Below, in pieces: positions 1 through 37,542 of a stretch of 37,542 nucleotides of DNA. Where the stretch lies: the IMG/VR virus record IMGVR_UViG_3300025430_000053, positions 1 to 37,542 of that record. One strand, given 5' to 3'. The notes beneath the pieces were generated by a model. That model saw only the letters and a list, made by a program, of their open reading frames with translations. It searched no databases and was not told where the DNA came from. The first letter of the stretch is position 1; the number at the start of each line of letters is the position of its first letter. This DNA comes from a virus. The translations under genes were made by a program, and so were the position numbers.

Positions 1-186
1 TACTAGCTGGTGTACTAGCTGGTGTACTAGCTGGTGTACTAGCTGGTGTACTAGCTGGTGTACTAGCTGGTGTACTAGCTGGTGTACTAGCTGGTGTACT
101 AGCTGGTGTACTAGCTGGTGTACTAGCTGGTGTACTAGCTGGTGTACTAGCTGGTGTACTAGCTGGTGTACTAGCTGGTGTACTAG
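1..186. repeat. 12-bp tandem repeat inside the giant virion protein gene
   Basis: Fifteen exact copies of TACTAGCTGGTG fill bases 1-180, followed by a partial copy. The array continues beyond the left edge, so its real length is unknown. Read on the minus strand in the frame of the large gene that starts at 2668, each unit encodes Ser-Thr-Pro-Ala. The copies are identical at DNA level, which implies recent expansion or an assembly break at the repeat. Confidence 0.95.
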
Positions 187-2668
187 CAGCAACGGTGCTT
201 GGAAGGGCGCCAGTAGCCGAAGTGGACTGGCTTCCGTCTGAATACGTTGTTGTAACACTACTATCAGGATTAGTAACTTGAGCTACAGGCACGGGCAAAC
301 CACCACTAGGCTGTGTTACAGGAGCTGGTGTTACAGGAGCTGGTGTTACAGGAGCTGGTGTTACAGGAGCTGGTTGCTCTACTGGAGCTGGTGTTACAGG
401 AGCTGGTTGCTCTACTGTAGCTGGTGTTACAGGAGCTGGTTGCTCTACTGGAGCTGGTGTTACAAGAGCTGGTTGCTCTACTGGAGCTGGTGTTACAAGA
501 GCTGGTTGCTCTACTGGAGCTGGTGTTACAGGAGCTGGTTGCTCTACTGGAGCTGGTGTTACAAGAGCTGGTTGCTCTACTGGAGCTGGTGTTACAAGAG
601 CTGGTTGCTCTACTGGAGCTGGTGTTACAGGAGCTGGTTGCTCTACTGGAGCTGGTGTTACAAGAGCTGGTTGCTCTACTGGAGCTGGTGTTACAGGAGC
701 TGGTTGCTCTACTGGAGCTGGTGTTACAGGAGCTGGCTGGTTTGTATCTGTTGCCGCTAAGTTAGCCACAACATCAGAAGATGATACCGGAACATTACTG
801 TCTGCTGGTGGTTCTACAGAAGCATTAGAATCTTCTACCGGCGCCACAGGAGTATCAGTATTTATACCCATTGCGGCCAATTCTTCATTGGTTGGAGAAC
901 TTACAGTAACAGAAGCGTTCGGATCTGCTTTGTTTATAACATTTGCAGTAGCAGGATCGTTAGCTAATTGATCAATGCTCTTTGAAAGATCACTAATATT
1001 TGCCGAAGGTGCATTTAACGCCGCATTTGGCGAAGAGGCATTCGCAGCTAACTCAGCATTTATTTTTGCAATACTTGGCCCTGATGTTTGTGGGGTTAGA
1101 TTATCTGTTCCTGGCAGTGGGCCAACTTGAGCAGATGGTGCTGACAAAGCAACTTCTGGAATATTCATGCCAGAAACAAGTTGACCATTTGAAATCTGTG
1201 ATAATCCGCCTAATGTGGTACCTAATTGACTAGACAAATTACTTAAATTACTTTTATCTGTTCCATATGTTGCTAAATTAGAATTTAAAGTTGCTGTTGC
1301 AGTTGTTGCGGCGTCAACCAATGGCTTAATCTGACTATCGTATAAACTTTGTAGGTTTGTATTAGCTGTGGTAAATGCCTCGTTAGCTGGCATAAAAGCA
1401 TTGACAGCGTTTTGATACGCAGTACCGGCTGCTTGAGCAGCATTGTAGTTTTCTTGAGTCGGGTCAGCCGTTAGTTTTGCTTGCGCTGCGTTATACGCAT
1501 CTTCCGCAGCTTTAGCAGTTGTATACAATCCACTAGCAGTTTGCTGTAAGTTAGCTACATTATCTTTAGCAGGCTGAAAAATACTGGTATTGGCTTTATC
1601 TAAAGCCGCTTGTGCATTTTGGGCGTCAGTAAGTGCGCTATTTGTTGCCGCAAGACCACCAGTAGCAGCAGTTTGTGCGTCATTTACTTGATTTAATTGG
1701 TCTAAAGCAGTTCCAGATAACTGATGTGCTTCAGCAGCTAGTTGATCTTTAAAAACGGTGTTATCGGGTGGAGTCCAAGCTGTACTATTGTCTGTTACAG
1801 GAGCTGGGGATATTGATGAGGAAGGGGCTGTTAAACTGCCAATTCCGGCACCGATAGCACCACTTTCTGCTCCAGCGGCAATATTACCACCTTTAACAGC
1901 AGAACCTATGGCGCCAGTTCCAGCACCAATTAAAGTATTTGCTATTGTAGACGGTACTCCCGCAGTATTTAGCGCAGTATTAACTTGACCACCAATAGCG
2001 GCCAAACCACCACCTAGCACAGCATTTTCTAAAGCTGTAGTTGGATTTGCGCCAGCAGCAATAGATTTACTAGCAGCTACTAGCCCCGCTGCAATAGAAG
2101 AGGGTATTCCAACGGAAGTTAAACCACCAATAGCACCGGCGGTTAAACCACCCTGTATTGCTCCGTGCAATGCTGCTTGTAAAACATCTTGCCCAGTTAA
2201 TGCGGCCCTGGCGCCACTTAAAGCACCGCCAGTTAACGCGCCCTTACCTACAGTTGCAATAGCATTATCTAATGAAGCACTACCTGTAATGCTATTAGCA
2301 TCGGCAATAGCTTGTGTACCACCAGCCATATCTTCAGCTGCTTGAGTTGCAGCAAAAGTTGAGTTGGCAGCAGCATCTGCAGCAGCAGTGCCTTCAGCTG
2401 CAGTAGCGCCAGCTGCGGTAGCCTCTCCAGCAGCGGCAGCTTCTTCAGCACCAGCGGCAGCTAATGCTTCAGGTTCTAAATCGACAGTACCCATAGACAA
2501 CGCAGATAGGGCTACAGCACCAATCATTGCCCAACCACCAGGAATTACATCACGAACACCTTTATCTAATTGAGCTCCAAGACCCAATAAACCACCATGA
2601 CTACCGTCAGTTCCTAAAACATTGGATATGGTATCAGTTATTCCGCTAAATGGATTTCCTCCGCTCAT
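1..2668 (-). CDS. Giant Ala/Gly-rich virion protein, possible ejection protein (3' end missing)
   Basis: This is an open frame from ATG at 2668 to the window edge, at least 889 codons with no stop, so the C-terminus is missing. The start overlaps the stop of the upstream gene (ATGA). The order is: a short N-terminus; an Ala-rich stretch (about 60-115); a long Gly/Ala-rich segment with small-residue zipper character (about 125-285) that could insert in membranes; a helical Ala/Gln/Asn-rich segment (about 305-485); a Ser/Asn/Pro-rich linker; PAPVEQ-type proline repeats (about 644-784); and Ser-Thr-Pro-Ala repeats to the edge. Podophage ejection proteins often combine glycine-rich membrane segments with long helices, and its place at the end of the tail genes fits. 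This is inferred from composition, not homology. A tail spike or fibre is the main alternative. Confidence 0.72.
317..737. repeat. 15-bp and 33-bp tandem repeats (proline-rich coding)
   Basis: Three 15-bp units (TTACAGGAGCTGGTG type, encoding Pro-Ala-Pro-Val-Thr) are followed from 361 to 723 by eleven 33-bp units encoding [11 protein letters not shown], then a partial unit. Copies differ at only a few bases (for example ACAGGAG versus ACAAGAG). The spacing is a multiple of three throughout, so the host gene stays open. The encoded rod resembles the extended proline-rich linkers of TonB-like periplasm-spanning proteins in composition only. Confidence 0.93.
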
Positions 2669-3045
2669 AGCTCAGACATCCAATAATATTTTGAGTTATC
2701 AGACTTTTCTACATTAAGTCCTAGTTTATCTAATAACTTAAGTGTTTTATTTAATACAGCACCACCATTTTCACCGTACACTTTATTAAAGCCAGCGTTT
2801 TTTACTTGCTTAATAAAATATACCATCGCCGATTTAATTTTTTGTGGAGTATCTGCAGTAAAAAAGTTAATTTCTGCTTTTTTATTTCCAAGACTAACTA
2901 AAAATAAAAGTGAGTCCCCATGCTGTATTAGATGCGCGGCATTCTTTTGAATCATCGCATTCATAGTTTCCATCAAACGAGCAGTATCCTTTTGACTATG
3001 GCCAAAGCGTTTATGATCCTCTGCTATAATCTGTGATGGTGTCAT
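2665..3045 (-). CDS. Unknown 126-aa protein, possibly GNAT-like
   Basis: The protein starts MTPSQIIAEDHKRFGHS and has an alternating helix/strand pattern: a central hydrophobic strand (LLFLVSLG), a helix that ends in an FIKQVKNAGF-like segment, and a C-terminal KYYWMSEL. The pattern loosely recalls the acetyltransferase (GNAT) fold found in some phage virion-associated proteins, but no acetyl-CoA loop is evident. A phage promoter-like motif lies about 20 bases upstream, so this gene and the giant protein gene that overlaps its stop codon probably form the last late transcription unit. The ribosome-binding site is weak (GGAA). The function is not recognised. Confidence 0.7.
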   Translation of the reverse strand: MTPSQIIAEDHKRFGHSQKDTARLMETMNAMIQKNAAHLIQHGDSLLFLVSLGNKKAEINFFTADTPQKIKSAMVYFIKQVKNAGFNKVYGENGGAVLNKTLKLLDKLGLNVEKSDNSKYYWMSEL

Positions 3046-3058
3046 TTTATATCCGGGG

Positions 3059-3081
3059 TGTTCCTATATACACTAATACGC
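3059..3081 (-). promoter_or_regulatory. T7-type phage promoter candidate 1
   Basis: The minus strand reads GCGTATTAGTGTATATA followed by GGAACA, which matches the 17+6 layout of T7-class promoters with +1 at 3064. It lies between the stop of the 89-aa gene and the start of the 126-aa gene. The 10-base core is identical in eight places. A small GGGC/GCCC hairpin lies immediately upstream (3089-3101). Confidence 0.65.
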
Positions 3082-3104
3082 GTTTTTGGGGCTTTTTGCC
3101 CTAG

Positions 3105-3374
3105 TTAATGGGATTTACCGTTAATAATCAAGGTTACTTCTTTAGCCCAGTCCTGCCAGTTTTCGTAGCGGTCTGGGTCAGGAATTGGAAAAGCAGAGAA
3201 AGTAAACGTACTAGCAATAATTTCTGCGGTGCTTTTCCAGTTTTCTTCGGTGTGGTATGGTATATTTAACTGACCGTAGTAGATAATAAAGTTGCCATTC
3301 CAGTCCTCCCAACTAGACTGATCCGGCACAAACGGAAAGAACTGCTGGTTGTTCTTGTTGACGTAAATGGTCAT
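3105..3374 (-). CDS. Small unknown tail-module protein (89 aa)
   Basis: An aromatic-rich protein with many Trp, Phe and Tyr residues (for example SSWEDWNGNF and YENWQDWAKEV), no signal peptide and no membrane segment. Its start overlaps the stop of the gp10-like gene (ATGA), so translation is probably coupled and the product is likely a tail component. No family is recognised. It is followed by a small hairpin and a promoter-like motif that separate it from the next unit. Confidence 0.72.
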   Translation of the reverse strand: MTIYVNKNNQQFFPFVPDQSSWEDWNGNFIIYYGQLNIPYHTEENWKSTAEIIASTFTFSAFPIPDPDRYENWQDWAKEVTLIINGKSH

Positions 3375-5530
3375 GGACGCTCGTCACCAAACTCGCAGGT
3401 AATAAGCAAACGACCCATTTCAAAGTTGCCGTCAATTTGGTTTGATGTGAATTGTAGTCGAATTAAGCGGTGCTCAATACGAAGGTCTATTTTATCGGTA
3501 TCGGGATCAAAGTAAAATGGTCCAGAATCCTCTTCGTTTGGGCTGTTTGCAAACTTCCTACCTAACACGGTCATAGACATGGTGCCAGTCTGTAAGAAGT
3601 TTGGCTCCACGCGGCGCAGGTGCATACGGCGGTTAACCCCAATTAAACCGTCTTGGCTTGGGTTACCAGTTAGCCAGCTAATATCGCTGGTTGTAATACT
3701 AGAATATACCGCGCTTTCACCGGTTAATCCAACTTTATTTTGGCCGTACTCATGCTGCCAAATTGTGTAGCCACCATTTTGTTTGTATACCAAAGTACCA
3801 GCGGCGGGGGTAACGGTGCTAGAACCAGTAAACGTTACCAAAGTAACGCCAGGAGTTCCGATGGTGGTATTGAATGTATTGACAACAGCAGTTATTTGGA
3901 ATGTTGCCAAAGCACCAGAAGTTGGTGAAAAGGTCAGGATACTACCAGGGCTAAATACTGAAGTTACATCACCAGCAATATAAATTTGATTTGCGCCCGC
4001 TGCTGGCAAACTTGCTGGGTTTGTTATAGTGGTGTATGGTGCGCTAAATGTTGGGGTGTAGTTCCAATCCGACCAAATAGGTGTTGGAAAAATCTCGGTG
4101 GTGTATCCACAAGAACGTTGTGCTCCTTGCGCTTGCCCAGCGTCATACCATAGCTTATCTTTTGTATTATAAATAATAGCATCAGTACACTCAGTAGCAG
4201 TACCACGTGGATAAAAGAACCAAATCTCGTTGTAGCGTGGCACCTTAGTGGCCCATACTTTTTGGCGCTGTGAATAGTTAATGTTGTCAAATAAGTAGTT
4301 TATGTTTTTGTCATTTGGCACTACTGTAACACTACCGTTATAAGCATAAAAACGGTCAACACCCATCCACCAGTACACACCGTCCATTTCAACCACGGCG
4401 TTAGACGACATGATAGAGATTTGGCTAGAAATAATATCATAGTTCCAAAACTGACTAGTAGTTGCTGTACTAGAAGCAGAGGAGTTAAATGAAACACGAA
4501 TTAAAGAGTCAGTTGCCCAGAACAAACCAGCTGGTGAGTTAGTACCACCGCGCATTGGCATGCCCTTAACAATCTTGGATGAGGATACGTTAACCTGGTT
4601 AGCTAAGGGGCCATTCCAATCGTAAAAGTTTTGTTGTGAGTAGGTGCTGCTGACGTTGTTGTTTGCAATGTAGCCGTGTGATCCATACACAAAAATAAAT
4701 GGATATAATACAGTTACACCACCATCAACGCTAATAGGTTGATAGGTTGGGTTTGCACCAGAGCTATCTGACAGTCCAGTAAACGTCCAAGTATTTCCTG
4801 TTGATGGGGCAATGTTACCAACCAATACTTGTGATGGAACACCGTTGTCAATATCAACTAAGTTGTAGCCTGGGTGAGCAAACAGGGAAAGGTTACCACC
4901 TAAAGGACTAAACTGAGAATCAAACTGCCAAGTAATCCTATAAGGACCCGATGCAGGATCTGGTGTAAACACCGCGCTGTTGTTTAACCATACGCTTGTT
5001 GGGCTGCCAGTAATGGTGGTCGTTACCGTTACGGTTGTGTTAGGTGACGTGTATGTTGGTGTACCAGTTGTAATGTAATTTACTGGCGTTGTCTGATTAA
5101 ATATAACCGTTGTGCCTGTAGGAAAACTAGACCTCACATCACCCTTGATAACAAAAGTAGTGCTAGTAGTTGACACCAACGTAAATTGAACAGTACCGGG
5201 TAAAATATTTGCCGCAAAAGGACCACTACCTGTGCCATATGTAATTCCGCAGGTAAACACGTCTAGCTCTTTGTAGTTACCAGCAAAAATATAGTTAACG
5301 CCGTTGTATGGCTGTGAAATCAAGCCACGATAAATTCCAATGTTGCTAGTGAACAATGTGCGGTAGCCACCCATTTTTTTAGGGTCACCGCGCTGAAAAC
5401 GACACCACACGCCGTCGGTATACTGGTCGTTTTGAAACTGTGTGCCGTCGCGCTTAATCCCAGCCGGTATTGCTAGGCTGTAAATTGAAGTGTACTGCGA
5501 GTTGTCCTGTTGCTGATTATCAGCCGCCAT
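3371..5530 (-). CDS. P22 gp10-like tail hub / DNA-stabilization protein
   Basis: This 719-residue protein opens with a segment around residues 20-60 (SLAIPAGIKRDGTQF, then YTDGVWCRFQRGDPKKMGGYR) typical of the podophage packaged-DNA stabilization family of P22 gp10. Such proteins form the tail hub below the gp4 ring and plug the DNA exit. P22 gp10 is about 470 residues. The extra length here is explained by two Thr/Ser/Val-rich beta segments, around residues 105-200 and 500-580, that look like inserted beta-sandwich domains. It lies one codon after the preceding fibre gene and overlaps the 89-aa gene downstream. The neighbouring gp4-like gene supports the assignment. The family assignment comes from motif memory and no alignment was run. 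Confidence 0.7.
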   Translation of the reverse strand: MAADNQQQDNSQYTSIYSLAIPAGIKRDGTQFQNDQYTDGVWCRFQRGDPKKMGGYRTLFTSNIGIYRGLISQPYNGVNYIFAGNYKELDVFTCGITYGTGSGPFAANILPGTVQFTLVSTTSTTFVIKGDVRSSFPTGTTVIFNQTTPVNYITTGTPTYTSPNTTVTVTTTITGSPTSVWLNNSAVFTPDPASGPYRITWQFDSQFSPLGGNLSLFAHPGYNLVDIDNGVPSQVLVGNIAPSTGNTWTFTGLSDSSGANPTYQPISVDGGVTVLYPFIFVYGSHGYIANNNVSSTYSQQNFYDWNGPLANQVNVSSSKIVKGMPMRGGTNSPAGLFWATDSLIRVSFNSSASSTATTSQFWNYDIISSQISIMSSNAVVEMDGVYWWMGVDRFYAYNGSVTVVPNDKNINYLFDNINYSQRQKVWATKVPRYNEIWFFYPRGTATECTDAIIYNTKDKLWYDAGQAQGAQRSCGYTTEIFPTPIWSDWNYTPTFSAPYTTITNPASLPAAGANQIYIAGDVTSVFSPGSILTFSPTSGALATFQITAVVNTFNTTIGTPGVTLVTFTGSSTVTPAAGTLVYKQNGGYTIWQHEYGQNKVGLTGESAVYSSITTSDISWLTGNPSQDGLIGVNRRMHLRRVEPNFLQTGTMSMTVLGRKFANSPNEEDSGPFYFDPDTDKIDLRIEHRLIRLQFTSNQIDGNFEMGRLLITCEFGDERP

Positions 5531-6835
5531 TTAGAACGTTCCGCCGCTAAAGGTTGTTGCGTATAGTCTGCCGTTAATTGTCACTATTGGAGAAGATGAA
5601 GTGGTTGCGTTAATATCAATAACCTCCACGCCGTTTGCTGCAAGTCCAAGAATGTTAGTACCGGGCAAATACATACCAGTTCTACTGTCATTTAAGAATG
5701 AATAAGACGGCGCTGTTGCTACACCGTTAACAGCCTTAAAGCTAGAAGAGGATGATGAATTTAAAATGTATAAATAAGTACCGTCGCTTAATAACGTGTA
5801 AGTGTTACCAATTCCAAGAGACAACGGGGATTGACTACTTCCCTGGTTTTGGAATGTAATTGTATCACTGGCGCTAGTACAATTATTAACCATTACGTAT
5901 AGCTGCGTAATAGCGGGAAGTGTTACAGCCAATGATGCGTTACGTGTACCAGACTGGGAAATATAGGTTTGAATAATTGGAGCATTTGAAACAAGGTTCA
6001 AGGTGCTACCAGAAATAGCGTCAACGTCGTATGTTGCAGAAGTAAACACAATGTTGTTTGGTGTTACCCAGCCAACAGTAATGTAGTTACCAGTGTTAAT
6101 ATCGTAAAAAATGTAACCTGAGTCACCTGGATTGGTAACAATCGACGACAAGCCGTTAATAGTTTGTGGGGATGTTGTGGTAAAAGTTAACGCGCCGGTT
6201 CCGCTGTTTCTAAACGCAATAAACCAACCTCTTTGCAAGGTAGATGTATTTGGTAGAGGAATGGTTCCAAGGCCTGCCGACCAATTATATGTCTTTGCTC
6301 TGTCTAAATTATTAATAACTGGGTTAGGAGCAATTGAAATATCAACAATAATTTGAGTAACTGCCAAGTAGCCGTTTACAGTACTCAAACCGTAGGCACC
6401 AAGGGTGGACGGTGAGTTGTTGATTAATGCTGCGGCGTTGGCAGTAGATGTTCCAGCACCAAAAACAAAATTTCCCCAAGTGCCAGATGTAGTGCTGTTA
6501 TCTGTTAGGTAAAAATACTGTGATATGCCCGGTGCAATGGTGACGGAGTTGGAGCCAGTTGAATCTGTTACCAAAAAGGAATATGACCCCTTGTTGTTAA
6601 ACATGATGTCTGCGCCAACGGTACCAAAGCTACCCTGTGGCAACGCAATAGACAAGCCAGAGGTAGACGGTGTGCAGTCAATGATTCGAGTTGCAGGAAC
6701 CTGACCAGCAGTTTGGTTTACAACCGAAGGCCAATATAAAGCTGTATTAGCACTAAACGCAAGCGCAGAGTAAGATACGTCTGTTGGCGTTACAACAGTG
6801 CCTGTAAAGGGTGAGGTATAAACTGGTGTGGACAT
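5531..6835 (-). CDS. Tail fibre-like structural protein (434 aa)
   Basis: A Ser/Thr/Asn-rich beta protein without signal or membrane segments. The C-terminal 60 residues contain a SYSFLNDSRTGMYLPGTN-like segment followed by LGLAANGVEVI and a terminal strand. That arrangement is common at the C-termini of phage tail fibre and knob proteins. It sits between the neck protein and the gp10-like hub, and stop and start touch (TAAATG) with the downstream gene. A ribosome-binding site AGGAA lies about 10 bases upstream, inside the end of the preceding gene. It could be a hub-attached fibre or needle. Confidence 0.65.
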   Translation of the reverse strand: MSTPVYTSPFTGTVVTPTDVSYSALAFSANTALYWPSVVNQTAGQVPATRIIDCTPSTSGLSIALPQGSFGTVGADIMFNNKGSYSFLVTDSTGSNSVTIAPGISQYFYLTDNSTTSGTWGNFVFGAGTSTANAAALINNSPSTLGAYGLSTVNGYLAVTQIIVDISIAPNPVINNLDRAKTYNWSAGLGTIPLPNTSTLQRGWFIAFRNSGTGALTFTTTSPQTINGLSSIVTNPGDSGYIFYDINTGNYITVGWVTPNNIVFTSATYDVDAISGSTLNLVSNAPIIQTYISQSGTRNASLAVTLPAITQLYVMVNNCTSASDTITFQNQGSSQSPLSLGIGNTYTLLSDGTYLYILNSSSSSSFKAVNGVATAPSYSFLNDSRTGMYLPGTNILGLAANGVEVIDINATTSSSPIVTINGRLYATTFSGGTF

Positions 6836-6838
6836 GTA

Positions 6839-7453
6839 TTAGGGTTCCTGAACAGAAGTGTTGCGATCTACGCGGCGTGAATTGTCTTCTTTTTTCAGCG
6901 CGGTAATTGCGTCTGTGTAGTACTGTTTCCAAACTGGTAGCTTGTCAAGAGCCTTGAGGTAGCCTTGTGCTTGTAGCAATGTGCCGTATAGCATTGCCTG
7001 AGGAGCCACGGCGGTCCACAGATTTTGTTGGTTTTGTGAATCTAGTGGTTGGATTTCAGCGTAATAAATAATTTCAACCGGATAGCTTTGATTTGGAATT
7101 GGTGCAAAGTTCCAGTTGTTGTAGTCGTAGTCTGCGTAGTACAACGGCTTTCCTGTAGAAGATTCGGCGGTATACTGCGCCACGTAGTCTTGACTACGTA
7201 GTAGCACCGGTTCGCCACTAATCTTCATAGAAACTGTTTTACGCCAACGGGCTGGTTTGTTTAAAACCGCTACGTTAGAAGTAAGGTTAGTTTCTACAAC
7301 AATAAGCTGCATGTATGTCTTTAACTCAGCGGCAATAGATGACTCAGCCAACGCAATAAGGTTAGGAATTTGAGCTACAAAATCGGCGTCGTTACGCTCC
7401 ATGTATTGCTGAACGTTTAACACCAGCGAATCGTACGTTTGAATTACGCTCAT
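6839..7453 (-). CDS. Neck/adaptor structural protein (204 aa)
   Basis: The N-terminal helical region (TYDSLVLNVQQYMERND, then FVAQIPNLIALAESSIAAEL) resembles the opening of a family of podophage head-tail adaptor proteins. The middle contains WRKTVSMKI and YYADYDYNNWNFAPIPNQ, typical of strand-rich neck proteins, and the C-terminus is helical and charged. The start overlaps the stop of the gp4-like gene by ATGA, so stoichiometric co-translation is likely. I infer a ring component between portal and tail hub. The exact family is not certain. Confidence 0.65.
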   Translation of the reverse strand: MSVIQTYDSLVLNVQQYMERNDADFVAQIPNLIALAESSIAAELKTYMQLIVVETNLTSNVAVLNKPARWRKTVSMKISGEPVLLRSQDYVAQYTAESSTGKPLYYADYDYNNWNFAPIPNQSYPVEIIYYAEIQPLDSQNQQNLWTAVAPQAMLYGTLLQAQGYLKALDKLPVWKQYYTDAITALKKEDNSRRVDRNTSVQEP

Positions 7454-8517
7454 CTTGTGTAGTAACTTATGTTAGGTTGAAAATAAATGGGCGACTTATC
7501 ACGCTCTTCATTAGAGGCTTGCATAAACAGTTTTTCTGCTTGTTGCTCTAAGTACTGAATGCGTGTCAGCTCTACTCCAGGGAGTTGCAAGGATAGCTTG
7601 TGTGACAAACTAGCTTGTACTGAAGTAATCCAGCGGTCTGGAACATAAATCTGGTTTGTCAATGAACCAACGTCTTCCATTTGTTTTTCAACAAGAAGCT
7701 GGAACATTTGGAAGTCATTGTTTGGGACCGGCCACAAGTACATTGATGGCTCAATGGTGCGGTCGTACCAATACTGCAATGAACGAACAGAAGGGAATTG
7801 TTTGTTAGGAAGATTCCAGTAGTCGTCGCGGTTTAGGCGAGCCAATGGAATAACCTGTTGACTGGTAGAGAACACAATCTCGCGAACAGTAAATGTGGTC
7901 GCTACGGTTTCTCTTAGTCTATAATAAAGGTGATTTGGTGTTATGGCGATGTTAAAATACGCCCACTGACGATCTGATAGCGTAGTAGTCGGTAGCTGCT
8001 GTACGGTAGTCCATGTAACACCGTCGTCGCTTACCTCGTACGCAAAGTTGTATGTTGTGGTTCCGCCAGTTGCATTGTACCCATTAAAACCAACGTAAAA
8101 CACTGGTTGCGCTTGGGCGTACTGCAATCCAAGCCAATTTTCGCTTACTGTAGAAGTAGCAATGGTATTAAGGTTTTGGTCAAACGCCGCTGGAGACAGT
8201 GTGTTATCTGTAGGCAAGTATGAAGATGCCTGAGAGTTGATAATGTACACCCAGTTAGCCTCACGAACATCAATCGTGGTTTTTGGCAGTGTTAGTTGCT
8301 GTTGTGCTGTTAGAGCGCCGTATAGCTGGTTCTCTAAGAGCCAAAGGTTTACCCCGAGATTGGATAGGTTTTGCAGGTTGTAAAACAACGCTTGCTTAGC
8401 AGCGCCAATATACTCAGGCGTGATTTCTTCTGCTGTTTTACCAGCATCACGGAACGCATAGGAAATTAACTGGTCAACACTAATTGTTGTTTGGCCAGTC
8501 GTGTTTGAGTAAGCCAT
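7450..8517 (-). CDS. P22 gp4-like tail accessory protein with an inserted beta-sandwich
   Basis: The N-terminus (residues 10-60: VDQLISYAFRDAGKTAEEI and a following helix) and C-terminus (about 230-355, with RLNRDDYWNLPNKQ, a LWPVPNN motif and a helical tail) look like the gp4-type tail accessory/neck family of P22-like podophages, which binds the portal. Between them, at about residues 125-220, lies a segment with NWLGLQYAQ and VSDDGVTWTTVQQLPT followed by strands ending in YYRLRET. This resembles a discoidin (F5/8 type C) carbohydrate-binding domain. P22 gp4 is only about 166 residues, which supports an insertion. Confidence 0.65.
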   Translation of the reverse strand: MAYSNTTGQTTISVDQLISYAFRDAGKTAEEITPEYIGAAKQALFYNLQNLSNLGVNLWLLENQLYGALTAQQQLTLPKTTIDVREANWVYIINSQASSYLPTDNTLSPAAFDQNLNTIATSTVSENWLGLQYAQAQPVFYVGFNGYNATGGTTTYNFAYEVSDDGVTWTTVQQLPTTTLSDRQWAYFNIAITPNHLYYRLRETVATTFTVREIVFSTSQQVIPLARLNRDDYWNLPNKQFPSVRSLQYWYDRTIEPSMYLWPVPNNDFQMFQLLVEKQMEDVGSLTNQIYVPDRWITSVQASLSHKLSLQLPGVELTRIQYLEQQAEKLFMQASNEERDKSPIYFQPNISYYTR

Positions 8518-8518
8518 G

Positions 8519-8686
8519 TTACCTTCCGCGGCCCGCGGCTCGCTTAGTTACTTTGTTTGGTAGTTTGTTTGAAGCTGGACCAGCTTTGATAAACTCCTTG
8601 GCAACCTTTTTGGGGATGCCAAGGGTTGATTTGCCAGCAGCTGCAGCGTACATAGCGCCTTGTTGAGCTTTTGATTTTATGGGCAT
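8519..8686 (-). CDS. Small basic KSKAQQ-type phage protein (55 aa)
   Basis: A short gene that starts at ATG 8686, overlapping the last 10 bases of the lysine-rich gene, and stops two bases before the gp4-like gene. The product starts [20 protein letters not shown] and ends KRAAGRGR. It is strongly basic, and the KSKAQQ...AMYAAA...GIPKKV pattern is widespread in small phage proteins. Its role is unknown. Tight packing on both sides and good coding character make it a real gene despite its length. Confidence 0.75.
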
Positions 8687-9558
8687 GTGCCACCAGTATT
8701 CATTTTTTTAACTTTACCACCACGTTTTTGAGCCGGAATACCAGTTGCATTCCCCATTTGATCTGTTTGTGGCATTGCAGCTTGAGCTGGCGCAGAAGCT
8801 TGTTGCCCCATACCAGTCATTGCGGGAGTTTGTTGCATTTCACTCGCAGCAAATTGACCTTGTTGGCCTTTACCTAAATACTTACGAGCATTAGCCAAGC
8901 GGGCGATTTCTTTGGCTTGCATTAAATCTTGTAATACGTTACCGCCCACCGCATACTTTTTTACGCCACGACCAGTCTTGTATCCGTTGATGTCATCAAT
9001 TGCGTTTTTGTCTTTCAAGCGACTTGGCTTAATAGCAGCTTTGTTTGGTGCGTCGGCTTTTTTATCGCCAGTTGGCTTGACCTTTTTAATCATGTCTTTT
9101 TCACCAGCGGGTTTGCTCTTTTCTTTTTCTACGTCAGAGCCCCTAAAGTTTGGTTTTGTTGATGCTCTAGAAGGAGCAGCAGCTTTACCTGGCTTGATGT
9201 CTTTTACCTTGGCAATACGGTCTAAGTCGCCAGAAGATTTTTTAGCGCTGTACTCATTGTCTACGCTACCACCTTCTTTGTAGGCATTACCGCCGCCACA
9301 ATACTTCTTAACTGTACCAACGGCCTTTTTAGCACGGCCGCCTTTTTTGAGGCCAGACAAGTCAGTCTTTTCTTCGTGTTGTTGCTCATCGTGCATGCCA
9401 ATCGCTTTTTTAACTACTTTTTTGGCAGGAGCGTTTACTTCTGCTACTTGTTTGCGGTCGCGTTTTGTGAAGTTTTTTACTTGTTGCTGAATAGATCCAC
9501 CTTCTTTAAAGCAAGGTAAATCGCTTCTCATCTTGGGAGTTGCTTTGAAATCTGACAT
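8677..9558 (-). CDS. Lysine-rich basic protein with KxGG repeats (293 aa)
   Basis: A very basic, low-complexity protein. Degenerate repeats of the form [13 protein letters not shown] and KRGGKVKK recur along the chain, separated by Lys/Ala/Pro-rich stretches. The C-terminal third is Gln/Ala/Met-rich. There is no signal peptide or membrane segment. A strong AGGAA lies upstream of the start, and a phage promoter-like motif lies about 40 bases upstream. Composition suggests DNA binding or DNA condensation inside the capsid, or an internal virion protein, but this is inference only. No family is recognised. Confidence 0.75.
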
Positions 9559-9594
9559 TGTGTTTCCTCGAGGGTTTATGGGTTAAAGGATGAT

Positions 9595-9617
9595 CAGTCC
9601 TACATTTACTAATACGC
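9595..9617 (-). promoter_or_regulatory. T7-type phage promoter candidate 2
   Basis: The minus strand reads GCGTATTAGTAAATGTA then GGACTG, with predicted +1 at 9600. It lies between the endolysin stop (9627) and the start of the lysine-rich gene (9558). The core and the terminal TA-GG are conserved. Confidence 0.65.
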
Positions 9618-9626
9618 TAAAACAGG

Positions 9627-10148
9627 CTAAATTGCCCCTAAAAATAGTTCTTTTTCACGTTTGCGGCGATTTTCTAAAACGGCGGGTTTGTTCCACATCA
9701 AGATTGCATCCGCAGCGCCTTTTAGGTCGTTTGCGTTAATGCGTTTTACTACAGTGGAGTTTTTAAACGCTATAGCTCCAATATTAAAGCACAGGCTGTA
9801 TAAGGCGTCAAATTGGTTCTGGCTAAGGGGTACCTTCACCGAGTTCTCTACGGCCTCGCTACACCACTTTAAATCGCTTCTAAGAAGCTCTTCTATCTGG
9901 TCATTAGTTAGGGTGGCGTTGATAAGGTCTTTTTCGTCATCTTTAATAAGGTGACCCACACCAATGGTCCATAGACCTTTGGTATCTTTGTATGCCTTGT
10001 TACGGGCGCCTTCTTCTTTGGTAATAAAGTCTAAAGTGGATTTAGCAATGGCCATGATATTTTCTTCAATGCGGGTAAATTGGTTTGTTAGATGGATTGC
10101 CGCAAATATTCCAACGGCCCACAGTACTACAGCAACTAGCTTTTTCAT
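9627..10148 (-). CDS. SAR-type T4-like lysozyme (endolysin, GH24)
   Basis: A muramidase that cleaves the glycan strands of peptidoglycan at lysis. The catalytic triad spacing of T4 lysozyme is preserved: Glu46 in KEEGAR, Asp55 in AYKD and Thr61 in the TIGVGH motif. The N-terminus has a weakly hydrophobic Ala/Gly-containing helix (about residues 4-20, VAVVLWAVGIFAAIHL) after two lysines, as expected for a signal-anchor-release endolysin that is exported by the host and activated when the membrane is depolarised. A strong AAGGAG ribosome-binding site lies 6-7 bases before ATG 10148. The length of 173 residues is normal for this class. An internal ATG (residue 32) would give a form without the SAR helix. 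Confidence 0.9.
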   Translation of the reverse strand: MKKLVAVVLWAVGIFAAIHLTNQFTRIEENIMAIAKSTLDFITKEEGARNKAYKDTKGLWTIGVGHLIKDDEKDLINATLTNDQIEELLRSDLKWCSEAVENSVKVPLSQNQFDALYSLCFNIGAIAFKNSTVVKRINANDLKGAADAILMWNKPAVLENRRKREKELFLGAI

Positions 10149-10158
10149 TTATTCTCCT

Positions 10159-10181
10159 TACTTTGCTTAATACTAATACGC
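10159..10181 (-). promoter_or_regulatory. T7-type phage promoter candidate 3 (atypical start region)
   Basis: The core GCGTATTAGT is intact but continues ATTAAGC, then AAAG, so the usual TA before +1 is missing. It lies 11 bases upstream of the start of the endolysin gene, with the ribosome-binding site between them. It may be a weak member of the family, which would suit a gene that must not be over-expressed early. Confidence 0.5.
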
Positions 10182-10208
10182 AAATTGGGGTTGTTTACTT
10201 ATTTGTAA

Positions 10209-10829
10209 TTAAATATTAACCCAAGCTGTTTCGTTGCCATCTGCACTTGCTATTTGTTGCTGGATAGGTGGCATTACTGCGTTACAAAGTTTTTCTTCTA
10301 TTGCGCGTTGTGTTGCTTGAGCTTCTGCTAAATTAGAACAAAATGTATATTGTCCAGAAAAAACGTCAAATACTTGGTAATCGTCTTCTTTGTCAAAAGT
10401 AAAAGGGTCAACAGGAATCCATGTTGTAGAACCGTCTGGGTTATCAACGTCTTGGTTTACTGAAAACTTGTTTTTTTGACTATCAATATATTCCGTTTTA
10501 TTTTTTTCTAATTGTGCTTGAGCATCAGATAAATTTGTAAAAGTGTCGTATACGTTAGTAAAAATATTTAATAATTTAAATTCACTTAAATATTTCCAAT
10601 CTGGAAAATACATTATTACTTTGGGGTTTGTTGGTAAATTGTCCATCCAAGATTTATCCCAATCTTTTGTATCAATAGGATTTTTTTTACAGTAGTCGTT
10701 GTAAACTTTTTGACCAAATTGGTAAGTGCATTGTGTTATGCCTTCAGTAACAAAAAAGTTTTGTGCCCAATCATAACTTGACTTACAAACCCCCATTGCC
10801 GCTATAAATTCAAGGGTAATAATAATCAT
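10209..10829 (-). CDS. Unknown protein downstream of adhesin (206 aa)
   Basis: The start overlaps the stop of the glycine-rich adhesin gene (ATGA), so it is probably translationally coupled to it. The first 20 residues are hydrophobic (MIIITLEFIAAMGVCKSSYDW) but no clear cleavage site follows. Cysteines at about 15, 34, 47, 168 and 187 could form disulfides if it is exported. The rest is acidic and Asn/Asp/Gln-rich. It could be a fibre-assembly partner of the adhesin, or a membrane protein of the lysis region. No family is recognised. Confidence 0.65.
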   Translation of the reverse strand: MIIITLEFIAAMGVCKSSYDWAQNFFVTEGITQCTYQFGQKVYNDYCKKNPIDTKDWDKSWMDNLPTNPKVIMYFPDWKYLSEFKLLNIFTNVYDTFTNLSDAQAQLEKNKTEYIDSQKNKFSVNQDVDNPDGSTTWIPVDPFTFDKEDDYQVFDVFSGQYTFCSNLAEAQATQRAIEEKLCNAVMPPIQQQIASADGNETAWVNI

Positions 10830-11908
10830 GATATTGCTCCATATACTCTAGACGTATCTCCAGATACCCAGGTTACTGAATTTCCATTTAAACTAACTGC
10901 ATTTCCGCCGGTGCCAGGAGCAATTGTTGTAGGATACGCAACGCCACCTATAGCCCCCCAACCACCACCTCCACCGCCAGCACCGATATTAGTACCGGAG
11001 CTGACACTACCACTGCCACCGCCGCTATTGGAACTACCACCGGTTCCCGATGCTCCACTACTTTTGTTAACAACAATTCCACCACCGCCACCAGCGCCGC
11101 CGCCATTACCGCCAGCACTAAGCCTACTAGTTGTAGTACTCAAAGATATTCCTGCTCCCCCTGTTCCCGGAAATATTCTACCCCCGCCGCCTCCACATGC
11201 AACTGTACTTGTAGCAGTTCCATTTCCCCCCGAACTACCAATACTTCCACCTGTGCCTCCAGTGGAAGGCAAATAATTACCACCAGCGCCGCCACCAGCA
11301 CCACCACCACCAGAACCACTATTAAGGTTGCCACCCCCCGATGATGTTGTGCCGTTGCCTCCACCACCTCCACCGCCGCCTATATAGGCCGAACCGTTTG
11401 TATTGTTAATAGTTGTATTAAAACTTAAAGATAAAGCAGTGCCACCGTTTCCGGCGCTAACTGGACCAACAGTATCGTATCCTGCACCTGCTCCTCCACA
11501 GCCCATTATGTAGCCGTTGTTTACTAAAGTAATAGTATCGCCTGTTGTTCCTCCGCTTAAAGTCAATCCAGCACTGCTTGTTGTTGTAGAGTATAAATAT
11601 ATTCCCGCGTTAACAGTTACAGTAATATCAGACTTTCCAGCAACATACCCCGCTATGGAAGATACATTTAATGAGGCATTTGATGTGTCAGCACTAAAAG
11701 TATAGCCAATAACTGCTCTATTAGATTTACCCCAAAAGTTAGTTGGCATAGCTATTTGACTGTTTGGTGTTGTTACACCAGCTAAAGTGCGCACATTGGT
11801 GTTGTTTAAACTAATAGCGGTCGTACCGGTGCCACCCAATTCAATCTGAATTGATTGGCCAGCGGTAGTTCCTGCTAAAGAAATTGGTCCTGAAGAATTA
11901 AGCGCCAT
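10826..11908 (-). CDS. Glycine-rich tail adhesin (receptor-binding candidate)
   Basis: The 360-residue protein opens with MALNSSGPISLAGTTAGQS and an IELGGTGTTAISLN-like segment, an attachment-type N-terminus seen on fibre proteins of aquatic phages. After a beta-rich middle, residues about 155-345 contain many runs of four to eight glycines separated by short Ser/Thr/Asn loops. This resembles the polyglycine-II sandwich of gp38-like adhesins at the tips of T-even-type long tail fibres. In that class the loops between glycine runs contact the receptor and vary. The start touches the stop of Rz. The gene sits inside the lysis cassette, an unusual place for an adhesin. Confidence 0.7.
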   Translation of the reverse strand: MALNSSGPISLAGTTAGQSIQIELGGTGTTAISLNNTNVRTLAGVTTPNSQIAMPTNFWGKSNRAVIGYTFSADTSNASLNVSSIAGYVAGKSDITVTVNAGIYLYSTTTSSAGLTLSGGTTGDTITLVNNGYIMGCGGAGAGYDTVGPVSAGNGGTALSLSFNTTINNTNGSAYIGGGGGGGGNGTTSSGGGNLNSGSGGGGAGGGAGGNYLPSTGGTGGSIGSSGGNGTATSTVACGGGGGRIFPGTGGAGISLSTTTSRLSAGGNGGGAGGGGGIVVNKSSGASGTGGSSNSGGGSGSVSSGTNIGAGGGGGGWGAIGGVAYPTTIAPGTGGNAVSLNGNSVTWVSGDTSRVYGAIS

Positions 11909-12319
11909 TTATTTACCTATTGCTTCATATTGTTTGTAGCAGGCGTCGAGCCCTGTGCGGAGCTTGTCTGCTCTGGCAGCTTCCCTAACAAGAAATTCTG
12001 CATCCTCGGCAGAAAGGGCTCGCCCAGTTCCGTCTTGTCCATTTGTGGCACCTTGGGTGCGACTGGGACGGCTACGCAACTGACTAACAGCATCGAGCAA
12101 CTGAGAATTAATAGAAGTGATTTGGGCATCTTTGTCTTTTCTTATTTGGTCGGCGGCTTGTTGGTGTTGTTCTTGGAGCTTCTGGGTAGCAGCCATTTGC
12201 TCAGCTTTGTAGCGATCAAACCGAGCGGCTTCAAAAGAATAGCCAGCATAGCCAGCGCCGCATAACAGTAAAGCAACCAATCCAATTTTGACATAAGTAA
12301 TTATTGATAAAGGAAACAT
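11909..12319 (-). CDS. Rz: Rz-like inner-membrane spanin
   Basis: The inner-membrane spanin subunit disrupts the outer membrane at the end of lysis together with Rz1. It has an N-terminal hydrophobic helix (about residues 8-28, VKIGLVALLLCGAGYAGYSF), a long Gln/Ala/Lys-rich coiled coil (about 32-85), and a C-terminus with SAEDAEFLVREAARADKL and a final CYKQYEA-like segment typical of Rz proteins. The length of 136 residues is usual. It overlaps the holin-like gene by one base (TAATG), and a complete Rz1 reading frame is nested within it. Confidence 0.85.
   Translation of the reverse strand: MFPLSIITYVKIGLVALLLCGAGYAGYSFEAARFDRYKAEQMAATQKLQEQHQQAADQIRKDKDAQITSINSQLLDAVSQLRSRPSRTQGATNGQDGTGRALSAEDAEFLVREAARADKLRTGLDACYKQYEAIGK
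11917..12129 (-). CDS. Rz1: Rz1-like outer-membrane lipoprotein spanin, embedded in Rz
   Basis: This frame lies wholly inside Rz in another register on the same strand. It encodes a 70-residue lipoprotein precursor with a short positive N-terminus, a hydrophobic core and a lipobox LLVSC with Cys18 as the lipidation site. After it comes the proline-containing segment VAVPVAPKVP, as usual for Rz1 proteins. The mature form would sit on the inner leaflet of the outer membrane and bind the Rz C-terminus. Nested Rz/Rz1 arrangements are classical in phages of Gram-negative hosts. The mature part is slightly longer than in lambda. Confidence 0.85.
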   Translation of the reverse strand: MPKSLLLILSCSMLLVSCVAVPVAPKVPQMDKTELGEPFLPRMQNFLLGKLPEQTSSAQGSTPATNNMKQ

Positions 12320-12543
12320 TATTGATCGGGTTCAGTTTTTGACTTCATAGCAACACTGGCACCTCCGGCAGCTGAGACAATCCCAAGCGATTCGGCAAGC
12401 TCACGAAGGCTGACGGTACCGTGCAACACTTCATAGGCTGCCAGTAAGATAACGGCGAACATGCCGACCAGCCAAGACACACGGCCTAGGTCGTAGGTCG
12501 TGTTGTCCTTGCCAGTAAGTAGTTGCTTAATAATGTCGTTCAT
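12319..12543 (-). CDS. Holin-like small membrane protein
   Basis: A 74-residue protein with one clear membrane helix (about residues 22-42, SWLVGMFAVILLAAYEVLHG) after LLTGKDNTTYDLGR, and a second weakly hydrophobic Ala/Gly-rich stretch near 54-66. The TGKDN...DLGR opening followed by a membrane helix is found in small phage proteins often annotated as holins. Its place directly before Rz and near the endolysin supports a role in membrane permeabilisation. It overlaps both neighbours (ATGA upstream, TAATG downstream). Confidence 0.75.
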   Translation of the reverse strand: MNDIIKQLLTGKDNTTYDLGRVSWLVGMFAVILLAAYEVLHGTVSLRELAESLGIVSAAGGASVAMKSKTEPDQ

Positions 12544-12770
12544 TTGCGAATTTGGTCTAGCTTATCTTCAATACGGTGGACTGCTTTAAGAACCTCTTCC
12601 CAGCGGTCTGAAAAGTCGTCCTTGTGCATGTAGTTTTCAGCCAAGTGTGTGCGCAGGTCGTGTAAGTCTATTTTAAGAGCCTGGACCGCAGTCCAAAGCT
12701 CTTTCATAAACCAACCGATTGCCACAAACACCAGCGGCAGTATCATGTTGAAAAAAGATTGTAAGTCCAT
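12540..12770 (-). CDS. Membrane-anchored coiled-coil protein of the lysis cassette
   Basis: A 76-residue protein with an N-terminal membrane helix (about residues 5-24, SFFNMILPLVFVAIGWFMK) and a charged helical tail that contains NYMHKDDFSDRW and HRIEDKLDQIRK. This architecture is frequent in lysis cassettes of proteobacterial phages, next to holins. It may be a holin accessory or antiholin. It overlaps the holin-like gene by ATGA and starts one base after the previous stop, so the four lysis genes form one translationally coupled set. Confidence 0.72.
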   Translation of the reverse strand: MDLQSFFNMILPLVFVAIGWFMKELWTAVQALKIDLHDLRTHLAENYMHKDDFSDRWEEVLKAVHRIEDKLDQIRK

Positions 12771-12771
12771 T

Positions 12772-12972
12772 TTATTCTGCAGTCTCTCTTGCTAGGCGGT
12801 ATGCCGCTTGGTCGATTGCCATCTGTAGGATTGGGGATACTGGAGCCTGGTGAACCTGTGGCTCTGGGGTATCTGCAACTACAATTTCTGGCTCCACTGG
12901 AGCAGCTGGAGCTTCTTCAATAGTAGCAACTGGAGCAATAACTTCAGTTTCAATAGTGTCTTTTAATGCCAT
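12772..12972 (-). CDS. Small acidic Pro/Ala/Val-rich protein (66 aa)
   Basis: An acidic, probably extended protein rich in Glu, Pro, Ala and Val (VAPVATIEEAPAAPVEPEIV) with a short C-terminal helix (QMAIDQAAYRLARETAE). An AAGGAA ribosome-binding site lies about 12 bases before ATG 12972. No family is recognised. It could be a linker between tail-fibre expression and the lysis cassette, or a small virion protein. Confidence 0.65.
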   Translation of the reverse strand: MALKDTIETEVIAPVATIEEAPAAPVEPEIVVADTPEPQVHQAPVSPILQMAIDQAAYRLARETAE

Positions 12973-13038
12973 GATAATAATTCCTTATTGTTGTTAAAAT
13001 TAATACTTACCTTCTACAAATGTTAATATTTAATGCCA

Positions 13039-14679
13039 TTATGGTGTTCCGTATGCTGTTATATTAGCTATTGTGGTAAAGTTACCAGAAGAATCTAAAG
13101 AAGCAATTTGAGTCCCTTGGTAAGCAAAATAAATTTTGCCGCCAGACTCATATATAGAAAAATTAGTTGTTTTGTATGCTCCGTTTACCAGCAAGTTGCC
13201 TACGCCCGCGTCTGTTGACGTGCCGATCGACACGCCGCCAGCGCTAGAGATGCGCATACGCTCCACGGTAGCTGCCTTGAACACCACCGGTGCGCCTACG
13301 TCCGTACCAAACACGAACAGCGTGTTGGTTTGGTCCCAGTACATCTGCGCCTTTTCGGTGCCGTTGTTGTACACCGACAAGGTGGTAAACTGCTGACCGC
13401 CGTTATCAATTGACAGGTTGTTTGAGTTGCCGCCCTTGACGTACAAGGTGGCTGGCGTAGACGTAGAGCCAATTGACACGTTGCCGCTGGCGTCTTTGTA
13501 GAACTGACCAGAACCTAAGTTAACAATACCAGTACCGCCAGTAAGTGTTGTGCTGTAAGTAATGCTGGTTGCGTTTACTGAACCACCGGACAGGTTGGTT
13601 GCTGTGGCTGCAGTTCCACTAATGCCGATTGGCCACGTGCCAACTGCGTTGGTTCCTGAGATTCCAGGGGCGCCAAGTGTGTTAAACGAAATGGTTCTAG
13701 CTACGGAACCGTTAAAGGTAGTTGGTGATGATGCGCCACTACCGCTGTCGTTAAATGTTGCCGCGTTGGCTGTGCTTGATGCTGGGGCGCCAGAGTATCC
13801 ACTGATACCGCTATAACCAGAAACACCAGATCCAGAATAGCCAGAGAATCCTGAGAAGCCACTGTAGCCGCTGTAGCCCGATGCTGCTGTCGCACCAGAG
13901 TAGCCTGATACGCCAGAGTAGCCAGATAAGCCAAGACCACTGTAGCCACTAAAACCACTGAAACCGCTGTAGCCTGATGTACCACTAAATCCACTGTAAC
14001 CAGATGCGCCGGTTGTTCCTGATACGCCGTTTGAACCACTGTAGCCACTAAAGCCACTGTAGCCTGAGTTACCAGTTGGGCCAGTTGATCCATTGATACC
14101 GCTGTAACCAGATGTACCAGATCCGCTGTAGCCAGAAAAGCCTGAGAAGCCAGAGATACCGCTGTTACCTGTTAAACCACTGTAGCCACTAAAGCCCGAG
14201 AAGCCACTATAGCCAGACACGCCAGATCCGCTATATCCAGATACACCAGACCCACTGTAACCACTGAATCCGCTGTAGCCTGATATACCACTGTAACCAG
14301 AGGTGCCTAAACCACTATATCCACTAAAGCCGCTAAAACCACTAAAACCAGATGCGCCGGTAGAAGATGTCCAGTAAAAGCCACTACCGTTCCATCCAAG
14401 ATAAGTGCCAGACACACTTGGTGCGGCCATAAACACAGTGGAGCTTACACCGTTTTGGTAAGGGATTTGGCCTGATGTGCCACCCGATAGATTGCCTGCT
14501 GCCGCAGCGCCAGCTGCGGAGGCAAGCAGTGTTACTGCGCCGCTGGTGTTCTTAAAGTACATCTTGCCGTCGGTGATGTTAAGTGCCAGCTCACCGTTTA
14601 CAAGGTTGCCTGCCGTCGGGGCAACCCCAGAGGTGGCGCTGTAGTACAACGAAATTGGTGTGTAGCCGGATTGGGCCAT
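13039..14679 (-). CDS. Collagen-like tail fibre protein 2 (546 aa)
   Basis: The N-terminal domain (residues 1-105) contains the segment NGELALNITDGKMYFKNTSG, a virion-attachment type common in collagen-like phage fibres. Residues about 108-300 are Gly-X-Y repeats built mainly from GYSGxSGYSG and GFSGFSG units, which should form a collagen-like triple helix. Residues 300-546 are a beta-rich C-terminal region with repeated STSTPATLYVKGG and RMRISSAGGVSIG-like elements, as in trimeric fibre knobs. An AAAGGAA site precedes the start. It shares DNA repeats with the other collagen-like gene 5 kb away, and lies immediately after the glycosyltransferase genes. Confidence 0.85.
   Translation of the reverse strand: MAQSGYTPISLYYSATSGVAPTAGNLVNGELALNITDGKMYFKNTSGAVTLLASAAGAAAAGNLSGGTSGQIPYQNGVSSTVFMAAPSVSGTYLGWNGSGFYWTSSTGASGFSGFSGFSGYSGLGTSGYSGISGYSGFSGYSGSGVSGYSGSGVSGYSGFSGFSGYSGLTGNSGISGFSGFSGYSGSGTSGYSGINGSTGPTGNSGYSGFSGYSGSNGVSGTTGASGYSGFSGTSGYSGFSGFSGYSGLGLSGYSGVSGYSGATAASGYSGYSGFSGFSGYSGSGVSGYSGISGYSGAPASSTANAATFNDSGSGASSPTTFNGSVARTISFNTLGAPGISGTNAVGTWPIGISGTAATATNLSGGSVNATSITYSTTLTGGTGIVNLGSGQFYKDASGNVSIGSTSTPATLYVKGGNSNNLSIDNGGQQFTTLSVYNNGTEKAQMYWDQTNTLFVFGTDVGAPVVFKAATVERMRISSAGGVSIGTSTDAGVGNLLVNGAYKTTNFSIYESGGKIYFAYQGTQIASLDSSGNFTTIANITAYGTP
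13789..14364. repeat. Collagen-type coding repeats (fibre 2)
   Basis: Imperfect 9- to 18-bp repeats of the CCAGAGTAGCC and CCACTGTAGCC type encode Gly-Tyr-Ser and Gly-Phe-Ser triplets. They are the same class as those at 20187-21165 and in the same orientation, but more diverged at DNA level. Confidence 0.9.
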
Positions 14680-14682
14680 GTT

Positions 14683-15123
14683 TTATTCCTTTAGGTGCTC
14701 TAGTATTTCTTTTGGTTTTACAAAGCGATCGTTACTGTGTTCGGTGGCCTCCCACCATATAAACTGATTTTCTACTAAACATGATCGGTCTTTTAGTAGG
14801 TTAATATTTTCTGGGTGTCCAAATATCAGCGGATCAGATGGCCCCCATAATACGATGCCGGGTACTCCTTCATCCCAAGCTAAATGTTGAAAAAAACTAT
14901 CTACTCCAATCCATGTCTTACATTGCCATAGTAATTCTCGCAAAGCTGGAATCGGTAAATTCTTTCTAAAATCTGGTACTAATTGCTTTTCACCCTCAAC
15001 GCCAATTTGCACAACATGTATAGTTTTTTGCAATTCTTGTACAAGTTGTTCCCAATATGGATAGTTTTTTGGGTTTTCTTTATTTGTTCTTAGTTTTTGT
15101 GCATACGGGGAGATGATAATCAT
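14683..15123 (-). CDS. GT9-like glycosyltransferase C-terminal half (146 aa)
   Basis: The sequence resembles the second Rossmann lobe of GT9 (heptosyltransferase-type) enzymes. It has a start-of-lobe strand IIISPYAQK, the sequence WIGVDSFFQHLAWDEGVPGI that corresponds to the donor-binding GxDS..HLA region, and VLWGPSDP matching the usual GPTDP loop. A full GT9 enzyme has about 330-350 residues, so this is only the C-terminal half. The missing N-terminal lobe appears as an appendix at the end of the upstream gene, which it overlaps by ATGA. The two products may assemble into one enzyme. It lacks its own strong ribosome-binding site. Confidence 0.72.
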   Translation of the reverse strand: MIIISPYAQKLRTNKENPKNYPYWEQLVQELQKTIHVVQIGVEGEKQLVPDFRKNLPIPALRELLWQCKTWIGVDSFFQHLAWDEGVPGIVLWGPSDPLIFGHPENINLLKDRSCLVENQFIWWEATEHSNDRFVKPKEILEHLKE

Positions 15124-16094
15124 AAGTACATCTTCCGGTATGCTTTTTCTAAACTATCTTTCCACTTCCACTGGTCCATCTTCTTGTAGACGTTCCACGG
15201 GTCAAGATCACCAAACAGCTGCACTGCCTCTGCTATTGACCTACCGGGAACCACTTCAGGGTAACAACTAAAAACTTCAGCGTTAGGTATTGAAGGAAGT
15301 ATGCGGCTGAATACAATATGGTCACCAAGGCCACAATTGAGAACCACAATGGTACGATCACGGTACTGCAAAATATTTCTAAAAATCTGTTCATCATGCT
15401 CATACATTTCCTTCCTTGTCTCGCTACGAATCCCTCCGTCAGGATTCTTCATGTGCCAGGTAATGGCGTTTGGTACTACTAAAATGCTATAACCTTTTTG
15501 TTGCAGCTGAAAAGTAAACAACGTCTCTTCTCTGTGCGCTACCCTAGATAGTCCTAAATTATAATCTGTTACACCAGCACGATATAAAAATGAACAGTGT
15601 AGATGATCAACTTCTTGGGCTACATTAAACTTGCCCCACTGGATGTTTGGTTCTGAATCAATGTTATCAATTCGTCCAGTTATGCCAGCGGTGTTTGGTA
15701 TGTGTGGTGGTGTCCAAATATGACTACCCACAGCACCCAAATCGGGCCACATATCAATCCAACGATACAACTCTTCTAATACATTTGGTTCTGGCACCGC
15801 GTCATCGTCAACGCGCCAAACCCAATCAAAACCCGCTAGGTTGGCTCGTTGGTGGATGTGGTGCTGACCTTTTTTGTCAGCGTACTGCCACTCCCATGCA
15901 ATACCCTTAATATCTAACATCTGAAAAAAGTGCTGGTACAAAAACTCTTTTCGCATGTCCTGCGGCTCGTCATTGTCATCGTAGACAATCAGCTTATCAA
16001 CCGGCTTGGATTGGTTAATGATGGCATTTAATACTAAGGGCAGTGTTGTGAAGTACCTACCCCGTGTTGCCACGGAACATAGTACTTTACTCAT
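15120..16094 (-). CDS. Glycosyltransferase family 2-like protein fused to a GT9-like N-terminal lobe
   Basis: Residues 1-240 are a GT-A fold glycosyltransferase: an opening strand KVLCSVATRGR, the acceptor/donor acidic motif VDDDAVPEP at 95-103, and HREETLF at about 187-193 in the position of the catalytic ED-type acid. Residues 245-324 change character and read IVVLNCGLGDHIVFSRILPSIP, which is the GxGD motif that begins GT9 enzymes. The protein then ends, and the next gene supplies the second GT9 lobe. The start overlaps the stop of the upstream GT/methyltransferase gene (ATGA). The substrate is unknown. Virion glycosylation or host surface glycan remodelling are both possible. Confidence 0.8.
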   Translation of the reverse strand: MSKVLCSVATRGRYFTTLPLVLNAIINQSKPVDKLIVYDDNDEPQDMRKEFLYQHFFQMLDIKGIAWEWQYADKKGQHHIHQRANLAGFDWVWRVDDDAVPEPNVLEELYRWIDMWPDLGAVGSHIWTPPHIPNTAGITGRIDNIDSEPNIQWGKFNVAQEVDHLHCSFLYRAGVTDYNLGLSRVAHREETLFTFQLQQKGYSILVVPNAITWHMKNPDGGIRSETRKEMYEHDEQIFRNILQYRDRTIVVLNCGLGDHIVFSRILPSIPNAEVFSCYPEVVPGRSIAEAVQLFGDLDPWNVYKKMDQWKWKDSLEKAYRKMYL

Positions 16095-17307
16095 TGTCCC
16101 ACCTGCAGATCATCAAGTTGCCCGGATTGCTCTGGTCTACTTGGCGCATTGCCGAGGAAATATTACCCTCAAAGTCGATGTACTCAAACGTAAATCCAGG
16201 GAAGTCTTTTTCAGTCAACCCATGCAGCTTGTGGTGCTCTCCCCAGAAGCCCTTTGGCTCGTTGTGAGGCACGGTAATTAAAAGGCGTTTGCAGTGCCCT
16301 TTTAGCCTCTCTACGAGCTCTAAACCGTTGTCTAGGTGCTCCACTACCTCGAACGCTATAATCGTGCTGTAGCGCCCCAAATCGAATGTATTAATGTCGG
16401 CGCGATAAAACGTTGCATTATCAGACCACTGTTGTTCTTTGGCTACGTTTATAATAATTGGGTCGTAGTCAAGGCCAATGTAGGCTTGCGTGTTTAAGAA
16501 CTGGTAACCGTAGCCTGTAGAGCATCCAATCTCAAGCACCGAGCCCGGTAGTACGTTTTTCCCCGCCCATTCATATCTTTGGGTTTCACGGGGAAACACT
16601 GGATCACCTTTGAGGAATACTGCCCGCTCGTAGTTGTTTGACAGGCGCCAGCGGTACCAGTCTAAGTTGTATTCCTTTGCTAACCGAAGTTCGTTTAGCA
16701 AAAACTTGTTGCCCCAGTCTTGTACCAGCTGCGGGTCGTGCATCGTGCCCTCGGCCTTGTGGTAGATTGGAAACTGACCATTATCCCAGTTTGCGTCCAT
16801 CGTAAACCCAGCATCTTGGGCTTTTAGGCAAAACTCAATGTCTTCGCAGCCACCGGTGCTGTATTCTTCGTTAAGGTAGCCAATCGTTTTAAACACCTTG
16901 GCGTCAATTAACACACAAAAGAACACCGCAAAACGGCGCTGGGTAATGGGTGAGAACTGTGTCCACACAGAGCAAATATCAGCACCACTGTCTAGCTTTT
17001 CAATCCAATCTGGCCCCAATAGCTGGGTGTCGTTGTTAAGGAGGATGATTTTGTCCCCCTTAGCCTTTTTAATGCCCCTGTTTGTAGCCACTGCAAACCC
17101 AGCGGGTGCCGGATCCCAAATAGCATCAAAGTGGGGTATTGCGCTTGCCAGATAGTTAATGTACTTATCTGTGTTATCTGTACACCCGTTGGCGCTGATA
17201 ATCAGCTCTACATCGGTCAAGTCGGTGTACTTAATAATCGAGTCTACACACGGCTTTAAGTACTTCTCACAATTATTGTAAGTCGGTATTACAATGCTGT
17301 ATTTCAT
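16087..17307 (-). CDS. Glycosyltransferase-methyltransferase fusion (406 aa)
   Basis: The N-terminal part (1-215) is a family 2 glycosyltransferase with IVIPTYNN at 5-12, LLNNDT at 89-94 in the DXD position and GGCEDIEFCLKA at about 152-163. The C-terminal part (245-406) is a class I SAM-dependent methyltransferase with the glycine-rich motif VLEIGCSTGYG (257-267), an acidic loop GLDYD (278-282) and FEVVEHLDN (319-327). The fusion suggests that a sugar is added and then methylated, or that a methylated sugar is capped. AAGGAAAAC precedes the start. The gene begins its own unit behind a promoter-like motif and a 14-bp palindrome, in the middle of the tail-fibre genes. Confidence 0.85.
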   Translation of the reverse strand: MKYSIVIPTYNNCEKYLKPCVDSIIKYTDLTDVELIISANGCTDNTDKYINYLASAIPHFDAIWDPAPAGFAVATNRGIKKAKGDKIILLNNDTQLLGPDWIEKLDSGADICSVWTQFSPITQRRFAVFFCVLIDAKVFKTIGYLNEEYSTGGCEDIEFCLKAQDAGFTMDANWDNGQFPIYHKAEGTMHDPQLVQDWGNKFLLNELRLAKEYNLDWYRWRLSNNYERAVFLKGDPVFPRETQRYEWAGKNVLPGSVLEIGCSTGYGYQFLNTQAYIGLDYDPIIINVAKEQQWSDNATFYRADINTFDLGRYSTIIAFEVVEHLDNGLELVERLKGHCKRLLITVPHNEPKGFWGEHHKLHGLTEKDFPGFTFEYIDFEGNISSAMRQVDQSNPGNLMICRWDNE

Positions 17308-17319
17308 GTTTTCCTTACG

Positions 17320-17333
17320 GGTTCGTACGAACC
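17320..17333. promoter_or_regulatory. 14-bp perfect palindrome upstream of the glycosylation genes
   Basis: GGTTCGTACGAACC is a perfect palindrome located 13 bases before the start of the fusion glycosyltransferase gene and just after a TATAAT hexamer on the minus strand (17337-17342). Its place suggests an operator or a short hairpin in the leader. No other copy was seen in the window. Confidence 0.5.
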
Positions 17334-17342
17334 TATATTATA

Positions 17343-17365
17343 TCATCTTACTACCACTAATACGC
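17343..17365 (-). promoter_or_regulatory. T7-type phage promoter candidate 4 (displaced start region)
   Basis: The minus strand reads GCGTATTAGTGGTAGTA then AGATGA. The ATATAGG end that follows the core directly in the best copies is found 15 bases further on, overlapping a TATAAT hexamer. It serves the GT/methyltransferase gene at 17307. The displaced end makes the start site uncertain. Confidence 0.5.
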
Positions 17366-17383
17366 AAAAAAGTAAAAAATTGA

Positions 17384-19678
17384 CTATTGTTTATCAAATA
17401 AATTTAAAAAATTTGACAGGTTTGACGAGATAAACCAGCCTGTGTTATTTCCAGAATTGGTGGAATAGTAAGCGTCCCACGCAGCACCGCCGGTAGCTTT
17501 GCTGTCTTGAATGTTTAAATAGTTGACAGATACTTGACCGCTTGTTTTACTAATAGTAGCTTGTGTTCCTGGTACTGTGCTATTCAATGTAACTAAATTA
17601 CCAGCAGTACCGTTTACGTTAAAGTTGGTTACGTTAAGCTGCGTTGCAGTTGCCAATAAAGAAATAGTACAAGGCTGTGTTGTATTTGTCAGGGTTGTAA
17701 TTGTGTTTGAGGCAGATGCTTGACCAATATTAAGCGTTCCAGTACCACCCATAGTAACTTGAGGAAATACTCCTATTGGAGCATTAAAAAACGTAGTAGC
17801 AGAGGTAGTAAATACAATGTTTGAGCCTGTTAAATTGTAAGTTGTATTAGTGTTTGAGCCAGAAAATCCTGAGCTTGAAGTACCGCCAGAAATAGTTACT
17901 GTGCTATTAGTTAAAGTTAATGTTTTAGTACCAGTGTTTTGAAAGTTAAATATTGCGCAGTTTAGTGCATATCCACCAGTGCTAAATGTTCCACCAGTAA
18001 ATGTAAATTGCCCTGTGCTAACAGAAGATGTTAAAGTTAATGGCCCAACTAATGTCAAACTTCCTGCGGCTTGTTTTAATATATTAGTGTCTAATAAATA
18101 ACCATTGCTAGTAAATGTTTGGCTATTTGTTGCTGAACCAAAAGTAAATCCGTATGTTGCGCTGTTTGCACCAAATCCTGTAGCGACCCCTGCTGCTGGC
18201 AATACAAGGTTTTGATAAATAACTGCGTTACCGGTACTAGCTGGAACTATTCCAAATGTGCCTGTAAAACCAGTAAAGTCTATTGTTTGATAGCCACGAT
18301 TTCCATTAATTTGAAAGTTATCAGAACCAGCAGTAATGTAAAAGTTAAGTGCGTTTGCTTCTGTTTGTTGTTGGCTAGTTATAACTCTAGTACCTACTGA
18401 ACCAGAATATGTACAATTAATTTTACTTGTGCCTGTGTAAGTAAATGGGGTAGATGCCGTACTAAGGTTTGACCAAATGGTAGCATTGTTGCTAGCTATA
18501 TTAATTGTTCCTGTTCCAAATAAAATACTATGCGGGGCAGAAGTAATAGCTGTAAAAATTCCTGTAGTAAATGTTTTGTTATTTAAGTCTAATGTTCCGC
18601 TATTAAAAGCTAATGTTCTACTAGTACCCATTGTCATTGCGTCTTGAAGCTGGACTGTACAACTAGCTAGGCTAATAGTTCCAAAAGTAGTTACTGTTCC
18701 TGTTATAGAACTTGAATAAGTAAGTGTTGTATTAGATGATGAAGTTACAGTAAAAGTGCCGTTATATTCAGCTGGAACTACGTTTGCTACAGTAATTTTT
18801 GAGCCGACCGCAGGAAATGAAAATGCAGCAGAATAAGTTACTGTTACTGTACTACCATTGCCAGTAATAGCCGTAGGATTTACAGTTCCCCCAATATTAA
18901 TTGGAAAATCAAGTGTGACGTTATTAGTAGTAATATTTTGCTGATTTAAACCAGAAAAAAGGTTAGTTACGTTTGTTCCAGCAGTTATTGTCATTCCAGA
19001 AGCTAAAGTGTAGTTTCCGTAAACATATAATGTTGAGTTTGCAACTGTATTAGTAGAGCCTGAACTAAATATTAAGTTTTTAATATAGCTACCATTATTA
19101 ATGGTAATAGCATCACCTGATGCAGAAAAAGTAAAACTTACAGCACCAACTTCTCCTACGCTACCAGCCGTAGTTGAATGAGCTATTATTCTTGTTCCTG
19201 TAGAACCTGTATAAGTTAAATTAACTTGAGGTGTGCCAGTTAAAGTAAAGCCCGTAGCAGTCGCCATATTCCATACAGTAGCCGCATTGCCTGTAACTGT
19301 AATATTTCCAGTACCAAAAGCAATCGAACGAGTATTGGAGTTTGTTGAGCTAAAAATGTTACAGCTTAAAGTATAAGTGCTTAAACTGATTGCACCTGAA
19401 GTAAATGTAAATGTTCCTGTATTGCTAAAGTTTGCACCCAAATTAAAAGATACTGTTCCTGCTGATGGGTTTGCTAAAGTAACTGTTGTTACTGTATTAG
19501 TAGTAGTTACAGTAACTGCATAAGAAGCTCCTGCAATTCCAGAGTTAGTATCAAAAACAACTGTGTCACCAGTTGTAGGATTATTGGCAGTTGGTGTTCC
19601 GCCAGAGCTAGTAGCAAAGTGTGTATTACCTGTTGTTGACCAAGTACCTGCTCCAGTTACCCAATAGTATGTAGCCAT
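17384..19678 (-). CDS. Large beta-repeat tail fibre or adhesin (764 aa)
   Basis: A Thr/Ser/Gly/Asn-rich protein. The N-terminus MATYYWVTGAGTWSTTGNTH, followed by a segment ending NPTTGDTVVFDTNS, is a recurrent opening of phage fibre proteins. The rest consists of irregular beta repeats of the form FTSGAISLSTYTLSCNIF, FNSGTLDLNNKTFTT and FTGGTFSTGGYALNCAIF, consistent with a right-handed beta-helix or beta-solenoid. There is no signal peptide, which argues for a virion component rather than a secreted adhesin. AGGAATAATAA lies before the start. It is followed by the glycosylation genes, so it is a plausible glycosylation target. Confidence 0.78.
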   Translation of the reverse strand: MATYYWVTGAGTWSTTGNTHFATSSGGTPTANNPTTGDTVVFDTNSGIAGASYAVTVTTTNTVTTVTLANPSAGTVSFNLGANFSNTGTFTFTSGAISLSTYTLSCNIFSSTNSNTRSIAFGTGNITVTGNAATVWNMATATGFTLTGTPQVNLTYTGSTGTRIIAHSTTAGSVGEVGAVSFTFSASGDAITINNGSYIKNLIFSSGSTNTVANSTLYVYGNYTLASGMTITAGTNVTNLFSGLNQQNITTNNVTLDFPINIGGTVNPTAITGNGSTVTVTYSAAFSFPAVGSKITVANVVPAEYNGTFTVTSSSNTTLTYSSSITGTVTTFGTISLASCTVQLQDAMTMGTSRTLAFNSGTLDLNNKTFTTGIFTAITSAPHSILFGTGTINIASNNATIWSNLSTASTPFTYTGTSKINCTYSGSVGTRVITSQQQTEANALNFYITAGSDNFQINGNRGYQTIDFTGFTGTFGIVPASTGNAVIYQNLVLPAAGVATGFGANSATYGFTFGSATNSQTFTSNGYLLDTNILKQAAGSLTLVGPLTLTSSVSTGQFTFTGGTFSTGGYALNCAIFNFQNTGTKTLTLTNSTVTISGGTSSSGFSGSNTNTTYNLTGSNIVFTTSATTFFNAPIGVFPQVTMGGTGTLNIGQASASNTITTLTNTTQPCTISLLATATQLNVTNFNVNGTAGNLVTLNSTVPGTQATISKTSGQVSVNYLNIQDSKATGGAAWDAYYSTNSGNNTGWFISSNLSNFLNLFDKQ

Positions 19679-19681
19679 TTA

Positions 19682-19855
19682 TTATTCCTGAAACACAGGG
19701 TTATCTACAGGAGTGGTAATAATCTTGTACCACTTATCAAAACGGGCTTGCTTCATTGCCTCAATTTCTTCAGGCGTAAGCGTGTTGTCATCATCTAGGA
19801 TTAGTGCATCACTAAATGTGTACCCGTTTTGTGTGATTGTGTAATCAATTATCAT
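19682..19855 (-). CDS. Small protein downstream of collagen-like fibre (57 aa)
   Basis: The preferred start is ATG 19855, which overlaps the stop of the collagen-like fibre gene (TAATG). The longer frame to 19885 would overlap further without a better start. The product MIIDYTITQNGYTFSDALIL... has a short beta part, then an acidic helical part with TPEEIEAMKQARFDKWYKII. It resembles the short accessory proteins that follow fibre genes in aquatic phages. Its function is unknown, with fibre assembly a possibility. Confidence 0.65.
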   Translation of the reverse strand: MIIDYTITQNGYTFSDALILDDDNTLTPEEIEAMKQARFDKWYKIITTPVDNPVFQE

Positions 19856-21396
19856 TATTGTTGCGCGGTTGCTACTGCGTCCCAAAAAGTATCTTGACTG
19901 TTATAAATGCAACCAATATATAAAACTTTACCCGCAACCGTTGTTACCGGCAACGTTACACCAACCGCGCGATACGCGCCACTGGTAGTTGTCCAAGTAA
20001 GTGCTTGTGCGGTTCCGTTATCTTTAATGCGAATAATTAATTTTTGTCCGTCTGTTGGAGTTCCAGAGGGAGTTGCAATTGTTGCCGAAGTTGCCAACGC
20101 GGTTACTTCGTATTGAGTAGCCGTGTTTGGAGTTGGTGTAATGGTTGTTGCGGTGGTAATGCTGGCGGTTAAAATTGTTGCAGGGAATCCTGAGTACCCG
20201 CTGTATCCTGACGTACCACTGTACCCAGAAACACCAGATCCAGAGTATCCAGAAATACCAGAGTAGCCAGAAATACCAGAGTAACCAGAAATACCAGAAT
20301 AGCCAGAAACACCAGATCCAGAATAGCCAGAAACACCAGATCCAGAGTAGCCAGAAGTACCAGAGTATCCAGAAGTACCAGAATATCCAGAAGTACCAGA
20401 GTATCCAGAAACACCAGATCCAGAGTATCCAGAAATACCAGAGTAGCCAGAAATGCCAGAATAGCCAGAGATGCCAGAGTATCCGGAAACACCAGATCCA
20501 GAGTAGCCAGAAGTACCAGAGTATCCAGAAGTACCAGAATATCCAGAAGTACCAGAGTAGCCAGAGTATCCGGAAGTACCAGAGTATCCAGAGATGCCAG
20601 AGTAACCAGAAATGCCAGAATAGCCAGAAACACCAGATCCAGAATAGCCGGAAACACCAGATCCAGAGTAGCCAGAAGTACCAGAGTATCCAGAAGTACC
20701 AGAATATCCAGAAGTACCAGAGTAGCCAGAGTATCCGGAAGTACCAGAGATGCCAGAGTAACCAGAGTATCCAGAAATGCCAGAATAGCCAGAGATGCCA
20801 GAGTATCCGGAAACGCCAGATCCAGAATAGCCAGAAACACCAGACCCAGAATAACCAGAAACACCAGATCCAGAATAGCCAGAAGTACCAGAGTATCCAG
20901 AAATACCAGAATAGCCGCTAAAGCTAGAGTACCCAGAAATACCGCTGTACCCAGAATAGCCACTAAAGCTAGAGTATCCAGAAGTGCCAGAGTATCCAGA
21001 GATGCCAGAATAACCGCTGTATCCCGACACGCCGCTGCCGCTATAACCCGATACTCCGCTACCAGAGTAGCCAGAGTAGCCAGAAAAGCCGGATTTACCA
21101 GAATAGCCAGAGATGCCAGAGTAGCCACTAAAGCCAGAAATACCAGAGTATCCAGAAAAGCCTGAAGAACCAGAAACAGGACCGACAACCTCGGTTGATC
21201 CGTCGCTAAAATAAATGGTTAGGTTACCCGTTGTTGGGTCGTAAATAATGTTGGTAATTAATTTGCCGGGCGAGGCAGCATTGGCGATCTGGGAAACAGA
21301 CGCCTGTTTTGTTACACCATTTTGTACTACAACCGTTTGCTCTATGCCGGTTAGGCTTGTTGCTACGGGTAGTTGCGTTATTGGTAAATTTGCCAT
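19855..21396 (-). CDS. Collagen-like tail fibre protein 1 (513 aa)
   Basis: The N-terminal attachment domain (1-75: LPITQLPVATSLTGIEQTVV and a strand-rich segment ending STEVVGPVSG) is followed by about 330 residues of Gly-X-Y repeats dominated by GYSGISGYSG, GTSGYSG and GSGVSGYSG. A 105-residue beta-rich C-terminal domain contains the segment DGQKLIIRIKDNGTAQALTWTT and ends in a YNSQDTFWDAVA-like strand, typical of trimerising fibre caps. Collagen-like phage fibres form triple helices without hydroxyproline. There is no obvious Shine-Dalgarno sequence before ATG 21396, so expression probably depends on coupling to the IPT/TIG gene just upstream. Confidence 0.87.
   Translation of the reverse strand: MANLPITQLPVATSLTGIEQTVVVQNGVTKQASVSQIANAASPGKLITNIIYDPTTGNLTIYFSDGSTEVVGPVSGSSGFSGYSGISGFSGYSGISGYSGKSGFSGYSGYSGSGVSGYSGSGVSGYSGYSGISGYSGTSGYSSFSGYSGYSGISGYSSFSGYSGISGYSGTSGYSGSGVSGYSGSGVSGYSGSGVSGYSGISGYSGISGYSGYSGISGTSGYSGYSGTSGYSGTSGYSGTSGYSGSGVSGYSGSGVSGYSGISGYSGISGYSGTSGYSGYSGTSGYSGTSGYSGTSGYSGSGVSGYSGISGYSGISGYSGISGYSGSGVSGYSGTSGYSGTSGYSGTSGYSGSGVSGYSGSGVSGYSGISGYSGISGYSGISGYSGSGVSGYSGTSGYSGYSGFPATILTASITTATTITPTPNTATQYEVTALATSATIATPSGTPTDGQKLIIRIKDNGTAQALTWTTTSGAYRAVGVTLPVTTVAGKVLYIGCIYNSQDTFWDAVATAQQ
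20187..21165. repeat. Collagen-type coding repeats (fibre 1)
   Basis: About 1 kb of near-identical 9-, 18- and 27-bp units (CCAGAGTATCCAGAAGTA and CCAGATCCAGAATAGCC types) encode Gly-Tyr-Ser-Gly-Thr/Ile-Ser blocks. Higher-order blocks of about 150-200 bp recur within the array, which indicates recent internal duplication and likely length variation. Confidence 0.92.
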
Positions 21397-21401
21397 TTAT
21401 T

Positions 21402-22025
21402 TTATGTGTAAGTAAATGCTCCGTGCAACGTTGCTGTTCCGTAAGTGGAACTGGCAGAAACGTCAACAAGACCGGTTACAATATATGCGGGGGTGGTAGC
21501 TACAATTTGTGTTGGTGAATTTATTGTAAACGTTGCGTTTACTCCACCAAACTTGATGTTGGTGATGTTCACAAAATTAGAGCCATTAATTGTTACGCTT
21601 GTGCCACCAGCTTTAGGTCCAGTAATTGGACTAATGTTGTAGAGCGCTGGCGATAGTGGGGGTGGTGCGGATATATACTGACTGTTTAGGTTCAAGTCAC
21701 CAGGAGCACCAGCTTGGCCGTACGGCGCACCCTCAATGTACAAGTTGTCATATTGTACGTTGGTGTTTGGGGCGCCTTGTTGGTCAATTAAATTTGGAGC
21801 AATTGCAATAGACACGTCAGGGCGCGGAAAACGTAATGCAATGTTTTCGGTTTGAAGCGCAGGCAAACGCCATGGGTCGAAGTTATCTAGGTCGTCCTTA
21901 CACACCCGCATGCCAGGGAAGTTTGGATCTGGCATAAGGTCCACATAGGCGAACTTCCTATTGCAGCGGTCACAGACCGCTACAGATAGGACAGAGTTAC
22001 CACGGGTGTCAAGGTAGACAGGCAT
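21402..22025 (-). CDS. IPT/TIG-domain protein with N-terminal zinc-binding segment (207 aa)
   Basis: The N-terminal 60 residues contain the pairs CDRCNRKF (18-25) and a later MRVCKDD, with an aspartate nearby. This pattern suits a small zinc-binding or zinc-ribbon-like fold. A linker rich in Asn, Pro and Gly (60-120) leads to an Ig-like IPT/TIG domain at about 125-207, recognised by SPITGPKAGGTSVTINGSNF and the following IKFGGVNATF, TQIVATTPA strands. IPT domains occur on phage virions as surface-exposed Ig-like modules that bind carbohydrates weakly. AAGG precedes ATG 22025. It sits between head-decoration candidates and the collagen-like fibre. Confidence 0.8.
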   Translation of the reverse strand: MPVYLDTRGNSVLSVAVCDRCNRKFAYVDLMPDPNFPGMRVCKDDLDNFDPWRLPALQTENIALRFPRPDVSIAIAPNLIDQQGAPNTNVQYDNLYIEGAPYGQAGAPGDLNLNSQYISAPPPLSPALYNISPITGPKAGGTSVTINGSNFVNITNIKFGGVNATFTINSPTQIVATTPAYIVTGLVDVSASSTYGTATLHGAFTYT

Positions 22026-22034
22026 TTAACTGCC

Positions 22035-22835
22035 TTAAGCGGTTAAACCGTCGTTCTTGATTAGCTTACCAGCAATGATAACGCCTGCAGCCACTGTAGT
22101 AGCTGTGCTTGTTACTAATTGCCACTGAATGTCAGTTTTTTCTACGTAAGCAAATGGATCGGATGACCTATTGGCTGTATAAATAGACACAAATGGTTGT
22201 TGTAAAACAGTTAACTGAACACCGTTTGTATTATTTTTAGCTTGCACTTTGTAAGTTACAATGTTGGCAGATGTGTAGCTATTTGAGGTATTAACTTCTG
22301 CTAAATCTAAATAGAAAGTATATCCAGCTGGTACAGTGTAAACTGTGCTTTGTGACTTTCCAATTCCAGCGTTAATTTGAGAAACAGTGTTGCTACTTTG
22401 TTTTAAAGTAATTGTTCCCACATTAGTTACTTGGCTTGTACCTGGTGATACTAGTATCATGCTGTTGACACGGAAATAACTATTAACTGTAGTTACCCCG
22501 GTTGTACCGTTTAAAGCTAATGTTTCTGAAATAATAGCAAAATTAGAATCTAATCCGGAAATAAAAACTTTTGCTGAAGTATTGTCAGAAGCAGAGGTAC
22601 TTACTAGTGTTAGTGTTGAAGCTGTAGTAATGTAGGTATACGCAGTTGCGTTTTCCCAAACAGGAATAGCAGTATTACCAACCGCAGCTTGATATCCAAA
22701 AAGACTTAATGTCTGGTGGCCGGCAATTTGATTGCGTGAAACTTGCAAATCAAATGGCTCGTATGCACCTTGAACGCTTACAGAGCTAAAAGGGGATGGT
22801 ACTGGTAATAAATTTGATACTAAGTTCGATGCCAT
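22035..22835 (-). CDS. Putative virion protein, beta-rich (266 aa)
   Basis: A Ser/Thr/Val-rich protein without signal or membrane segments. The N-terminal region contains VQGAYEPFDLQVSRNQIAGH followed by alternating strands (ASTLTLVSTSASDN, FRVNSMILVSPGT, VYTVPAGYTFYLDLAEV), like phage surface proteins that follow the major capsid protein. AAGGAAATTAATT precedes the start, and a stable hairpin lies between this gene and the one upstream. No family is recognised. Decoration or head fibre are the likeliest roles. Confidence 0.7.
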   Translation of the reverse strand: MASNLVSNLLPVPSPFSSVSVQGAYEPFDLQVSRNQIAGHQTLSLFGYQAAVGNTAIPVWENATAYTYITTASTLTLVSTSASDNTSAKVFISGLDSNFAIISETLALNGTTGVTTVNSYFRVNSMILVSPGTSQVTNVGTITLKQSSNTVSQINAGIGKSQSTVYTVPAGYTFYLDLAEVNTSNSYTSANIVTYKVQAKNNTNGVQLTVLQQPFVSIYTANRSSDPFAYVEKTDIQWQLVTSTATTVAAGVIIAGKLIKNDGLTA

Positions 22836-22859
22836 AATTAATTTCCTTAAATGTTAAAG

Positions 22860-22879
22860 TAGGGGGATTGCTCCCCCTA
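22860..22879 (-). terminator. Stable stem-loop with GCAA loop between virion genes
   Basis: An 8-bp perfect stem TAGGGGGA/TCCCCCTA closes a four-base loop that reads GCAA (a GNRA tetraloop) on the minus-strand transcript. It follows the 190-aa gene and precedes the 266-aa gene. There is no U-run after it, so it is more likely an attenuator, RNA-processing site or stabiliser of the upstream 3' end than a full terminator. Confidence 0.65.
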
Positions 22880-22888
22880 GGCAATTAA

Positions 22889-23461
22889 TTACGAGTTGGT
22901 GTAGCCAGAACCGATTGGTGTGATTGAACCATCAACGTTACGTGGTGTATAAGATACATCAAATGTGCCGTTCAAAGAACCACTTGTCAATGTAGTTACT
23001 GCAGCTGCTGTGAAAGTCAAAGTAGCGTCTAGTGTACCGATGTTGTTCAAGATTGCTGCAGTAGCTGCAGTAGCTGTTGGAACATAAGAAATAACACCGC
23101 CAGCTGCTGTTGGGGTAATTGTTCCAATAGTAGTAGTTGTATTAGCGCCAGTTGTTGGGTTAGTTTGGATGATTGCTACAGTGATAACACCACCTACCAA
23201 GCCGCCAGCTGCAACAGTTTGGAAAAAGCGAATGTTGCTGATAATTGCACCAGCTGGGATTACGTATGGTGTTGCTGTAGTTGTACCAACGTCAGCTGTT
23301 GTGAACAAAGTTGTTCCGGCTGTGGTTGTAGTGATTGGGTTAGTAATGAAGCTCTGTTGGTTTACAGATACTGCACCAGTGTTATCTGGAGCGATTGTGC
23401 CGTTGTTTGTTGGGTTATTGCGCTTGAATACGCGAATTGGGCCTGTGAATGTGCTTGACAT
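22889..23461 (-). CDS. Putative head decoration or fibre protein (190 aa)
   Basis: A Thr/Ala/Val-rich protein with long beta stretches. The middle (YVIPAGAIISNIRFFQTVAA) and the end (FDVSYTPRNVDG) resemble phage surface proteins described as virion-associated in metagenomic podophages. It is the first gene after the capsid terminator, with the best-matching phage promoter candidate about 85 bases upstream and AAGGAATC before ATG 23461. That suggests abundant expression, consistent with a decoration protein. No specific family is recognised. Confidence 0.7.
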   Translation of the reverse strand: MSSTFTGPIRVFKRNNPTNNGTIAPDNTGAVSVNQQSFITNPITTTTAGTTLFTTADVGTTTATPYVIPAGAIISNIRFFQTVAAGGLVGGVITVAIIQTNPTTGANTTTTIGTITPTAAGGVISYVPTATAATAAILNNIGTLDATLTFTAAAVTTLTSGSLNGTFDVSYTPRNVDGSITPIGSGYTNS

Positions 23462-23542
23462 TTTGATTCCTTATCTTAGTGGGTATCCCAAGCTGTCTCT
23501 AAGTCGTCTCGCCGGGAAGTTCAGCGGTCAGAATGGGATGAT

Positions 23543-23565
23543 TCTTCCTATATTTACTAATACGC
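23543..23565 (-). promoter_or_regulatory. T7-type phage promoter candidate 5 (best match)
   Basis: The minus strand reads GCGTATTAGTAAATATA then GGAAGA, with predicted +1 at 23548. It has exactly the T7-class geometry: 17 upstream positions ending TATA, then a purine-rich GGNAGA start. It lies directly behind the capsid terminator and in front of the 190-aa gene. Confidence 0.72.
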
Positions 23566-23593
23566 TATTTTGTTGCAAAGCGCCCTAAAAAAC

Positions 23594-23622
23594 AAAAAAG
23601 CCACCTTGTGGGTGGCTTTTTT
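23594..23622 (-). terminator. Rho-independent terminator after the major capsid gene
   Basis: GCCACC and GGTGGC form a 6-bp GC stem, extended by an A6/T6 stem, around a 5-base loop, with further T residues. It lies 20 bases after the capsid stop on the minus strand. Its symmetry means it could work in both directions. Confidence 0.88.
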
Positions 23623-23641
23623 GGTATTGCAATGGTTTGGA

Positions 23642-24559
23642 TTACAAACCAGGTGTGCCGTAGATGTTACGTGCATCGTGCCAACCGGTTGCGTATCGCT
23701 CAGTGGCCTTGTAGCGCATAGAATCAGTTTCGAAATCGCCTTCCATGGATTTTTCCATTGGACGACGCATAACGAGCATGAGACCATTCTCAGCATCAGT
23801 CTGAACCCACCAAGCCTTGCTAGAGGACAAACGTGTAACCACGTGTGTGCCTTTAGGCAACATGCCTGTTGATTTGATTGGGTTCAAATCGTTGTCAGCT
23901 GTACCAGAACGGAGAACAGACTTGAGGATAACCTCAGCTTGGAACTCGAGTGCTGGTGGAACAACTAACTGCTCTGCCTTCAGGCGGATACGCTTACCGT
24001 TGTTGTCAACAGCAGAGCGAATCTGAATCAACATCTGTTCAACAGAAGTTTGGCTCAAAGATGCAGCTGTAGATAACTGGTTAGAGTAAGAAGCGCCGTT
24101 AGCGATTGGGTGAGCTGTGTTGATCAAAGTAACGCCGTCGCCACCAACATAACCGCTTGTGAAAGCAAAGTTAAGGATGTTGGCGCAAAGAGTTTCTTTG
24201 GTTTCAATCATAGACTGAGCCAAGTGCTTAGCGAAGGTTGAACCGATACGGATGTGATCGCCGTCTTCCATCAAAACTTTGGTCAAGGCATAAGCCAAGC
24301 CATAGATTTGGTAGATGAAACGGGTGATGTACAGCGTACCACCTTGGTCGTAGCTAACTGGAGTGCCGTCAGGCATTGCAGGAGCTGCGTTCATACCATA
24401 AAGCATTACTTCTTCATGGTAGTTACGTGGAATACCTTGGATCTGTTCAACAAATCCCTTCCACTCGTCGGAGCGTTGTTCATAAACGCCATCAAAGACT
24501 TCGTTGATAATCGGTTCGACTACCGCACGAAAGTCGGTACTACGCATTGGGGTTGCCAT
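23642..24559 (-). CDS. Major capsid protein (HK97-like)
   Basis: A 305-residue protein in the capsid position (after scaffold and head genes, before a strong terminator). Features typical of HK97-fold capsid proteins include an N-terminal helical segment (ADF-like FRAVVEPIINEVFDGVYEQ), a central region TLINTAHPIANGASYSNQLST, and a helix-strand region QMLIQIRSAVDNNGKRI followed by KAEQLVVPPALEFQAEVILKS. It also has a late GTHVVTRLSSSKAWWVQTDA strand region and a terminal DARNIYGTPGL. No separate protease gene is seen, and a scaffold is encoded as a separate protein, as in P22 and T7. A good AAAGGA lies before ATG 24559. Confidence 0.85.
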   Translation of the reverse strand: MATPMRSTDFRAVVEPIINEVFDGVYEQRSDEWKGFVEQIQGIPRNYHEEVMLYGMNAAPAMPDGTPVSYDQGGTLYITRFIYQIYGLAYALTKVLMEDGDHIRIGSTFAKHLAQSMIETKETLCANILNFAFTSGYVGGDGVTLINTAHPIANGASYSNQLSTAASLSQTSVEQMLIQIRSAVDNNGKRIRLKAEQLVVPPALEFQAEVILKSVLRSGTADNDLNPIKSTGMLPKGTHVVTRLSSSKAWWVQTDAENGLMLVMRRPMEKSMEGDFETDSMRYKATERYATGWHDARNIYGTPGL

Positions 24560-24575
24560 TGCTTATCCTTTCGTA

Positions 24576-25238
24576 TTAGACTGAAACAGACGCGGCTGCG
24601 AACTGGTTATTAGAAATCTGGACTTGAACGATTGTGTAAGCATCGCCCCACTGGTTTGTGTTACCAGCTGGGTATGCTACTTCACGTCCGAGACCAACCA
24701 CGCGTACTTGACCTTGGTTACCTGAACCAACAGCAGTTGCAAGCAATGCTGTAGTAGAGAAACCAGCACCACCGTTACCGATAGCATAGCCGTCAGTTAC
24801 AGTAGAACCTGTTGTTGTATCGAAGTTGTATTCAGTACCGATAGCTGAAGTAGCTACAGAACCGTTTACTTGTGCTTCGTATACGATTGCTGGATCAGAG
24901 AAAATCCAGAAAACGATGTTTGTAGAAGCATCGAGGGTTGTTTTAGCAGCGTATTTAGCTACTGAACGACGACCGTCAGAGTTGGTGTACTCTACGCCGT
25001 TGAACACGCCATATACTTTACCGCTAGAAGCAGTTTGGTTAGCGATTGTCAATTGGCCAGAAGATGTGATCGCTACAGGTTGAAACTCCCAGAAAGACTG
25101 ACCGGAGCTCAAAGAGTAAGGAGCAGTGTATGCCACACCAGGAACAAAACTGTTAGTACCAACGAATGGTACTGCACGGTCAAGTCCGCTTGGGTGATAT
25201 ACAGGCTTCAGACCAAAGGGTTGAAATGTTGCGGACAT
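24576..25238 (-). CDS. Head-associated decoration-like protein (220 aa)
   Basis: The protein begins MSATFQPFGLKPVYHPSGLD and continues with alternating beta strands (VAKYAAKTTLDASTNIVFWIF, EAQVNGSVATSAIGTEYNF). Similar proteins are found immediately before the capsid gene in aquatic podophages, where they are treated as head decoration or minor capsid proteins. The gene is followed by the capsid gene after 16 bases, and AAAGGAAAATAA precedes the start. The role is inferred from position and composition. Confidence 0.7.
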   Translation of the reverse strand: MSATFQPFGLKPVYHPSGLDRAVPFVGTNSFVPGVAYTAPYSLSSGQSFWEFQPVAITSSGQLTIANQTASSGKVYGVFNGVEYTNSDGRRSVAKYAAKTTLDASTNIVFWIFSDPAIVYEAQVNGSVATSAIGTEYNFDTTTGSTVTDGYAIGNGGAGFSTTALLATAVGSGNQGQVRVVGLGREVAYPAGNTNQWGDAYTIVQVQISNNQFAAASVSV

Positions 25239-25270
25239 TTATTTTCCTTTGTTGTTATTTTTGAAGAATG

Positions 25271-25825
25271 TTATGAAAAGCGAATATTACTATTTGCCTT
25301 GGCGGTTTCTTTTTCCATTTCCAAAATTCCACCTTCAAGAATTGAACGACCACCTTTGCCTTCTTGAGCAGTGCTCCGAACTTGCGCGGTGATATTACGT
25401 TGGTGCTCAAGGGGATCCTCAAGGTGCAACATTTTCATCACTTCTTGATAGATTTCTTCTGGTAACTTGAAGAGAACCATTTCGTTACAGCTAACACAGC
25501 CTTCAAACTTGCCCGAGCTCATCTTGCCTAAGTTTTCAAAGCCTTTTCCTAATTCCGAGGCTTTCACTGGCTCATATCCCAATGCTAATCGTTTGTCGAT
25601 ACTGTCATAATTATTTGTGGTGGATAACCAGCACAAATGGAATCCGGGAATAATCCCGCCTGGCAAGTCCGGTAACGCCGAATTTTGCCATTTATCGCGG
25701 AACGCAGCTACACGCTCCTTTTTTGCTAATGCGTCTGGATCATTATTAGAGATCCGTTCTTTTGTTGCGGTAACTCGATCGGCTAAGCGATCATCTAAGT
25801 CACGTTTAATTCTTGTATTTGCCAT
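25271..25825 (-). CDS. Head-module protein of unknown function (184 aa)
   Basis: A basic helical N-terminus (1-50) is followed by a conserved-looking segment GFHLCWLSTTNNYDSIDKRLALGYEPV (split here at residues 61-87), a Cys pair CVSC at 110-113 and a charged C-terminus. Proteins with this central segment occur between scaffold and capsid genes in aquatic podophages. I do not know their function. AAAGGTTAATTATC lies before ATG 25825, and it is tightly packed with the scaffold gene. Confidence 0.7.
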   Translation of the reverse strand: MANTRIKRDLDDRLADRVTATKERISNNDPDALAKKERVAAFRDKWQNSALPDLPGGIIPGFHLCWLSTTNNYDSIDKRLALGYEPVKASELGKGFENLGKMSSGKFEGCVSCNEMVLFKLPEEIYQEVMKMLHLEDPLEHQRNITAQVRSTAQEGKGGRSILEGGILEMEKETAKANSNIRFS

Positions 25826-25830
25826 GATAA

Positions 25831-26808
25831 TTAACCTTTATTTGCACGATCATACGACGCATATGCGCGGATCATTTTGTTTCGTTTTTCTACATCATCC
25901 CATGCGCCAGCGTCTTTAATTGCTTGTACGCGGTCACGACTTAACGTGATGGTTCCAGGTTTTGCGCTAGTAGTGCTAGCGGTACGCCCTGATGTGGATG
26001 TATTTGCTCGTTTCACAGAGCCTCCTTTGGAAGTGTATCTGTGTGGCAAACGATTTTGTAGGCGACTGTCTAGCTCATCCCAATACTCAGGATCACTTGG
26101 ATCCCAACCATCAGCTGCTAGTTCTTGGTCAATTACTTTGGCAATTCTACTATCTGTATCTCGAGCTTGTGGGTCATACCAAGAGTTCTTTTTAAGCCAT
26201 TTTGTGGCGTTTTGTTGAACTTCGGTTGTAATCGGGTTTGGCACGTTTTGTTTTGGTGCTTTGGCCTGCTCGACTTGTTGTTTTTTATAATACTGAACTT
26301 GTTGCAGACGTTGTTTAGCGTCTGTTAACTGTTCTAGGTATTCCATTTGAGCGTTTACATCACCAGCTTGCGCGGCTTGTACCATCTTCATTTTAGCGTA
26401 TTCAACACGGGTAGCTTCGTCTTCAATAGACTTGTCTAACTGTGCAAATTGATAAGATACCGCAGTACTTTCTACTTTAGCCAGGCGTTCTGCCAGTTCT
26501 GCATTACGGCGCTCAAGTGCTGTAATCTTGTTCTTTGCTGATATTTCACGTTGCTTCTTTAGCTCTTTTTTGAGCTTACGTTCTTCTCTGCGAGCCTCAC
26601 GAATTGCTTCACGCTCTTCGTCGTTTTCACCCTCTTCAGCGGCTTCGTCGTCTTCACGCTCTTCTTCGCTTCGAGTGTCTTCTTCTTTTTCTTCTACATG
26701 ACCACCTTCTTCGTGGTCTTCAATCTCTTCTGGCAGCTCTACTTTAGCTACCAAAGAGCCGTCTTCCAATTCTTTCATTGGAACGTGTTCTTCGTCTTTC
26801 TTTGCCAT
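25831..26808 (-). CDS. Capsid scaffold protein (325 aa)
   Basis: The N-terminal 75 residues are extremely acidic. They are followed by a strongly charged coiled coil (about 65-190: EERKLKKELKKQREISAKNK, then leucine-spaced helices) and a C-terminal part with WLKKNSWYDPQARDTDSRI and a basic end (LPHRYTSKGGSVKRANTS). An acidic N-terminus, a long helix and a basic C-terminus that binds the coat are the hallmarks of P22/T7-type scaffolds. Location between portal and capsid genes agrees. The WYDP...D region followed by a helix is common in podophage scaffolds. Confidence 0.82.
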   Translation of the reverse strand: MAKKDEEHVPMKELEDGSLVAKVELPEEIEDHEEGGHVEEKEEDTRSEEEREDDEAAEEGENDEEREAIREARREERKLKKELKKQREISAKNKITALERRNAELAERLAKVESTAVSYQFAQLDKSIEDEATRVEYAKMKMVQAAQAGDVNAQMEYLEQLTDAKQRLQQVQYYKKQQVEQAKAPKQNVPNPITTEVQQNATKWLKKNSWYDPQARDTDSRIAKVIDQELAADGWDPSDPEYWDELDSRLQNRLPHRYTSKGGSVKRANTSTSGRTASTTSAKPGTITLSRDRVQAIKDAGAWDDVEKRNKMIRAYASYDRANKG

Positions 26809-26829
26809 TCTCTACTTTCTACAAAGTTA

Positions 26830-27267
26830 TTAGTCTACAAACGCTTTCATTTTTTGTGCTGCCTCGAATGTTTTGATTCGAGATATGACTTCACGGGCTT
26901 GCAGTGTAATAAACACCACTGGGGCACCTTCGTCGTCAGGTTGCACAACAAAACGATCACCGCCGTACTTGATAGTGCGAACTAAATCGCCAACATTACA
27001 CCAAGGGCCTTCTGGCCATGGGGTTAAATCGTCTGGGCTCTTATATGCTAAGGGACCAATGCCACGTACTTTAGCTACTGTTTCGTTAAACTTGAGAGTT
27101 TGTCTGGTTTCTTCTACCAAGAAGATACCGCCTTTACTTGTTAGCTTTTCACGGCGCAATTGCACCAATACTCGGTCTCCAAGAATTTCTACACCAGGAT
27201 CTACATCGGGAAAACACTCTGCTTCTGTTCGTGTATCCGGTTCGTCCTTTTCTTTAATATCAATCAC
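26830..27267 (-). CDS. GroES-like phage co-chaperonin (145 aa)
   Basis: Residues 28-130 follow the Cpn10 fold pattern: ILGDRVLVQLRREKL, then the mobile loop with TSKGGIFLVEE, then the strands ETVAKVRGIGP and a late VGDLVRTIKYGGDRFVV. The GGIFL tripeptide region matches the GGIVL of GroES that docks on GroEL, so it probably binds the host chaperonin and helps capsid folding, as T4 gp31 does. The start is GTG at 27267 behind AAAGGG. An extra acidic N-terminus of about 25 residues and a loop near 75-92 differ from bacterial GroES. Confidence 0.85.
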   Translation of the reverse strand: MIDIKEKDEPDTRTEAECFPDVDPGVEILGDRVLVQLRREKLTSKGGIFLVEETRQTLKFNETVAKVRGIGPLAYKSPDDLTPWPEGPWCNVGDLVRTIKYGGDRFVVQPDDEGAPVVFITLQAREVISRIKTFEAAQKMKAFVD

Positions 27268-27291
27268 CGTACGGTAATCCCTTTCTGAATC

Positions 27292-27486
27292 TTACGATTC
27301 TTCGTCGTCGTTTTCTGTCAAAATTTCGTCTATAATATCTAAAGTTAACTGCAAACCTTGGATAATACCAACGTGTTGCTTATAATCATCAAACGAGTTG
27401 ATGTTAGAACCCGCGGTGACAGCTTCCGCTTGATTTTCTATCTCAGTCCTTACGCGACCGATAATTTCACTGATAAAGTCCTTCAT
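27292..27486 (-). CDS. Small acidic helical head-module protein (64 aa)
   Basis: The protein starts MKDFISEIIGRVRTEIE and contains INSFDDYKQHVGIIQGL, then acidic helices ending NDDEES. The pattern with DYK..VG.I.GL is common in small proteins encoded between portal and capsid in many phages. Its function is unknown. The start chosen is ATG 27486, because a longer frame would need TTG at 27525. The ATG overlaps the end of a promoter-like motif, and no strong ribosome-binding site is present. Confidence 0.68.
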   Translation of the reverse strand: MKDFISEIIGRVRTEIENQAEAVTAGSNINSFDDYKQHVGIIQGLQLTLDIIDEILTENDDEES

Positions 27487-27502
27487 ATTCTTACTAATAC
27501 GC
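27480..27502 (-). promoter_or_regulatory. T7-type phage promoter candidate 6, overlapping a start codon
   Basis: The minus strand reads GCGTATTAGTAAGAATA then TGAAGG. The last A and the next TG form the ATG of the 64-aa gene, so a transcript starting at the predicted +1 would lose the first base of this start codon. It may serve the GroES and scaffold genes instead. Confidence 0.45.
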
Positions 27503-27505
27503 TGT

Positions 27506-27521
27506 GGCGGATAAATCCGCC
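27506..27521 (-). other. Stem-loop upstream of the small acidic gene
   Basis: GGCGGAT and ATCCGCC form a perfect 7-bp stem around two bases. It lies between the 75-aa gene and a promoter-like motif. With no U-run following, it resembles an RNA-processing hairpin (T7 late regions place RNase III sites in such gaps) more than a terminator. Confidence 0.55.
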
Positions 27522-27528
27522 CCAAAGA

Positions 27529-27756
27529 TTAATAAAAATTGCCGCCGCCGATTTCGTTGAGGTTTTTATCTGGTCCAACTTTTGGTGACTTAGCCATCTT
27601 GTTTTGATTCAAAACGGCGTTGTTAGCACGTTTGGAGCCAGAAGCGCCTTTGTCAATAGTTGTTTCGCCAGGGCCACCAGCGTAGCCAGGAGTGCCGGTC
27701 ATCTTGTAGGTCTTTTTGAAACCTAACTCGCCGCCGTTTTGTTTTTTAGTTGCCAT
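27529..27756 (-). CDS. Small basic Gly/Lys-rich protein (75 aa)
   Basis: A small basic protein starting MATKKQNGGELGFKKTYKM with Gly/Pro-rich middle and end (GTPGYAGGPGETT, NLNEIGGGNFY). It starts at ATG 27756, overlapping the portal stop (TAATG), with GAAGGAC upstream inside the portal gene. No family is recognised. Position suggests a head or connector accessory protein. Confidence 0.68.
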   Translation of the reverse strand: MATKKQNGGELGFKKTYKMTGTPGYAGGPGETTIDKGASGSKRANNAVLNQNKMAKSPKVGPDKNLNEIGGGNFY

Positions 27757-30662
27757 TATTGTCCTTCAGTAGGTGTTTGTGGTTGTGCTGCTTGTTGTTG
27801 CTGCATTTGGTCCATTTGTTGAGCATGTTGTTCTTGGGCTTGTTGCAAACCCTGTTGATGCTGCTGGTCCTGTTGCTGCAACTCCATTTGGTGTTGCTGA
27901 TCTGCTTGTGCCAGACCTTGTTGATGCTGTTGTTGAGCCTGTTGGGCTTCAATTTGTTGTTGAACTTGATTTGCTTGTTGCTCAAACGCTTGTTGTTGGA
28001 TTGCTAAGCCATGCTGACGAATGTCTTGGTTAGATGCTTGGATAGCTTCCATTGCAGATTGGTCTTGTTCGGCTTCAAGTTGAGTTTGGAGCTGATCCAT
28101 TGCTGCGCCAGCGGTAATAGTAGCAATACGCTCTTTTGCCGCGTTGTTGATGTTAGCCATAGCAATATCAGTTGCATTGCGTTGGTTATCAATGCTTGTT
28201 TGGGTGCTATATTTAGCTTGAAGCTCTTGAACTTTTTGCTGCAACTCAGCAATTTTAACTTGATAGTCTTGTTGCATAGCTTGAGTATCAAGCTGCATCT
28301 TAGACTGGGCTTCTTGCATTTTACGTTGTGTCTCAGCTGTCTGAGTCTTAACAATTGCCGCAGCGGTTGGGTCAGACATAAGAGCTGTTTGCTGTTGTTG
28401 CTGTTGAGCTTGGGCAACTTTTTGGGCTAGACCTTGAATTTGTTGTAAGAATGGTCCAATAGTTTGCTGTGCATCTTGGCCAACCATTTGTGATGCCATT
28501 GCCAAGGCTTGTTGTGCTTCTTGGTCTAGTGGCGCTTCTTGATGCAACTTAAGGATGTCTTCACCACCAGCAGCATGCGCAACATAGCCACGCATAGATT
28601 GTAAATAGTGCAGTGTTAAGTGCTGCTTGATATGCTCAAGTGCATGAGGAGCAAACACTGGTCCAATTAATGGGTTACCACCGTACGCAGGATTCATTGC
28701 ATACTCTAAGTGAATCTTAAGGTGGGCAATATGGTCCTGGTCGGGGTAGGCAGCAGCGGGTCGTCCCATCGTCATAGAGACATTCTCTAAGGCCGGATTG
28801 GATTCGTTGGCGCCTTGTGGGTTTGGCAATACTTCTTCCATTTCCGGAACTTTTAATTGCTTGAGTACACGCTTATATACTGCGCGCATATCAAACATTC
28901 CTGGAGGCGCAGAGCCCGCCATTTGTAACAGTGCTTGATTCTGAGCAAGACGTTGTGTCTCAGAAAAAATGTTGGGATCGGATACTGGACGAACGTCTGA
29001 GTTGTATGCAAAGTCACGTACTTCAATCTCAGTGCCAGACTGGTTGTCCATATCTTGCAAGTACCAATGATTGATACGGGAAATAATGGCCAGTGATTTT
29101 TCTTGGCTGCGATGCAGGCGAGCGTGAATACTAGAGAATACTTTAGCGCCCTGCTCAATCAGAGCTTGGGTTGTGCCCACTGGCATCTGACTGTTAGCGT
29201 CAGCAATCTTTTCTTCTGCGGTAGTAACCACGCCTTTAGCTGCTTGAGTTAACCAACCTAGTAAATCAAACAATACGCTAGATGGTGGATTGAATGGCAT
29301 TGGCATGGCGATCTGACGAATGTCAGTTACACCGGCGCCAGCTTCTACTTCAATTACTTGGGTAGGTTCAATTCGATCAGACTGTCCAGACACGCGTCCA
29401 GTTTTGAGCTTAAGCATTGTCTGAGAGTTGTTGATATGAGCAGCATCAAGCAGAGCACGTAAAGCACCAGTGAGAGCAGCAGACAAGCCGCCAATAAGAT
29501 GGGGGAGACCAATAGCATAAGCACCACGCCAAGGGATGAATTTAAACTCAACCATCCAGTCCAGTTTTTCGCGCTTCTCATCGTTTGCATCCCAGTTGCG
29601 GTAGAGTGATAATACTTTGCTTGTTGATTCGTCAATAGTCAGAATGTATGGGGCGCGTTTACCTTCGGTCTCTGGATCTTCATCCAGTCGCATAAAGCAA
29701 GTAATCTCATAAACTCTACGTAATTCGTCAATATTTTTTGAAGGCATATCAATACCCTCAATTTTATCGTTTGCTGCTTTACTACGTGTTTGGTCGTTTA
29801 GCGGCGCGTCAGATGTATAATCTAAATTATCTAAGTCACGGTACAAACCAGCATCAATACGTTTTAGGTACTCATCGCCAGTAATGTCTTGTTGCTCAGT
29901 AACACGCTGCGCTGTGTAAAAGTTGGTTGATGCGTAAGGTAGGATGATGTTGTCAATTGGTACCCACTCGCACGTTGGGCGAGCTTGCTCATCATCATAC
30001 ATCCACTTGAGGTACTGTGAACCACCAAGTGGCAACTGAGTAAACAGTTGTTCCATCTCATCGCGGAACTCAGGAACTTGCTGTGTTAACTGCCAGTTAA
30101 GGAAGTCTACTTTTCGTTCAGCAACTTCTTCTTTTGCTTTGTCGTCGTTTCCTTTGATGTTGGATTTGACGATGCCGTCTGACGGTAATAGCTCTTTGGA
30201 CGCAGAGGCTGCGAAGTCAACGCAAGCCTCGGCCATGACGGGATGAACAACTTTAGAAGCGCCGTCGAAAGTAGCACCACCAGGAGCGTCCTTACCAAGG
30301 CCGGTCCTACGAAGTCCCTCTTCATATTGTTTGTCTCGTTGTTTACGAGCTTCTTTATCTACGTCAATGTAGTCCAGATACTCATTTGCTAAAGTGTCTA
30401 ATGTTCCTTCATCAAACTCTTCTGCAAGGTTTGCATAAAACTCTGGATTCTTAAGTGGGCTTGATTTTTCTACGTAGTTTACCACCACGGAACCATCATC
30501 AAGCTCAATGACTTCTTGCTCTACTTCGTCTGAATCTAATCCAAGTATGTCTTCATACTCTTCCATGTCAGCGTCTTGCTGCTTTGCGTCCTTGACTTCG
30601 CTTTCGCGATCAAGGCCAGGCAAATTGCCGCCAGCTTGGATGGGAAATTGTGGTTGTGCCAT
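27756..30662 (-). CDS. Portal protein (P22-like, long form, 968 aa)
   Basis: The dodecameric portal through which DNA is packaged. An acidic N-terminus (1-80) precedes a core with KVVHPVMAEACVDFAASASKE (about 130-150), QLPLGGSQYLKWMYDD (about 215-230) and the helical stem region LLGWLTQAAKGVVTTAEEKI...ANSQMPVGTTQALIEQG (about 460-500), typical of podophage portals outside the T7 group. The last 225 residues are a Gln-rich helical tail (repeats of QQQ and HQQGL), like the long barrel of P22 portal. At 968 residues it exceeds P22 (725) and T7 (about 535). No strong Shine-Dalgarno precedes ATG 30662, but a promoter candidate lies about 40 bases upstream. Confidence 0.87.
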   Translation of the reverse strand: MAQPQFPIQAGGNLPGLDRESEVKDAKQQDADMEEYEDILGLDSDEVEQEVIELDDGSVVVNYVEKSSPLKNPEFYANLAEEFDEGTLDTLANEYLDYIDVDKEARKQRDKQYEEGLRRTGLGKDAPGGATFDGASKVVHPVMAEACVDFAASASKELLPSDGIVKSNIKGNDDKAKEEVAERKVDFLNWQLTQQVPEFRDEMEQLFTQLPLGGSQYLKWMYDDEQARPTCEWVPIDNIILPYASTNFYTAQRVTEQQDITGDEYLKRIDAGLYRDLDNLDYTSDAPLNDQTRSKAANDKIEGIDMPSKNIDELRRVYEITCFMRLDEDPETEGKRAPYILTIDESTSKVLSLYRNWDANDEKREKLDWMVEFKFIPWRGAYAIGLPHLIGGLSAALTGALRALLDAAHINNSQTMLKLKTGRVSGQSDRIEPTQVIEVEAGAGVTDIRQIAMPMPFNPPSSVLFDLLGWLTQAAKGVVTTAEEKIADANSQMPVGTTQALIEQGAKVFSSIHARLHRSQEKSLAIISRINHWYLQDMDNQSGTEIEVRDFAYNSDVRPVSDPNIFSETQRLAQNQALLQMAGSAPPGMFDMRAVYKRVLKQLKVPEMEEVLPNPQGANESNPALENVSMTMGRPAAAYPDQDHIAHLKIHLEYAMNPAYGGNPLIGPVFAPHALEHIKQHLTLHYLQSMRGYVAHAAGGEDILKLHQEAPLDQEAQQALAMASQMVGQDAQQTIGPFLQQIQGLAQKVAQAQQQQQQTALMSDPTAAAIVKTQTAETQRKMQEAQSKMQLDTQAMQQDYQVKIAELQQKVQELQAKYSTQTSIDNQRNATDIAMANINNAAKERIATITAGAAMDQLQTQLEAEQDQSAMEAIQASNQDIRQHGLAIQQQAFEQQANQVQQQIEAQQAQQQHQQGLAQADQQHQMELQQQDQQHQQGLQQAQEQHAQQMDQMQQQQAAQPQTPTEGQ

Positions 30663-30698
30663 AGATTATTTTATTTGGAATTTGGTGGGCGGGGAATC

Positions 30699-30721
30699 AG
30701 CCCTTATTTTAACTAATACGC
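30699..30721 (-). promoter_or_regulatory. T7-type phage promoter candidate 7
   Basis: The minus strand reads GCGTATTAGTTAAAATA then AGGGCT, with predicted +1 at 30704 (an A rather than G). It lies between the terminase stop and the portal start. Confidence 0.6.
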
Positions 30722-30740
30722 TATTTTAGGCGTATCCGCC

Positions 30741-32186
30741 CTATTGGGCATACGGATTAACAAATCTCTTATTTCTATCATCGTCAGCGTAGTCATAATC
30801 ACGGGCTGGTAGATAGTCTAACTGTAGCCAATTGTCGTCCCTAAGTATCCGTAATGCCTGTGAAAGGGAGTCTACGTAGTCATCATGCCCTCCCATTTCA
30901 GGAAACGAGCAGACTTGGCGTAAAAAACGCTTAGCCCAGTCGGCAAACTCTCCAGGTTTCTTAGGATCTTCTGGAATGAAGATTTTTCCTTTGGCTACCA
31001 AAGGAGCTACGATGTTTAATCGCTGGACTTTGTCTGCCCTGCCCGGATTGTATCCTTGAACGGGTACTCCAGCGCCTCTAAGCTCTTGGATCAGTGAAAT
31101 ACCGGCTGATTTATCTTCCATCAGTATTAAATCCGCTTTTTTACCTTTTCCAAAATCATTATCTGAGCCATAAACAACTTCTTTAAAGTCATTAACTACT
31201 TTACGGCGTAATTCTGGGTAAGACAGGTGTTCATCCCAAGAATCTAACAACATTGCGCATGTACCACCGTCAGTTTGCTCAAACACGCCCCATACTGTGC
31301 ATGCTGTTGGGTCGTTGTGTGTTTTTTCGCTGGTCGCTGGGTCGTAACTGGCAAGAACATACTCTAACACTGGGGTAGGTTTGTCAGCAGGCCACATTTT
31401 AAATTGCTTACGTTTGATAATGCCTGATGACTCGGGGTCAAGAATCTCACCATAGATCTCTTGGCGACCAATGTCGGTGCCATCATACGTCTCTAGCTGT
31501 TTGAAGAACGTTTCTGACAGGTTTTCTCTGTTGTCGAACGATGACGCGTTGACAACGTAGACGTCGCCCCCAACTTTGCCTTCGTTAAGGTCAACGATGA
31601 GCTCGCGTGGCTTGGGGGTGGTGGTGATGATCTGCTGGACACGGGGGATTCTAGGATCCTTAAGTCGCAAAGTGAACTGTACACCATCGTATGCGTCGTC
31701 AAGATAGTCGAAGGCGCACAGCTCGTCAAACCAAGCTCCGTGGTATTGCTTACCACGATATCGTTCTGGTTCGGATGCTGGAATCCCTTGAATGATTGAT
31801 CCGTTGATGAGGGTAATTTCAAAGAGGGACTTGTTGTAATCTCGTATAAGGCTCTTGGGTATGATATTGAGAAGACCGGAGTCTCCTTCGAAGCAAGTTG
31901 CACGAATATCATTAGAGGTTGGGGCGGTGACAAGCCAGCGAGTGTTGTCGTAGGTAGCAGCGCGGATGCCAATCCAATGGCTAGCAGTGTGCGTTTTGCC
32001 AGATCCACGACCGGCAAGCATAAGGAATGTGTCGTACTCTCCATCTTCGGGTTCTCTTTGGTGCGGTAGGGCTTGAACAGCCCATTTAGCTTGCCAAACC
32101 ATGAGGTCTAACATTGGTTTAGGCCAATGCTGCCTGTTCTCCATGAATTTGGTTAGGTATTTTTCTTTTGTTGGGTCTAATGGCAT
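30741..32186 (-). CDS. Terminase large subunit (481 aa)
   Basis: The DNA-packaging motor ATPase and nuclease. The ATPase part shows Walker A GRGSGKT at 59-65, Walker B with catalytic acid in AWFDEL (Asp154, Glu155) and the coupling motif TTTPKP at 188-193. The RNase H-like nuclease part shows SYDPAT (Asp282), LMEDKSAG (355-362) and a final GHDDYVDS with Asp435, Asp436 and Asp439. Length and motifs fit the Terminase_6 type rather than T7 gp19. The start ATG 32186 overlaps the stop of the intein-like gene by 10 bases, and its AGGAGAAGG ribosome-binding site is formed by codons of that gene's last residues. Confidence 0.93.
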   Translation of the reverse strand: MPLDPTKEKYLTKFMENRQHWPKPMLDLMVWQAKWAVQALPHQREPEDGEYDTFLMLAGRGSGKTHTASHWIGIRAATYDNTRWLVTAPTSNDIRATCFEGDSGLLNIIPKSLIRDYNKSLFEITLINGSIIQGIPASEPERYRGKQYHGAWFDELCAFDYLDDAYDGVQFTLRLKDPRIPRVQQIITTTPKPRELIVDLNEGKVGGDVYVVNASSFDNRENLSETFFKQLETYDGTDIGRQEIYGEILDPESSGIIKRKQFKMWPADKPTPVLEYVLASYDPATSEKTHNDPTACTVWGVFEQTDGGTCAMLLDSWDEHLSYPELRRKVVNDFKEVVYGSDNDFGKGKKADLILMEDKSAGISLIQELRGAGVPVQGYNPGRADKVQRLNIVAPLVAKGKIFIPEDPKKPGEFADWAKRFLRQVCSFPEMGGHDDYVDSLSQALRILRDDNWLQLDYLPARDYDYADDDRNKRFVNPYAQ

Positions 32187-33169
32187 GCAATAAATCCTTC
32201 TCCTACGAGAAAGCTTCCATCTGGGCTGTCAGTTTCGATATGTACACAATTTTGTGGCTGGATCTGAACGATCTCATCAACATACCGCCACTGTTGGCGT
32301 ATTTTTAAATTAGGGGATACTTGGTTTTCAATCAAACGTAATCGAGTTTTAATTTCTAGGGAATGCCCCGATTTGTTTGCTTGCTTATACAGTTTTGTTT
32401 TACAACCAAGTGATTCGGCAAGGTACTGAATCTGTTTAGCTTCAAGTTTATTTCGAGTAGTTACCCGAAACCTATCTCGTTTTGCGTTATATTGGCGCGA
32501 CTTTGCGTGAATAATTCCACGAAGCAGTTCCAATCGTTGTTCTTCCGATGCAAGTAGGTAGTTATCCGGAATACTTGTTGGAATGTTTGGCACCAAATGA
32601 GACTTGATGGTTGGCTGGGTAATAAATTTTTGTTGCCCGTTGTGGGTGATTCGTTTTGGAATCAGTTTATACCCAGCATCTTTGAATTTACGATGCACAA
32701 ATTCGTCTGTTCCAGGGGGTGCGTACATGGTATCGTCATACTTTCGATTAAAAAACCAAAAGCCAAACACAAAAGGTGGCACTGGAAGGGTTTGCGTGGG
32801 GAATTTCAGTGGGTCTGCTGTGGGAACTGTGTACTCATGGCGGTTTTCCCTGCCACGAAGCGGTAGTTCTTTAAGTTCTTCCAATGATTTGATAGCTATT
32901 GGGCGTGAAAACTTACGCTGGCCTTTGTATTGGTTTACCCGTTTTCTGTATTTTTCGTTTTCTACAGGTAAACAAAGGTTTAAGTCGCCTTTGATAGACA
33001 ACCCATCGTCAAAGTAAACTGCATAGCAATTATCAGAACGGTATTTTTGAACGAGTTTAACCCGAGCAGGTTTCCCATGTCGGTCAAAAACTATATCACT
33101 TTCAGTTATATGTTCGGCTATTTTCCAATAGTCAAGGGTTAACACCCTTTGTGTTGCTAGTATCGCCAT
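32177..33169 (-). CDS. Free-standing intein-like Hint protein with degenerate homing endonuclease region
   Basis: The 330-residue protein resembles an intein without exteins. An N-terminal Hint-like part (1-75) reads TQRVLTLDYWKIAEHI, then DIVFDRHGKPARVKLVQKY. The middle (about 130-270) has two LAGLIDADG-like regions, VFGFWFFNRKYDD and LELLRGIIHAKSRQYN, in which the metal-binding aspartates are not apparent. The C-terminal splice-type block reads CVHIETDSPDGSFLVGEGFIACH and ends on the penultimate His, without the final Asn. The block A Cys/Ser also seems absent (Ala-Thr). Splicing and cutting therefore look impaired. It overlaps the upstream gene by 38 bases and the terminase by 10. Confidence 0.75.
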   Translation of the reverse strand: MAILATQRVLTLDYWKIAEHITESDIVFDRHGKPARVKLVQKYRSDNCYAVYFDDGLSIKGDLNLCLPVENEKYRKRVNQYKGQRKFSRPIAIKSLEELKELPLRGRENRHEYTVPTADPLKFPTQTLPVPPFVFGFWFFNRKYDDTMYAPPGTDEFVHRKFKDAGYKLIPKRITHNGQQKFITQPTIKSHLVPNIPTSIPDNYLLASEEQRLELLRGIIHAKSRQYNAKRDRFRVTTRNKLEAKQIQYLAESLGCKTKLYKQANKSGHSLEIKTRLRLIENQVSPNLKIRQQWRYVDEIVQIQPQNCVHIETDSPDGSFLVGEGFIACH

Positions 33170-33449
33170 AAAAGTTTTGTAAGACCCAGTTGTCTAGCCA
33201 GCGCCCTAACAGCGCTCGAATTCGTATCTGAACTTGATGCGGTAATCTACGGATATCCATCACGTCTGACGTGCCCGATGTTATTTTTAATCGGAACTGC
33301 AGGTACTTGCTGGTTTCTCTATCCAATACGGATTTAGGCATGTCTACCTGGTCTAAGTTATAAAGATCGCAGACAAGCAATCTAAAGCCTTGGAATTCGC
33401 CTTCGCTGTTTTCCAGTGCCCCTTGGATTTGGTAAACGTACTTGTTCAT
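33132..33449 (-). CDS. Unknown first gene of the late region (105 aa), possible small terminase position
   Basis: The preferred start is ATG 33449. A further in-frame ATG at 33467 would give six more residues and lies inside the promoter-like motif. The product MNKYVYQIQGALENSEGEF... has a strand-rich first half and a basic helical second half (RLPHQVQIRIRALLGRWLDN). The place just before the Hint and terminase genes is where small terminase subunits usually lie, but I see no DNA-binding helix-turn-helix, so that role is only suggested by order. No strong ribosome-binding site is present. Confidence 0.6.
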   Translation of the reverse strand: MNKYVYQIQGALENSEGEFQGFRLLVCDLYNLDQVDMPKSVLDRETSKYLQFRLKITSGTSDVMDIRRLPHQVQIRIRALLGRWLDNWVLQNFYGDTSNTKGVNP

Positions 33450-33465
33450 ATGTTTACTAATACGC
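33443..33465 (-). promoter_or_regulatory. T7-type phage promoter candidate 8, overlapping a start codon
   Basis: The minus strand reads GCGTATTAGTAAACATA then TGAACA. As at 27480-27502, the last A plus TG form the next gene's ATG. It is the first copy met when entering the late region from the control region. Confidence 0.5.
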
Positions 33466-33496
33466 ATATATGGCCGTTTCGTACCTTATTACAAAA

Positions 33497-33514
33497 AGTT
33501 ATATTGATATAACT
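33497..33514. promoter_or_regulatory. 18-bp palindrome, operator-like
   Basis: AGTTATAT and ATATAACT form a perfect inverted repeat around TG, 48 bases upstream of the first late gene start. It is a plausible protein-binding site. No partner copy was seen elsewhere. Confidence 0.55.
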
Positions 33515-33525
33515 AAAAGTAGTCA

Positions 33526-33722
33526 TTGACACACTTGACACACTTGCCAGTGGATTTTGACACCTACCCCTCCACGCTATTTATTATTTTTTTTAAAAAA
33601 ATTAAAAAAATGAAAAGAAGTGTGTCAAGTGTGTCAATCGCTTGTAAGTCCTTGATTTATAAGGGACCCCCTAAAAAGAAGTGTGTCAATTTACTGGCAA
33701 ATTTGACAGTCTTGACACACTT
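33526..33722. repeat. Iteron-like array of TTGACACACTT with A/T-rich centre
   Basis: Six exact copies of an 11-bp element occur. Two are forward and overlapping (33526-33536, 33535-33545), three are inverted (33618-33628, 33627-33637, 33679-33689) and one is forward (33712-33722). There are two partial copies near 33557 and 33703. Between the first two groups lies an A/T-rich tract (33580-33616). TTGCCAGT (33544-33551) and ACTGGCAA (33693-33700) form an additional inverted pair. The arrangement matches replication origins with initiator iterons plus an unwinding tract, or a multi-operator repressor region. Confidence 0.8.
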
Positions 33723-33852
33723 CCCTAAGAAATTATTAAAAAAAAATTTTAAAACATAGGATTTTGCACAAATTCGTGCTTGGTCAGGGGCCCGGCCGGA
33801 AGGGGAGGGGGTCTAAAAAAAGCGGGGTCGCAGGACTGAAAAGGGGACTGTC

Positions 33853-33985
33853 TGCACCAAATTGGTGCATGCACCAGACTGGTGCATTAGCGCACTGACA
33901 TGGTGCATATGCACCAGTCTGGTGCACGGGTGCTGCACTGCAACATGGTGGACTGGTGCGCTGGTCTATGCACCATTGTGGTGCA
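33853..33985. repeat. Left array of 17-bp palindromes TGCACCA-N3-TGGTGCA
   Basis: Full copies begin at 33853, 33870, 33910 and 33969, and a partial copy (CGCACTG-N3-TGGTGCA) begins at 33891. Central triplets differ (AAT, GAC, GTC, TTG, ACA) while the arms are conserved, the signature of a dimeric protein-binding site. The same element recurs at 37198-37288 beyond the plus-strand cassette. Confidence 0.88.
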
Positions 33986-33993
33986 TGGGTAAA

Positions 33994-34093
33994 CTGGTGA
34001 GCTGGTGAGCTGGTGAGCTGGTGAGCTGGTGAGCTGGTGAGCTGGTGAGCTGGTGAGCTGGTGAGCTGGTGAGCTGGTGAGCTGGTGAGCTGG
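33994..34093. repeat. 8-bp tandem repeat GAGCTGGT
   Basis: About twelve uninterrupted copies of GAGCTGGT lie directly after the palindrome array. No credible gene covers them. The period of 8 is not a multiple of three, so the repeated His-Gln-Leu-Thr-Ser-Ser-Pro-Ala frames on the minus strand are by-products. The core shares AGCTGGTG with both coding repeats at the left end of the window. Confidence 0.93.
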
Positions 34094-34203
34094 CTTGATG
34101 CGCGTGCGAGGGTGCTGGGCTGGGGTGGACACCATATCGAGCCAGTAGATAACAGAGCGCACCCCATAATCCCCAGCAAGGCATCTAATCGGCTCATAGA
34201 GAC

Positions 34204-34250
34204 GAGATCGCATATCGTTGATGGGGTAGCCTACAACGATGCACGATCTC
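34204..34250. repeat. 47-bp inverted repeat in the cassette leader
   Basis: Arms GAGATCG-N3-ATCGTTG and CAACGAT-N3-CGATCTC are complementary over 7+7 positions, interrupted by an unpaired triplet, and separated by 13 bases. It could form a cruciform or an RNA stem, or be two pairs of protein half-sites. Confidence 0.75.
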
Positions 34251-34329
34251 TACGCTTTCAATAGATATAAGGGCTGGCTGGTCGTTATTGCATCGCACCA
34301 AATAGATTAGGGTAAACACTTACTTCACT

Positions 34330-34378
34330 AGCTCACGAAATGAGCTTATGATCTTGCTTACTGGCTCATTCGATGAGC
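34330..34378. promoter_or_regulatory. Pair of related inverted repeats upstream of the amidoligase
   Basis: AGCTCA-N5-TGAGCT (34330-34346) and GCTCAT-N3-ATGAGC (34364-34378) share the half-site GCTCA and lie about 34 bases apart, ahead of the amidoligase start. ACTAGCTC at the left and GAGCTAGT at the right also pair with each other. An operator for an autoregulated cassette is the likeliest reading. Confidence 0.6.
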
Positions 34379-34466
34379 TAGTAGTATTCAGTAATAGATA
34401 TGGTGTAAGATCGTGAAGCCTGTAATTTTTTACTGGCTTTTTATCAACTTACTTAATGGAGTTTTT

Positions 34467-35828
34467 ATGAATAAATTATTAGATATATGGCTCGCTCACT
34501 ATGCTGGTAATGGTGATGTAGATGGTCGCAAAACATTAGTTCACTATCGAGTTCGTGACAACTTGCTGTCAGGATGCCACAAATCTTATCGGCATTATTT
34601 TTCCAGTAATCCAAGTGGATGGCTGGGCAAAAAGTTCGCTTTTAAAATGGTAGGTGGTTTAATCGGTAATGCTCTGCGAGACGGTAGTGATGATCTTGAG
34701 GAGATTCTCGACTATCTGAATGATGATCGTGATCTGCGCTCTACGCTCTGCTGGGGTGACATCATCAACAATTTATTTTCGGTAGAGATTCACAACTGCT
34801 CCGACTGTAATCGCTTAGAGCATGAAGATAATATGCACTGGGCTTACGATGACTATCGCATCTGCGATTCTTGTCGTGATCGTAATTACCACTGGAGCGA
34901 TTATCGTGACACCTATGTCAGAGATGACGATGACGAAGCCGATGAGGATGGTGTGATCGGTGAATATCACTCCAGCTCTGAATCATTCGATGGTATCCCC
35001 AGTTTGCACGATAAGCGCAAGAAGCCGATCTACTTAGGGCTTGAGCTTGAAGTCGAAGTAAACGATAGCGCAGATCGCTCCAATAAAGCGCAAGAGCTAC
35101 TCGATGCCATTAGTAATCATCGCTCCGATATTGATGGCTCTAGCTATACCTATGCTCTATGCGAGCATGATGGCTCGCTCGATCATGGCTTTGAGATCGT
35201 CACGAATTTTACTGGGCTTGATATTCATGCGAAGCAATTAGAGTTCTTTAAGAATCGTTGGAGATCGGTGCGCTCGCATGACACTTCAACTTGTGGATTG
35301 CATATCCATATCTGCAAGTCAGATATGACGCTCTACCATGCTAGTAAGCTCGTTTTGTTTATCAACGATCAGTCGAATGATGCGCTTATCTATGCGCTCG
35401 CTCGCAGATCATCGGATAGCTACGCAAAATTTCACGATAAAAAGCTTAATCTGCATTGGCTCAAGGAAGCTAAGCAGTATGACAATAAACGACACCAGCT
35501 CCAAAACTTAAATCAAGATCGCTACGAAGCTCTGAATTTTCAAAACTCCAATACCATCGAGTTCAGATTGTTTAAGGGATCGCTCAAGTATCAAACGATC
35601 ATGGCTTGCTTAGAGTTTACTTATGCGAGCTGGTTTTTTACCCTTGATGCGAGCTTGAATGAGCTTACTACTGCGAAGTTTTTAGAGTTCATCTGTAAGC
35701 CTGAAAATAAGCAAGACACGATCAACTTGAGAGCGTATTTATCAAGTAAAGGTTTTACGCTCCCTCGCTCTGGCCTTGTAAAGCAAAACCCTCGTATCAC
35801 CCCAGTAGTAGAAGCAATCGAAGCATAA
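34467..35828 (+). CDS. Amidoligase-like COOH-NH2 ligase with zinc-binding segment (453 aa)
   Basis: The C-terminal half (about 185-400) carries the signature of the amidoligase_2 family of the glutamine synthetase/glutamate-cysteine ligase superfamily. It has YLGLELEVE (189-197), CEHDGSLDHGFEIVT (232-246), CGLHIHI (276-282) and NTIEFRLFKGSL (362-373). These enzymes join a carboxylate to an amine with ATP. The N-terminal part (1-110) is helical and unrecognised. Between them a CSDC (111-114) and a CDSC (133-136) pair form a zinc-binding segment, followed by an Asp-rich linker. The start ATG 34467 is preceded by GGAG five bases away. A GTG further upstream (34413) has no such site. The next gene encodes an ammonia-releasing partner. 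Confidence 0.82.
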   Translation: MNKLLDIWLAHYAGNGDVDGRKTLVHYRVRDNLLSGCHKSYRHYFSSNPSGWLGKKFAFKMVGGLIGNALRDGSDDLEEILDYLNDDRDLRSTLCWGDIINNLFSVEIHNCSDCNRLEHEDNMHWAYDDYRICDSCRDRNYHWSDYRDTYVRDDDDEADEDGVIGEYHSSSESFDGIPSLHDKRKKPIYLGLELEVEVNDSADRSNKAQELLDAISNHRSDIDGSSYTYALCEHDGSLDHGFEIVTNFTGLDIHAKQLEFFKNRWRSVRSHDTSTCGLHIHICKSDMTLYHASKLVLFINDQSNDALIYALARRSSDSYAKFHDKKLNLHWLKEAKQYDNKRHQLQNLNQDRYEALNFQNSNTIEFRLFKGSLKYQTIMACLEFTYASWFFTLDASLNELTTAKFLEFICKPENKQDTINLRAYLSSKGFTLPRSGLVKQNPRITPVVEAIEA

Positions 35829-35858
35829 ATATCAACTTAACTTAAAGGAATTTATATC

Positions 35859-36863
35859 GTGTGTTTACTTATCACTCAAAACTCAAACGCTCCAGCTCTC
35901 TCTGACGAATGGCTCGAAGATTTTTACGACTACAACTCTGACGGAGTAGGTGTCATGCGCTCCGACAATGGCTCGCTCATCATCGAAAAGATTTTGCCTA
36001 AAACTGCAAAAGATTTCGTGAAGTTTTATCGTGAGCATATCGAGGGAAAATCTTGCGCTTTTCACTTGCGTATGAGAACTCATGGAGCTACCGATCTTGA
36101 CAACTGCCATCCATATGAAGTTCTCAACTCTAAAGATCATGGTGTCGATCTATGGCTTATGCACAATGGCATCTTACATACCGACAATAAAGCCGATATC
36201 ACGAAGTCAGACACCTATCACTACATCAAGGATTATCTGCGACCTATGCTCGCTCACAATCCCGATTTTGCTTTTAGCGAAGCATTTGCAGAATTGATCG
36301 GTGAGCATATTGGCGCATCAAATAAATTCGTGCTTATGGATAACGATGGTCGTATTGTCACGATCAATAAAGACGAGGGTGTTTACTGGGGTGGTTTATG
36401 GCTCTCAAATACCTACGCTTGGAGCGCCAGTAAGAGCGCCAGTAAGACACCTATCAAGGGCATCAAAAAAGCTCGTAAGCAAGTCGCAGAGAAGCCAGTA
36501 TCAACTTATTACCCCCCAGTCGGTAAGTCATACTCTCACTCGTATATGAATGGCTCTTACTATGATGGTGAAGTTCGACCAAAATCATACGATTACGAGG
36601 ATGCACTCGACTACGATATCGACTATATGCTCGATATGATGCTGGAGGAGGGTTTTACTACTGCAAGCACCCTGACTAATTACGAAGTTCGCTCATTCAT
36701 TGACGAGTTCGGTGAAGCAAGTTTTTTTGATCTCTGCTACATGGTGATTGATACTCGCTTGAGCGAGGGTGAATTTATCCAAGTCATCAACAATTACGAT
36801 CTCGCTCGCAAGTCATTCTCATGGCTGGCTTACGAATCTACTAAGATCAGGGAGTTTGCATAA
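35859..36863 (+). CDS. Class II glutamine amidotransferase-like protein (334 aa)
   Basis: The start is GTG 35859 behind AAAGGA, and the second codon is Cys, which becomes the N-terminal nucleophile after Met removal in Ntn-type glutaminases. Residues 66-76 (CAFHLRMRTHG) and 99-106 (WLMHNGIL) match the arginine/glycine and HNG motifs that bind glutamine. The glutaminase domain ends near residue 190. The C-terminal 140 residues have no recognised domain: a Tyr/Ser-rich linker, then an acidic helical part with EDALDYDIDYMLDMMLEE. Together with the amidoligase it could supply ammonia from glutamine for amide formation, or remove glutamyl groups. The stop overlaps the next start (TAATG). Confidence 0.83.
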   Translation: MCLLITQNSNAPALSDEWLEDFYDYNSDGVGVMRSDNGSLIIEKILPKTAKDFVKFYREHIEGKSCAFHLRMRTHGATDLDNCHPYEVLNSKDHGVDLWLMHNGILHTDNKADITKSDTYHYIKDYLRPMLAHNPDFAFSEAFAELIGEHIGASNKFVLMDNDGRIVTINKDEGVYWGGLWLSNTYAWSASKSASKTPIKGIKKARKQVAEKPVSTYYPPVGKSYSHSYMNGSYYDGEVRPKSYDYEDALDYDIDYMLDMMLEEGFTTASTLTNYEVRSFIDEFGEASFFDLCYMVIDTRLSEGEFIQVINNYDLARKSFSWLAYESTKIREFA

Positions 36864-36955
36864 TGACCGATACTCGTTTGCGTTGTCCGATCTGCTCTCG
36901 TCATAAAAGATGGGGTGGTAATGTTCTCTGCGTGTTTTGCAGAGCATTACTTTAA
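36863..36955 (+). CDS. 30-residue zinc-ribbon microprotein
   Basis: A very short frame translationally coupled to the amidotransferase (TAATG). It contains CPIC (8-11) and CVFC (23-26) separated by a basic stretch HKRWGGN, a minimal zinc ribbon. It ends just before the terminator, as a true last gene of an operon would. It may bind nucleic acid or act as a regulator or adaptor of the two enzymes. Confidence 0.6.
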   Translation: MTDTRLRCPICSRHKRWGGNVLCVFCRALL

Positions 36956-36977
36956 AACTAAACTCTTAAACCCTTTT

Positions 36978-37001
36978 AAACCCGCTTAGGCGGGTTTTTT
37001 T
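36978..37001 (+). terminator. Rho-independent terminator of the plus-strand cassette
   Basis: AAACCCGC and GCGGGTTT form an 8-bp stem around TTAG, followed by a further T-run. It lies 23 bases after the zinc-ribbon stop. Confidence 0.92.
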
Positions 37002-37197
37002 ATTCCTAGTCGAGGGATAGGGTTTAAGCGTTTAGTTTTGAGCTTGTACGCTGGTTTTACTGGAGTTTGCTACCCCATAAAAGCAGCATATCGGCTCATT
37101 TAAACGATCACCATTGATTTTAAAATAGGGAGGATGATATAGGTATAGGACAACTGAACGAACGGCTCTAAAGCCCTTTAAAACGGCTCTATGCGAG
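37002..37197. other. Non-coding spacer after the cassette
   Basis: No supported gene is seen. AACGGCTCT occurs twice (37161-37169 and 37182-37190), and one GGCTCAT is shared with the cassette leader. A minus-strand frame at 37032-37244 has no coding signs. Confidence 0.6.
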
Positions 37198-37288
37198 TTC
37201 ACCATAATGGTGCGTAGTTTGCACCAAAATGGTGCATTATGCACTTTTTTGGTGCAGCACTATTTTGGTGCAGCACAACATTGGTGCA
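37198..37288. repeat. Right array of 17-bp palindromes
   Basis: Five copies of the TGCACCA-N3-TGGTGCA element begin at 37198, 37220, 37240, 37256 and 37272. The copy at 37220 is perfect. The others have diverged in the left arm while the right arm TGGTGCA is kept (TGGTGCG in the first). The last three are spaced exactly 16 bases apart and share one base. Confidence 0.85.
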
Positions 37289-37320
37289 TCATGCTGCATC
37301 GCACCATGCCCGAACCCCGA

Positions 37321-37542
37321 TGGACTGGGTAGGTGTGACTGGACTGGGTAGGTGTGACTGGACTGGGTAGGTGTGACTGGACTGGGTAGGTGTGACTGGA
37401 CTGGGTAGGTGTGACTGGACTGGGTAGGTGTGACTGGACTGGGTAGGTGTGACTGGACTGGGTAGGTGTGACTGGACTGGGTAGGTGTGACTGGACTGGG
37501 TAGGTGTGACTGGACTGGGTAGGTGTGACTGGACTGGGTAGG
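37321..37542. repeat. 19-bp tandem repeat at the right edge
   Basis: About 11.7 exact copies of TGGACTGGGTAGGTGTGAC run to the window end and probably continue past it. No gene is visible in them. Identical copies suggest recent expansion and explain a contig break here. Confidence 0.95.

Follow-up and report, generated by a model that had tools for sequence, protein, structure and literature searches.

Introduction

Whether a ligase, an amidotransferase and a minute zinc ribbon that are encoded side by side in a freshwater phage constitute one amide-forming system, and on which target such a system might act, is the question raised by the locus treated here. The stretch of DNA that was analysed, referred to as the window, comprises 37,542 nt (positions 1-37,542 of IMGVR_UViG_3300025430_000053) and represents a partial genome. 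The pairing of amidoligases with glutamine amidotransferases was proposed in 2009 on the basis of comparative genomics (Iyer et al., as cited in PMC10580990), and in phages the pair has already been published for the OM43 phages MEP401 and MEP402 (PMC10580990), where the pair of phage Marvin is also cited. In LUZ24-like phages, amidoligase and GATase genes are embedded in larger clusters (PMC3890496, PMC3517423). As regards their role, the accounts in PMC10580990 and PMC11318856, both citing the 2009 work, put forward a modification of the cell wall directed against superinfection.

Organization of the operon

The module of an Amidoligase_2 ligase and a class II amidotransferase is real, possesses intact catalytic residues and is common to many phages and mobile elements. 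In the window it is arranged as follows:

34467..35828, plus strand: Amidoligase_2 ligase of the predicted GS/GCS fold, 453 aa (PF12224, phrog_16683, fold, invariant residues)
34797..34874, plus strand: four-cysteine segment of the ligase (C111, C114, C133, C136), kept in 100-106 of 112 homologues
35859..36863, plus strand: class II glutamine amidotransferase (N-terminal cysteine hydrolase), 334 aa, GTG start (motifs, fold)
36863..36955, plus strand: accessory zinc ribbon (CPIC...CVFC), 30 aa, ATG start, found in the window population and in L013
36978..37004, plus strand: intrinsic terminator, AAACCCGC TTAG GCGGGTTT followed by a T-rich tail, stem at 36978-36997

The ligase reading frame opens with an ATG at 34467, closely preceded by GGAG, and its stop codon ends at 35828, while the GTG of the amidotransferase at 35859 is preceded by AAGGAA. 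This start is common to the homologues and yields a Met-Cys N-terminus. The ATG of the zinc ribbon shares one base with the amidotransferase stop codon (TAATG). Since a terminator follows at 36978, the structural genes of the phage occupy the minus strand and tandem arrays flank the genes on both sides (33994-34093 and 37321-37542), the preliminary description of a terminated operon that diverges from the structural genes between repeat arrays proved accurate. A promoter-like site at 34324-34352 was discarded, its score not exceeding that of shuffled sequence.

Another contig from this population, L012, matches window positions 30661-37421 with 100% identity and reads on beyond the window end into small rightward ORFs and a D5-type primase-helicase. 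This continuation places the pair at the start of a rightward region, which is presumably expressed early. In the window, the right-hand array consists of 11.7 copies of a 19-bp unit and reaches the contig end; L012 holds about five copies and continues, so that either the copy number varies or the assembly collapsed it. Clusters of the words TGGTGCA/TGCACCA, which form small palindromes, additionally flank the operon at 33853-33990 and 37220-37290.

Two enzymes with intact catalytic residues

The ligase scores 33.1 bits against Amidoligase_2 (PF12224), for which the curated cut-off is 22, and matches phrog_16683 with E=4e-27. Its AlphaFold model (mean pLDDT 78) resembles gamma-glutamylmethylamide synthetase as the top match, followed by glutamine synthetase, Dop and PafA; the E-values of these fold matches are modest (about 2e-3) and their class is consistent. 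Ten residues, namely G191, E193, E195, D235, S237, G241, E243, H279, H281 and R314, are invariant in 112 viral and bacterial ligases. The predicted fold together with the acidic, histidine and arginine residues of a metal/ATP site thus indicates membership of the GS/GCS fold, in agreement with the initial assignment. A one-to-one mapping of the ligase residues on those of glutamine synthetase is tentative. In a profile alignment with bacterial glutamine synthetases only the GxHxH motif was aligned, without significance, and a search for sequence matches to solved structures returned nothing besides a single chance match to an arylsulfatase. The conservation of TxEFR and CGxHxH among the bacterial ligases is partly selected for, as this set was collected by these very patterns; the viral set was collected by other patterns and displays the same residue conservation.

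The four cysteines of the segment at 34797-34874 are probably zinc-binding. The preliminary description had regarded this CxxC segment as an extra of the phage enzyme, a notion that is contradicted by its occurrence in roughly 90% of the homologues (100-106 of 112).

For the amidotransferase, the AlphaFold model (mean pLDDT 82) matches GlmS, PurF and EgtC, each with a probability of 1.00, while the Pfam GATase_4 score of 14.7 bits remains below the curated cut-off of 23; all 17 viral amidotransferases match GATase_4 likewise weakly. A clear fold match despite a score below the cut-off points to a divergent class II amidotransferase. In a profile search, HxRxxT and HNG were aligned with PurF and GlmS at E-values of 0.06 or worse. 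The motifs MC, HxRxxTHG, NCHP, HNG and SDT show little or no variation among the 17 viral proteins, in which M1 and C2, H69, R71, T74 to G76 (THG), N82 to P85 (NCHP), H102 to G104 (HNG) and S117 to T119 (SDT) are invariant. The nucleophile is placed as expected, M1-C2 being invariant in the viral set and Met-Cys being present in 104 of 106 copies, and the glutamine-binding motifs of class II enzymes (HxRxxTHG, HNG and the D of SDT) are present and aligned with PurF/GlmS. The modelled GlmS/PurF/EgtC-like fold and the conserved motifs therefore speak for the proposed glutaminase-type Ntn enzyme with Cys2. A loss of ATP- or glutamine-binding residues, which would have counted against the system, is observed in neither enzyme.

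A nearly obligatory gene pair

In phages as in bacterial mobile elements, the coupling of ligase and amidotransferase is almost obligatory. Viral loci that were found by the amidotransferase alone carry the ligase directly upstream in 19 of 19 cases, and those found by the ligase carry the amidotransferase downstream wherever the contig extends that far. Among bacterial loci found by the ligase alone, a class II amidotransferase follows within 1 kb in 73 of 80, these 80 being the best of 359 relatives and skewed to Ruminococcus and its kin. The remaining seven comprise three that run off the contig and four without a downstream amidotransferase, one of which, L075, has it upstream instead. A ligase without an amidotransferase nearby was encountered at L098, L117 and L118 and in Clostridioides phage AR1086-1. 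Hence, the conserved co-occurrence that the preliminary description had named as a check, and whose absence in relatives would have spoken against it, is borne out.

Moreover, the distance matrices of ligase and amidotransferase correlate across 93 loci with a coefficient of 0.94, a value reached by none of 2000 permutations, and with 0.95-0.96 within the viral and within the bacterial loci. As close linkage alone also produces joint descent, this correlation is a sign of the lack of partner swapping rather than of physical contact. Conservation and co-occurrence of the pair taken together exclude chance.

A third gene outside the core

The 30-residue zinc ribbon is a real but accessory gene. 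Its reading frame at 36863-36955, with the start overlapping the amidotransferase stop, belongs to the operon as originally described. It is confined to two phage lineages, the window population and L013, whose amidotransferase is 57% identical to that of the window and whose related ribbon occupies the same place. In the other viral loci the slot behind the amidotransferase is taken by unrelated small ORFs, and no third gene proved to be conserved there. This distribution rules out the ribbon as a core component. Consequently, of the three-part system initially claimed, the folds, the catalytic residues and the coupling of ligase and amidotransferase stand, while the ribbon as a component and the CxxC segment as an extra have to be given up.

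Among the occupants of the slot are ORFs of 26-27 residues with a single membrane helix, located directly behind the amidotransferase in L014 and L019-L022; in Ruminococcus, for instance in L047, tiny hydrophobic ORFs likewise follow the pair.

Genomic neighbourhood and probable target

In annotated phages, the adjacent pair is present in a Manatee Spring podovirus, in the OM43 phages MEP401/402 and in mycobacteriophages of the Marvin group. By terminase and portal, the window is closest to MW202545 and the Caulobacter phages RW, GB2A, RLK and KcrB, and since none of these is among the ligase and amidotransferase matches, the pair is accessory to the structural module.

Many Ruminococcus copies adjoin serine recombinases, NikA-like mobilisation proteins and DUF960, DUF1643 or DUF4314 genes, and a Polynucleobacter copy adjoins a tyrosine integrase and a relaxase; the ligase occurs in 2 of the 61 genomes searched around this Polynucleobacter genome. 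When 97 proteins encoded next to the bacterial copies were compared with PHROG, integrases and invertases were the most frequent matches and two of the proteins matched one terminase family; the 25 families listed, of 82, include none for capsid or tail. Placement beside integrase, relaxase and serine recombinase genes, together with the lack of capsid and tail families among those listed, renders the virion target considered in the preliminary description unlikely. DNA, the other target suggested, gained no positive support, and a literature search for phage GATases in connection with DNA hypermodification found nothing. The context thus leans towards a host-directed target rather than a part of the virion. 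A reading as a known defence system was discarded, as the window proteins gave no match to the PADLOC models of anti-phage defence.

In 11 bacterial loci, such as L046, L047, L049-L052, L054 and others from Ruminococcus, a DUF4314 gene is located between ligase and amidotransferase, and behind these pairs lie DUF1643, serine recombinase and DUF960 genes. As several loci of this type can share one genome, they look like repeated mobile cassettes.

Proposed mechanism and alternatives

The reading we favour, with a confidence that stands about midway between doubt and assurance, is that of a minimal two-protein, glutamine-dependent amide synthetase residing on mobile elements, with a host molecule as its probable substrate. 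Removal of Met1 would free the N-terminal cysteine of the amidotransferase, which would then release ammonia from glutamine. By analogy with glutamine synthetase, the ligase may activate a carboxylate by means of ATP and Mg2+, and the resulting acyl phosphate would be captured by ammonia to yield the amide. The four-cysteine segment most likely assists in binding the substrate or the partner protein. Rather than being a part of the virion, the substrate would most likely belong to the host, as a peptide, a small metabolite or a precursor of the cell envelope, and it may be modified early in infection or while the element resides in the host. We infer the transfer of ammonia between the two proteins, the substrate class and the biological role.

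An amide synthetase is favoured by the invariant catalytic residues, by the adjacency and joint descent of the two genes, by their position at the start of the rightward region and by the best matches of the amidotransferase, the ammonia-donating domains of GlmS and PurF. As counterpoints, the E-values of the ligase fold matches are modest, a few ligases lack a neighbouring amidotransferase, and the amidotransferase fold is also found in EgtC, which acts as a hydrolase instead of donating ammonia. The pair might accordingly add and remove, as EgtA and EgtC do in ergothioneine synthesis: the ligase would link an amine to gamma-glutamate or another amino acid, with the hydrolase later cleaving a gamma-glutamyl amide. 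EgtA has the GCS fold, EgtC is among the fold matches with a probability of 1.00, and the top fold match of the ligase, gamma-glutamylmethylamide synthetase, joins glutamate to an amine. On the other hand, GlmS and PurF surpass EgtC in the fold comparison and furnish what sequence matches exist, which tips the balance towards amide synthesis, and the almost exceptionless adjacency of the genes is at least equally compatible with a joint reaction. The add-and-remove scheme is therefore somewhat unlikely, albeit deserving of consideration. Improbable to a further degree is a larger pathway, in which the pair would make a peptide-like metabolite together with further ligases that are host-supplied or encoded at another place in the phage genome. 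LUZ24-like phages do combine amidoligase, GATase, COOH-NH2 ligase and ATP-grasp genes (PMC3890496), and StenR_269 has a similar cluster; nevertheless, the two-gene form recurs on unrelated elements, and ATP-grasp, COOH-NH2 ligase and GGCT families, the companions in clusters of the LUZ24/phiEco32 type, are absent from the 25 listed (nine rarer ones lie beyond) for 105 neighbour proteins of viral copies, the window being a partial genome.

A variant of comparably low probability concerns an amide synthetase that acts on proteins or peptides under the guidance of the four-cysteine segment, and that would put an amide modification on a host protein or on the product of the small, fast-changing ORF behind the pair; in this case the pair would be a tool of host manipulation or counter-defence shared by phages and integrative elements. 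Very little credence is given to the zinc ribbon as a third component that steers the ligase to a virion protein or to DNA. The overlap of the ribbon start with the amidotransferase stop in the window and the related ribbon at the same place in L013 would suit it; against it stand the other viral loci, which have unrelated small ORFs instead of a ribbon, and the pairs beside integrase and relaxase genes, for which no capsid or tail family is listed.

Comparison with described systems

The two-gene amide synthetase favoured here is closest to the pairs of MEP401/402 (PMC10580990) and of the Marvin relatives, which share the adjacent order from ligase to amidotransferase and in which both proteins are homologous to those of the window. 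Over the matched part, identity to the window ligase amounts to 27% for the MEP and 26% for the Marvin-group ligase, and a zinc ribbon of the window's kind is missing behind these pairs. The LUZ24-like Pseudomonas phages tf and UFV-P2 (PMC3517423, PMC3890496) resemble the window in carrying Amidoligase_2 and GATase genes in the early region; their clusters include COOH-NH2 ligase and ATP-grasp genes as well, and ligase and GATase are separated by an HNH gene. EgtA and EgtC likewise combine a GCS-fold ligase with a cysteine hydrolase of the amidotransferase fold, but they serve a cellular pathway with further enzymes, and a PDB profile search revealed no close sequence relation. The same two-gene logic of an ATP-dependent ligase and a glutaminase underlies the amidation of peptidoglycan by MurT/GatD. 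The folds of these proteins are those of Mur ligases and class I glutaminases, and as both differ from the folds of the window pair, MurT/GatD is not its homologue.

The window pair appears to be a minimal form of a pair type already described, to which the survey adds coupling numbers. New points are the quantified coupling, the intact catalytic residues of both enzymes, the assignment of the four-cysteine segment to the ligase and the position of the ribbon outside the core; in addition, the relaxase and serine recombinase neighbours make a host target likelier than a virion target. For a biochemical test, MEP401 with its host and the Marvin group in M. smegmatis constitute cultivable models.

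Further features of the phage genome

Just upstream of the terminase gene, the minus-strand ORF 32177-33169 matches long terminase models, shows a weak LAGLIDADG match and ends in an intein-like C-terminus (GEGFIACH), and the terminase ORF begins inside its end. It is conserved in L003 and L013 and looks like an intein or the relic of one. The left end of the contig bears a perfect 12-bp array at 1-187 (15.6 copies) and a 33-bp array at 317-736 (12.8 copies). Two repeat-rich, collagen-like tail-fibre genes are located at 13039-14679 and 19855-21396, both on the minus strand, with a gene for a GtrB-like glycosyltransferase between them (16087-17307), and a gene for a GroES-like co-chaperonin lies inside the structural gene block at 26830-27267 on the minus strand.
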